A DNA stretch of 64,000 nt from Massariosphaeria phaeospora. Taxonomy: Eukaryota; Ascomycota; Dothideomycetes; Pleosporales. Every line of letters starts with the position of its first letter. Position 1 is the stretch's first letter. A program made the position numbers and the translations under genes. Below, piece by piece: positions 1 to 64,000 of the stretch. The stretch covers positions 248,001-312,000 of the forward strand of contig JAADJZ010000037.1 in the NCBI GenBank assembly GCA_011032825.1. The letters run 5' to 3'. The notes under the pieces are model-generated. The model saw only the letters and a list, made by a program, of their open reading frames with translations. It made no database searches and was not told the DNA's origin.

Positions 1-3000
1 TGCAGTTAAAAAAAAACAAAGTGCAAAAAAATATACTTACAAAAAGAGTTAAGTTGCTTATAGCAAAGTTTATAAACTTTAGCTAAAAAGTTATAAGTAG
101 CTTAGTAGTTCTTAGCGTTAAATTGCAGCTTTTTAAGCTATTGTAGCGTTAAAAGTAGTTTTTTTGCTTAAAATAGTTTTTAAGCACAGCGTTAGCGTTT
201 TAGAACTTTATTTTAACGCAATAAAAGCTAATACCTAGTAGTTAGTATAAAAGCGGTTTGCTTAAAAGTAGCATAGTTATGCATACATTTTTAAAACCTA
301 TATTGTTTTACTTTGCTATAAAGTATGCTACACTAGCTTTTAATAGCACAAAGTAGCTCTTTTAACGCTATGCCTTGCAATAGTAAAATAATATATTATT
401 TCTTTTAAAAAAGTTCGTAACTTAGAAAGTTTTAAAATTTTAAAATTTTTAATGCTAACTATGCATTAAGTAGCAAAGTAAAACGTGTTAACTATTTTTT
501 TTTTAAAAGCACATTGCTTAAAGTGCGTTTTTTTTTTTTTGCTACAAATTTTTTTTTTTTTAAATTGTTAAGTGCATTTGCACTTATATTTAGTTTAAGT
601 TTCTAAAAGTTTTTGTTGTTTAAGTATTTTTTTTAATTAACAAAGTACTTTTAAGTGCTAACTAAAGATTTTTTTTTATTAAGCACTTTTTCAACGAAGT
701 ACACGTTGTTTCTAAAAGTGCGCAAAGTATCTACTAAAAGCTTACTTTAAAAAAGTATTAACTTTTTTTAGTTATAAAATTCTAACAAGAATACGTAAAA
801 AACTAAGTAAATACTTTTTAGTTTAAAAAAGTTTACTTAGTACGCGTTAGTGCTAATTTAGTTTACAATAGTGCCTAGCTCTACGTAGTTCTAGTTAAGC
901 TTTTTCTTTAGCTTAGTAGATTTTATGTAGCAGTTTAAAATTAGCACCTAGTTACTTTACTTTAGCAAGATATGCTTTTTACGCTTGTTAAAATACTTTT
1001 TCTAATAAGCGTTTGCAGCTTTAATTTTGCGCTAGCATTTAACTTAAAAAGCAATTATGTAAGCTGCTATGCTTGTTTTTATAAACAACTTTTTATTACT
1101 AAAAAGCTTTTTAAGCTAATCTAAAGCTTTTAAAAACGCTTTGTAGTACGCTACAAAAAAAGTAATTTTTGTAGTTACGTATTAGCTATTGTTGTACGCG
1201 AACTTCGCTACTAGCAACTATATAGTTCAATTATTTTGTTTAAAGCAACAGTAACATTGAAAGTACTATTCTAGCGTTTAATTCTGTTTTTTAGTTTAAC
1301 TATTTGTTTAAGAGTAATAAGTAAAAAAGAAAACGCTTATTAAGCTAAAATAGTAGCAGAAGCTGTTTTAAAACTTTAAGTTTATAATAAAATTTTAGTT
1401 TAAAATAACGTTCTTTAAAACGCTGTAAAGTTTTACAATTTCTTTTATTTAAACTATTGCAAAGTTCTTTGCTATCTAGTTAGCGCAAGCTAGAATATAA
1501 TAAGCTATTTTAGTTAAGTAGTTTACTACAACGAGAATAAAGCTGTATACTTGCTTTATATACTTTAATAGTAAAAGTTTTGTAATAAAGTTTATTGTAA
1601 CATTACACTACGAGCTATTAAGCGCTAGCAAAAGTATAAAAAGTTTGTAAAAGCTGTGTTTAGCTACTACTAATTTGCAATACTTTAAACAGTTCTTGTA
1701 GTACTCTTTAACGTTTTTTTTTATGCTTTTTTACTTGTATTAGCGTTTAACTTTCTCTAAAGTTTTTTTAACGCCAAAGTAACTAGCTATTAAGCTGTTA
1801 TAACATTTTTAAAAAGCTTTTCCTTTTTCTTTTGTTGTAACAAAGTAGATTTTATTTAACTACTTCGTTATAGCTAGCTTTAGTTTATTTTAAACTACTA
1901 TAAGCTTTACTAGTCTAAACTCGTTTTCTAAGTTAAAATTTAAGTTTAAGTTTAAAAAGTCTACGAGATTGCTTGCTAGATTACTTAAAAAAAACTTTAT
2001 TTTTTAAAAGCTTAAGCTAGAGTGCTTAAGTTAGTTTTTCTTTAATGTGCATTTTTAAGTCTAAAGCTTTTATTTTTTTTAAAAAACTTAGCAAGCTTAG
2101 TTTTTTTGCAAGTTAGCTAGCTAATTTTGTAATTGCTGCTACTAGAACGAGCTTACTATAAACACTACAAGTTATTAAAACTCGTAATAAATTTACGTAG
2201 ATTTTATTGCTTTTTCGCGCAAAAGCATAAGCTTTCTTTATGTAGTCTAGTCGTTAGAAAGAGCTATTAGCTAGATTTGTTTTTTTAGGTTGATAAATTA
2301 TAACAAAGTTGTACTTTGTTAACTTTTTGTAAGCGCGAACTTAATAATAATTTAGAGTTTTTGTTTTTATAAACTATTATAGGTTATTGTAGTTTGTATA
2401 GAGATTAAACGAGATGCTTAAAAAAAATAGCAAAAGTATAACAAAATTTTGTTAATTGCTAACAACTTTTTATTATAAGTATTGTAATTGTACTTCGCTT
2501 TATTTATTTTTTGCAAGAAAAAACCAATTGGGCGCTAATAAGCACTTTTTTGCTATTTTTACTGTTAGAAACTTTCTAGCTTAGAATTCTACTAATAGCG
2601 CTTTTAGAAGCGTTAGTTTTAAGCTTTGTAAGCTATTTTGCTTTATAATAGGCTAGAATAGAAATATTAAAAAAAGTACTCTTAAGTTCTCTAAACGCTT
2701 TCTTAGCTTTAGTTCTAAAGTTAATTTGCTAGCTTTTTTCTTTTCTTTGAGCGTGCTCGCTTCGGGCTGCTTCTAGCTTTTTCTAGGTTAGTTTAGTTAA
2801 TAGTAGAGCAAGCTTAGAGAACTTAGTAATAAAGCGCTAATAATAGTTTATAAAACTTATAAATACTTGAATATTTCAAACTATATTTAGCATTAGCTAC
2901 TTTCAAATCGTTTTTATTTGTTTTAAGTTAATTTTAACTTTTTCTAAGTATACAATGTAACTTAGGTACTTCGTTTGCTATATGTGCTACTCGCACTTGC

Positions 3001-4259
3001 TAAGTTTTAAGTATAGCTTTGCTTTACGCAAACGTTAAAAAACTTTTTTAACTTAGCTTACATAAGCTTTTTTTGTATTAAAAAACACTAGAATGTTGTT
3101 AAAGTACATAATGCAAGTTACGTTAACTAACTTAGCAAAAGCTTAGTTAATGTAAGCTTAAAATGCTATAGAAGCATTTGTAAAACTAAATAGCATAACA
3201 AAGTACTTAAAATAACTATATCGAGTTCTAAAAGCTGTTTTCAATTTTTTTTTTTTTTAATCTAGATTTTGTAATAGGCTTTACGGATGTTAAGCTTAGT
3301 ATAAGCTTTTGCTTTAGCTAACTTCTCTAAAAACTCTGCAATAAAAGGCGAAAAATAACAATTTTTAATTGTAATTTTGTTAAAGCTTTAATAGTCAACG
3401 CAAAGTTTTAAAGTGCTATTTTTTTTTCTCGCAAAAAAAATTAGCGCACTAGCTAAAGACTTTAAGCGCTTTATTTATTTTTTATTAAAGTACTTGTTTA
3501 CGTATTTGCAAAAGTGCTTTAATTTTGCTATTAACATGTTGTACAAAGGTTAATGCAAAAGAGTTGTACTAAGCTAAAGTTTAATCGCAAGATTTTGCTT
3601 TTTATAAAACGCTATTACTAACGAGCTATTAGAGCTCGCTACGTTTTAGTACTTCTAATATTTAAATTGCAAACTAGAGTTTTGCTTTTTTTAGTTGCTT
3701 GCTTTACAAAGTGCACTAATCGCACAGACATAAAGCTTTGCATTAAAACTATTTAAAGTTTAAACAAACTTTGCTGCGTTTTCTATAGCTACTTTAGTAT
3801 AGTTTAGTTTATTTAAGTTTTTTATGCTTCTAAAAAGCATGTAGCAACGCGAATAGTTCAACTTCGGCTAAAACTAATTTATTTAAGAAAGTTCGAAATA
3901 CATCGAAAGCTTTTTAAGATTAGCTACTACAAAGAAATTTTTATAAGTTTGTACTTTACTTCTAAAGTTTGTAATGCAAACTTTTGCTACAGTACAACTA
4001 TAAATAGTGTAACTTAATTTACTTAGTAATATAAAAAGAATATTAGAGATTAGTTTAAGTACTAGATTCTATTCTTTCGCTACGGTAGCTAAAAGAACAT
4101 TAAAATAAGCTCTACTATCTACAATTGCTTTTAAGTTTTTTAAACTTTTAATCTCTACTAACGCGGTAAGAAACGTTGAGTTTTTGCTCGTTAGCATTTT
4201 ACAAAAAGTACTTACTTTCTTTAACTATAACAAGTTAATATAAGTTACAAAGTAAAAAG

Positions 4260-4490
4260 CTAATTCTTTAAGCTTTTGCTTTTTTCTTTTCTTTTCTCGA
4301 AGTAAGCGTTTTTCTTTGCCTTTTTAGAGTAAGCAAGAATAAAATAGCCTAGTTTATTACATGCGTAGCAAACTAGCTCGTTAAAGCTTTTGTTTTTTTT
4401 GTTATTACTTTTCTTAAGCTTAAAGCAGCTGTTGCGTTTCTTTTTGTACCGTTTAGCATTAGAATAGGTTAATTTATGTTCTATTAGCAA
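4260..4490 (-). pseudogene. Gag C-terminal fragment with decayed CCHC zinc knuckle (copy 1)
   Basis: 76-residue open stretch of the Gag reading frame. A Lys-rich tract precedes a nucleic-acid-binding knuckle that reads C41-x2-C44-x4-Y49-x4-Y54. The family pattern is C-x2-C-x4-H-x4-C, so the His and the last Cys are both Tyr, each explained by one transition. It is parallel to 27,432-27,662 in copy 2. It is a fragment left open by chance and not an independent gene. Confidence 0.85.
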
Positions 4491-5576
4491 CGCAGTTTAC
4501 TTCTTGTTTTTTTTAGTTTTTTTTTAAATCTTGCTATTTTGTTGGAAGTTACGATAGATTTAATTAGCTTTTTGCTTTACTTAGTAGAAAGTAGTACAAC
4601 TTTGCAGTAGAAAGTAACGTAGTTGCTTTTTTACTTTTTTAAAAAGTGCCGCGGTAAGGTTTACTACTATGCTAAATAAACTTGTTTAGTTAATCTTAGT
4701 CTAAAAAAGTTAAAGAAGTAGAAGTAAGTTAGAAAAAGTTTAAAATAGCTTCTAGCGTAAAGCTTTAATAAAATTGTATACTTACTACTTACGTTTTTTA
4801 GAAGTGCCTAAAGTATTTAACATTTGTTTTTTAAGCAATGCCTAAGTAGAGAACTATAAAGAAAATCGCATTTTTTTATAAATTTTATAGGTTTTTTAAA
4901 GCGTACAAAAGTTTTTAGTAACGTACGTAAACTTAAAAAAAACTTTTTAAAGTTTGCTAAAAAAGTTGAAGCTTTTTGTGTAGTAGCCTTTGCAATTGCA
5001 AACCTATTAGTTGTAGTTTGCGCAATTCTTTTTTGAATAGCAGTGCAGTAGCTTAGAGCGAAGCAAATTAACCTAGTTAAAAATAGTTCGAGTAGGTGCT
5101 AGCACAACTAGTTGCTTAATAGCTTTAGCAAGCGCTATTTTGTTTTCGTTCTAGTATAGAGCTTTTGACGCTTTGAAGCGAATAAGTTCTATACAGTTCT
5201 ACTTATTCTGCTACTAATTTTTTAGCTTGTTAAAAGCTCGCTTCGTAGAAAGCTTCGATAGTACGTTGTTATTTTTATTGTTTAAAAGTAAAGTGTTGGA
5301 ATTTCTTTCTAAGCGAACTAGGTTATTCTAGCTTAGTTTAACGCTAAAAGCGCAACTACGCTTTAAAACGTTAGCACTATTACTAATCTAAACTTCTTTA
5401 TTAGCATTTTTATTCTATTTGGTTTTATCTATAACTAGAAGTTAAAAAGTGTTTAGTTGCATAATAGAACTTCTATCTAGGTATTCTAGAAGCAACGTAG
5501 CTTAATTGTTTAATAAACTAAATATTGTAAACGAGGTAATTAGTTTATTAAAAGTATTTTAATAAAGCGATTTGAA

Positions 5577-5797
5577 TATAAGACTGCGTTTGATCGTAGG
5601 TTTAATAATACTTAAAATAAATTAATAGTATAGTAATAAAAATAGTATATTCGTGTAAAAGAAACGAATTGCTGTTTTAGTAGCAATTTAGTGCGAGGTA
5701 CTTTTAAAAGCTTTGCAAAAAACTAGTCTAGCTCGTTATAGCCTATAGTAGCTTTTAATTAAAAGAAAACAAATACGTAAAGCTACTTAGCTTTACA
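5577..5797 (-). repeat. LTR of Gypsy copy 1 (element 5' LTR)
   Basis: 221 bp, aligned over its whole length with the LTRs at 21,511-21,732 and 28,749-28,969. The left end has changed from TG to TA; the right end still ends in TTTACA. The next five bases are TAAAA; the matching target duplication would lie outside the window. Confidence 0.93.
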
Positions 5798-5839
5798 TAA
5801 AACTAAGACATTTTTCTTCTACTACAAAGTTGCGCAATA

Positions 5840-7640
5840 GTTTGGTATTAATTGCACTATACTATTGCAACGGCATAAAAGCAAAACGCAGTTCTATACT
5901 ACTATATTATAACAATAGCAACTACTTAACCTACAACAAAAGTAGAAATTTGTAAAGTACATAGAAAAATGCACAAAGCAAAGTTTACTACTAACAAAAA
6001 AAATAGTACAAAATTTCGCTAGCGTAGTTGCAAAACAAGAGGTTTTACATGCGTAGGTTTCGCGCTTTTTGCATTGCTATAAAGCTAAGCTTACTACTAA
6101 ATAAAGCGCTAAAATTAATTGCAATTGTTACTAAGCTAACTTACATAAGAAATACAACTTATACTTTTAACTATTACATAAAAAAATGCAAAAGTACAAC
6201 GTTAAAGCGCGCAACACTTATAATATAAATAAAAAAAGCTTTTTTGTTAGTATTACTACACGCTTAAAACGCGTTTTTTCTAAAGCAGCTTAGTAGGCAA
6301 AACTACGTACAGCGGCTATACAAAATAGCAATAGAAATTAGATTACGCTTTTAGCTTATGTTTGCGCTAATAGTAAAGCGCTGCTACTTGCTTTTATCTA
6401 CGAAAAAAAGCTAGCTTGCAATTAAACTAAGTTAACAACGTTAAAGCTAGAAAACACTAAGTATTTATAGCCAACTCAACTTTAAAATAAACAAATAACG
6501 ATATTAGATTAGCTTAGCTTAAGCAGCTATTCGAGTGCTACACAAAGCAAAAAGCGCGCTAGCAATAGCGCTTTTTTCTTGTTAATAGCTATAGCAGCTA
6601 CTTTACGCGCAAGTTTATAAACTTTTGCAACTCTAATAAAATTCTACTAGCTATACTTTTTTTTTTTTAACTTACACTTTACAGCTGCTTGATGTAGTAT
6701 TAATTTTTTCTTTTTTAAACTACTACTTGCAAGAACTTAACTACTACTTACATTAATTGCAAAAGCTTATTAGCATTAAGAAAAGCAACTTTTTTCTAAT
6801 ATTCTAGTTAGCGTAGGGTACTACAATAATAAAAAAAACTATTTAGAAAAGTTTTAAAGCTACAAGCGTATAGCTAATAAATGCAAAAGTTATACTCAAA
6901 CGCTTTAACACTACTACTTTGAATAAAAATAAAAATATAGAACTGAAAAAGCTTAGTAATAAAAGTAGTTGAAATAATATACAAAAAATTATAGACGCTA
7001 CGGTTCTAGATAAAGCAAAAAATAAAGCTAAATGCTTTGCTAGTACATTACACTTTGTACAAGTTCAAAACAAGCTACTTTACTACAAAAACAATAGCCT
7101 TTGCGCAACACTTACTACTAAACGAAAGTATAAAAAGAAAAGTAAAGTTTTAAACTTATAGCAGCGCGAGAAGTACTATAGTAGCGCTGTACTATAAAGT
7201 TCTCGTAAGATCTAAAAAACTCAAGTACGCAAAATAGTTAAACAATACAAAAAAAAGCAAAGAAAACTTTAGAAAACTTACTAAAGAGAGTTCAAAGCTG
7301 CAGCTACACTATACAAAAAGTATATAGCAAAAAAAGCAAAAGCGCTACAATAAATTGCGAAAGAGCGTGCTAATAAAAAGCAAAAAGCAAAAGCTGCAAA
7401 GCTAGCTGCTGCGCGCGCGCTTAAAAAGCAACAACGCAACGCTGCAACTTTACAAAAATCTCGCAATACACTAAACAAAAGCAAGCGAGTAGTTTTACAA
7501 AGCGCTGTACTAAAATCTACAAAAAAGCGTTGCGTTATAAGTGCTAAAAGTAGTGTTAATACTATACTTTTGCTACTACTACTTTTACCTAAAACTACTA
7601 CGCGCAGCTGCTAAATTAAAGTACTACAAAAGTTTAAATA
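5840..7640 (+). pseudogene. pogo-type (DDE_1) transposase relic, full length, left half of a palindrome
   Basis: Read on the plus strand, the frame gives the parts of a fungal pogo/Fot1-type transposase in order. There is a helix-turn-helix-like N-terminal part (about 6,028-6,228), the start of the DDE domain with a RSKR-VFSKA-like block (about 6,240-6,300), the block ending in LQPLDVV (about 6,665-6,700), and an Ala/Lys/Arg/Gln-rich coiled tail that ends KTTTRSC...KVLQKFK at about 7,590-7,640. Many stops are present, all TAG or TAA. Alanine and Thr codons survive well, while Gly, Pro, Asp and Glu are replaced by Ser/Arg, Leu, Asn and Lys. The element would have cut and pasted itself through TIRs. 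Its C-terminal part is repeated in reverse to the right. Confidence 0.75.
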
Positions 7641-9255
7641 GTACAAAAGTTGCGCAAGCTTTTATATAGTAATACACAAGAAAATTTTATAATAATTAAA
7701 TTTGTATATAGCTGTACAGTTTTATTGTCGTAGTTGCTAATTTTAGTTAAAGTAGCTTATTAGCTGTACGAGCTTATCTAGCGCATAGGTACTATACGCG
7801 CGCTAATATAGTATTGCGTATAAGCTAAAGTACTTATGCGCTACACAAGCTATTACAGTACACAAGCAACTTTTTTTAAAATTAGCGCGCGCAAAAAATA
7901 AAGCTGTAGAGCTACATACAAATTGTATTATTATAAAACATTTTAGTGTAGTACTATATAAAGCCTTGCGTAGCTTTTGTACTACTTAAATTTTTGTAGT
8001 ACTTTAATTTAGCAGCCGCGCGTAGTAGTTTTAGGTAGAAGTAATAGTAGTAGAAGTATAGTATTAACACTACTTTTAGCACCTACAATACAACGCTTTT
8101 TTGTAAATTTTAAAGCAGCGCTTTGTAAAGCTTTTTGCTTGCTTTTATTTAGTATATCGCAAGATTCTTGTAAAGTTGCAGCGTTGCGTTGCTACTTTTT
8201 AAGCGCGCGCGCTGCAGCTAGTTTTGTAGCTTTTGCTTTACGCTTTTTTGCTACGCGCTTTTTTACAATTTGCTGCAGCGCTTTTGCTTTTTTACTATTT
8301 TTTTGTTGTATAGTGTAGCTGCAGCTTTGAGCTTGCAATTAGAAGTTTTTTAAAGTTTTTTCTACTTTTCTTTGCGCTATTTAACTATTTCGCGCGCATA
8401 AGCTTTTTAAACTTTGCAAAGACTTTATAGTATAGTACTACTATAAAACTCCTTGCGCTACTATAGGTTAAAGATTTTACTTTTTTTTTATACTTTTGTT
8501 TAGTAGTAATCGCAGCGCGCAGGCTTTTGTTTTTGTAGTAAAAAAGCTTGTTTTAAACTTGTAAAAAGTGTAATGCAGTAGCAACGCGTTTGCTTTTAGC
8601 TTTTTCTTTATTTACAACCGCAGCGTTTAAATTTTTTTGCAAGTTTTTTTAACTATTTCTATTACCTAGCTTTCGTAGTTTTGTATTTTTATTTTAATTA
8701 AAAGTAGTAGTGTTAAAGCGTTTTAGTATAACTTTTGCATTTATTAGCTATACGCTTGTAGCTTGAAAACTTTTTAAAATAAGCTCTAACTTTATTGTAC
8801 TACTCTACGCTAACTAAAATATTAAAAAAATATTGCTTTTCTTAATGCTAATAAGCTTTTGCAATTAGTGTAAATAATAGTTAAGTTCTTAAGTATAGTG
8901 CTTTAAAAGTAGTAAAAATATTACTACATTAAGCAGCTATAAAGTGTAAGTTAAATAAAAAAAAAATAGCAAAAAAAATCTTTTTAGCGTTGTAGTAGTT
9001 AATAAACTTGCGCGTAATGTAGCTGCCGTAGCTGTTAACAATAAAAAAGCGCTATTGCTAACGCGCTTTTGTTGTAGTATAGCGCTTAAATAACTACTTA
9101 AGCTATGCTAATTCAATATTGTTATTTATCTATTCTAAAGTTGAGTTAGTAACAAAAACCTTGTGTTTTTTAGCTTTAATAGAGTTAACCTAGCTCGATT
9201 GCAACTTAGCTTTTCTTTCGTAGATAAAACTAAGCAGTAGTAAGTTTCTATAGGT
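6360..9255. repeat. 2.9-kb near-spacerless palindrome (inverted duplication)
   Basis: The sequence from about 6,360 to 7,808 is repeated in reverse complement from about 7,809 to 9,255. Anchor pairs read by eye: 6,395-6,480 with 9,140-9,225; 6,530-6,610 with 9,005-9,085; 7,290-7,640 with 7,980-8,330; and 7,780-7,795 with 7,835-7,850. The axis lies near 7,808, in a run of alternating CG flanked by ATACGC/GCGTAT. Arm differences are mostly transitions, so the duplication predates at least part of the mutation. Each arm carries the C-terminal half of a pogo transposase, tail to tail. Confidence 0.88.
7980..9255 (-). pseudogene. C-terminal half of pogo transposase, inverted copy (right palindrome arm)
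   Basis: On the minus strand this repeats the C-terminal part of the transposase at 5,840-7,640, from the block before LQPLDVV to the coiled Ala/Lys-rich tail. It lacks the N-terminal DNA-binding part, because homology stops near 9,255 where a different repeat begins. It is non-functional, and the same Ala-rich run in the tail survives. Confidence 0.7.
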
Positions 9256-9400
9256 CTTTGCAACTCTAACTTAACTTATACTCAACAATAAGTAATTTCT
9301 ACTTATTCGCTAGCGTACGTAGGTATAAGTTGAGTTAGCACTAAAGTTTTACGTAAGCTAACTTAACTTTAACTTAACCTATATTTATTTACTACTTTAG
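9245..9400 (+). repeat. Fragment of a small dispersed inverted-repeat element
   Basis: The 9,248-9,310 stretch matches 29,508-29,570 directly. The 9,300-9,385 stretch matches the reverse complement of about 29,245-29,320 (core GTAGGTATAAGTTGAGTTAG). These look like ends and subterminal parts of one non-autonomous element family. No coding capacity is seen. Confidence 0.6.
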
Positions 9401-11590
9401 AGTTAGCAAAAACTTTGTTTAGACATTGCTAATACGTGTTTGATAGAAAAGCGTAGAGAAAAGCGTTAGTATTTGTTATAGTTAAAATATCGCTTAAACT
9501 GCTACAGCAATGCGATAATACTACAACGCAATAATTTAATTATAAAAAAATACAAGCGCGACTTAAACCTATACAAATAGTTAGCTCGTTAATTGTTAAA
9601 TAAAAATACAATGTAGTTGTGTTGTTTTGTAGATACTAGAGGTAACTTGCTTAACTTTTGCAATAACGCGTTTTTAATAGCTCTTTTTGCACTTTTTTGT
9701 TGTAAGCTATTTGCAAGTGCTTTGTAGAAGCTAGAAATTGCGCTCTAATACAGCGCTGCTACTAAACGCAGTTTTAAGCGCAAAGAAGCTTGCTTCGCTG
9801 TTACTTAGCGCCTAGCTACTTTCTTTTTCTTTTTTGCTTTCTATTGTTTGCTTTGTTTGTTGCTCGCTTGCTGCTGCTTTATTTCTAGCTCGCTACTTCT
9901 TTCTTTTGCGTATCAACGTGTCGTTATACTTTTTAACTATTTCTCAATTCGCTGCCGTAAGTCCGGTATATTAATAGCGCTATCTTAAAGCTACGTTTCG
10001 TAGCAAAGAGAAATAAGCTAGCTTTTTGTCGAAGTAGTTCGTTTAAATCTTATACGTTAGGCTTGTTTTAGGGCTACTATCTATTATCTAGTTAACGTTG
10101 TACTAGCCTTTTATAAACACGTTTTTTTTAATTTATCTAACTAATATAACAACGCTAAAATCGCAGAGCTTTTACTACTCTAAAAAGCGCTTTGTGTGTA
10201 TTCAAATCTTTTGTAATATCTCGTAAGCAATTAGCAGCTAGTTACTTGATAATATACAATCTCGAACTAGCACGTTTGAGTTAACGAGTAGCTGCGGCGC
10301 TAGAAAAACTTGTAGCGCTAGTTAAAATGCGTACATAAACTAACTAGCTAATTTAGCTGCTAAATTTCGTAGCTGTGCTTTCAAAACTTTTTGCTGCAAC
10401 GCTTCGAAAGTATTTCTTTTGCTACTTCTTTTGCTACTTTTTTTGCTACTTTTTTTGCTACTGTTATTACTGCTTACAAAGCTACTAGCTTTCGTCGAGC
10501 AAGCGCTAGTACGTTTTCGCTTGTTTTTAGTTGCTCTATTATTTTTGTACTTTAGCAGCGCTAACTTTATAATATCGAATAGCGCTTGCGTTGTAAATTA
10601 GCCGTTTTAACACTTTCGTGCTTACATCGCGATAATATAGCCGTTAGCTAGGTAGTAGTTTTCAAAACGCTTAACGTTGCTTTGTAGCACTTAACAAACG
10701 TAGCTTTTGTTCTAGCAGCTAGCGTTTTGGCACTGCTAACGATTTCTAATGCTTATAACAAAACTATTACTTGCAACTTTTGCTTGTATTGCTTAATTAA
10801 AGCTTTTTTTCTGTATCTAAGTAGCGATTTGTAGGCGAATTCAAACTACTGTACTTGCTTAAAGTTAAGCTCGCTAAAAAGCGCTTTCGAGTAGCGTATT
10901 CTTTATTAGAATTAAGTCGAAGTTTATGTAAGTTTTGTAGCTTGTACTTTTAATAATCTGCTTAGCTAACAACTTAACGCGTTTAAAGCTTATTTAATTA
11001 TCTTTGCGAATAACTTTTATAGCTCTATTTTTCTTGTTTTGCTTTGCTAGGTATACGGTAGCGCATATGCTTCGAATACTTACTTAGCGAAGCGCAAAAT
11101 TTTCAACTACTTAATTAGCTTACTGCTACAGTCTTGTACGATTTATAATTTTAAAAAGCTAACTAAGCTCGCTGTTGTTAGCTTTAGGTATACTATTTTT
11201 GTTAGAATTCTCAAATAAAGCTTTCTATTTTACATTTATAGTAGCACTTGCAGAAACTTTATTTTAAAACAATAGCAATTGCGATTGCTAGCTTAGCTAG
11301 GCGCGTACTTGCAAGCTAAACGCTTAACTTAATTCTACCTAAGAAACTAGTATCTAAGAAGCAGTTTCTGCGCTTGCAATTTCTACAACTTTATTGTTAA
11401 CTTTATTCTCTATACTACTTCTTTTACTGTTATTTGCTAACTTAACTTTCTTAGGCACTAGATTGCTTAGCGAATTGCTTAGCTTATTGTTTTTATTGTA
11501 TTCGCGTATAAACAAAGATTTAGCAGCTAAAAATAACTAGATTCAAGTGTTGCTAGAAATCTCGCCTAACGGTTTGCGCTGCAACGGCTT
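9401..11590. other. AT-rich mutated DNA, no recognisable gene
   Basis: About 2.2 kb of mutated AT-rich DNA. The only open stretch of note is a poly-Leu run at 10,419-10,601, which comes from a CTT/TTG-rich simple sequence (10,419-10,465). I recognise no domain. Confidence 0.5.
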
Positions 11591-11900
11591 AATTGAATTC
11601 TAAATAAGTTGCTTACTTTGCTTATTAGTAACTTTCGCTTTTTTTTTATTTAGCAAATTAATGCTTTGTTTAAATAGCGTAGGCGTTTTGCGCGAGCGTT
11701 TGCTAACTAAACTAGATATTAATTTTAGATAACGCACAAGTAAGTGAAAAAAACAAGCGCTTAGTTTAGCTGCTGCTAGCAACTTAACACTAAAAATATA
11801 AGCAATACAAGCTTTAGATTCAAACAGAAAACAATAACAATAGTAGCTAAATACAGTTTGTATAGCGCTAGAACTAGCAAAACATATTTTACAGTACTAA
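11200..11900 (-). pseudogene. Possible C-terminal relic of another pogo-type transposase
   Basis: On the minus strand a 60-residue open piece (11,600-11,782) contains SKRSRKTPTLFKQSI, followed by a Lys-rich stretch. This resembles the linker and tail after the DDE domain in many fungal pogo transposases. No catalytic motif was recognised upstream on the minus strand, so the identification rests on tail composition and one short block. It could equally be another Lys-rich transposon protein. Confidence 0.3.
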
Positions 11901-14900
11901 TTTAAGTGCAGCATAATAGCTTGCTAGTTGCCTAATAATTAGCTAAGCTTTTAATTTCTTTTCGAAGTGTACGAAGTGTTTTGCAAAGCACTAATAATAG
12001 AGCTTGCTACGATAAGCTTGTAGTTTGCAATTCTTTACTTTGAATTAATGCATAATCTTGCATAGATAGAAAGAAACTTCAAGTATACGCAAAATAAACC
12101 TAGGTTTGCAATTTCTATTGTTTTTAGGTATTTTGATTCTGCTTCTAAGTTTCTCTATTCTAGGTTCTTTTTAATCTAATTCGAGATTATTTAGCTCTAA
12201 TATCTAGCGTTAGTTTTGACTTTGTTGTAGCTAATTGCGCTAATAGTTTTTTGCTACTTTGTATTTTGCGCTGCATAGTAAAAAATGTTATAATGTAAGT
12301 TACTTAATTTACACTTCTAATTCTAGACCTAACTAACTAGCTTTCTAAAGATATGCTATTTTTTTCAAGGCAGCTAAAGCAGCAGTTTCTAAACTACATT
12401 TTTAATAACCTTTTTTCTACGTTTAGTAAATCTCGTTTTTCTACAATTTGTAGTAGCTTATTACTTTAGCCTAATTGCTTAATAGATTTACTTGATTTTA
12501 TATTAAGTTGCATTTGTAAGTTTATACACTACTAGTTTAAACAATTTATATAGTTCGTAAGTTCTTAGTTTTAAAACCGCGTTTAAGTTAGAAAGTCGTA
12601 CATTAAGCGCATAATTTTCTTAAATTCTATAGATTCTACACTTATTCTAGAGATATTATGCATTGCTTGTTTAGTAGTTGTATTTAATCTATCGAATAGT
12701 AATGCGTCGTAGAATATAAATAACTAACGAAACTAAAAAAATGCGTTTTGAAGCAAATTAAGCTGTACGCAACTTTTATCTATGCATGTTTTCGCTTCTC
12801 TATTAAGTCTAAAAGTTCTAGAAAATTCTAGAGTATAGATAGCTAAAGAGCAAAGTAATGTTATCGCAGATATACTCTAACATCTCTAGTTAACTAACAA
12901 AGAACTAGATAATCGAAAAGCATTATAGTCTAAAGCAAAAGCTAGCAAATGCTTATAGATAATTAGTTTATATTAATCGAATATATGTTTAGATAGTATA
13001 TCGCGTTTAAGCACAAGTTAGTATTGAACCTAAAAGCCGTTACGACTAGTTTTTTGAAAATTACTTTAACCTATCTAGGCTTTGAAGCAAAGTAATTCGT
13101 TGTAAGTTATAGAATTTACGAAAATATTCAAAAAGCGCTTGACAATTCTTTTAAGTAGCAACTAATTAAGCTTAATAAAAGCTTTTTTTTAGTTAGAATT
13201 CTAGAATGCTATAGTACTAAGCACTTTATAGTATTTATATTCTATAAAAGCTTACTTGTAGTATCGAATTAAGTTAACGCTTTAACAAATACCTGCTTTG
13301 GCTAACGAAGCAAAGCATTTTTTTCTTAAGTCTAAACTAGATCTAGTAATGCCTAGAAAGTGCTTCTATTGTTTTCTATTTATATTAGTATAGTTATTGT
13401 TTTGCCAAAACTTTTTGCTTTTTTATATTCGGTATACTCTAACAGCATAACTTTTTCTATACTTGCAAATAGCTATTGTAGTTTTACCTAACTGTTAAGC
13501 AACTTGTTTCGCATTTTTACGCATGCTTGGAACTTAGTTTACTCGTCGTTAACTAAGCGAAAAAAGTTTTGAAATGTACTAATTTCATAGCTAGAGCTAG
13601 AGCTAACTCTTGTATTATTAAACATTTTAACAAGCAAAAAAGCTGCGCTATTGTCTAACTTACAATGTTATATTTAATGTTTACGCGTATAGTATGCGCT
13701 GCTCTAACGAGCTTTCTAAAGTTACCTAAAGTAGTATAATAAAACTAGACAATTCTATAGATTAGCATATAACTAGAAGTAAAGCAAGCTTGTAGAATCT
13801 CGAAAACATGTGTTAAGTAGTAAAGTTAAAGAGAATTATATTGTATAAAAGCTACGGAAAGTAAAGTCTTTATACGCAGTAGCAGAAAAAAAAAGCTAAG
13901 CCGCAAGCAATAGATATAGAATAGAAACTAGGTTATTACTTACTACTAAAGAATAATGTAGATAAGCTCTATAGCTAACAACATGTACTAATTAATTTCA
14001 CAGTAATAATGTAGCTGCAAAAGTCTTTACTTAAAGTAGTTTCTACAATTTGATAACGCGTACTACGAGGTTAGCTTAAGCGTAGTGCGAGTAACTTCTA
14101 CTTATAGTACTTTTAACTAGCTAGTCTAGCAGCTAGCAGTAGCAGAAAGTACGTATACCTACTTTTTACTTTTTTCTACTTTGATTTAAGCACTTACATT
14201 AGGTTCTTTACTTATTCTTAAGTTAAGCTTTTTCTTACTTAGAACTACTTATTTATAGTTATTTATAGTTTTAGAAACAAGTAACTATGCTGTATAACGT
14301 CAACGAATTTTAGTGTAACAAAACAAAAAGTAAGTTACTATTACGTAGAGTCGAGCACTATACGTTGCTTAGCTAAGCTTCTTTTACTATTTACGTTTTT
14401 ATTAGCTATAACTCTAATAACTCTAAAGCGCGCGTGCAATTAAATAACTTTAACATTAGTAGTATATTATTCTAGAAGCGTTTGCAGCTTCTAAACTTTA
14501 TTTTTCTTTTGTTTCTACTTATTACAGCTGCTAGCAATTGCAGATTTACATACTAGCTGCTGCTTAGCCTACGCTTTGTAAACAAGTAAGCGCTAACTAT
14601 AAATAGTTAAATGTTAACGAAAAGTAAGCTAGACTTTTGCTAATAGATAAGTTAGAAATAATTTATACAAAGCTTATAGAAGCTGCTACCGTAGATAGTT
14701 AATTAAGCGCATGTTTTTTCTTTACTTATTCTCTAATTGTACCGTTACAAAAAAGAGCTTGAAAGCGGACATAGTTTAAGCAATTCAACAAATATAGAAC
14801 CTAGAAAGCAAATCTACTAACTACTAACAATTGTTACTTAAGCTACGCTGTTTTGTGTATCTGCGCTTTTACAGCGCAGCACTATTTTAACATAATAACT
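11901..14900. other. AT-rich mutated DNA, no recognisable gene
   Basis: About 3 kb with the same cytosine pattern as the neighbouring relics. I saw no transposase, polymerase or LTR motif. It is presumably transposon-derived, by context only. Confidence 0.45.
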
Positions 14901-14903
14901 AGC

Positions 14904-15043
14904 AATTTTCAAACGCTTACGTTTGGTAATTGTACAGCACTATTTCGAAATTATTGCTGCAATTTCCAAACGCCCACGTCTAGAAATCGCACGGCACTAT
15001 TTCGAAATTATTACTATAATTTCCAAACGCTTACGTTTAGAAA
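14904..15043. repeat. 57-bp tandem repeat, about 2.5 units
   Basis: A unit containing TTTCCAAACGCTTACG and CACTATTTCGAAATTATT recurs with 57-bp spacing. Because 57 is a multiple of three, the plus frame shows a repeated 19-residue pattern (FQT-T-RN-TALFRNY) inside an open stretch at 14,853-15,173. There is no evidence that it is expressed. Confidence 0.75.
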
Positions 15044-15249
15044 TCTAAGTAATGTTCTCTACTATAACTATTGCGTTTACGCTTTTAACTTCTACAAAAA
15101 GAAAACTAGCACAAAACTCTCTAGAACTTCTACGCACTACTATTCGTTATTTATTTATTTATTTATACAATAGTAGTTTTTTTTCTTTTGTTATTTGTAC
15201 TCGTTTATCGCAGCTAGTGTTTCTGCTACTAGCTAAGATGTAAATAAAG

Positions 15250-17010
15250 CACTCTTTATTATGCGTTCAACTAAAAAGTTTACTATTTTATTAATTTGAA
15301 TGCGTTGAGAATATACACGTAAAGTGTATGTTAGAAAAGCTATTATTATTTTCAAAGTAGCATGCGAAGCGTTTTTGTATATAGTGTTAATAAATTGTAG
15401 TAGTTACGCGTATAGTACGTACTTTGAATTTTATATATATGCTTTAAATTTAGAATCGCAAGTTAATAGAATGCTAGTTTTAAAGTAAAATGCTAGAAGA
15501 AACTACTTTCTACTTATTGTTTTATGCGCTTTCAAATTGTTTCGGCACTACTTACTTACTTTTTTACTAACGAGTTCGTTGTTATAGCTATACATATTAG
15601 TTAAAGTTATATCTATTACTCTACTTCGCACATTCTTGCTTTGAGAACTTGTTTTTGGCAAAGAACAGCTATTTCGTATATTATAAACTCTTTGCTTTAT
15701 ATAATAATAAAAAGAACTTTTTTTATTCTAAGTCTAATAGGATTTATAATAGTGTTATTCTTAATAGTCTTAGCACAGCGAAAACTTTAAAGCGTTCTCT
15801 TTGCTAAAGAAGTGCTAGTAATTGAATTGCTAAGTAAAAAGTAGTGCCAAAAGCTACTTTGCTTACATAAAAAAACGAAAGTATTAATAAAGCTTACAGC
15901 GTTTGCTCGCAGAAAATAGTTACTAAGCTTTATAATCTGCTCTATATTCTTACTTCTATACTAGAAACTAAGCTGTTTTAAATTATAAAAGTTCTAAGTA
16001 AGCGTAGTTAATAACGTTAACTATTTGTACTTAGTTTTAAGCGTTGAGCTTGGATTCTATATTAAAAAGTTTTGGAAAAGTGTTACTAAAGTGTTAGGTT
16101 GTGTTCGAGAAATTAAACAAAAAGTCTTTGCTGTAGTATTCAAGTTGTTGTTTATTACTTTGTTTAAGTTGCTAGCTGTAGGTGCGTTTCGCATTTTCGC
16201 ATTAACACTATTGTTATTGTCGTTTTCTTCGTCCTAGATAGCAAAGATTAGCATAGAATTATTCTTTGAATTCGAATTTGAATTCGGCTACAAACTTTCG
16301 AAGAGTAGTATGCAGCTATCGAAATCGAAATTATTAGCAGAAAATCTATTAGTTAATAACGAATTATTAGAACTTAGAAGTAATAACGAGTTATTAGCAA
16401 TAGCTTTAGCATTGCAAAGCTGCTTGTTCTTAGCATAGCTTAGTGTAGAAACAGCTTTATTCTAAAAACTCTAAGAACTTTTATTATTGCTTATTTTTAT
16501 GTCGTTGCTAGTAGAAAGGAACGTAGAAAATAGTTAAACATTAACGAGAACTAAATGCAATAGATACTCTAGCTGTGTAGCTTATAATGTATTTGAAGCA
16601 AGTGCGAAGTTATTTAAATAGTAGTTATTAAAAAATAGCTTGTAAAGTTGCAGCTTTAATTGTATAAAAGTTAGGTATTTAGGCAGCGCCGTTGCAAGTG
16701 CACATAAAAAAGCTATTTCTATAAAAATAAACTAGTAGAAGTTAGCAGAATATTTGGCAAAATGCTTATTATACTTTTTTATTTGTTAATTTCTCTTGAG
16801 CCTAGCGTATAATTGTTTTATAGTTGTTAAGCTTTTATATTGTATTAGAACTAAGCTTGCTAATGCGATAATACTTACTACTAGAAATAAAAAGCAGTTA
16901 GAGCCAAAGCGCATAGCGTTTTAAATTGTATTCTAATACGATAAAAAAACAGTAGAAAGAAAAGAAAAAAGAGAAAAAGAATTAGCATGCAAAGTTAAAG
17001 CATAGCAGCA
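15250..17010. other. AT-rich mutated DNA with one unassigned open stretch
   Basis: A plus-strand 70-residue open stretch (16,025-16,237) continues past a TAG into Glu/Phe- and Ser/Leu-rich sequence to about 16,480, so a longer reading frame once existed. I cannot assign a family. Nothing else is recognisable. Confidence 0.4.
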
Positions 17011-17024
17011 GCTCGAAAACAAGC

Positions 17025-17215
17025 AGCGCTTTTATTTGTTGTATGCAAAATTACGCGAATTCTTAGCAAATACGCGCGCGTTAACGCGCACAACTAAATT
17101 TTTATAGAAATCAAAACAGCTAGCTATCTACCTACGGTTGCTTTATTAGTACTTAGGCTAGTAAAGCTATAGAGTTTAGTGTAAGCGCTTATACGTACTA
17201 ATTTTTTAGCGTTTT
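17025..17215 (-). repeat. Mutated copy of the dispersed sequence at 30,275-30,500
   Basis: Reverse-complement match to 30,275-30,500: the blocks around CAAAATTACGCGAATTCTT and ATACGTACTAATTTT are shared, in the same order. This copy lies in the mutated compartment and shows the C-to-T/G-to-A changes; the other copy is almost clean. The sequence may be a conserved protein fragment (see the entry at 30,252). Confidence 0.75.
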
Positions 17216-17399
17216 AGAAGCTACTATGCTTTGCGCTAGTACCTATAGCAAAGCTTTGCAGCGCGCTTACGCTACTTTTTCTAAACGCGCTGTTTTTGCT
17301 TATAAACTTATTGCTTTTCGCTATAGTTAGAAATTCGCTTATAAACGCGCTTAGATATACTATTACCTTAGGCAAAGCGTTTTAATAAGCGAAGTACAA

Positions 17400-18340
17400 A
17401 GTTAAGTAGATTGTAGCAAAACTATAGTGTACAACGTGCACTTAAACTTTATAAAGTATAAATTAATTTAGGTACTACGCTAGTTAAAGCTAAAGCGCTG
17501 CTCGAAGCTAACTAAAGCAAATAAATCTGCGCTGTATAAAGAGCTTTGTGCTTACGAATAAAAATACTAGAATAAAATAGCGTTTTAGCTGTAAGCGAAG
17601 CAAGAAGTAATTGTTAATTGCTTTACAATCTCGTAGTTGATAAAAGCAAAGAAATAAAGCTTTTAAGCAATCTATGTTACTGCTTTTAAGCGCAGCGAAA
17701 ACCTACGCAACAATTACAAGCAAACAATGCAGCGCTACGCTGCAAATAAAGTAGTGTTTATTAACAAGTTTATTTTTAACGAAAAGACTAGCTAGAAGCA
17801 CTAAGCGTACGAACTAATTAGTAGCAATAACCAATAGGTAGGCAATGCGCGAAAAAGCAATACGTAGTTGATTTTACTTGCCTATACAATTAACTATAGC
17901 TATCTAGATTGTACTATCGTAAAACGTAGTTACTTCAACTTAAAAGCTTTTATAGAGTAAATTGAGCAGTTTCTACTACTAGCAATTAATTAACAAATAA
18001 AGCGCGCAGTGTGTGTTGTACTAGATAACTACTCTACGCATTAGAATAAAGTTGTTGCTAAAACAATTCGCTGCGCTAGCTACATAGTACAATATTTGCT
18101 ACTATACTTACCTAACTACAATTTAATTAAGCTTACGTTTGCAGTGTTAAAAGCTTAAGTACGTAGGCACTTTTATTTCTAGCGTTACAAGTTTTCTAAC
18201 TTCAACGCTTTTATAAAATATACTGTAGTAGCGAGTAAATGCAATAAGTTTGCAAGAAACTACTTTTAGCATGCAGTAGAAAGTAGATTGTACGTTAAAA
18301 AAGCAGTGTTGAATTAAGCGAGAAATTTAATGCGAGCGTA
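17400..18340 (+). pseudogene. Tc1/mariner (IS630, DDE_3-type) transposase relic
   Basis: The plus frame shows the DDE_3 catalytic core. VVFINK at 17,748-17,765 stands for the FID block (first Asp is now Asn). VVLDNYSTH at about 18,014-18,040 keeps the second Asp. YLPNYNLIKLTFAVLKA at about 18,100-18,150 stands for the last block, with Glu changed to Lys. A helix-turn-helix-like stretch precedes it from about 17,460, and a conserved C-terminal tail follows to about 18,330. TAG and TAA stops interrupt the frame and two of three catalytic residues are gone, so it is inactive. TIRs were not located. Confidence 0.8.
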
Positions 18341-18399
18341 CAAGCGTAGCAAAGTTAACGCATTTAAAATGCAAGTATAGCAAAGAGGTAGCAAAGCAA

Positions 18400-19800
18400 A
18401 ATAAATTTCAACTATTTATTTAATAAACCTACCTAGACTATGTTGCTTATTAACTTGTTTATTAACTAACCTACTGCGTTTATACTTAGATTTAAACTAT
18501 TGCGCAAAGCGCTTAAATTCTTTTACTATACTATTAAGCAACTTGTAGCTAGGTTCTATTGCTGTTTTGTACAAAGTTAAGTTAATGTTAAATATTGCTT
18601 GTAGATTCTCTATTGTCTAGTAACACTTTGTAGCAACTGCTTTTGCTTTATCGTAGTTTCTTTTCTATTACTTTATTCTCTATCGAGAAATTACCTAATT
18701 AAAGAAAAATTTAACGATATTGTACTTGTTTGCTGTAAAGTTAACAGAACTAGATAGCTACGGTATTAACAAAAGTATAGGTATCTTATAGTAGTACAAA
18801 TTTAGCAAAGCAATTAGCAGCAAATGTAGCAACATAAGTAAAACAAGTAGTAGCAAAGAAAGTCTATTTGCTGCAATTAACAGTAGTAGAAATTGCAATA
18901 CTTTACGCTTTTTGTTGTCTCGTTTAAATCTTTTCTACAGCTTTTGCTTTTGCTTTTCTTTTCGCTACTTTATACGCTTTTGCATAACTTCTACTTTTTT
19001 TTTTATATCAATTGCTTTGTACTCTATTTGCATTTCTTTTATTTTGTTTAGTTGCTTTTCTATTCTAGTTTTTATACGCTAATAAAAGTTTGATTTAGCA
19101 AAAGTAAAGTTGCTGCGCTCTACTAGTTCTTTTTAGTACAAAAAGTTTTTCGTTTGTACAGTAAGCACTTCTATTGTAACTAGTAGTTTACATTTCTCTA
19201 AAGCAAACGCCTAGCTGTTAACGTTAGCGCTACTTAGTTTAAAATAAAAGCTAGGTTTCTTTGCGTAGTTGTAGTAATAGTAGTTTATTCTATTTACGCA
19301 ATTTGCGTTAAAACACTTTTATTAACTATATAGCAAGCTCGCTAGCTTTTCTTGCTACTTGTATTTCTTTAACTTCTGCACGGCGTTCTAATTTCGTAGA
19401 TATGCTAACTAATTATAGCAACTACTTACTTCAAGCGTTGCTAAAGCGAAGAAACCTACAATTGAAACTATAGAAGTTTCTGCGCGCTGCTTTAAATTTT
19501 TCTTTAGTTTTGCTACTACGTTAAAACTATAGCACTTAACTTTTACTTTAAACGTTAATTAAATTAGCTAAGTTAAAGCGTTGAAGTGCTTTACGTTCGC
19601 TAGGTTAAGTATTTGCTACAAAGTTGCTTTATTAAAGTGTTAGAAAGTTTAATATTTGTTAATAGCGCGCGCAGCTAGCAACTAGACAATTACCTATAGT
19701 AGGTTAAACTCGAAATTCTTGTTTTCTATTTTGGTAGTAACTTTTTCTATAACGTACTCTACAAGCAAGTAAACTACACAAGCGAGTAAACTACTTGCGC
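18400..19800. other. AT-rich mutated DNA, no recognisable gene
   Basis: Lies between the Tc1/mariner relic and the pogo relic. No domain, tandem repeat or long open stretch was recognised. Confidence 0.45.
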
Positions 19801-19819
19801 TAAAACTCTACTAAAACTC

Positions 19820-21480
19820 TTTTAACAACGCGATGCTTTAACAAGAAAACTAGTTACTAGCTCTAAAAAAAAGCTCAATTGCAGCTTGCGCTTTAAGCTA
19901 TTAAAAGAAACGCGAATTTCTTTTAGCAACGCGCTGCAGCAATTTACAATGTACTTCAAAACACTCTAAAGCGTTAACGCGCTAAAACTCTTTTTCAACG
20001 CAATTCTACGCTTAACTTAGTAAATCTACTTAAAAAAAAAAAAAGTAATTATTTAGCATGTACTTAACTTTAACGCGCGAGAATTTCTTTTTTAGCTTGC
20101 TGCTATAGCTAATATAGCTAATTCTTTGCGCGCTAAGCGTTATCTAAGCTATGTTAGCGTAAATTAGCTTAGTACATTCGTTAAGCGCTAACTTAAGCTT
20201 AAAGTTAAGTTTAATTGCAAGTACAACTACAAAAAAGCTTTGTGCGAGAATTCTAAAGTTATTTAAAAGTAGTTCAAGCTTGTAGAGAACATAAAAGCGA
20301 AGTACAGCATCTAGAATAAAAATACCTACAACTTTAACAAGTTTAGCTTTATAATAGGTATAATATTAACTAAAGCAGTTGTTACAAGCTCTAAGCGCTA
20401 AGAACGGCTAAAGAGCGTTTAGCAAAGCAATTAAAAGTAAACGACAGTAATTCAAAGCGTTAACGCAACAAAGTAGGCAATTTTACTTTTTATTATTTTC
20501 TAAAGCAAGCACTACTTCTTTACCTAGTACAAAGAAAAGAATTTATTTCAAAACTAGGTTATTGCAGTTTCTAAGAACAGCTAAACAACAAATAAACTTA
20601 GTTTTAAGTAGTTAAAGCACTTTAATAAGTATACAAAGAAGTATACTATTAGCGTATACTACTTACTTATAATCGATAGCTATAAAAGCTACAACTCGCT
20701 TAAATTCTAGCAGTACTACAAAAAGAATAGAATTATTACTTTTTGCATACTTTTTTACTTATTGCATTTGCTATAGCTGCTTAATGTAAGCTGTTTTGCG
20801 CCGTTGAAAGTTGCGTATAGCTGCTAAGCTAAGAACCTAATGCGCAGCTATATCAACTACATTACAAAACTTAAGTTTTTACTATGCTTCAAAACTGCTT
20901 TTAGCACTTTAATTTCAACTAATAATATTCTAGAAGAGTTTAGAGAAGCTAAATTAGCTTTATTTAACTTAAAAGCGGTTATATCAAAGCTTAACGTGTA
21001 GTTGCGCACGCTATTACTACTTTCTATTATCAACGCTTTCTAGTAGTCTCAAACACTAAGCAATACTCTTAAATTTAAATTACAATTAAAGCTAATTTAA
21101 AAGAGAATTTAGCAACATGTAGATAGTTTACTTACTTTAATAGTTAATGCCTTTAGAAAGTTCTTAAAAGGCGCTAAGTAGATAGCGCATTTTTTAGTGT
21201 TGATACGCAGCTAAGTAGCTAAGCTTTAAGTAGCTAATAAAGCTGCTACGCAACGTAAATCGCACAAAAAAAAGCGTGTACAAAGAGAGAAAATACTAAC
21301 AGTTAAAAAAAGCTAAAAGTTAATAGCTCTAAAGAAGTTTAGTGCGCGTAGTAATAAAAAAAAAGCAAAAAAAAAAGCGCGCGCTAATAAGAGCAACTAG
21401 CTTGCAAGGCGCTATAGCAAGTGTAGCAAAGCAGAACACAACTTGCGTACGTGTAAAAATAACCCAAATGTAGCGCAAAA
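19820..21480 (+). pseudogene. pogo/Fot1-type (DDE_1) transposase relic with C-terminal zinc knuckle
   Basis: The plus frame gives an N-terminal HTH-like part (about 19,830-20,000). The DDE start reads YNFNKFSFIIGI at about 20,330 (family form YN(F/M)DEKGF, so the catalytic Asp is Asn). A block LLIIDSYKSYNS sits near 20,660-20,700. The C-terminal basic tail carries a zinc knuckle at 21,413-21,454 that reads Y-x2-C-x4-H-x4-C, where the first Cys became Tyr. Knuckles of this kind are usual at the end of this fungal subfamily. A second, shorter relic of the same subfamily lies at 46,020-46,720 on the other strand. The element would have inserted at TA. Confidence 0.75.
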
Positions 21481-21505
21481 GTAGTATTTAATGCAATTAT
21501 ATACT

Positions 21506-21510
21506 GTACT
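21506..21510. repeat. Target site duplication GTACT (left)
   Basis: Identical to 28,970-28,974 on the other side of the Gypsy element. Five bases is the usual length for Ty3/Gypsy integrases. Confidence 0.92.
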
Positions 21511-21732
21511 TGTAAAACTGCGTTTAATCGTAGGTTTAATAACACTTAAAATAGATTAATAGTATAGTAATAAAAATAGTATATTCGTGTAAAAGAAACG
21601 AATTGCTATTTTAGTAGCAATTTAGTGCGAGGTACTTTTAAAAGCTTTGCAAAAAAACTAGTCTAGCTCGTTATAGCTTATAGTAGCTATTAATTAAAAA
21701 AAAACAAACACGTAAAGCTACTTAGCTTTACA
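21511..21732 (-). repeat. Left LTR of Gypsy copy 2 (element 3' LTR)
   Basis: 222 bp, starts TGTAAAACTGCG and ends GCTTTACA. It aligns throughout with the right LTR and with the LTR of copy 1. Confidence 0.95.
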
Positions 21733-23499
21733 TTAACTTTTTTCTAAAAGCTCGAACGTTTCGTAAGCTAACTTTGTTTGAAATTTTTTAATAAAAGCTT
21801 ATATAGGCTATTGTAAAGTAGAATAGCTTTCTAGAGCTTTATACTAATGCCTCGAACTAGTACAAACACAAGTAAAGTTAAAGTAAAAAAGTAGTAAAGT
21901 TTTTCTTAGTAAAGCTAGTAATAAAGTGTACTACTAGCAGAATCTAGCGAATTTTCGGCTTAGTAGCGAGTGCTGCCTATAGTTTTTTTATAGCTCGTAC
22001 TAGCTCTTTTTAACTCTTATTCTTACATTAACCTTGCTAAATCTTCGAATTTGAAAATTAGTTAACGTTAGAATAAGTAAGTTGATCTAGGTTATAATAA
22101 GCTATTGTAGAGTGTTTAGTAGCTAACAGTGTAACTATTAGTTTTTTTTTCGCATATTAGCTTGCGTTAGCTTTTTCTTAGCTGCTTTAATTCTTTACTA
22201 GCTAACATAAACATTACTAGAGTTAGCAATGATATTTTAGATAATAGCAACTTTATAGTGCACTTCTACGCGCGTTGCGTTGCGTTCTAAAGCAATAAAA
22301 AGTACTATTACTTAGGCTAGATAGAATGCTGCATGCTTGTTGTCAACGACTTTAACAAGCGTTTGTACTAAAAGTAAATTGTTAAAAACAACAAAAGCAA
22401 AAAGCATAGGTATTTAAAATGCTTCTAGTGTTTTAATACAAACTAAAACTACTATTTAATGCGTATCTAAACTAGTTAGAAGCGTTATAAGCTATTTTAA
22501 TTCTATATAAAGTACTAGAAAAGCTTTAAAATAAGTTAAAAAAAGTTGTGCTTGCTTTAAAGAGAGTTCGCAACAAGAGTTATTTTGTAGTTGTTTTTAA
22601 CTTCGCTTACAAGCCTCTGTCCCCTAGCGCGCCTAAAACCAAAAAAAAAGTTTTTAAAACTTTTCGCTAGTTTAAAGCGTATACTAACGATAAAGTAAAG
22701 CTTGCTATAATAAAAATAAGCAGGACCTGCAAAGATATTTTTAAAACGCTTAATAGGTATGTGTTATAACTTCTTAGAGTGTAGCAAAGCGCTAATTTAG
22801 TTTTTAGTTGCTAATATGCTTTTTACAGCGCGCACTTTTACTTTTACAATAAATCTACTAACTTTAATAAAAATCTTAATGCTAAAGTTAAGCTAAATAG
22901 TTGCGTTTGTACTGTTAAAGCTGCTGCTTTCTAGTAAAAGTATCTTAAGCAGTTGTTTAACTAGTTAGTAAAAACAAAACTTTAAGAAAACATTAAGCAA
23001 GCTAATACTTTGCGTAAAAAAGTATGCTAGCCTATTATAGGCTACTATAACTCGTATTAATATATTCTAGTTTAAAAAAACTTGCGTTGTTATTAATCTA
23101 GTAGCTAAAAGAAATTGCGAGCGCGCTTAGCTTTTTGCGGACTTTGCCAACGCAACTGCAAAGCGTGCAATTAAAAAAAACAAAGTGCAAAAAAGTATGC
23201 TTACAAAGAGAGTTAAGTTACTTATAGCAAAGTATATAAACTTTAGCTAAAAAGTTGTAAGTAGCTTAGTAGTTTCTAGCGTTAGATTGCAGCTTTTTAA
23301 GCTATTGTAGCGTTAAAAGTAGTTTTTTTGCTTGAATTAGTTTTTGAGCATAGCGTTAGCGTTTTAGAACTTTATTTTAGCGTAACAAAAGCTAATACCT
23401 AGTAGTTAGTATAAAAGCAGTTCGCTTAAAAGTAGCATAGTTATGCATACATTTTTAAAACTTACTTTGTTTTTCTTTGCTATAAAGTGTGCTATACTA

Positions 23500-26400
23500 G
23501 CTTATAATAGTACAAAGTAGCTCTTTTAACGCTATGCCTTGCGATAGTAAAATAATATATTATTTTTTTTAAAAAAGTTCGTAACTTAGAAAATTTTAAA
23601 TTCTTTGAAGATCTTAATGCTAACTATGCGTTAAGTAGCAAAGTAAAACGTGTTAACTATTTTCTTTCTAAAGGCACATCGCTTAGAGTGCGTTTTTTAT
23701 TTTTTTTGCTACAAATATTCTTTTTTTTTTAAAAATTGTTAAGTGCATTTGCACTTATATTCGGCTTAGGTTTTTAAAAGTTCTTATTGTTTAAGTATTT
23801 TTTCTATTTAACGAGGTACTTTTAGGTGCTAACTAAAGATTTTCTTTTATTAAGTACTTTTTTAACGTAGTACACGTTGTTTTTAAAAGTGCGCAAAGTA
23901 TCTACTAAAAGCCCGCTTTAAAAGAGTATTAACTTTTTTTAATTATAAAGTTTCAACAGGAATACGTAAAAGACTAGATAAATACTTTTTAGTTTAAAAA
24001 AGTCTACTTAGTACGCGTTAGTGCTAATCTAGTTTACAATAGTGCCTAGCTCTACGTACTTCTAGTTAAGCTTTTTCTTTAGCCTAGTAGATTTCATGTA
24101 GCAGTTTAAAATTAGCATTTAGTTACTTTGCTTTAGCAAAATGTGCTTTCTACGCTTGTTAAAATACTTTTTTTAATAAGCGTTTGCAGCTTTAATCTTG
24201 CGCTAGTATTTAGCTTAAAAAGTAATTATGTAGACTACTATGCTTGTTTCTATAAACAACTATTTGTTACTAAAAAGCATTTTAAGCTAATCTAAAGCCT
24301 TTAAAAACGCTTTGTAGTACGCTACAAAAAAAGTAATTTTTGTAGTTACGTATTAGCTATTGTTGTATGCAAACTTCGCTACTAGCAGCTACATAGTCTA
24401 ATTGTTCTATTCAAAGCAACAGTAACATCGAAAGTACTATTCTAGCGTTTAATTTTGTTTTTTAGTTTAACTATTTGTTTAAGAGTAATAAGTAGAAAAG
24501 AGAACGCTTATTAAGCTAAAATAGTAGCAGAAGCTGTCCTAGAACTTTGAGTTTATAATAAAACTTTAGTTTAAAATAACGTTCTTTAAAACGCCGTAAA
24601 GTTTTACAATTTTCTTTATTTAAACTATTGCAAAGTTTTTTGCTGTCTAGTTAGCGCAAGCTAAAATATAGTAAGCTATTTTAGTTAAGTAGTTTACTAC
24701 AACAAGAATAAAGTTGTATACTTGCTTTATATACTTTAATAGTAAAAGTTTTGTAATAAAGTCTATTGTAACATTACACTACGAGCTATTAAGCGCTAGC
24801 AAAAGTATAAAAAGTTTATAAAAGCTGTGTCTAGCTGCTACTAATTTGCAACATTTCAAACAGTTGTTGCAGTACTTTTTAACGTTTTTTCTTATGCTTT
24901 TCTACTCGTATCGGCGTTTAACTTTCTCTAAAGTTTTTTTAACGCCGAAGTAGCTAGCTATTAAGCTATTATAACATTTCTAGAAAGCTTTTGCTTTTTC
25001 TTTTATTGTATTAAAGTAGATTTTATTTAACTGCTTTGTTATAGCTAGTTTTAGTTTATTCTAGGCTACTATAGGCTCTACTAGTTTAAACTCGTTTTTT
25101 AAGTTAAAGTCTAAGTTTAAGTCTAAAGAGTTTGCAAAATTGCTTACTAAATTACTTAAAAGAACTTTATTCTTTAAGAGCTTAAGCTAGAGTGCTTAAG
25201 TTAGTTTTTTTCTAATGTGCATTTTCAAGTTCGAAGCTTTTATTTTCTTTAAAAAAGTTAGCAAGCTTAGTTTTTTTGCAAGTTAGCTAGCTAATTTTGT
25301 AATTGCTGCTACTAAAGCGGGCTTACTATAAACACTACGAGTTATTAAAGCTTGTAATAAATCTACGTAGATTTTATTGCTTTTCTGCGCAAAAGCATAA
25401 GCTTTCTTTATGTAGTCTAGTTGTTAAAAGAAGCTATTAGCTAGATTTGTTTTTTTAGGTTGATAAATTATAACGAAGTTGTACTCTATTAACCTTTTGT
25501 AAGCGCGAACTTAATAATAATTTAGAGTTTTTGTTTTTATAAACTATCGTAGGTTATTGTAGTCTATATAGAGATTAAATAGAATACTTAAAAAAAAATA
25601 GCTAAAGTGTAACAAACTTTTGTTAATTGCTAACAACTTTTTATTATAAGTATTGTAATTGTACTTTGCCTTGTCTATTTTTTGCAAGAAAAAACCAATT
25701 AAGCGCTAATGCGCACTTTTTTTGCTATTTTTACCGTTAGGGACTTTCTAGCTTAGAATTCTACTAATAGCGCTTTTAGAAACGTTAGTTTCGAGCTTTG
25801 TAAGCTATTCTACTTTATAATAAGCTAGAATAGAAATATCGAAAAAAGCACTTTTAAGTTTTCTAAACGCTTTCTTAGCTTTAGTTCTAAAGTTAATTTG
25901 CTAGCTTTTTTCTTTTCTTTAAGCGTGCTCGCTTCGGGCTGCTTCTAGCTTTTTCTAAGTTAGTTTAGTTAATAGTAGAGCAAGCTTAAAGAACTTAGTA
26001 ATAAAGCGCTAATAATAGTTTATAAAGCTTATAAATACTTAAATATCTTAAACTATGTTTAGCATTAGCTACTTCTAAATCGTTCTAATTTGTTTTAGGT
26101 TTATTTTAACTTTTTCTAAGTATACAATGTAACTTAGGTACTTTGTTTGCCGTATGTGCTACTCGCACTTACTAAGCTTTAAGTATAGCTTTGCTTTACT
26201 TAAACGTTAGAAAACTTTTTTAACTTAGCTTACATAAGCTTCTTTTGTATTAGAAAATACTAGAATATCTTTAAAGTACACAATGCAAGTTACGTTAACT
26301 AACTTAGTAAAAGCTTAGTTAATGTAAGCTTAAAATGCTGTAAAAGCATTTGTAAAACTAAATAGCATAACAAAGTACTTAAAATAACTATATCAAGTTC

Positions 26401-27000
26401 TAAAAGCTGTTTTCTATTTGTTTCTTTTTTTAATTTGAATTTTGTAATAGGCTTTACGGATGTTAAGCTTAGTATAGACTTTCGCCTTAGCTAACCTTTT
26501 CAAGAACTTTGCAATAAAAAGTAGAAAATAACGATTTTTAATTGTAATTTTGTTAAGGCCTCGATAGTTAACGCAAAGTTTTAAAGTACTATTTTTTTTT
26601 TCGCAAAGAAAATTAGCGCAGTAGCTAAAGACTTTAAGCGCTTTATTTATTATTTATTAAAGTACTTGTCTACGTATTTGCAAAAATGCTTTAATTTTGC
26701 TATTAACATGTTGTACAAAAGTTAATGCAAAAAAGTTGTACTAAGCTAAAGTTTAATCGCGAGATTTTACTTTTTATAAGACGCTATTACTAACGAGCTA
26801 TTAAAGCTCGCTACGTTTTAGTACTTCTAATATTTAAGTTGCAAACTAGAGTTTTGCTTCTTTTAGTTGCTTGCTTTAGAAAGTGCACTAATTGAACAAA
26901 CATAAAGCTTTGCATTAGAACTATTTAAAGTTTAAACAAACTTTGCTGCGTTTTTTATAGCTACTTTAGCATAGTTTAGTTTATTTAGGTTCTTTATGCT
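23500..27000 (-). pseudogene. Pol relic of Gypsy copy 2: RT, RNase H, integrase
   Basis: Minus-strand motifs, in element order. RT catalytic block YFKDILVFS at 26,252-26,278 (first Asp lost). RNase H: LETNVSK near 25,790-25,810 (family TDASD) and YNTYNKKLLAI near 25,620-25,660. Integrase: GVKKTLEKVKRRY near 24,920-24,960 and a two-Cys part of the zinc-binding region, then ILVVVNYLIK near 24,680-24,710 (Asp to Asn) and TNS-TKKQN-TLEQY near 24,440-24,485 (catalytic Glu to Lys). The order and spacing fit Ty3/Gypsy Pol. All active sites are damaged. No chromodomain was recognised downstream. Confidence 0.88.
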
Positions 27001-27054
27001 CCTAAAGAGCATGCAGCAACGCGAATAGTTTAACTTTAGCTAAAACTAATCTAT

Positions 27055-27369
27055 TCAAGAAAGTCTAAGATACATCGAAAGCTTTTTAAAATTAGCTACT
27101 ACAAAAAAGATTCTATAAGTTTGTACTTTGCTTTTAGAGTTTGTAATGCGAACTTTTGCTACAGTACAACTATAAATAGTGTAACTCGATCTACTTAGCA
27201 ATATAAAAAAAATATTAGAAATTAGTTTAAGTACTAGATTCTGTTTTTTCGCTACGACAACTAAACGAACATTAAAATAAGCTCTACTATCTACGATTGC
27301 TTTTAAGTTTTTTAAACTCTTAATCTTTGCTAACGCAGTAAGAAACGTTAAGTTCTTGCTCGTTAGCAT
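27055..27369 (-). pseudogene. Aspartic protease fragment of Gypsy copy 2
   Basis: A 104-residue open stretch between the zinc knuckle and RT. It carries AIVDSRAYFNV at about 27,265-27,297, which corresponds to the retropepsin active site D-S-G-A; the Gly is Arg here. Position and motif identify it as the processing protease of the Gag-Pol polyprotein. The start Met is internal to the old frame. Confidence 0.8.
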
Positions 27370-27431
27370 TTTACAAAAAGTGCCTACTTTCTTTAACTAT
27401 AACAAGTTAATATAGGCTACAAAGTAAAAAG

Positions 27432-27662
27432 CTAATTCTTTAAGCTTTTGCTTTTTTCTTTTCTTTTTTCAAAGTAAGCGTTTTTCTTTGCTTTGTTAGA
27501 GCAAGTAGAAACGAAATAGCCTAGTTTGTTACATGCGTAGCAAACTAGCTCGTTAAAGCTTTTATTTTTTTTGTTATTACTTTTTTTAAGCTTAAAGCAG
27601 CTGTTGCGTTTCTTTTTGTGCTGTTTGGCATTAGAATAAGTTAATTCATGTTCTGTTAGCAA
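27432..27662 (-). pseudogene. Gag C-terminal fragment with decayed zinc knuckle (copy 2)
   Basis: A 76-residue open stretch. The knuckle at 27,501-27,542 reads C41-x2-C44-x4-Y49-x4-C54, so only the His is lost (to Tyr). It is better preserved than the copy 1 counterpart. It is part of the Gag frame that once started near 28,600. Confidence 0.85.
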
Positions 27663-28748
27663 CGCGGCTTGCTTTTTGTTCTTTTTAGTTTTTTTTTAGA
27701 TTTTACTATTCTGTTAAAAGTTACGATAGATCTAATTAGCTTTTTGCTTTACTTAGTAGAAAGTAGTGCAACTCTATAGCGAAAAGTAACGTAGTTGCTT
27801 TTTTACTTCTTTAAAAAGTGCCGCGGTAAAGTTCGCTGCTATGCTAAATAAGCTTATTTAGTTAATCTTAGTCTAAAGAAGTTAAAAAAGTAGAAGTAAA
27901 TTAGAAAAAGTTTAAAATAGCTTTTAACGTAAAGCTTTAATAGAATTGTATACTTACTACTTACGTTTCTCGAAAGTACCTAAATTACTTAACATTTGTT
28001 CTTTAAGCAATGCCTAAGTAGAAAACTATAAAGAAAATCGTATTTTTTTATAAATCTTATAGGTTTTTTAGAGCGTACAAAAGTTTTTAGTAACGTACGT
28101 TAACTTAAAAAAAACTTTTTAAAATTTGCTAAAAAAGTCGAAGCTTTTTGTGTAGTAAACTTTGCAATCGCAAACCTATTAGTTGTAGTCTACGCGATTT
28201 TTCTTTGAATAGCAGTGCGATAGCTTAGAGCGAAGCAAACTAACTTAGTTAAAAATAGTTTAAGCAGGTGCTAGCACGACTAGTTGCCTAATAGCCTTAG
28301 TAAGCGCTATTTTGTTTTCGTTCTAGTATAGAGCTTTTAACGCTTTAAAGCAAATAAGTTTTGTACAAATCTACTTATTCTGCTACTAAGTCTTTAGCTT
28401 GTTAAAAGCTCGCTTTATAGAGAAGTTCAATAGTGCGTTGTTATTTTTATCGTTTGAAAGTAAAGTGTTGAGATTTTCTTTGAAGCGAACTAGGTTATTC
28501 TAGCCTAGTTTAGCGCTAGAAGCGCAACTACGCTTTAAAACGTTAGCACTATTACTAATCTAAACTTCTTTATTAGCATTTTTATTCTATTTGGTTTTAT
28601 CTACGACTAGAGGTTAGAAAGTGCTTAGTTGCACAATAGAACTTTTATCTAGGTGTCTTAGAAGCAACGTAGTTTAATTGTTAAATAAATCAAACATTGT
28701 AAACGAAGTAATCGATTTATTAAAAGTATTTTAATAGAGTAATTTAAA

Positions 28749-28969
28749 TGTAAGACTGCGTTTAATCGTAGGTTTAATAACACTTAAAATAGATTAATAG
28801 TATAGTAATAAAAATAGTATATTCGTGTAAAAGAAACGAATTGCTGTTTTAGTAGCAATTCGATGCGAAGTACCTTTAAAAGCTTTGCAAAAAACTAGTT
28901 TAGCCCGTTATAGCCTACAGTAGCTATTAATCGAAAAAAAACAAATACGTAAAGCTACTCGGCTTTACA
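28749..28969 (-). repeat. Right LTR of Gypsy copy 2 (element 5' LTR)
   Basis: 221 bp, TGTAAGACTGCG to GGCTTTACA, followed by the target duplication GTACT. The element would have been transcribed leftwards from here. Confidence 0.95.
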
Positions 28970-29205
28970 GTACTAGCTTAAAAAGCAATATAATAAGCTA
29001 ATTCGTTGTAGTTTTAGTAGAGTTTTAGCGCAAGTAGCTTACTTACTTGTATAGCCTACTCGCTCGTAGAGTACGTTAACAAAACTTTTTAAATTAGTAA
29101 AACTACTTTCAAGCAACGCAAAGCGTTAAATATTTTCTCTACTATTATTACAAATGTTGGCTTTGTTAACTTATATTTTTACTAGTACGTTTACTATATA
29201 CTCGA

Positions 29206-29575
29206 CGTTAACATTATAGCTAGTGCAGTAGTTAATAGAGTAGTAAATAAATATAAGTTGAGTTAAAGTTAAGTTAGCTTACGTAAAACTCTAGTGCTAA
29301 CTTAACTTATACCTACGCTAAAACGTTTTAGCGTAGGTATAGATTGAGTTAGCACAAACCTCTACAATTTTATATTTTAATATATTTTTTTTTTATAATT
29401 ATAACAGCTAGTTATAACAAGTTTATTAACTTAAAAGTAATACCTATAACTTAACTTTAACCTACGCTTTAATTACTCTAACTTAATTTTAACTCTAAGT
29501 CTGTGCGACTCTAACTTAACTTATACTCAACGATAGGTACTCTCTACCTATTCGCTAGCGTAGTAGTTAATTTCT
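29206..29575. repeat. Non-autonomous inverted-repeat element(s), joined ends
   Basis: Holds several copies, in both orientations, of a motif like GTATAAGTTGAGTTAG. It centres on a perfect 32-bp palindrome at 29,309-29,340 (half ATACCTACGCTAAAAC), extending with mismatches to about 29,294-29,354. The right part matches 9,248-9,310. It resembles two MITE-like ends meeting head to head. No coding capacity. Confidence 0.6.
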
Positions 29576-29745
29576 TTCTCTACTATAAAATCTTAGGTAG
29601 CAAAAGTATCTAGCGTATTCTTTGCGCGTTAGCGTAGCTTTTGCTGCAAATTCTTTTTTGCTTGCTCTCTTCGCAAGCTTTCGGCAGAAAGCAGCTAGCT
29701 GTTATAACCTACGGTGCGTAGAGAGCTAATTATCGTTGTTTAGCG

Positions 29746-30256
29746 CTAACAGAGAGTATTGATCTTGTTGTAAATATTTTTATTTTCAACCTCTAAACTA
29801 ACGTCGATAGTTTTACTAGATCGCTTTTCTGACATTATATACTTAGACGCTGCTAAGGCTTTTTTGCTTAACAACTTTGTAAGCATAAAGCGCTGCCTAG
29901 CAGCAAGTTTCTCTAGGTGCGCAAGCTCCGCTCGTTTCTGCTCCAAATCCACAGCCAATCTACCTCGCGATGGCCTCACAAACGGATTCTGCGATGGCTT
30001 AGCAGTTGGCCTACCAAGGTTACCTAGCGCAGCTATAGCAAACGCCAGGCGTCTCTAGATTGGCGGCGGGACTAGTATGGATTTAGACCTACTGCGTCCG
30101 CCGCAACGCGCAGCACCACCTCAAGAAGAACCAATAGGCGTACGCTCTTTAAAGAGAGTAATGCCTTTAGTAGCGCGAGTGGATTTTCTGGTGCCTACAG
30201 CAGCGCCAGCTGTACGAGTTAGGCAGGCGGCGTTCTTCGTGCCTTTTTTAGGTGGC
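29746..30256 (-). pseudogene. Broken ORF of unknown function at the compartment border
   Basis: The minus frame starts at 30,256 with MPPKKGTKNAACLTR, a Lys/Arg/Thr/Ala-rich basic start. It is interrupted by TGA (about 30,122) and TAG (about 30,057), each one transition from a CGA or CAG codon. It continues as a charged helical segment (VDLEQKRAELAHLEKLAARQ, about 29,880-29,940) to a stop at 29,746. GC content falls sharply along the frame, so the compartment edge runs through it. The basic start followed by a coiled segment would fit a DNA-associated or transposon-linked protein, but I recognise no family. Confidence 0.4.
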
Positions 30257-30560
30257 ATTTCTAGGTGACGATAGTCTGCAAAACGGTGTAGTACTCGAAA
30301 TCTCTGCGGAAAACACTAGAAAATTAGTACGTATAGGCGCCTATACCAAACTCTACGGCCTCAACTTACTAAACGACGTCCCTCTCCCATACGGCGGATA
30401 CACAGGTCAAATGGATGGCTGTCTTGATTTCTATGAGGATTTAGGCGTGCGCGTTGACGCGCGCGCATCCGCCAAGAATTCGCGTAATTTTGCACACGAC
30501 AAATCTCTCTTTGAGACCGCGGAAAGAAAGCGCAACCACCACAATTATCCTCTTAGTGTG
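30252..30560 (+). pseudogene. Unknown protein-like fragment, also present at 17,025-17,215
   Basis: The plus frame from 30,252 reads like real coding sequence for about 100 residues (VLEISAENTRKLVRIGAYTK near 30,285-30,345, then LDFYEDLGVRV near 30,420-30,455). The longer frame to 30,983 is antisense to a patatin exon, so only the first part is credible. The repeat match to 17,025-17,215 shows it is a dispersed sequence. Its function is unrecognised; it may be part of a transposon or of a duplicated host gene. Confidence 0.35.
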
Positions 30561-30623
30561 CCGGGAAGCCGGAGGCACAGTGGACTAGAAAGCCTCAAGC
30601 CTCGCAGTGCTGCAGTCGTTCAC

Positions 30624-30815
30624 CTACCCGCCCGTGCTTGTGCCACCGATGAGGTCGAACACATCGTACGGCTTGACTCGAGCAAGACCGTCGCTCTGGC
30701 GTTGGTGGTTCAGCCGCGCCATGAGGCCCGTGAGAATGTAGAGGGACAACAGTCCGCGCACGCCGCCGCCATCGAGCGACAGCAGGCAGAGGCCGGTGGA
30801 GTCAAGCGGGGTCGG
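30624..30815 (-). pseudogene. Truncated patatin-like phospholipase, first exon only
   Basis: The minus strand shows the patatin N-terminal block: DSTGLCLLSLDGGGVRGL with the oxyanion-hole GGGVRG (about 30,750-30,770), then YDVFDLIGGTSTGG with the nucleophile motif G-T-S-T-G at the end (30,624-30,645). Family members hydrolyse lipid acyl esters with a Ser/Asp pair. Right after GTSTGG the sequence is G|GTAGGTGA, a possible intron donor. No later exon with the catalytic Asp follows; a dispersed repeat starts at about 30,500 instead. The open frame extends upstream to 31,166, but that part looks non-homologous. This is a gene fragment cut by rearrangement. Confidence 0.75.
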
Positions 30816-31353
30816 GTTTGCCGCCGTGCTGGGTCGCGAGGCGCGTCGCCATCGAGATTTCTGGTGATGGACTACGCTATGATGGTCGTGCGGTATGCAA
30901 GGACAGATCAACGTCGGACGAACAGGGCGCATCCATGGCGGGCGAGCGTTCTCCTGCAGGCTGATCGAGAAGCTGAGAGCTGAGAGCTGCGAGCTGACAG
31001 CGGAGCGCTGAGGGGGAAGCGCTGTGCAGAGAGGGCGATGGCGGGTGGGGCGCTGCAGATCGTGCCCATCCAGCGGCGGCCTCGCGTGCTGCTGTCCCAA
31101 TCGCCCACACCCCGTTGGTGAGGTACATGGACACTGAGGATTGTTTGGTCTAGCAATGTCAGGCAAAATTATTGCACTGCGTTACATTGGCGAAATTCAA
31201 GCGCTGCAGTGTTCTAACAATGGCTTGTCAGCAATGAGCAATGCTTCCTCCAAAAGTGCTGTCGCGCACTTGCCGCTCTTTCGCTTACTCGTTCCCTCCC
31301 TCTCCCGCATTCTCCTTCCCTGGCTCTTCCACCAACATCGTTGCGAGTGCAAA

Positions 31354-33000
31354 ATGGACAGAGCCAGTGCTGTGCTCTCTGAGGGTCTCGACCCAGCTGA
31401 AGCTAAAACCTTGGTCGCTCTATCTAAGTCTGGCAAGATCCCCTACACTACCTTGTGGCACCGCGCACATGGGCGACCCTCGTACAGGACAAGGCGAGAG
31501 GCCAACAGTATCTTACACCCTCAGAAGAGGAAGCTCTTGTCCAGTACTTGCTGCGCATGTCTGAAAACGGCTTTCCCATCCCGGTCAAGTATCTGCGTTC
31601 ATTAGCCCATGTCATCGCATGCCAGCGCGCTTCCATCTTCCAAGCGCCTGCAGTAAGCCAAACGATCCGCCCTCCTGGCAAGAACTGGCCGCAAGCCTTC
31701 TATAAACGCCACTTTGAGCTCAAGCTAAAGCGGGTAAAGGCGTTGGGATGGAACTGTCATGATCACAACATCCACGAAAAGGTATTGCACTGGTTCAACA
31801 TTGTCGAGAGGGAACTACACAGAGCGAACATCGAGCTCGAAAACGTGTATAACATGGATGTAGCAGGCGTTATGTTGAGCATGCTTGGCTTGCTCAAGGT
31901 TCTCGTAGGTAGAGATGATCTGCACGCTTATAGAGGCGCAGGCGTCAAGCGGACAATGGTCACCGCAATCGAATGCATCTCCGCCGACGGTAGGTCCTTG
32001 CATCCACTAATCATCTGGCCAGCGGCCACTCTTCGAAGCACGTGGACGACGTACCCCGCTCTGGGGTGGCACTTTGCATGCTCGCAGTCCGGAGGCTTGT
32101 GTTTGATCCCTAGAGTAGGCTGCGGGCGGACGGGAAACCCCGGCTCCTTCTGTGCGACGGTTTCGGGACGCATGAGTCGCTTGAGATCCTCAAATTTTGC
32201 TTTGAGAACGACATTATCTTGTGCCGTATATTGTCACACACCTCACGCACGCTCCAGCCGTAGGGTGTTGGACCGTTTGGCCCTTTAAAGGCCGCATACC
32301 GTGAACAGGTTGAGAGACTGTACCGAGGTGGTGCCAATACCGGTACTGTTCGCAAGCAGCATTTCACGTCGCTCTATAGTCGTGCGCGCGAGCAGGCGCT
32401 CACCCCCCGAAACATCAAGGCTGGCTGGTCAAAGACAGGTTTGTATCCGTTTGATCCGCACCGAGTCCTTAGAAACATCCAGAAACCATTAGCTGAACTC
32501 TGCCTTCCATCCAACCATGTCACAAACGCAGATTCTGAAGTACTTCGAACACCAGTGACATCGGAGGCTCTGACCGCGCTGCACAGTCTTGTTCGTCAAG
32601 ACACTCAACAGCTGGAAAGCTCAAGCCAGAAGTCGTTCGCAGAATGTGCCCTTCTCCTTGACAAAAACCGGCTTTTGTTCGAGCAGAATAGCGAGAGAAA
32701 CTGCCGCAAGTCGGTTTGGTCTACTAAGGTTGGCAAAGCAAATGTGATGAGCTATGGTGATATTGTTGAGGCTCAGGCGAAGCGAGATGCAAAGGAAGCA
32801 GCTGTACAAGAACGGAAGAGCGGGGCGAAACGCAAATGCGGCCAGTCAAAACAAGTGCTCGCTAAAAGGATACGGAAAAGTGAGGTGGATCGAGCTCGTC
32901 GAATGCCATGCAAGTCAAGTCTATGTACAGTCCGTGAACGCCGACCCCCCAGTCCCAATTCCACCTCTCCTTGTCTCAGCTTTCCACCCAAACCCATTCC
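31354..33000 (+). pseudogene. pogo/Fot-type (DDE_1) transposase relic inside the island
   Basis: Coding sequence is spread over three plus frames. MDRASAVLSEGLDPAEAKTL starts at 31,354. The second frame (31,455 to about 32,090) carries YLTPSEEEALVQ (CENP-B-type DNA-binding region), PGKNWPQAFYKRH and VYNMDVAGVM (first catalytic Asp kept, next Glu lost). The third frame (about 32,100-32,900) carries LLLCDGFGTHES (second Asp kept) and FGPLKAAYREQVERLYRGG, and ends in a Lys/Arg-rich tail. A TAG at about 32,249 and the following change remove the third Asp region, and a short deletion lies near 32,090-32,110. The decay is by indels and scattered substitutions. The C-to-T scar of the flanks is absent. 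Confidence 0.88.
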
Positions 33001-33159
33001 TCCACCGCTCAGCCCAGGACGATCGGGTTGCGCATCAGTGAGCATCCGTCCTCGTGGCCAGTCTGTATGCGCACACCGCAATGGTGGACACAGTTGGAAC
33101 AGGCACCGAAGAAGCGCGCGCTGCCGTTTTCGTGGAAGAGCTAACGGCATGTAGGCATC

Positions 33160-34414
33160 GGCCCGCTCTCATTCTGTAACACTAGCCCCCCTCTTCTTCC
33201 TTCATGTCCTCATGAACTGACCAAGCCAAGATGTACGTTACGCTCCTTTCAGCAGGTTAGCGAAGGCGGATGTCGAAAGAGTAGACGAGAGAGAGAGGCT
33301 ACACGCCAGGCCTGAATTGCATCGCACCGTGCCTACCGTTCGTAGAGGTGAATAGGCGGTTTGTCACTGCGCGTTTGCAGTGAGAGAGTTGGCAAGGGTT
33401 CCGGGTTCTAGTTCGTAAACGGCAAGTGCTTTTGGCTACTATAAACTTTGCAGCTACTACAATTCCTTTGCAATCGATTCTCGTTACTTTCGAAATCGTC
33501 CTCATTAACAAGTATAATGCCTCCAGTATTTCCAGCATGCTCGTCGCATGACGAACAATTTGCACGTATAAAAGGTGTAACTTAAAGCTAGGCAAAGTTG
33601 CGCATTATCTTGGCATCAGCGGTTACACGCCGCCCTCTTCGAGATAGCACTACAAGCTTAGGGAAAGCAGAGATTAAATAAATCAGATCTCAAAGAGACC
33701 GGCTCGGGCAGCTCGCTTACTGTCGCGGTGAGTGCAAGCAGTGCGTAGGGAATTGAGGATTGAACTGAGGTTGTATTATCTAGAAGCTACGAAGTTTTTA
33801 GGTGCGAAAGCACAGACAGCGCTAGTCCCAGATAAGCGTAGTACTCTCAACCATCTCATAGGGTAAGAGCTATAAACCGTGACACTTACAGACCAGATAT
33901 AAGTTACACGTGCGATACAAAGGGCTCTACAAGGAAAGTGACATAACGTGTTAAGTGGCCAAAACGCGCTTGAAACCTCTTATTGTGTTATTAGCATGGG
34001 GAGCTGGTTAAACTATTACGAGAGCTTCAATACTTTAGGCACTCATTGGCAAAATTTAGTGGGAATTTGCTAGCAGCTAGAAGAGAGCAGAGCCTTTTTA
34101 CAGAGGTTGACATTCTTCTTACTATACACTGAAATTGAGGCTAGCTTTCACCTATCCTTCCCTGCTTTTCGCGACCTTGCCTCAAAACTTCGCATATTCT
34201 TCGTCCTCGTAGCATTCAGTAAGACAGCAGCGACATCTCGATAGCCGAGAACGAAGCGTATAGCAGCACCCACACACCAATCTTCCTAGGGCTCGCTCTC
34301 TTCTGTAGTCCATGTTAGTATTATTGTTCAGCATCATAAAGGCACTAAGGATTAGTGCAATAATGTAGCGTTAGCTTACTTTTGATCTCCGACTAGTGGC
34401 GTCTAGCGATGCTC
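33160..34414. other. Non-coding island DNA with one dispersed repeat
   Basis: No credible gene was seen. The minus open stretch at 33,299-33,595 overlaps the repeat at 33,329-33,434 and has no recognisable domain. The rest is unique, GC-balanced sequence that includes the 3' flank of the zf-3CxxC gene. Confidence 0.5.
33329..33434 (+). repeat. Dispersed GC-rich repeat, copy 1
   Basis: Shares the order CCTACCGT / GGTGAATAGGCGG / GCGCGTTTGCAGTGAGAGAG / ACGGCAAGTGCTTT with 41,872-41,983. The other copy has an extra piece between the second and third blocks. It is not mutated like the AT-rich flanks. It may be the end of an unrecognised transposon. Confidence 0.7.
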
Positions 34415-34900
34415 TTAGTCACTGTTCTGCGAGCAGAGACCTCTCTTACAACCTTCGCAAAGGCTGCTCTCGTGCGGTGGGCCATCTTTCGGAGCGTAGT
34501 TTGGTTGCTCTGCTGAGATGCCTGCCCATTTCTTAAGCCTGTATGTGACTCGATCAATATAAGACTTCTCGTCTAGCGTTAGAGTGCCTAGCTGGTTGCA
34601 AGACTTGCAGCTCTGATTGAACACCACGGCGTTGTACCCATTCTTAGAATATCCCCTTATCAGTATGGCCACCTTCTTGCTGCCCCAGCCTTTCTTGGAA
34701 CAGGAACTGTTGTTGCACTTGAACTTTCCCATGACGTGGGTTGAGTATTCGTTGGTAGTGTTTCTGTCGCTGTCGTTTTGGTGGAAAGTCGCCGAAGCGA
34801 TATGGTTGGATACTGCCTGACTGATGTTCTGATGGAGCGACGGAAACATGAAGGAGGTTCTTGTCTCTCCCTTAGGCTTGCAGGACTTCTTCCTCGCCAT
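34415..34900 (-). CDS. zf-3CxxC zinc-binding protein, 161 aa
   Basis: An intact single-exon frame that matches the fungal 3CxxC-type zinc-finger family. A basic start (MARKKSCKPK) is followed by F-x-SLHQ, THVMGKFKCNNSSC (C62, C67), SKKVAILIRGY, then SCKSC (C98, C101), VTYRLKKWAG, and ESSLCEGCKRGLC (H143, C148, C151, C156). The Cys/His set would bind structural zinc; the molecular role of the family in fungi is not established. The start at 34,900 has A at -3 and G at +4. A partial paralogue lies at 36,728-36,922, on the same strand and on the other side of the IFI6/27-like gene. Base composition and codon choice fit an active island gene. Confidence 0.85.
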   Translation of the reverse strand: MARKKSCKPKGETRTSFMFPSLHQNISQAVSNHIASATFHQNDSDRNTTNEYSTHVMGKFKCNNSSCSKKGWGSKKVAILIRGYSKNGYNAVVFNQSCKSCNQLGTLTLDEKSYIDRVTYRLKKWAGISAEQPNYAPKDGPPHESSLCEGCKRGLCSQNSD

Positions 34901-35031
34901 CTTTGATAGTACCGATTGTGTCTTAAGTTGATGCGCTGAGGTTGCTGGTGTGGCGAGTTGGAGGGTGCGAGATACGAGTGATTCGGTTGCAGGCGACTTT
35001 GTGCGAGTTGCTAGTATCGCGCAGCTGATTC

Positions 35032-35247
35032 TTGTCAGCTGGCACGCCTTCGGGTGTTTTCCTTGGATTAGAGGGCAGACGTACGATTGAGCTAGCCGGT
35101 ATGCATATTAGCATGGATACAACTGGAGAGGAAGTAAGACGATTAAACATACCGCAGTTGGCTGAGCACTATGCGGCAGAGAGATCGTGTGAGTCGTCGA
35201 ATACGGCCGAGGCAGATGCAGAGCGAGAAGCCGTTGGAGAGATGTAA
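35032..35247 (+). CDS. Possible small gene, unrecognised
   Basis: A 71-residue open frame (MSAGTPSGVFLGLEGRR start, Glu/Ala-rich end) diverges from the zf-3CxxC gene across about 130 bp. It has no recognised domain, and opposite-strand open frames cover the same DNA, so it may be chance. The surroundings from 34,901 to 35,870 otherwise hold only intergenic sequence. Confidence 0.18.
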   Translation: MSAGTPSGVFLGLEGRRTIELAGMHISMDTTGEEVRRLNIPQLAEHYAAERSCESSNTAEADAEREAVGEM

Positions 35248-35876
35248 AGGGCAAATAAAGCGAGATAAGAGACTCCTGTAGAGCTCTTGGGACAGTGGAA
35301 TAGTACGTGAATGAGAATCGTGAGGTACGTGAAGTGGGCTTTTTGAACTTTGTAGGTGCGGAAATTTCACGATAGTGGGTGTTCAAGAGATGGGGGAGAT
35401 GAGAAGCTAAGGCTTATATGGCGTTTCTAGCAGGGTCGTCGTTTGTCTCTATGATTGAGTGACCTGAACAAACGAGCATCCGGCGAATCGTTGATGGGAC
35501 CGCTATCTTCCCGCCAAAAGAAACAACCAATCAGCTGCTACAGATATTGTAATGTTGAGTGAAACAATTTAAACAAGTTAGACAACAAATGATTTAACTG
35601 ACTCTGTCTTTCACCTACCGCGGTGGATAGTGCCCGATCGACAAATCTCACGGTTTGAGTCTCTCTTGCCTCATAAGCAACACGCGCCTCACCTTCGGTG
35701 TGATGCGACTACTGTCGCGGTAGAATGTAATCTCATGTATTCTGCTCTCGTGTTGTGTTGTTCGTGCTGTGCTCTCAAAGAAGTAGTAGTAGTGTCTAAT
35801 CACATGACGTCTCTGTTTGGGGTGCGGCGCTCGCTTGTAAGTTACGCCGGGCCGCGCGTTACGCCGGGCAGCACGG

Positions 35877-35884
35877 TATAAATA
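35877..35884 (+). promoter_or_regulatory. TATA box of the IFI6/27-like gene
   Basis: TATAAATA lies 80 bp before the chosen ATG. The leader that follows (about 35,910-35,963) is C/A-rich and lacks an upstream ATG, typical of a well-expressed fungal gene. Confidence 0.65.
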
Positions 35885-35963
35885 TGTGTTGAGTGAGAAT
35901 TTTACCTTTCACCAGCGCCCATTGCATATCACAAACACCCAGCACCAACCACTTCGAACCACC

Positions 35964-36655
35964 ATGGCGCCGGCCTTCTGGACGCGGTTCGTCAAACTGT
36001 TCCGCAATTCCACACCGCAAGATGTCGACCCACATCCATCTGCGCAAGATAGTGATCTCTTAGCGCGAGGCGATCCTACTCCGTCAGGAGTATCTTCACT
36101 ACTGCGTAGATTCAAGGAAGATTACTTTCTCATCGCAGACACCCTCAAATCCACCAGCCTTAGCGACGCCGCGCTGATAAACGCCACGGCGGCTATGCGA
36201 CTGCTAGTCGCCAAGTTTAAGCAGTACGTAGATTGGGTGAAGCAGAACCCTCGCCAGGCGATCTTGATCGCAGCTTGCATTATCATTCCCATCGTCTTCA
36301 CCGCGGCCACCCCTACTATTCTCGGCGCCATCGGATTCAGTTCTGCTGGTCCTGTAGTTGGTACATATGTAAAATCCTTCTTGTTTCTACGTGCAAAACA
36401 AGCGTTATTCATCTTTATGTAGGCAGTCTCGCCGCCGCAATCCAAGCGCAGATTGGACTTGTTGGGGCTGGTTCGCTCTTCGCCATTGTACAGAGCGCGG
36501 CTATGGCAGGCTACGGTTTGCCTATCGTGTTGGGGACTGTTTGGGGAGGGGCAAGCTTGGTTTGCTGGGGCGCTCGGGCACTCTGGCTAAAGTTGATGAA
36601 GGACACTGAGAATGCTGATGAGCCTAGGAGCATGGCGGTGGCTTGCTCAAGATGA
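35964..36655 (+). CDS. IFI6/IFI27 (ISG12)-like membrane protein, 209 aa, one intron
   Basis: Exons are 35,964-36,360 and 36,423-36,655. The ATG at 35,964 sits in a near-ideal context (ACCACCATGG); an in-frame GTG at 35,886 is not a eukaryotic start. Residues 1-95 are soluble, with a helical part. From about residue 98 three hydrophobic stretches follow (AILIAACIIIPIVFTAA; GAIGFSSAGPVVG joined by splicing to SLAAAIQAQIG; GSLFAIVQSAAMAGYGLP), then a Trp-rich helix and a short polar tail. The small-residue GFSSAG-(V)-G-S-AA-IQ pattern is that of the Ifi-6-16 family, known in animals as mitochondrial or membrane-associated, apoptosis-linked proteins. The fungal role is not known. The frame is intact and shows no decay. 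Confidence 0.85.
36361..36422 (+). other. Intron of the IFI6/27-like gene (62 bp)
   Basis: Donor GTACATATG, acceptor TTTATGTAG. Removing it joins PVV-G to SLAAAIQ without a break, restoring the family's conserved segment. Reading through it gives a stop at once. Confidence 0.88.
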
Positions 36656-36727
36656 AAAGCGACGTCAATGGATATCAAACAGATAATGGAGCGTAGCGGG
36701 CTGAGTGGAACGACTATTGAGCACTGA

Positions 36728-36922
36728 TTATGGGTTGATGAATTCTATCAGAAGAGCTACTTGCTTAAGTAGGTGACTGAACACTAAAGCGTTATACTCA
36801 TTCTGTGGAAATCCCCTAATCAGTATAGCCACCTTCTTGCTGAACCAACCACTGTCGGAACATGCGTTGTTGCACTCGAATTCGCCTATGACGTGGGTTG
36901 CGTAGCAGTCACGAGCTGCCAA
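36728..36922 (-). pseudogene. Truncated zf-3CxxC paralogue
   Basis: 64 residues match the middle of the protein at 34,415-34,900: THVIGEFECNNACSDSGW and SKKVAILIRGF are shared in order. The match is lost after VFSHLLKQVALL, where the second CxxC should be; the third cysteine group is missing too. The N-terminal basic region is also missing. It is a decayed duplicate with one of three metal-binding groups left, and possibly untranscribed. Confidence 0.8.
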
Positions 36923-37004
36923 GGAGCCATGTCACCGCTACCGGTAATCAAATTCCCATAGTTGCGCTCTCACATGCCAAGACCAATCAAAACAAACATC
37001 ACTT

Positions 37005-37805
37005 ATGCAAATGTACCTGCAGATCGATAGCCTCACACACAGCAGGAACATGGCTTCCCTATACTCGCTCGATCAACTCCTCAAGGGCGCGTCGGCACCG
37101 CACACGCCCGCTACCGCCGTCACCGACGCCTCAAATGCGCATCCACCGCCGTGCTCGGCCACGGTCGTTGACAGATCGGACGACTCCAACAACCGCCAAT
37201 CCAGTCTCAAGCACGCGCGCGCGCCGTTAATAGCCGGCCCTACGTCGCTCCTGCCGAGCCCGCCGCCGCAGATCTACTTCAGTACCTGAACTTGCTCATC
37301 CTCAAGGCCTCGCTGCACTCCCAGTAGCCGACTCTCCACGCGCGCCACCGCCAGAACACGTTCGTCCTGACGCCGAGTGCTGGGAGAATGAGCGGCGCTG
37401 GAACTTCAGGAACGCGTCCGTACTGGGCAGCGCGAGATTACACGACATGAAGGCGGGCTGCTCTGGTGGACCGGCTGATGAGTATGGAAGCGCGCACGCA
37501 GTCTGACCGGCCGCTCGAGCGATGCGGAGAAAAGCGGCCACCAACACAGCCCAAATTTGGCGCACACGGGCTCGGGAAGAAGGATAGGTTGCTGCAGGCG
37601 TAGAGAGGGAGAGACCGAAGACACTCGAGAAGCTCGTCTCGCAGCACCACACGAACGCCAAACGTCAACGATCACGTTCGCTCCAACAGGCGCCGCAACA
37701 GGCGGCGGAGCAACAGCACTGCTGGCTCCACTCCTTCACAAAAGATTTGCGCCTCCCGCTCTGCGAGCGAAAGGATTACCATCTTCCAAAAGGCTTCTTG
37801 TCTAA
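37005..37805 (+). pseudogene. Decayed or spurious ORF cluster, unknown
   Basis: Plus-strand frames starting MASLYSLDQLLKGASAP (about 37,050) continue in another frame as AAADLLQYLNLLILKASL (about 37,255-37,310) and then, after stops, as charged and Ala-rich sequence to 37,805. Opposite-strand frames of similar length exist, as expected in GC-rich DNA. The two hydrophobic helical pieces look coding, but I recognise no family. It is best treated as a broken gene or transposon fragment. Confidence 0.25.
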
Positions 37806-38566
37806 GTGCTCATAACACTCAGCTTTCCACACAGACTTTGAAGTCGATCACAACGACAATTCTTGAGTTTGGCTTGTTCGGCGTTCTTCGTCGTCACGGT
37901 GGCTTGGACGTCGCGGTGTCTTCAATAAAGTGTAGTAGGTCACAGTATAGCAGATTAAGGAATCTTACGCAGTCGCATCATCACTGGTGGCTTGAAAATG
38001 ACTCTGATGGCTGTACATTACGTGCAAATGTTGACTCAGTCCTCTGATAAGGTGATGAAGAATGCATTGATAAGCCAATCACCTTAATTAGAAACCCCGT
38101 CCATCGGCTCAAGGCTGGTTCAGCTTAAAGCAAGGAGCTTGCAAGCCACGCATTACTGTTAGATCACCATATCATGTCCATGTAGAGGAAGTTCTGTGCG
38201 TACCACCAAAGAGACTGACCGTCTGGGGACGGGTATAGGAGACTGCCGGAGGCGCTGGAAAAACAACACTTTCGAAATACTGAACAACAAAATCGCCGCC
38301 CTCGTGGATGAGATCCTTAAAAGCGGCCTTTTTGCCTAACTCTCTTACGTGGTCCTTGGCGACCTCAACTACAGCAGATCTCATCGTACGATCGCTCTCA
38401 GAAGTAGTCGCATATATTTCGCGAATGCATTCTGGAAAAGAGTCGCTTGTCCAGAGCTCCTGTAGCTTTTGTTGAAGTTTTGCTGTGGCAAGCGCCTTGA
38501 GCTCCTCCAAGAAGAACATGTCAGCAAGTGCGTTTACACGAGGCTCTTTAAACAGCGCGGGGTCAT

Positions 38567-38614
38567 CTGGTAGTCATTACGATATTGAGCGCATAGGCTT
38601 AGCTTCTACCCTAC
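38567..38614 (-). other. Intron 2 of the BTB gene (48 bp)
   Basis: Donor GTAGGG, acceptor CTACCAG. Splicing joins HHFK to DDPALFKE in frame with the C-terminal exon. Confidence 0.75.
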
Positions 38615-38855
38615 CTTTGAAATGATGCGAAAGATCGTCCGAATAGTCACCAGTGTACAAGTACTCAAACACCCTCCAGTGGGCGGCTCCAGTATCATTG
38701 TTGAATGTGAGCACCCCTGAGCTTCCTCAACAAACGCCTCCTGAAATGCGTTTTCGAAGTATTCGCTTTGTGTGCAGATGACGGATCTGTGGACAGGTAG
38801 TTCTTTACCATGGACAACGACCAAAGCATCGGAGTAGCGCGTGTTATTAAACATG

Positions 38856-38898
38856 CTATGCAAGTCAGATACAGTTGCGTAAGTCTAAAGGGTGCGTA
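38856..38898 (-). other. Intron 1 of the BTB gene (43 bp)
   Basis: Donor GTACGC, branch-like CTGAC about 10 nt before the acceptor, acceptor GCATAG. Splicing joins QDIA-S to MFNNTRYSD. Confidence 0.7.
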
Positions 38899-39277
38899 CC
38901 TGGCGATATCCTGCATGAACTTAGCAGAACGTGCTTCCATTATGGCGACAAGCGATATGGTAGACGAGTGTGCTTCCGGTACGACTCGGTGTCCACCACA
39001 GACGACCGTCATATGTTTTAAAACGCTGCAATGCATTAGCTAGTTACAATAGTGAGATACATTGCTCGCGACGATGCAGTACGTGTAAACATGTCGAGAC
39101 TCAGATTGTACTTTTGACACCGCGCGTCGCGTTGAGGCCTTGTGCCACGCCGAGATCGATCAACGCCGCATCAGGATTTATTACGGACGTATAGTGGTTT
39201 GTTCGACCGTCAGGGTCTTGTGCTTGAGGGTTTCCACGGCTCGTGGAAGTCCATATTCCGAGATATCATTGCTCTAA

Positions 39278-40033
39278 TTAATCATCGTACATGCCTTGAC
39301 TTTGCCACTCATCAGTCGTCCAGACTCCCTTGCACATCTTCTCCACATGGTCGTGCATCCATTTCTTAAAAGCCTCCGACTTCTCATCTAACACGCCATC
39401 GGTGTCTGGAAAAGTGTCCTGGTGCTGCTTCAGGAACGTATCAAGTTTGCGGTCCATGTCTTGAGCATCCAGTTTCTTTGTTTCTGACGTACCCCAATCC
39501 CTACTCAGCTCCACTTTGCCGGTGCAGAACGGCCTCTGCGGGTAGATGGCCTTGCCCCAGAGCCACGAGCCAAAGAGTGTGCGATCAATTGCGACCCTGA
39601 ATCCGTCAAGTTCCCACTCTTCGCGCATTGTGCGCATCCAATTGAACGGCTCCAGGTGATCAATCTGCCCTAGGCGAAACATATCCCTTACTAATTCTTC
39701 ACCATGTATTGTTGCAAACGCAGAGCCTTTACCAATACCGAGGGTTTCAATCTTGGCTTCCATATTCCCGTTCCGCATGCGGACAAGATAACGTTGGGTT
39801 GGAGGCTTGTCCCCAACTACCTTGTCCAGTAGGTATGATTCCTTTATCACACGGCGACCGAGGTAGACATGCTTCAGAAATGGTTTTTCACCGCCATTCT
39901 TGGCAAGACAATAGATGGAGTCTTTGGTGGGTGCAAATCTGTGCTCGACACTTAGAGTGGGACGTGCCATAGGAACGTATTTGGCGGTATTCTGAAAGAT
40001 TCGAGTTCTCTGTGTCAAAATCCTGAGGTACAT
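39278..40033 (-). CDS. CYTH-like domain protein, 251 aa (or 230 aa)
   Basis: Intact single-exon frame. Two starts are possible: 40,033, or 39,970 (MARPTLSVEHRF), which sits directly before the first conserved strand. LSVEHRF, then YLVRMRNGNMEAKIE, then EEWELDGFRVAIDRTLFGSW are spaced like the alternating acidic/basic strands of the triphosphate tunnel (CYTH) fold. Members bind triphosphate with metal, for example thiamine triphosphatases. The usual first motif ExExK is weak here (SVEHR), so activity is uncertain. Downstream is a charged helical tail (DMDRKLDTFLKQHQ). It lies 340 bp upstream of the BTB gene on the same strand; separate promoters are likely. Fold assignment is from pattern only. 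Confidence 0.5.
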   Translation of the reverse strand: MYLRILTQRTRIFQNTAKYVPMARPTLSVEHRFAPTKDSIYCLAKNGGEKPFLKHVYLGRRVIKESYLLDKVVGDKPPTQRYLVRMRNGNMEAKIETLGIGKGSAFATIHGEELVRDMFRLGQIDHLEPFNWMRTMREEWELDGFRVAIDRTLFGSWLWGKAIYPQRPFCTGKVELSRDWGTSETKKLDAQDMDRKLDTFLKQHQDTFPDTDGVLDEKSEAFKKWMHDHVEKMCKGVWTTDEWQSQGMYDD

Positions 40034-42169
40034 GCTGTCGGAATCGCAGTGCGAGTCTAAAGCTGAAGTGAAGCGAGGAAGATTGTGGTGGAATAGTGCT
40101 GATAGACGTGATAATGGCAGGCAGATAATAAAGCGCTACAGCTGCATAGCTTCAGACAATGTTCAGCACATGCTGTTATTGGAGCTGAGCTCGTAGCCAA
40201 CCAAACAGCAATAGGTAACGAGTCTGTAACACCTGCTGCACCAACCCATGCATAGAATCCCTCGCTTCTATCGCTTATATAAAAAAGCGCCACGGCCTTG
40301 TTCAATCGATCCCGATTCGTGCACATCGACGATCTACACTACCGCGACTGCGCGAGCTATTTGCTCTAGGGATCCATGGAACCTCTTGCATACCAATAAG
40401 CCTTGTGTCGCTCGATTATTGGACGACATGAAACGAGTGCAGACCAGTCGTGCTAGTATCTCAGCGTGCGTTACCCCGTAATGCGCTCACCGGTGCTCGA
40501 TCTGCTTTAGTGTCAGCCAGGGTTTCAACATTAAGGACTACGTGTACCACGTGATGGTGGACTACCTTGGTGGAAGGATGGTGGCGGAGTTGATGGGGTT
40601 ATACCTCTGGGCAATGACTGGTGTAACAATGACAATAGTCGAGGGCAAGAGCTAGCGCTAGACAGACGCCACCCTGCAGCGTGCCATTCTTCACCTGCCT
40701 ACCGCGCGGTGCGCGACCTCGTCTACAACTGCAATATGTCTAGCGTAACAAACACTGCCATCAATTTTGGCAGTTCGAGCAGGCCGTACGGGATGCGGTC
40801 CCGTAAGGCCCAGAGGAGAAGACCAACTTTACGACGGAGCTCAGATTTAGGAGGCAAGTGTGAACCGTGCGGGATGTAAGTCGTGGTTGTACAGTAGGCT
40901 TAGGATGCCCGTGACTCTAAATCCCTTGCGGGATACAAGAGCTGCCGATAATTAATGGTTTAAGGCACGTATTAATAAATTGATCTCGTTTTTGCTCTTA
41001 TATTCTATTTCAGCATTGATCACTGAATATAGGATAGCCGCGAAGGGAACTGATGGACTGAGAGGAGAAAAGTGGGCGAACTTGGTGATTGATTGTGAGG
41101 CTACGTAGGCTCAAAGGAAAGAGCAGAATGACGCTAGTCCAACCTGAGTGGAGCTAAGCCCTCACTGGCTTGGCACCTGCGAACAAGAAGTGTGGCATCA
41201 TTTCTTAAAAGCAAGTCTGGTGTGACTGATGTGACTGTAAACTCTGATGCCTGCCATACAAGGCCATAACCCGAACCATCTCACTGAGCTCCAAAGCCTG
41301 CCGTGAACCGGGGCAGAAGTCGTAACTTGAAAACCGTGAATGCAAAGGTGCTCAATCCCCAAATCCTACTCGCTCTCATCCTCGTGGTCCGATTCCCCAG
41401 ATTCGCCCATATCGCAGGTCGCTTATGGGAAGCGCAGTGTCTGGGTTGGAGCGGACCACCAATCGAACGTATGGGACTTCGTGCGGTGCAACGTCACGGA
41501 AGGACAGCGGGCCTGAAGCGCCGGCATCGGTAGAATCTGCCGGTGTCTGGCGGGGGTCGTTCTGCATGGCGAGATGTGGCGGGCGAGCGCGGAGGGTCAG
41601 GTGGTGGGCGAGCGAAGGTCGGTGTTACGCAGGAGCATGCTCGTGGATGTGGGCGTCCTTGCGGTGCCGGGGCAGGGGACGGCGTAGGCGGTCTTCCTTG
41701 GTGAGAGGTGGTGGGGAGTGGGGAAGGTGGCTAGGAAGGGAGTCGTAAGTTGTCGTGTGAAGCCTGCTGCGGGGCTTCTGTGATGGGAGTCTGTGGTGGG
41801 TGTATTGGCGGGTGGGTTGCGAGAGGAAGGGAGAGACACACACGGGAGAAAGAGAGAGGCCATGACCCACCGCGCCTGCCGTACGTGGCGGTGAATGGGC
41901 GGGTCGTCGCTGCAAACGCGGTCGCTGCGCGTTTGCAGTGAGAGAGTGGTTCGCGCCGTAAATCAACGGCAAGTGCTTTCAAGCCAGCATGACCTATGCC
42001 GTGAACACTTTTCGACGCGGGGCAATGAGCTCAGGACACCGTTGCGTGCAAGCGACGACGGCCTCGGCATGGTGCGAGGGTGAGAGGGGCAACGGTGCAG
42101 TTGTATGTATAGCAGTATGGCTTTTCCTCTGACGGTCAACGTTTGCCGTTCACAACTGTCTCGCTTCGT
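40034..42169. other. Island intergenic DNA, no credible gene
   Basis: Several short open frames exist on both strands (40,057-40,326; 41,303-41,533; 41,376-41,567; 41,597-41,982), but none shows a domain and most overlap each other. The 41,580-41,860 stretch is strongly strand-asymmetric: G-rich on plus, C/T-rich on minus. The dispersed repeat at 41,872-41,983 lies at the right end. Confidence 0.5.
41872..41983 (+). repeat. Dispersed GC-rich repeat, copy 2
   Basis: Direct-oriented match to 33,329-33,434. Here GCGTTTGCAG is preceded by an extra GCTGCAAACGCG piece, which forms a local inverted pair with it. Confidence 0.7.
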
Positions 42170-43826
42170 TCAGCTGTCAGTAGCGATGCGTCGCTTCCGA
42201 GTCTGCGCCTGCTTCAAATGCTTGTTGGTACGTTTGGCGGGAAAAGTGAGATCCGCAAGCTCCTCTGTTGAACTATCAGATTCGTCCAAGCCGTCCGAGT
42301 CTTCACCCAAGGGAGTCAGAGACTTCTGACTTATGGTGTAAGCCTCTGTCTCTGACACCGCAGTCACAAAGCTTAAAGCTGGGCTGGCGGCGGCATCATT
42401 AGTTGGTGTGTCTGCTTCGATAGAGTTTGCTCTCTCATCCGCCTGCCTGATTGCCTCATCCCTTTGTTCCTTGCACCAGTCCCGTCCGTTCCTGTATGCG
42501 CTGAGTCCGTTTCGACAAGCCTCGAGGTTCCCAGTTAGTCCCCAAGTGTTGATTTGAGTCATATGGTACTCTGGATGGTCCCGGGCGCTAGGAGGCGGGG
42601 CAATGTGACTGGTATACATCTTGAGAGTACCATCATAATAAATCGACGTGATGGTAGCGGCATTATTGTAAACTGATTCGCCCTGTCCGTATGACAACAG
42701 TTTGTGCATACCTCTCGCTCCTAGCGCGCCGTCGTAACAAGCCTGGCGTTTGGCCACGGAGGCAGATCCATCTGGCCCCTTGGCTGCTACAAAGAAATTT
42801 GGAACCGTGGGGAGGTCGTGCTGCGTTGAAGGGATGATCTGATTGCTAAATTCGTCGCGGACCTTTCGACTGAGCTGTTCGGGCCGCGCCCCGTAATAGA
42901 TGTCTGGATTGCCAGGCTTGAGCGTGCCATCCGTCAAAGGGTCGAGGTTAGTAAAGGGAATCCCTCCTGAGCGACATCTCGCATCCCCGATCTTCCCCTC
43001 GATGATAGGAATCACCGACTCAGACACCTGTTTTTCTTTGGTAGCATGCGCATCAGCTCGTCTGAATTCTCTGAATTCTCGGTCAGCGAAACGAGACGGC
43101 GAAAGCGACGGTCGAGGCTGGGCCAGCATGCGTGTGAGCGTTTCTAAATTGTTCGGTTCAGCGGACACACTCCCATCCGGGTACTCGTATGCATCAGGAT
43201 ATACACCGTTATCGACGAGGTGTTGGTGAAAATCACGATCATAGACCCCGGTGCTCTTTGTTCTAGTCGTATTCTTGGTGGGTCTGGTGCTCGAGGTGGT
43301 TATGGAACCTCGCCGTCGGTTCTGAGCTGACTGGCTAGAGCTCATTGTAAGATCGAAGCGACCTGTAGGTTCGGGGCACTGCGAGGGTCAGCTTTGACGA
43401 AGACAGGAAGTGTTTTGCAATGCATACGTTCCGGAGGTCTGACAGATCCGGACCACCGTGTCTGGCAAATTCTCTTATGTGCTTCAATATGCTCGGCGTG
43501 CAGCGGGAAAGATAGTCTGTACAGTGGGCAGCTTGATATTTCGCCTTCTGCTGAGCGATGAACTTTCGAGTCAGCGGCGGACGGGCGGGTCGACGCGACA
43601 AATGAGGCGGGCTTAGAGCAGCTTCTCTGTTTCTTCGATCAAGCTCTCTCAACGCTTGCTTTGTCAACCAGAGCTTCGTCAGATTGTCCCAGAACGCTGG
43701 TGGTGGTGGAGAGCCAGCAGAGTGGTTGAGCCTCTGCTTCTTGAGTGGAGGCTGCGACGTTCCAATTTGTTCAGGCGGCTCTGTGCGTTGATGTTTGCGC
43801 GGACTTGGGAGTGGCAACTCGAGCAT
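42170..43826 (-). CDS. DUF7924-like fungal protein, 535 aa, two exons
   Basis: Exons on minus: 43,428-43,826 and 42,170-43,378. The N-terminal exon has a basic, Pro-rich start, then PPPPAFWDNLTKLWLTK, RELDRRN and FARHGGPDLSDLRN. Exon 2 begins CPEPTGRFDLT-MSSSQS. It continues with a Ser/Thr-rich linker and the conserved core: KEKQVSESVIPIIEGKIGDA, GNPDIYYGARPEQL, PTVPNFFVAAKGPDGS, RQACYDGALGARGMH, and YRNGRDWCKEQRDEAI. An acidic/basic tail ends it. I recognise this as a large, uncharacterised fungal family usually labelled DUF7924. The PD...AxK-like layout recalls restriction-type nucleases, but the acidic residue before xK is Ala here. The frame is intact with no decay. Confidence 0.75.
43379..43427 (-). 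other. Intron of the DUF7924-like gene (49 bp)
   Basis: Donor GTATGC, branch-like GCTGAC, acceptor CTCGCAG. Splicing joins SDLRN to CPEPTGRFDL in phase 0. Without it the first frame ends 30 residues later at a stop. Confidence 0.82.
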
Positions 43827-44150
43827 ATGGCAATTGGTAGGCGTATAGACGTCGAATCTGGCGAGCAGAAAGCGGCGTCTATGTAGTGCGTAGCCGACGG
43901 ATCAAGGTCGCGTCGATTCGGCTGACACTGAGACGGGACCGCGCAGCTTGTCCTTGGCGGTAGATGAGTCACCTGAAACACACGGCGAGAACCAATCGAT
44001 ATCAGCATTAGCTTGTATTGTTACTCGCACGGGCCAGTGTGCTACCCCGCCTAGCTCTTACGCGCCCATTAGCCACACCCTTGACTTTAGACACTGGGCT
44101 ACGAATAATGGCGGCGGTTAATTACTGCTAGAGGCTCGTTCTAGACAAAA
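43827..44150. other. Upstream region of the DUF7924-like gene
   Basis: Intergenic, GC-balanced sequence without a credible frame. No clear TATA box was seen at the expected distance. Confidence 0.4.
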
Positions 44151-44287
44151 GCCACGAAGTTTCTCAGAGACAGGAGAACGAACAAGAGACTCGAAATCAG
44201 ATGCCAGAAGACTTAGGATCATCAGAGCAGACAGGCCGCGCACGCCTCCACCGTCGAGAGCGAGCAGGCGCAGGTCGCTTCCGGGCA
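44111..44287 (-). pseudogene. Second truncated patatin-like phospholipase start
   Basis: ATG at 44,287 (minus) opens MPGSDLRLLALDGGGVRGLS, the patatin oxyanion-hole block, which then runs into non-homologous sequence after SALMIL and ends at a TAA about 100 nt later. The nucleophile motif G-x-S-x-G is absent. It is a different subfamily sequence from the fragment at 30,624-30,815 but has the same orientation. Only the first about 25 residues are conserved, consistent with one exon or a break point at about 44,213. Confidence 0.65.
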
Positions 44288-44299
44288 TGGTGTGTGTGC

Positions 44300-45539
44300 G
44301 TCAGAAGGCAGGAGTTGGAGAAGTACTGAGGTCGAGTCGTGGGACGGGGCATGGTGTCTGTTTTACATGCTGGAGGTCGCGTCGAGCTGGCACTGCGGCG
44401 CAGCGTTTGAAGTGGCGCGCATCTGCCGCCCTGCAGCTGCAAGTATGCCTGGTTGGCGGTTTGAGTAGTGGAGGAGAGTGGGCGACGCGGCACGGCTCGT
44501 GTGGAGGACGAGCGGGGATCTGTCGCTTCTCACTCGCCGCTGCCATGCTAGCCGAGCCGTCGGTATACTCACTGAAATGTTTTCAGCGACCCGCTGATGT
44601 CATTGGAGGTTTCTACTAATAGAGCAAGTTGCGTCGCTGATGTAGTCCTGATCGTTGATGCAGGAAAGTTTGCGCTGGTGCATCGAGCTCCTTGTCCACG
44701 GCCCAAGGTACCAGGCTGAACAGGGTTAGCGCATGTTGCCAAGACGAGGACAGCCGCTAAACTCTGGTCCAGCCTTGGCGTCAAGAGATCATTGTGTCTA
44801 TCGTTCTTTCTATGAGTACTTTTGTCGATTTGAGGCGGCTTATGGCCTTCAGGATGGTCTGCTTCTCAGGAATCTACTAACTGGATGCTATAGTGGTGAC
44901 CGGTAGCGGTTTCGGGTTCCTAGCGCACAGCCACTTCAACGCACGCTTGCCAAAGTAGTCTTAGCGCTTCACAGGCCTCACATGTGGCTAAGAACGTGGC
45001 AGTGTGTTCAAACTAAAGTTTAGTATAATACCACCGCGACCCTCACCAGCGGCCTTTCCGATCCGGGGTCACGACCTTATGATAAGTTCTTCGCGTCACT
45101 AGGTCGCCTAGTTAGAAACGGCGCCGACGTGGTTTTGAATACAGCCCTCTAGAAGTCAATGTTTTCAGATTGCTAGAGCTCATTCCCGGACACAGTCTGT
45201 GCGCCGATATTGATTAGAGGCTAGGGATCTACTATCTAGACTCGGCATCGCTATACGAAGCTCTATTATATACGTAGAGCAATAAAGAGAGTGCATGCTA
45301 GATACTACTAGATAGTTTACTCTTTTACATCTAACTAAACTTTCGAGATGCATTACGTCGTCTGCGGCAACCTCGACGTACACGAGTTATTTAGATCGAT
45401 GCAATATGCATCGACTAAACTAGCGCAAACGAGAAAAGCGTTTAAGTGCTTCTAATAGGAAAACTATATGCTGTAAAAACGAGTGCGATATTTTCAGGCT
45501 ACGGTAAGGTTAAACTTATCTACGAAACAGAACTCGCGA
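44300..45539. other. Island edge, no credible gene
   Basis: GC content falls from balanced to AT-rich at about 45,180-45,540. Overlapping frames at 44,287-44,784 are on both strands with biased composition and no domain. The minus frame at 45,180-45,383 has no recognisable content. Confidence 0.45.
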
Positions 45540-45541
45540 TA

Positions 45542-45965
45542 ACGTACTTTACGAGTTCGCTGCCTACACGAGTTCGCCGCCCACCGAATTTTACTAAGAA
45601 AAATCAATAATCTAGAGCTTAATAACTCTTCACCTACTTAATAAAATTCTCTAAAAATTCAATATATTATTTCTGTATATATAAACTTTCTAGTTCTAAG
45701 ATTACTAAGCTTTAGCTAGTCTAGAAGAGTAGATAGCTTAGAGCGCACGAACAATTTAAGCTTTTCTTTAATAACTTTCTAAATACTAAAGTTGTAGCTT
45801 AGTAATCTAGGAATCTAAAAGTTTATATAGATGCAGCTTAGTAGTAAAAAATTTAGAGAATTTTATTAAGTAAGTTAAGAGTTATTAAGCTCTAGATTAT
45901 TAATTTTCTTTAGTAAAATTTAGTAGGCGGCGAACTTATGTAAGCAGCGAACTCGTAAAGTACGT
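45542..45965. mobile_element. Fold-back MITE 1 with TA target site (424 bp)
   Basis: Long terminal inverted repeats: ACGTACTTTACGAGTTCGC at the left end pairs with its reverse complement at the right end, and pairing continues for about 115 bp and then patchily to the centre. TA flanks both ends (45,540-45,541 and 45,966-45,967), as in Tc1/mariner-type insertion. There is no coding capacity. The ends are related to those of the element at 52,572-53,481. Confidence 0.85.
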
Positions 45966-46019
45966 TATAAAATAAAACTCTAGTATAGAATTTGTCGTTA
46001 ATAAATGCGCATGCGTAGT

Positions 46020-46720
46020 TTACAAGCTTGCTAACGCTAAGCGTAAGCACATTAGCTTTTCTAATATCTTGTAGCTACTAGTTTTAAGCCGATTACTATT
46101 TGCTATACAAGTATTGTGTTTTCGTTTTTTTTATTTTTTATTAGTACAATGTTGCTTCTTTAGCTACTTAATTAGCTTTGCGAGTAGTTAGTAGCTACTA
46201 ACTACTTTTTTCTTTGTATACTTATTAAAGTGCTTTAACTACTATAGTTTAAGTTTATTTATTGTTTAGCTTTTCTTAGAAACTGCAATAATCTAGTTCT
46301 AAAGCAAATACTTTTTTTTATACTAAGCAAAGAAGTAGTATTAGCTTTTGAAAATAATAAAAAGTAGAATAGCTTACTTTGTTGCGTTAAAGCTTTGGAT
46401 AACTATTGTTTACTTTCTAATACTTTGCTGTATTGCCTTTAGTTATTTTTATTTCTCTAAAGCTATAACAACTGCTTTAGTTAATATCTAGCTTATTATA
46501 AAGCTTTTTTGTTAAAGTTGTACGTATTTACATTTTAGATATCGTACTTAGCTTTTATATTAGCTACTAGGCGAAACTAGCTCTAAATAACTACGAGATT
46601 TTTGCAAAGCGCTTTTTTGTAATTGTACTTGCGATTAAACTTTATTGTAAACTCAAAGTAGTGCATAACTTACGTACTAGACTAGTTTAAGCTAACCTAG
46701 CTTAAATTGCGCTTTGCGCG
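46020..46720 (-). pseudogene. pogo-type transposase fragment, same subfamily as 19,820-21,480
   Basis: The minus frame shows the DDE start YNFNKKALIIS (near 46,525-46,560), KAVVIA, the following block with SFNATK, and LKHFNKYTKK near 46,200-46,225. These are in the order seen in the relic at 20,330-20,640. The block with the second Asp is missing and the tail follows directly, so this is an internally deleted copy. TAG/TAA stops are throughout. Confidence 0.6.
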
Positions 46721-47640
46721 TAAGAAATTAACTATATTAGCTACAGCTACGAGTTTAAAAAGAAATTCGCGCGATATAAGCTTAAGTATATACTTAACAA
46801 CTACGCTTTCTTTAGTTTTTATTAGATTTATTAATTTAAGCTTATAATTTGCTTGTAAAAGTTGTTTAGCGCGTTAATAGCTTAGTATTGTTTAAAAGAT
46901 GTTATAGATAGTTGCAGCGCGTTGCAAGAAAAGTATTGCATTTTTGTTTAAAAGCTTAAAAAGTAGTTTGTATCTAACGTTTATTAGAAAGTTTTATTTA
47001 GTATTATTGTTAAAGCATCGTGTATATAGGTAGAGTTAGTAGAAGCTTAGCAAAAGTATTTTGCAAACTTATATAGCTTAACTATTCTAAAGCGCTAATA
47101 GTACTTAGCTCTAAGTAGAGTTTTTCTAGAAACTAGATATACGCGTAGCTTTTGGTATATCTCGTTACGCTTTTTTTGCGTAGAGTACTCTTTAAAGTAT
47201 TAGTAGCGTAAAGTTCTTAACGTTAAATTAAGCTGTAATTTAGACTAGTTACTTAGTGCGCTGCTTTGCACTATTGCTAGAATTTACATTAAAATCGTGC
47301 ACGTAGTTGTAGTACTTAGAGTTAGAATTACGTAGCTTAGTAAAGCAACGTAGTAAAAAGAAATGCAAGTATAATGTTACGCAACTGTAATACAAACAAC
47401 AAACGCAGTTTGCGTAAGCAGCGCGTTTGTACTACAAAAGCAAAAAATAAATAAATTTGTAGCAAGTAGATAATATACGTAGTATTTATACAACTTGCAA
47501 CTTGCACTTGCACTTGTACTTGCACCAACGCTATAGCAAAGATAAACGTTAAGCTATAGCATTTTAAGCATTTTGCAGCGTACTCTATAGCTATTTGCAA
47601 AAAGTACAAACATAGCGTACTACTTAGTTATGTTAAAAGT
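46721..47640. other. AT-rich mutated DNA
   Basis: May include the N-terminal part of the pogo fragment to its left and the 5' flank of the helicase relic to its right. An open minus stretch (47,337-47,609) has a Val-Gln repeat from a GTGCAA-like simple repeat near 47,500-47,525. No domain was recognised. Confidence 0.4.
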
Positions 47641-47699
47641 TACCTACAACGCAAGCACAAAGTTAAGTAAAAGCAAGCTAAAAATATAGCAAAGCAAGT

Positions 47700-50600
47700 G
47701 CGCAGCTAGCTAAAGCTAACAGAATACGCTAGCGAGATTTAGGTGCCTAGCTAGGTTGTCGCGCTAATTAGCTAGTTGCTAGTTTATTTAAACGGTTTAT
47801 TATGCTAGCTAAACGCAGCTTGTTGTAGCAAAGTGCTGCAAAGCATTAAAGTAATAAAGAATTATTAGAAAAACGTGTATACCTAGTTAGCTGCAAGCAA
47901 AAGCAGCTGCTTTAGCTAGGTAGCGTAGAAAGAAATCTAGCTGCGCGTTAACAAAAGCTGCTAACGCGTACACAGCTAGTAGCTACTTGTTTAAAGCTTA
48001 AAATCGCAGTACTTCGAAGTGCAGCTGCTTAACGACGACAACTTAGAAATAGTACCTATTAACGGCGAAACAGCGTAAGCGCGCGTAAGCAAAGCAATAG
48101 CTAAAGCGTAAAAAAAAGTAAAGAAGCAAGCAATTAGCACTATTTAAGTAAGCAAGCGCAACGAAGTTAACTCGTAGGTAAATTAAACGCAGTAGCTGCT
48201 GTACTTAGTAGGCATAAAGCAAGCGAATCTGCTTGCGTGTAACAAAAAGCTAGTAGCTAAGCTAGATCTAAAAAGCAACAACGAAGCTAAGCTAGTAAAA
48301 GTAGCAATCTAAGCAGCTATAAACGAGCTTATGCGCTTTAGCTAAGCGTTAGTAATTAAGCGCGTTAGCGTGTTCGTGCAGCTAAAAGCAATTTGTACTA
48401 AAAAGCACTAAACGCGGTACTAGCTGCTGCAGCTATACATAAACAAAAAAGCAATTGTTAAGCACACGCAGCTATAGTAGCAAGTGTTAATGTTTTTTGC
48501 GCGCACATAAAAAAAGCACGCATAAAAGAGCTCGTAGTACTAGTTTAAGCAGCAGCAGCGCAAGACATAAAAAACGTTAGTTTACAAAGCAAAAAAAGCA
48601 GCAGAAAAAAAAGTAGAAGAAAGAAAAAACAAAGCAAACAAGCAAATAGACAAGAAAGCAAATAATAAGCTAAAAACAAACAAAGAAATAGAAGTTAACG
48701 AAACAAATTAAGCAACAAAAGCAGCACTCGATTAGAGCGCTGCGAGCGCTAAGCTAAAGAAGTTATCTAAAATTTAAAAAGCGTGTTTAGATTTTTGCAT
48801 CGCGTTGCTAGACTACTGCATTACTTGCTAAAAGTACAATAGCTCGTTAGTATACGCGCTAGCAGTGCTAGGCGTTAAGAAAAAAAGCTAGAAAAAGCTA
48901 AAATAGTATTCGCTAATTTTGTTAGCTGTAATTAAGACAGCACGGTTTATAGTAGTATAGTAGAAGCTAGAGCTATTAGGTGCAAATCTAGCAGATTCGT
49001 AGAATAGTAACAAAGAAATAAACAATTTTAACAACAGCGCGTACGAAAGCGGTTTTAGCGCTAGCTTACGCTGCTGCTTAAAAAGTTGTTTGCAGCTTGT
49101 ATAGCAAATAATAAACTAGTTTATAGTGCGCAGCAGCTACGGGCTAATATAGTAAATGCTAAACCTACAAACGTATAAGCTAAAGATTTATTACAACACT
49201 ACAGCGCGTAGGCACGTAAAGTAAACTAGCAATAAGCTGCTATACAAGAAGCTGCACTTTAGCATAGCCTAGTTTTGCAGCATAGTTTACGAGCTAGCAA
49301 GCGAAAGCTAGTAGCTATTAACGAAAAAGCTATTGTTTAGCAAGGCTACGCTTGTACCTGCTGTGCTATAAAAAAGCATGCGCAATAACTTAACCAACGA
49401 GCAGCTAGAATAGAACTTTTTAAAAAACTAGCGCACACAAATGCTCGTTGACAGCAAGTAGTAGCTATTTAAGTAAGTAAAGCAAAAAGCTAGCATTCGT
49501 AGCTAGTTTATAAAGCTTAGAAGCTAGTTAGAAGTAAACTAGCAAGCAGTAGAGTAGTACATAAATCAAGTAGTTAAGTTCTACAAAAAGCTAGCAGTAT
49601 TAATGCATATTAGTAGTAGGTAGCTAGCGCAAAAGCTAAAAATATTAAGCGTGCAGCATAGCAACACGGTGCAAAGCAGCTATTGCAACGTATTTATTAA
49701 AAACAGCATAGTAGTGTTTGTAACGCGGTACTACAAAAGCTACAACGTTAGTAGCAACGTTAAAATTATCTACTAGTATTTGCTACGTAAAGTAAGCGAG
49801 CTAGTAGTGTAGTATATGTAACTAGTGCTGCCGTTCTAGCAGCAACTTAAAGCGTTAGTGTAGAAAAAAAAAGCAGTGTTGTTTTACATGTAGCTAGCTA
49901 ATTTTAGTAGCTGCAAGTAAATAACAAATTAACTTTGCAAAGCGTTAAAGCGCGAAAGCTAAATTGCTATAAGCTAAAAATAAACGTTTGCTAGGTACCG
50001 CAAGATAGCAATTAGCATTAGCTAGCGATATTTGCGTAAATCTACCGCGTTCTAAGCTAAGAAAAAAGAAAAGAAAAAGAAAAATAAAAATATAGCAAAA
50101 GCGTTTATTGCTAACGAGCAAGCGAGCTATACGTTGCACGTTGCTAGGCTAGTATACGCGCAAGAAATTATAAAGCAAGCTAGCGCTATAGCTAACAAGC
50201 AGCAGCAATTCTAAGCATCTAGCACTAATTAGCATTAATTTTTAGGCTTTTAGCTAGACGTTAACTAGAGCGAAAAAAGTAGAAAGCAAAAGCAAGCGCC
50301 GTTTGAAAGCAAAGTAAACGAAGCAAGAATTAATTAATAGCAGTAGCTAAAGAAAATAGACAGCAGCAAGCAGCTTAAGCGAATAATAAACAACGAAGCT
50401 AAGTTTCGTAGCGTGTAGAAAGAAGCTATTAACGCTATTATAGCAAGCAAAAGCTTTGTTGTAGCCGTAATGCCTATTAGCAAAAGCAAAAGCTTGTTAT
50501 TTATGTTGCTAGCGTTTGCAAAGCAAAGCAGCACTACTATTGTTGTTGTACTGTTAATCGCGTTACGCAGCGATATAAAGCAGCGATGCTAGAAGCTAAA

Positions 50601-52200
50601 AATATTGTGTGTAGAGTAAAAGAGCTGCTACTTACTTAACGCTACTATCGTAGTGTTAGTAACGCCTAAGTTAGCAGTAAAAAAAGCGTTTACTACGTTT
50701 TTAAACTAGCTTTAAGCAACGCAGCAGCTAGATTGAATTGTTATTAACGAGTACTATATTGTGTTAAACTAGTAGTACACGTTTTGCAAGTAGATGCAGT
50801 AGCTTAGCAAGCTAGTAGCTGCAAAAACGCAAATAGTTATGTTAACAGCTACGTTGCTGCTAAGCGAAAAAAGCAAGCTATTCTACTACATGCATTTTAA
50901 TCTAGAGTAGGTTAAAATGTTTAAAGCGTTTACAGCGCGAACTAACGTAGCGTATTACGTAGTTAAAATAAGCTAAAAAGCGCAGAAGCAAAAAGTAAAA
51001 GCAACTGTGTTAGCTATAGTATAGCAGAAACTAAAAAAGTACAAAACTAGCAAGATTATTATATACAGCAACTTAGTAGCTAAAGTTAAAGCGTTAGCAA
51101 AAAAGCTTAGATGCTAGGCGTATTACTACTACGTAGTTAGTAAAGCAAGCATGTTAAAAAAGTTTATAGCTAGCTAATAGCGCATTATTGTTGCTACTAG
51201 CGCATTAGGCATAGGCGTTAACGTGCTTGACATTTAGTACATTGTTTACATTAACTAGCTGTTTAGCGTGTTAGAGTACGCGTAAAAGAGTAGTAAAGCT
51301 AAGCAAAACAAACTACTAAGCAAAGCAATTACGATTGTACAAAAAAGTAATTAACAAGTAGCTACTAACGCGCAAAGTAAAGCAAAGCAAGCGTTAGTAC
51401 AATTGTACGTAAAAAAAAGCAGCAGCGTACAGTGCCAAAAAGTAGTGTTAAACAAATATCTAAACTAGCGAGAAACAAAGCAAGTAGAATGCAAAGAAAA
51501 AAAAAAAAAGTGTAACGTTTGTCAAAAAAAGAAAGCAAAAAAGCGAATAAATAAAAGTAGAAAAAAAATAGCGAGAATTCTAGCGAGGTTAAAGAGATAG
51601 AAGCGAAAAAAAGCGTAGGCAAAAGCAAAAGAGAAAACGAAAAAAAAAAAAAGCAAAGAACGTTTGAGCAGCAGCAGCGAAAGCAACAAAGCTTATACTA
51701 AACGTTAATTTAACAGCAATAGCATAAGTTTAAAAACGTTAAGTAGCTGCGCAAGTAGTTAGCGTAGCAAGCGAGTTAGTACGAGATATGCAAAGTAGTA
51801 GGTAATAAGCATAGCAACTACGACTTGCAGCAATGTTAGCAAGCAAAAAGCACGCAAGTTAACAAAAGTATTAAAGCAATAGAAAAAAAAATTAAGTTTG
51901 AGAATTATTTTAAGTGTTTTTGGTGCAAAGTGCCGCAGAAAATATGCTATTAGTAAAAAAGCAACAGCCGCAAAAAGTACAAGCGCAACAAAAAAAGCAA
52001 TTGCTAGTACAAAAGCGTGTTAATAGGTAGCTTAATAGGCATAGCGTTAGAGTATTGCGAGATTAAGTTGCAGTAGCATGCGCAATTAAAAGCAATAAGC
52101 GTTAACAGCGTAAAACTAAAAAAAAGCGTTGTTAAGTATCTAAAAAAAAAGCGCGCACTTAAGACAGTAGAAAGCAATTAGTTAGTAAAGAAGTTCTATT
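47700..52200 (+). pseudogene. RecQ-like, telomere-linked-type helicase relic (about 4.5 kb)
   Basis: The plus frame can be followed over most of 4.5 kb. The N-terminal region (about 48,000-48,560; YFEVQLLNDDN, YLVGIKQANLLAC) resembles the DUF3505-type part of such proteins. The middle part (about 49,600-49,900) carries FVTRYYKSYNVSSNVKII. The helicase core follows: VMPISKSKSLLFML at 50,470-50,511 (Walker A, Gly lost), INEYYIVLN near 50,735-50,765 (a DECH box with Asp and Cys-His altered), MLTATL near 50,832, RIIVATSALGIGVNV near 51,181-51,225, and a motif VI remnant near 51,280-51,300. A Cys-containing C-terminal part follows (about 51,900-52,080). In fungi such RecQ-like genes are typical of chromosome ends. 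It is inactivated by C-to-T/G-to-A changes. Confidence 0.85.
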
Positions 52201-52308
52201 AGGTAACGCAGTTGTTAGCTAAGTAAGTAAAGCAATCTAGCGCACTGCAAGCATAGTAAGCGTAGTAATAAACAAGTAACGCTTGTATTTTACAAAGAAA
52301 AAAACGCT

Positions 52309-54338
52309 TAGCACTAGAAGCTAAAGAGCTTACTTTAGCGAGTATAGAAAATCTAACAAAAGCAACAACAACGTTAAAAAGCGCAAGCAGTGTTATATTA
52401 CGTTACAAAACCTTAAACAGTTAGCACTACTAGAACATTTTTAAATAAGCTAAAGCAGTTGCTATTTATTATCTAACGTATTTTCTTTTATAAGTAAGAT
52501 TCAACGAAAGCGACAACGGCGTTAAAAAGCGCAAGTAGTATTCTTTTACGTTACAAAACTTTAAACAGTTAACGTACCTCACGGGTAGTCGGGCCACACG
52601 GGTTCGCGGAACACTTTTGCCAAGCAAATTATCTAATATTATAACTTTAATACCTTTCTTAATAGTAGGCCTATTAGAATAATTTATACACTGTTTTAAA
52701 GCTCTAAGCTAGGACTTTAAAATCTACTAAAAATTACCTAAATAGGCTAAGTACTACTAGAGTTTTTAAAGTTTAAAGATAAAGAGCTCGCTTAAGCTCT
52801 ATACCTAGTATCTAGTAGAATTCTACTATAATAAACTTTTATATTCTAAAATATTCTTATTTATACTATATATTAAAGTACTAGAGAGTTTTATAGCGTG
52901 TAGCCTAAGATTAAAGCTACTAGATAGGTTAGAAAGTAGTTTACTTTCTTTATACTAGCTAAGTATAAATATCTATATATAACTATTAAAACCTAATGTA
53001 AAACTACTTAATAATTTAGTACTTAGTATAATTATACTATATAAGCTTTAAAAAAGTAGTATTATTTAGAGTTATAATAGTACTAATACTTTATACTTAG
53101 TAGGTTTTATATATAAACTCTAATTCTATCTAATAGCTTTGATTCTAAGCTATATACTATATAACTTTCTAGAACTCTAACTTACAGTATAAATAAGAAT
53201 ATTTTAGAATATAAAAGTTTATTATAGTAGAATTCTACTAGATACTAGGTATAGAGCTTAAGCGAGCTCTTTATCTTTAAACTTTAAAAACTCTAGTAGT
53301 ACTTAGCCTATTTAGGTAATTTTTAGTAGATTTTAAAGTCCTAGCTTAGAGCTTTATAACAGTGTATAAATTATTCTAATAGGCCTACTATTAAGAAAGG
53401 TATTAAGGTTATAATATTAGATAATTTGCTTGGCAAAAGTGTCCCGCGAACCCGTGTAGCCCGACTACTCGTGAGGTACGTTAGCACTACCAAAACAGCT
53501 TTAAACAAGCTAAATTAGTTTGCTATTAATTATTTAACGTAGGTTTTTCTATAAGTAAAATCTAATAAATCTAACAACAGCGTTAGAAAGCGCGAGTAGT
53601 GTTCTTTTACGTTACTAAACTTTAAGTAGTTAGCACTACTAAAACAGCTTCAAACAAGCTAAAGCAGTTGCTATTAATTATCTAACGTAGGTTCTTTTAT
53701 AAGTAAAATCTAATAAATCTAACAACAGCGTTAGAAAGCGTAGGTAGTGTTATATTACGTTACAAAACCTTAGGCAGTTAGCACTACTAAAACATCTTTA
53801 AACAAGCTAAAGCAGTTGCTATTTATTATCTAACGTATTTTCTTTTATAAGCGAGATCTAACAAAAGCAACAACAGCGTTAAAAAGCGTAGGTAGTATTC
53901 TCTTACGTTACAAAACTTTAAATAGTTAGCACTACTAAAACAGCTTTAAATAAGCTTAATTAGTTTGCTATTAATTATCTAACGTAGGTTCTTTTATAAG
54001 TAAGATTTAATAAATTTAACAACAGCGTTGAAAAGCGCAGGTAGTATTCTTTTACGTTACTAAACTTTAAGCAGTTAGCACTACCAAAACAGCTTCAAAC
54101 AAGCTAAATTAGTTTGCTATTAATTATCTAACGTAGGTTTTTCTATAAGTAAAATCTAATAAATCTAACAACAGCGTTAGAAAGCGCGAGTAGTGTTCTT
54201 TTACGTTACTAAACTTTAAGTAGTTAGCACTATCAAAACAGCTTCAAATAAGCTAAAGCAGTTGCTATTAATTATCTAACGTAGGTTCTTTTATAAGCGA
54301 GATCTAACGAAAGCAACAACAACGTTAGAAAGCGCAAG
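52309..54338 (+). repeat. 148-149-bp tandem array (about 7 units), interrupted
   Basis: TTAGCAC marks the phase at 52,309 (partial unit), 52,421, 52,569 (interrupted), 53,630, 53,778, 53,926, 54,075 and 54,224, so spacing is 148 or 149 bp. Each unit contains CAGTTGCTATTAATTATCTA-like and CTTTTACGTTAC-like blocks. A fold-back element sits exactly in one unit at the TA of GTTAGC. Units differ mainly by transitions. The array begins right after the helicase relic and ends at the first telomere-like tract. No conserved frame was recognised. Confidence 0.88.
52572..53481. mobile_element. Fold-back element 2 with TA target site (910 bp)
   Basis: Nearly the whole element is an inverted repeat about an axis near 53,026. 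The left end ACGTACCTCACGGGTAGTCG pairs with the right end CGACTACTCGTGAGGTACGT; 300 bp or more of each arm match closely and the inner parts match with more differences. It is flanked by TA at 52,570-52,571 and 53,482-53,483. It has kept more CC/GG than its surroundings, suggesting later arrival or weaker mutation. Its first 40 bp align with fold-back MITE 1. Confidence 0.9.
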
Positions 54339-54386
54339 AGTTTAAAGTTAGAGTTAAAAGTTAGAAGTTAGAGTTAGAGTTAGAGT
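54339..54386 (+). repeat. Degenerate telomere-like hexamer tract
   Basis: TTAGAG, TTAAAG and spaced variants at the junction between the 148-bp array and the first large repeat unit. Confidence 0.75.
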
Positions 54387-57300
54387 TAAATGTAAAGTAA
54401 AATAATTTAATTGAATTTTGGTTTTTCTGCAAAGAAGAGTCGAAATGCTTTAGTTTGCAAGGCACTTTTCGTTTCTTGTTGTATCTACAAAAAGAAACTT
54501 ATTAAAAATAAAAAAAAAGCAGTTTATATACATTAAAGTTGAAGGAAAGTTCTTTTAAGTTGTTTACTTATTGCGCTGTTAAAAGCTTAAGCTTTTAGCT
54601 GCTGCCTAGCTTTTGCAAAAGCTAAGTGCAAGTAAAAAAGCTAAAACAATGCAAAACGTTGTGCTGTAAAACGAGCAGCTCTAAAAGTCTATTAGTAATA
54701 AGTAAGTATTAAAATTAGTTAGAGTTAAAGTTAGAGTTAGCGCCTTAGCGCTAGACTTATACTCAATTCTTTTGTTTTTAGAAACCGCGATAGTTAACCT
54801 AGATTAAAACAATACTTTTATATTACTATTAGACTTTTCCTACAAGCTAGCAGCTTTTTTTTGAAACAAGTTGTTTTTACGCGTAGTTGTTCGCTGCGCG
54901 AGTGTTTTTCTAGATTTTCAAGCGTTCGCGCCGTTGCTAGCGTTTTTATTTATTTATCTAAGTACTACACAAGCGCAGTAGTTGTTTTGCTACTTTTTAA
55001 AGTTTTTAAATTGCAAAGGCAACACTGCTTTGCGACGCTTTTTTCTTAAAAAAAGTATAACGCTTAAAAAAGCATGCAAAGTAGTAAAACTAGCAAAAGC
55101 AGCAATAGGTCTTACAAGTTTTACATTTTAAACTTAACTTAGCTTCTGCGACGCTTTTTCTCGAAAAAAAGCACATGTAGAAAAAGAGAAAAAAAATAAA
55201 AATGCTATGCGCTAAAGCTGCAACTGCTTGTCACTACAGCTTAGAGCAAAAAGTAGAATAATCTAGTATCTAAAGAAAACACATGTACCGACAACTTTTT
55301 AATGTTAGTTTTTTCAATTTTTTTATTAAAAATGCTTTGATTTACTGCTCGAACTAGATTCTACATGAATTTAGTTCGTTTTTTAGCAACGATACAATGC
55401 AGTAGGTATAGTAGATTTAAAAGTTTAGCTTAAATCTATTTCAATCGCATGTCGTTTTAGATAGCGAAGAAAGAAACTTAGTTTTATACAAGGTTATATT
55501 TAGAGACAGCAATAATTGCATTACGCGCAACTTTTGTTTTTAGCTTAAAACTTAGAAAGTACAATTGCTATTAAACCTGCTGTTTTTAAAAGTGTAACAC
55601 TTGTTTTAGCTAACTGCGCGCTTAAAGCTTTAACATAAATATTGCTTTTTATGTTAAAAAGTATATTTTTTTGTAGCATATTGCGCAGATCTAGCAGAGC
55701 TTGCTTTTAACTAGTTTTTTTTTAACTAAAAAAAAGTAAAGGCTTGCTTATAAAAGGTATTAATAGTAGTTAAGTACTTTGTTAAAGAGCGCAAAACATA
55801 CTGCTGCTAACTTAAAGTGCGTATAAAAGCGTACGTTGAAAAACGTTTGTTTGTAAGCAAAGTGCGTTTACAAAATTTGCAAGCTTAAAACGCAAATAGC
55901 TTTAAAAGCCTCGTTAAATAAGTTAAAAACAAGAATATTATTAACATACTAGCAATAAAACTAAAGCGTATGTTAATAAAAGTATAACTATTTGTAATAA
56001 GCTATAAAGAAATTTGCAAAGACAAAAGCGCAATGTAACTCTATTAAAACCTCGTTAACTTAGCAAACTAGTTTAGACTTAATCTAGAATAGCGCTTCGT
56101 GCTAAATAAAATTAAAAGCTTTAAAAATCTAGTTTTTAGTTTGCTTATTATACTAGTTTTTATTTTTAAAAATAAACTAAAGAGCATGCACGAAATTTTT
56201 TTAACAAATGTATGTATACATGCTTGCAACGTTGCTAGTATGCAATTGCACAAAAGTTGTGTTGCTACTATTAAAAACTACAACTTTTAAACACAAATTC
56301 TAGCTGCTTTTGCATATCTATAAAAAAAAGCGTTAAACTAGTAGTAGCATAGCGTGTAGTATTCTGCCTAAAAGTTTTAACACATAGAAATGCATTAGTA
56401 CAATAAGCCTAATTTTTTATAAGCTTTTGTAAATCTTGAAAATGCTATAAAAAATTAGAATGTTTTTATTTGCATAAGCTAAACGCTAAAAACGTAGTAC
56501 TTGCTTTGTGTTTAAATGCAAGTAGTATAAGCTATTTTAACGCACGCAAAAAAGTTGTTGCTTAAAGTATTAAACAGTACTTTAATAAAAGTTAACAAAC
56601 TTTGCTTGTTTTTAGTGCTAAATTTAAATTTGTAGTATGTAAAAAAAAGCATTTACTTGTGTCTTATACTACTTACAAGTAACAACTAAAACTTTAAAGT
56701 TTTTGTTAGTAATTAGTGCTAGAAGCTAAGCTTTTAATAGCTAATCTCGTAGGTTTTTTAAAAGAACTACGACTTAAAAAAAAGCGTTGTTTCTAAAGTT
56801 AGATTAAAGTATAGGTCGCTTGTAAAGCGCACGGCGCAAGGCTTTCCTTTTAACTCAAATACTATTTGCAAACTATTCGTTGTTAATGCTTGTATTCTAG
56901 CTAGTTAATAGATACAAAATAAATTTTTGCTAGCTAAGCAGTACGTTTGTACCGTTGCTTTAAAAATGCGTTATAAAACGACACTTCTAACTTAGTTATT
57001 TAAACTAGTCTAGCGCTACTTGTTAAAAAAGCAGCTTAAAAAATAAAAACTTTAGATTTACGCTAAGCGTATACTTAATGTTTATAAAAAGTTTAACACT
57101 ATTAAGCTTGTGTACACTTAAGCGCTAGTTTATTAGCGTTTCAAACTAGTGCGCAAGCTAGGTGCGCTAGATGTACATTATTTAAAATAAAAAGTTCTAA
57201 AGTTAAAAGAACTTTAGAAGCAGCGCGCTGTTTGCATGTAGCAATAGTGCATTTAGCGCTTTTTCTACTGCTTTTTAAAAGAAGTGCTGCGTTTTGTGTT

Positions 57301-58194
57301 GCTTTTTTAGCAGCGCTTTAACACTTTAGCAGTGTTTTTCGTCTAGTTTTTAGTCTTCGAGAAACTAGCTTTTCTTTGACTTTTTCTTAATTTCGGCTTA
57401 GTGCGTTTGTTCTACGTGGATTAGCGCTAACGTTTGCTAATTTCTTTAATAAACTTAGCTAAAGCTTTCTTGTTGCTAGGCAAAGCGCTAGTTGCTTTAA
57501 CCTAAGCTTTCTTCTACGTTGCTAATTGTTTTTTCTTAGTTTTAATTTGTTGGTATGCAGCGTTGGCTTTAATTGAAATAGTTGTTTTAACTAAGAATTC
57601 TTCGCACGGTTAGCTTATTAGAATCGTATAAGCTTCAAAGCTAATGTGTTCGTTACTTAATGCTAATTTTTAACTAGTAAAAAAAGCTTTAGTCTAGGCA
57701 TCTAGATCGCACAATTGCTTAAGAATTTTAATTTTAGCTTTTTTAATTTTAATTATGCGTTCTAGCGCACCTCTCTTTGATGCCTTAAGAGCTAAAAAAA
57801 AGTTTTTGAAATCGAGTTGCCTATGTTTGATAGCTAGTCTCGAAACTTGAACAAAGAAAGCTCAAAGAGATTTTAGCTTAAAAAGCTTGTTAAAAGTTAA
57901 CTTTGCAAGAAAGTTCTTTTATTTTTTTAAAACAATAGTAGCGTTGGCTATTTTGAAGTGCGCTTAAACAACTTGTTTAAGTAGTGTCTTCGTTCGTTTC
58001 TAAACAAAAGCAAGAACAAGCGCTACAAGTTGCGCAGTAAATTTAGCGTTAACAATTCGTTTAACGAAACTGCTAATAAGCTTATTAGCTATTTTTAAGT
58101 TAAATTCAGCTAGCTAGGTGTTAACTAAAGAAGAAGCAGCTTTTATTCTAAAGAATTTGTTTATTTGCACATTCTAAGTCGAACAGCTAAAGTA
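54387..58194 (-). repeat. Large tandem unit A (about 3.8 kb)
   Basis: Direct repeat of 58,261-62,073 along its full length. It starts with a TGTAAAGTAAAATAATTTAA-like block after the hexamers, has a short internal hexamer tract at about 54,719-54,740 followed by a GCGCC/GGCGC-type hairpin, and ends at GCAGCTTTT...AACAGCTAAAG where a new hexamer array starts. Small open stretches in it (54,861-55,049; 56,068-56,290) recur in the other units at the same offset. See unit B for the coding potential. Confidence 0.9.
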
Positions 58195-58260
58195 AAAGAG
58201 TTAGAGTTAGAGTTAGAGTTAGAGTTAGAGTTAGAGTTAGAGTTAGAGTTAGAGTTAGAG
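58195..58260 (+). repeat. Telomere-like array, 10 perfect TTAGAG hexamers
   Basis: Ten TTAGAG units at 58,201-58,260, preceded by a partial unit. It lies exactly between large units A and B. Confidence 0.95.
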
Positions 58261-61200
58261 TTGTGTATAAAGTAAAGTAATTTAATTGAATTTAGTTTTT
58301 CTGCAAAGAAGAGTTGTCGAAATGCTTTAGTTCGCAAAACACCTTTCGTTTCTTGTTGTATCTACAAAAAGAAACTTATTAGAAATAAAAAAAAAGCTGT
58401 TTTATATACATTAGAATCGAGAGGAAGTTCTTTTAAGTTGTTTACTTGCTGCGCTGTTAAAAGCTTAGGCTTCTAGCTGCTGCCTAGCCTTTGCAGAAGC
58501 TAAGTGCGAGTAGAGAAGCTAAAACAATGCAAAACGTTGTGCTGTAGAACAAGCAGCTCTAAAAGTCTATTAGTAATTAGTAAGTACTAAAGTTACTTAG
58601 AGTTCGAGTTAGAGTTAGCGCCTTGGCGCTAGGCCTTTACTCAAATCTTCTATTTCTAGAAACCGCAATAGTTAACCTAAATTGAAACAATACTTTTATA
58701 TTACTAACAGACTTTTTCTACAAGCTAGCAGCTTTCTTTTAAAACAAGTTGTTTTTACGCGTAGTTGTTTGCTGCGCGAGTGTTTTCTTAGATTTTCAAG
58801 CGTCCGCGCCGTTGCTAGCACTTTTATTTGTCTATTTAAGTACTCTACAAGCGCAGCAGTTGTTTCGCCGTTTTTTAGAGTTTTTAAATCGCAAAGGCAA
58901 CGCTACTTCGCAACGCTCTCTCTCTAGAGAGAGTATTATACCTAAAAAAACATGCGAAGCAGTGAAACTAGCAAAAGCAGCAACAGGTTTTACAAGTTTT
59001 ACATTTTAAACCTAACTTAACTTTTGCGACGCACTTTTCTTAAGAAAAGCGCATGCAGAGAAGAAAAAAGAAATAAAAATACTATGCGCTAAAGCTGCAA
59101 CTACTTGTCACTACAGCTTAGAGCAAAGAGTAGAATAATCTAGTATCTAGAAAAGACACATTTACTAACAGCTTTTTAATGTTAGTTTTTTCAATTTCTT
59201 TGTAAAGAATGCTTTGATTTACCGCTCAAACGAGATTCTACATGAATCTAGTTTGTTTTTTAGCAACGATACACTGCGGTAGGTATAGTAAGTCTAAGAG
59301 TTTAGCTCAAACTTATTTCAATCGCATGTCGTTCTAGATAGCGGAGAAAGAAACTTGGTTTTATACAAGGTTGTATTTAGAAACAGCAATAATTGCATTA
59401 CGCGCAACTCTAGTTTCTAGCCTAAAACTTAGAAAGTACGATTGCTATTAAACCTGCTGTTTTTAAAAGTGCAACACTTGTTTTAGCTAGCTACGCGCTT
59501 AGAGCTTCAACATAAATGTTGCTTTTTATGTTAAAAAGTATATTTCTTTGTAGCATATTGCGCAGATTCGGCAAAGCTCGCTTTTAATCAACTTTTCTTT
59601 AACTAAAAAAAAGTAAAGGCTTGCTTATAGAAAGTATTGATAGTAGTTAAGCGCTTTGTTAAAGAGTGCAAAATACACCGCTGCTAACTTAAAGTGCGTA
59701 TAAAAGCGTACGTTGAAAAACGTTTGTTTGTAAGCAAAGTGCGTTTATAGAATTTGTAGTTCTAAAACGCAAATAGCTTCAAAAGCCTTGTTAAATAGGT
59801 TAAGAACGAGAATATTATTAATATACTAGCGATAAAACCGAAGCGTATGTTGATAAAAGTATAGCTATTTGTAATAGGCTATAAAGAAATTTGCGAAGAC
59901 AAAAGCGCAATGTAACTTTATTAGAACCTCGTTAACTTAGCAAACTAATTTAGACTCAATCTAAAATAGCGCTTCGTGCTAAATAAAATTAGAAGCTTTG
60001 AGAATCTAGTTTCTAGTCTGCTTACTATACTAGTTTTTGTTTTTAAGAATAAACTAAAAGGCATGCACGAAATTTCTTTAGTAGATGTTTGTATACATGC
60101 TTGCAACGTTGCTAGTATGCAATCGCACAAAAGTTGTGTTGCTACTATAAAAAATTGCAACTTTTAAGCACAGATTCTAGCTGCTCTCGCATATCTACGA
60201 GAAAAAGCGTTAAACTAGTAGTAGCATAGCGTGTAGTATTCTGCCTAGAAGTTTTAACACATAAAAGTGCATTAGTACAATAAGCCTAATTTTCTATAAA
60301 CTTTTGTAGATCTTAGAGATGCTATAGAGAATCGAGATTGCTTTATTTGCATAAGCTAAACGCTAAAAACGTAATACTCGCTTTGTGTTTAAATGCGAGT
60401 AGTATAAGCCGTTTTAACGCACGCAAAGAAGTTGTTGCTTAAAGTGTTAAACAGCACTTTAATAAAAGTTAACAAACTCTACTTGTTTTTAGTGCTAAAT
60501 TTAAATTTGTAGTATGTAAAAAAAAGCATTTACTTGTGTTTCGTACTACTTACGAGTAACAACTAAAACTCTAAAGTTTTTGTTAGTAATTAGTGCTAGA
60601 AGCTAAGCTCTTAATAGCTAATCTCGCAGGTTTTTTGAAAGAACTACGACTTAAAAGAGAGCGTTGTTCTTAAAGTTAAGTTGAAGTATAAGTTGCTCGC
60701 AAAGCGCACGGCGCAAGGCTTTCCTTTTAACTCAAATGCTATTTGCAAACTATTCGTTGTTAATGCCTGTGTCCTAGCTAGTAGATAGATACGAAATAAA
60801 TTTCTTCTAGCTAAGTAGTACGTTTGTACCGTTGCTTTAAAAATGCGTTATAAGACGACACTTTTAACTTAGTTATTTAAACTAGTTTAGTGCTACTTGT
60901 TAAAAAAGCAGCTTAAAGAACAAGAACTTTAGATTTACGCTAAGCGTGTACTTAATGTTTATAGAAAGTTTAATACTATTAAGCTTGTGTACACCTAGGC
61001 GCTAGTTTATAAGCGTTTTAAACTAGTGCGCAAGCCAAGTGCGCTAGATGTACATTATTTAAAATAAAAAGTTTTAAAGTTAAAAGAACTCTAGAGGCAG
61101 CGCGTCGTTTGCATGTAGCAATAGTGCATTTAGCACTTTTTCTACTACTTTTTAAAAAAAGCGCTGCGTTTTTTGTTGCTTTTTTAGCAGCGCTTCGACA

Positions 61201-62127
61201 CTTTAGCAGTGTTTTTCGTCTAGTTTTTAGTCTTCAAGAAACTAGCTTTTTTTTAACCTTTTCTCGATTTCGGCTTAGTGCGTTTATTCTGCACAGATTA
61301 ACGCTAACGTTTGCTAATCTTTTTAACAAACTTAGCTAAAGCTTTCTTGTCGCTAGGCAAAGCGCTAGTTGCTTTAACCTAAGCTTTTTTCTGCGTTGCT
61401 AATTCTTTTTTCTTAGTTTCAATTTGTTAGTAGGCAGCGTTGGCTTCAATTGAGATAGTTGTTTTAACTAAGAATTCTTCGCACGGTTAGCTTATTAGGA
61501 TCGTATAAGCTTCGAAGCTAATGTGTTCGTTACCTAATGCTAATTTCTAACTAGTAAAAAAAGCCTTGGTCTAAGCGTCTAGATCGCACAATTGTTTAAG
61601 AATTTTGATTTTAGCTTTTTTAATCTCAATTATGCGTTCTAGCGCTTCTTTCTTTAATGCTTTAAAAGCTAAAAAGAAGTTTTTAGAATCGAGTTGCTTA
61701 TGTTCGGTAGCTAGTCTCGAAACTTAAACAAAAAGAGCTTAAAAGAATTTTAGCTTAAGAAGTTTGTTAAAGGTTAACTTTGCAAAGGAATTTTCTTATT
61801 TATTCAAGACAACAGTAGCGTTGGCTATTTTAAAGTGCGCTTAAACGACTTGTTTAAGTAGTGTCTTCGTTCGTTTCTAAATAAAAGCGAGAACAAGCGC
61901 TACGAGTTGCGCAGTAGATTTAGCGTTAACAATTTGTTTGACAAAACTGCCGATAAGCTTATTAGCTGTTTTTAGATTGAATTCGGCTAGCTAGGTGTTA
62001 ACTAAAGAAGAAGCAGCTTTTATTCTAGAAAATTCGTCTATTTGCACATTCTAAGTTAAACAGCTAGAGTAGAACTAAGGTCGTAATGTTTGTAACATAG
62101 TAAAGTACTAAAAGAATCGAAATAGAT
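58261..62127 (-). repeat. Large tandem unit B (about 3.87 kb)
   Basis: Complete unit. On the minus strand a frame can be followed from about 62,040 to about 61,100. It is Lys- and Ala-rich, with helical stretches such as EALERIIEIKKAKIKILKQL near 61,595-61,655. Another runs from about 61,120 to 59,945 and shows FELKGKPCAVRFASN near 60,695-60,745. Both are interrupted only by TAG/TAA. That alone proves little, because TGA is itself removed by the mutation pattern. No reverse transcriptase, helicase or transposase motif was recognised, so the element class is open. It has 55 bp more at its right end than unit A. Confidence 0.85.
58617..58630. other. Perfect short hairpin after the internal hexamer tract
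   Basis: AGCGCC-TT-GGCGCT, a 6-bp stem with a 2-nt loop. It directly follows TTAGAG-TTCGAG-TTAGAG-TTAG (58,597-58,618). It is present with one change in units A (about 54,738) and D (about 63,145). Confidence 0.7.
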
Positions 62128-62473
62128 AGAGTTAGAGTTGTGTGTAAAGTAAAGTAATTTAATTAGATTTAGTCTTTCTGCAAAGAAAAGTTGTTGAAAT
62201 GCTTTAGTTCGCAAAACACCTTTTGTTTCTTGTTGTATCTACAAAAAGAAACTTATTAGAAATAAAAGAAAAGCTGTTTTATATACATTGAAATCGAGGG
62301 GAAGTTCTTTTAAGTTGTTTACTTGCTGCGCTGTTAAAAGCTTAAGCTTCTAGCTGCTGCTTAGCTTTTGCAAGAGCTAAGTGCAAGTAGAAAAGCTAAA
62401 ACAATGCAAAACGTTGTGCTGTAAAACGAGCAGCTCTAAAAGTCTGTTAGTAATTAGTAGGTACTAGAGTTAC
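62128..62473 (-). repeat. Truncated large unit C (about 0.34 kb)
   Basis: Matches the first about 335 bp of the other units (from the GTGTGTAAAGTAAAGTAATT block to AGTTACTTAGAG). It then stops exactly at the position of the internal hexamer tract, where a long telomere-like array takes over. The left boundary is a very short hexamer tract (ATAGAGTTAGAG). Confidence 0.88.
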
Positions 62474-62587
62474 TTAGAGTTCGAGTTAGAGTTAGAGTTC
62501 GAGTTAGAGTTCGAGTTAGAGTTAGAGTTAGAGTTAGAGTTAAAGTTAGAGTTAGAGTTAAAGTTAGAGTTAGAGTTAGAGTTAGAG
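62474..62587 (+). repeat. Telomere-like array, 19 hexamers with variants
   Basis: Nineteen consecutive hexamers by my count: 14 TTAGAG, 3 TTCGAG, 2 TTAAAG. It is followed by about 75 bp of non-repeat sequence to 62,664. The 137-residue Asn-Ser / Leu-Thr repeat frame over this region is only the translation of the arrays. Confidence 0.93.
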
Positions 62588-62664
62588 TTATAAGTAATAG
62601 GTAGAACGCAAAAGAAAAGTTTGAAGTTAAAACTTTAGAAAAAACTAATGAGTACAAGAGTTCT

Positions 62665-62790
62665 TTAGGGTTAGAGTTAGAGTTAGAGTTAGAGTTAGAG
62701 TTAGAGTTAGAGTTAGAGTTAGAGTTAGAGTTAGAGTTAGAGTTAGAGTTAGAGTTAGAGTTAGAGTTAGAGTTAGAGTTAAAGTTAGAG
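62665..62790 (+). repeat. Telomere-like array with one intact TTAGGG
   Basis: TTAGGG at 62,665-62,670, then 20 hexamers to 62,790, of which one is TTAAAG and the rest TTAGAG. It directly precedes unit D. Confidence 0.95.
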
Positions 62791-64000
62791 TTGTATGTAA
62801 AGTAAAATAATTCGATTGAATTTAATCTTTCTGCAAAGAAGAGTCGTCGAAATGCCTTAGTTCGCAAGATACCTTTCGTTTCTTGTTGTATCTACAAAAA
62901 GAAACTTATTAGAAATAAAAAAAAAGCTGTTTATATACATTGGAATTAGAAGAAAGTTTTTTCAAGTTGTTTACTTGCTGCGCTGCTAGAAGTTTAGGCT
63001 TCTAGCTACTGCCTAGCCTTTGCAAAGGCTAAGTACGAGTAGAGAAGCTAAGACAATGCAAAACGTTGTGCTGTAGAACAAGCAGCTCTAAAAGTCTGTT
63101 AGTAATTAGTAGGTACTAGAGTTACTTAGAGTTCGAGTTAGAGTTAGCGTCTTGGCGCTAAGCTTTTACTCAAATTTTCTGTTTCCAAAAACCGCAATGG
63201 TTGACCTAGATCGAAACAATACTTTTATATTACTAACAGACTTTTCCTACAAGCTAGCAGCTTTTTTTTGAAACAAGTTGTTTTTACGCGTAGTTGTCCG
63301 TTGCGCGAGTGTTTCTCTAGATTTTCAAGCGTCCGCGCCGTTGCTAGCACTTTTATTTGTCTATCCAAGTACTTTACAAGCGCAGCAGTTGTTTTGCTGT
63401 TTTTTAAAGTTTTTGAATTGCAAAGGCGACGCTACTCCGCGACGCCCTCCCCTTAGGGGAAGTATTATACTCGAAAAAGCATGCGAAGCAGTGAAACTAG
63501 CAAGAGCAGCGACAGGTTTTACAAGTTTTACATTTTAAACCTAACTTAACTTTCGCAACGCACTTTCCCCAAAGAAAGCGCATGCAAAGGAGAAAAAAGA
63601 AACGAGAATGCTATGCGCTAAAGCTGCAACCTAGATAACTAAACAGGCTTAGAGCGAAAAGTAGAATAATCTAGTATTCAAGGAAAACACATTTACCAAC
63701 AGCTTCTTAATGTTAGTTTCTTCGATTTCTTTGTAAAGAATGCTTTGATTTACCGCTCGAACGAGATTCTACATGAATCTAGTTCGTTTTTTGGCAACGA
63801 TACACTGCGGTAAGTACGGTAGGTCTAAGAGTCTAGCTTAAACTTATTTCAATCGCATGTTGTTCTAGATAGCGGAGGAAGAAACCTAGTCCTACACAAG
63901 GTTATATTTAGAAACGGCAATAATTGCATTACGTGCAACCCTAGTTTCTAGCTTAAAACTAAAAAAGTACAATTGCTATTGAACTTGTCGTTCTTAGAAG
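62791..64000 (-). repeat. Large tandem unit D (cut by window edge)
   Basis: The first about 1.2 kb of the repeat unit, in the same orientation as A to C, with the internal hexamer tract near 63,119-63,148. Two small plus-strand open stretches (63,268-63,456 and 63,278-63,538) recur in units A and B and are probably antisense to the unit's own frame. Confidence 0.9.

Follow-up and report, generated by a model that had tools for sequence, protein, structure and literature searches.

MoTeR elements of Magnaporthe and the Y' elements of yeast are telomere-linked units that lie between telomere tracts. Penelope-like elements (PLEs), one group of which bears a hammerhead ribozyme, can also occupy chromosome ends. 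Telomeric PLEs have been published from rotifers (PMC3846280) and, among fungi, from a basidiomycete and from Mycosphaerella graminicola, an ascomycete (PMC4522978). The authors of the latter description regard the telomere-localised family of M. graminicola (Zymoseptoria tritici) as a putative PLE (PMC4522978). The kind of element that we report here is already known, for example from that species.

We analyzed a stretch of 64,000 nucleotides from a Massariosphaeria phaeospora contig (the window), the right part of which holds a tandem array of units A to D and hexamer arrays in one orientation. Its features are, in window numbering:

53480..54336, + strand: subtelomeric satellite of about 5.8 copies with a 148-bp period, just proximal to the innermost array
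54342..54385, + strand: innermost and most decayed array, 7 hexamers, adjoining the satellite
54390..58189, - strand: unit A, a Penelope-like element whose 5' truncation lies at reference position 3823, with mutations at 43% of its C/G sites
54709..54736, + strand: telomere-like motif inside unit A, decayed
55244..57244, - strand: reverse transcriptase (RT) frame of unit A, decayed, 58.6% identity over 667 aa, reading through stops
57505..58137, - strand: ORF1 of unit A, decayed
58201..58260, + strand: buried telomere array, 10 TTAGAG
58263..62139, - strand: unit B, an element of full length with mutations at 37% of its C/G sites
58597..58614, + strand: telomere-like motif inside unit B, decayed
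59121..61121, - strand: RT frame of unit B, decayed, 63.7% identity over 667 aa, reading through stops
61382..62041, - strand: ORF1 of unit B, decayed
62126..62139, + strand: two-hexamer bridge ATAGAGTTAGAGTT between B and C, with no array
62140..62495, - strand: unit C, only the first 355 nt of the unit, stopping in the internal telomere-like motif
62474..62587, + strand: buried telomere array, 19 hexamers (14 TTAGAG, 3 TTCGAG, and 2 TTAAAG)
62665..62790, + strand: buried telomere array, 21 hexamers, 19 of them TTAGAG
62793..64000, continuing to 65961 past the window edge, - strand: unit D, 5'-truncated, 30% of C/G sites mutated
63126..63143, + strand: internal telomere-like motif of unit D

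The coordinates of all four units confirm the single-orientation tandem arrangement proposed in the initial annotation. Its statement that TTAGAG arrays separate the units holds for A/B and C/D but not for B/C, which are joined by the two-hexamer bridge. The innermost array is probably the original chromosome end, and we propose that unit C is the pLTR of insertion B. The satellite also has matches near the ends of contigs C21, C29, C13, C11, C3, and C18; C35 holds a 94-bp piece of it.

Nearly all hexamers within the window are TTAGAG. Arrays nearer the end of this contig turn to TTAGGG (10 of 12 hexamers, then 21 of 21), and the true telomere begins 5458 bp beyond the right edge of the window, where the contig terminates in 21 TTAGGG hexamers with the G-rich strand running rightward. 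The window is thus subtelomeric and the chromosome end lies to its right, as had been proposed. Four consecutive TTAGAG hexamers occur at 145 exact sites genome-wide, against 0 for the reversed pattern, and unit A has at least 26 DNA matches on 14 other contigs (15 of 19 candidates scored); together these indicate that the pattern is not due to chance. For the RT, 58 matches were found, each of them no more than 30 kb from a contig end and pointing away from that end; no copy was seen at 2 of the 11 telomere-bearing ends (C3 and C5). A check for the two outcomes that would have refuted the initial annotation, copies at mainly internal positions or hexamers unrelated to the telomere, did not refute it.

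The copies are decayed by directional C-to-T change, as the initial annotation had recognized: unit B carries 745 C>T/G>A changes, compared with 40 reverse transitions and 48 transversions. This decay follows the 5' neighbor of the cytosine (YpC), unlike the usual CpA rule, and in this respect looks new. Two young copies had mutations at 101 of 1926 YpC sites but at only 2 of 1816 RpC sites. The values by context were 0.84 for CCA and 0.82 for TCA, 0.54–0.65 for CCC, CCG, TCC, and TCG, and 0.09 and 0.06 for ACA and GCA. A 3' A is therefore favored only within YpC, and CpA following a purine is nearly immune. Because YpC decay turns CCCTAA into CTCTAA, the arrays read TTAGAG; they are mutated TTAGGG, that is, old telomeres buried between element copies. 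Decay drops outward along the arrays, with exceptions. Where the window is AT-rich, the classic indices of repeat-induced point mutation (RIP) were 2.12 and 0.63, on the RIP side of the thresholds given in PMC7296669. PF00145 has four matches, located at three places (C1, C23, and C50), which are candidates for a RID-type DNA methyltransferase. Passages on RIP context name CpA, CpG, and, in Microbotryum, TpCpG (PMC4352252, PMC4014442, PMC6963459, PMC7296669, PMC13207899, PMC4858203); YpC is not named in those passages, which is weak evidence of novelty, most subscription papers lying outside the search.

The initial annotation could not match the units' protein to a known class and thought that the element might be new; this part of its interpretation was not supported. 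One little-mutated copy contains a 667-aa RT frame without stops. Its predicted model is nearest to telomerase, the 12 best VIA rows of the fold comparison all being telomerases, although families missing from that list are not excluded by it. In sequence searches the RT is distantly homologous to RT/GIY-YIG proteins; a PDB profile search returned bacterial RTs (group II intron, DRT, retron-type, and DGR) and not telomerase, to which the likeness is by fold only. RT matches in Pfam and NCBIfam scans were weak, and bacterial RTs were among them; the NCBIfam matches were bacterial and fell far under the cut-off. In the four frames scanned from the least mutated copies, RVT_1 was the sole domain called: no restriction-like endonuclease domain was called, GIY-YIG had no match at E up to 1, and no helicase was matched, so that yeast Y' elements are a poor parallel and a Y'/RecQ helicase element was rejected. 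GIY-YIG was also absent from the precomputed domains of 110 homologues and had a single match genome-wide, on C4; the Pfam scan did not call this domain in the frog protein P0110 either, indicating that it can miss it. As no GIY-YIG was found, we do not file the element as canonical Penelope. No homology-search match carries Penelope as its name and, because no named PLE sequence was available for a tree, the class rests on RT/GIY-YIG homology, telomerase-like fold, and anatomy. Membership of the predicted RT in the Penelope/telomerase branch is supported, not proved, and an endonuclease-deficient, telomere-attached PLE is the best reading of the element. ORF1 had no domain match in the scan and has four homologues, one from the host itself. 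It stands in a -1 relation to the RT frame, and their overlap contains an in-phase GGGAAAA heptamer, which makes frameshifting a lead only. At E values up to 1, three loci gave no hit to any Rfam RNA, the hammerhead ribozyme included, in a search that divergent forms could escape. No target-site duplications were seen.

The element 3' end adjoins telomere repeats, and the 5'-truncated end is capped by them. In a survey of junctions and copies other than those on C29, C50, and C11:766–775 kb, the proximal junction was constant and 26 array-capped distal ends fell at many different positions, 7 of them at the internal telomere-like motif approximately 350 nt from the element 3' end. All 15 full-length units observed run directly into another copy across two hexamers, and none ends directly in telomere repeats. 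Six of these 15 follower copies end at the internal motif (approximately 355); the other nine comprise ends at 409 (twice), approximately 20, 38, 40, 532, and 2973, one full copy, and one copy cut by the contig end at 333.

We are largely confident in reading the units as copies of a Penelope-like retroelement that lacks an endonuclease and attaches itself to the ends of chromosomes. The cycle that we propose is as follows. The element RNA would end in a TTAGGG-complementary sequence and pair with the G-rich 3' overhang, which would prime reverse transcription so that the cDNA lengthens the chromosome. In the resulting copy the 3' end would lie innermost, and the sense strand would be directed away from the chromosome end. 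An early stop would leave a 5'-truncated copy, whereas synthesis through the whole element would continue into a further, usually partial copy (the pLTR). Telomerase would then add TTAGGG, to which the next element would attach, burying the old telomeres between insertions, and a host C-to-T mutator requiring a pyrimidine 5' of the cytosine would decay the repeats.

Other explanations of the array differ widely in plausibility. A microsatellite unrelated to the telomere would fit the near uniformity of TTAGAG in the window but is hardly credible, and was rejected on the outer TTAGGG arrays of the same contig, the change between the two being that predicted by the mutation context. A MoTeR-like non-LTR retrotransposon with telomere repeats as its target is also very improbable, as the fold of the RT is nearest telomerase and its kin are RT/GIY-YIG proteins; MoTeRs enter this comparison by their general features. 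Some blocks were surely carried from one chromosome end to another by recombination, since two adjacent copies on C18 share the same 409-nt end; these have similar decay, and the satellite is common to several chromosome ends. That the arrays spread mainly in this way, by Y'-like amplification with few true insertions and the RT as a passenger, is nevertheless unlikely, because neighbors differ in array length and decay and the combination of variable distal ends with a constant proximal junction is what 3'-primed synthesis predicts.

The full-unit junctions are harder to interpret. The RT might jump from its template to the 3' end of a second RNA with no pLTR encoded, the ends near 350 arising by telomerase healing at the internal motif of longer copies. 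This is a serious possibility, if somewhat short of an even chance: 9 of the 15 followers end elsewhere than 355, and telomerase could plausibly heal an end at a telomere-like seed, whereas a first RNA copied without a jump should end directly in telomere repeats, which none of the 15 full-length units does, and the end shared by six followers also argues against it. Conversely, full units running into copies, together with the 7 of 26 ends at the motif, suggest pLTRs that seed a new telomere. We tentatively propose, as an idea that may well prove wrong, that the RNA carries telomere-complementary sequence at both ends, the 3' one priming on the overhang and the 5' one, of the approximately 355-nt pLTR, making the finished cDNA end in GGTTCGGGTTAGGGTTAG, a seed for telomerase. 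The element would then be a self-capping, telomere-lengthening retroelement living beside telomerase, leaving a layered record of old telomeres and held down by a YpC repeat mutator rather than by the published CpA rule.

If each insertion seals the existing telomere, the array preserves old telomeres in their order, and their length and damage can be read from it. The locus would be an ascomycete case of a telomerase-like element sharing chromosome ends with telomerase and, should the element seed the next telomere itself, a simple model for a retroelement becoming, or replacing, telomerase. Likewise, if the 5'-pyrimidine context holds in related fungi, the mutator departs from the one described for Neurospora, and 3'-dinucleotide tallies alone miss the main determinant.

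With RIP the decay shares its C-to-T direction and concentration in repeats, but here the 5' base decides and CpA as such is not the target. MoTeR and Y' elements resemble the units in being telomere-linked and lying between telomere tracts, and differ in that the RT here is of Penelope/telomerase type by fold and kinship and in the missing helicase match. In canonical Penelope elements with pLTRs the body likewise lies between direct repeats a few hundred bp long (218 bp in Pen2a), but these elements encode GIY-YIG and in some cases make target-site duplications, neither of which was seen here (PMC3846280). Athena of bdelloid rotifers and other endonuclease-deficient PLEs also lack GIY-YIG, are confined to chromosome ends, have been proposed to prime on exposed 3' ends, and carry telomere repeats on the truncated 5' end (PMC3846280); for the present element we propose a terminal repeat of approximately 355 nt with a telomere-like motif. 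Also among the closest known systems is the putative PLE of M. graminicola, which shares a Dothideomycete host, an RT without endonuclease, the chromosome-end location, a TTAGGG-bearing 3' end that points away from the telomere, and many 5'-truncated, mutated copies (PMC4522978). Compared by that description, it measures 3.4–3.5 kb versus 3.9 kb here and has one to three hexamers at its 3' end, in contrast to the arrays of 7 to 21 between insertions here, and the two-hexamer tandem bridge and internal telomere-like motif set our element apart from it (PMC4522978). Such bridge junctions and ends at the internal motif look new.

The features named in the initial annotation were all located in the window and contig sequence. 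Contig C31 (JAADJZ010000037.1, 317458 bp, in a 42.08 Mb genome assembly of 51 contigs) holds the window at positions 248001-312000 and extends 5458 bp past its right edge; this stretch contains, in order, the remainder of unit D, a 12-hexamer array reading TTAGGG in 10 hexamers, a fifth element copy in which 2.7% of C/G sites are mutated, and a terminal run of 21 TTAGGG hexamers. Perfect TTAGGG arrays of at least 60 bp terminate 11 contigs (C3, C5, C8, C11, C12, C13, C18, C21, C24, C31 and C51), and on C32 an array of that kind lies 4.2 kb short of the contig end. The element was found near the telomeric end in 9 of these 11 contigs; a search of the genome contigs gave no element match at the telomere-bearing ends of C3 and C5. 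Each of the 58 reverse transcriptase (RT) matches, which are pieces spread over 16 contigs and include one belonging to a second, distant family on C2, is located no more than 30 kb from a contig end; with 30 kb counted at each end, these regions account for at most 7.3% of the genome. Matches are on the minus strand at right contig ends and on the plus strand at left ends (C2, C29, C46 and C50). Genome-wide, 73 long TTAGGG arrays are on the + strand and 0 on the - strand, and the left contig ends all lack a telomere, even the four that bear units; this absence is probably an assembly habit.

On C31, C13 and C18 a 148-bp satellite stops 3 to 54 bp internal to the innermost array, so this array seems to be where the chromosome originally ended. 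In the window, about 77 bp of unrelated sequence (62588-62664) separates two hexamer arrays. At the C2 end the second Penelope-like RT family (C2:12081-13853, L011:2081-3853) has an array on either side: two families share the chromosome-end niche. This second family is 29% identical to the first, and the nearest match found was protein P0095 (33%). The host genome has a telomerase gene and therefore need not depend on the element.

Aligned to the 3896-nt C32 copy, 46 copies or fragments spanning 40 columns or more were found on 14 contigs (the C29, C50 and inner C11 copies are outside this set), of which 45 begin at reference position 1-3 and one (C46) at 48. All 15 full-length units, one of them on C24, continue directly into the start of another copy across a two-hexamer bridge, which is decayed in most of them and one base short on C2. 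Six of the following copies end at position 355 (three on C11, and C18, C2 and C31), two neighbours on C18 end at 409, and single copies end at about 20, 38, 40, 532 and 2973; one is complete (C24) and one breaks off at 333, where its contig ends (C32). A search with ORF1 found the protein BDV95DRAFT_609127 of Massariosphaeria phaeospora (Pleosporales, Dothideomycetes), to which 37% of the query aligned at 99% identity.

Among 26 distal ends capped by telomere-type repeats, a set that leaves aside five ends interrupted by contig boundaries (C2, C26, C27, C32 and C46) and two that adjoin other sequence (C21, together with a 61-nt piece on C46), 7 fall at positions 337-361 (three on C11, and C18, C2, C31 and C46), where the unit reads GGTTCGGGTTAGGGTTAG and about 0.17 ends are expected by chance. 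For 7 of 25 ends, as calculated before the C24 end joined the set, P = 2e-10, a value weakened by the common descent of some ends via recombination. The true break may be some 10-15 nt earlier than scored, for instance on C18, as the BLAST alignment continues through the hexamers.

Changes in the decayed copies are nearly all C>T/G>A, and the 5' base determines which cytosines mutate. In pooled copies longer than 800 nt with more than 15% of C/G mutated, the mutated fraction was 0.66 for CpC, 0.57 for TpC, 0.05 for ApC and 0.035 for GpC; within YpC (cytosine after a pyrimidine) a 3' A is preferred (CCA, 0.84). In the two youngest copies with clear directionality (C8 and the outermost of C31), 101/1926 YpC but 2/1816 RpC (cytosine after a purine) are mutated in total. 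The young C18 and C26 copies, kept outside this sum since reverse changes are equally numerous there, lean the same way (YpC 93/1049 versus RpC 21/975, and 38/463 versus 6/410, respectively). The middle C of CCCTAA sits in CCC and the first is preceded by A, so CTCTAA (read as TTAGAG) is the expected mutation product; the third C is less often mutated, seen as TTAAAG.

Outside the units, in window 1-29000, C occurs at 0.23 of expectation after C, 0.47 after T and 2.9 after G, and the start of C4 (L023) has a similar skew. The pooled low-GC context figure takes in unit-bearing loci and does not count as independent. Window 1-29000 and 45500-54300 and L023, which are AT-rich and have no such units, have lost YpC and retained GpC in the same way, and the mutator thus seems genome-wide. 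In the GC-rich island the ratios to expectation are near 1 (0.82-1.19). There, a frame at 31455-32288 matches a Tc5-type DNA-binding domain (22.4 bits versus a cut-off of 22.2) and, below threshold, DDE_1; from these matches it may be a transposase remnant or a gene. Since classic indices of repeat-induced point mutation (RIP) still score AT-rich DNA as RIP-like, the decay is best read as a RIP-like process with an added 5' requirement rather than a wholly separate one.

From inner to outer copies, the mutated fraction is 0.43, 0.37, 0.36, 0.30 and 0.03 on C31 and 0.28, 0.27 and 0.05 on C26; exceptions to this outward fall occur on C11, C18, C2, C46, C24 and C8. Over nine contigs, 57 of 81 within-contig pairs followed the order, a score matched by 0 of 20000 shuffles but inflated by partial copies of one insertion entered as separate points. 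The outermost 355-nt repeat of C11 (796714-797066, L012/L013) has 0.11 of C/G mutated versus 0.32 in the adjoining full unit, pointing to either recent replacement or protection beside the telomere.

Telomeric Penelope-like elements (PLEs) are an already known kind: in Mycosphaerella graminicola 34 full and 49 truncated copies are reported, and the full copies occupy 26 of 41 chromosome ends (PMC4522978). Of the 110 homologues listed, 94 come from contigs 3-4.7 kb long, roughly the length of one unit, as if those assemblies had broken at flanking telomere arrays. As far as our literature searches went, the new features here are insertions separated by long, mutated telomere arrays; a terminal repeat of approximately 355 nt, carried by an endonuclease-deficient PLE, with a telomere-like motif at its end; and decay that follows a 5'-pyrimidine context.
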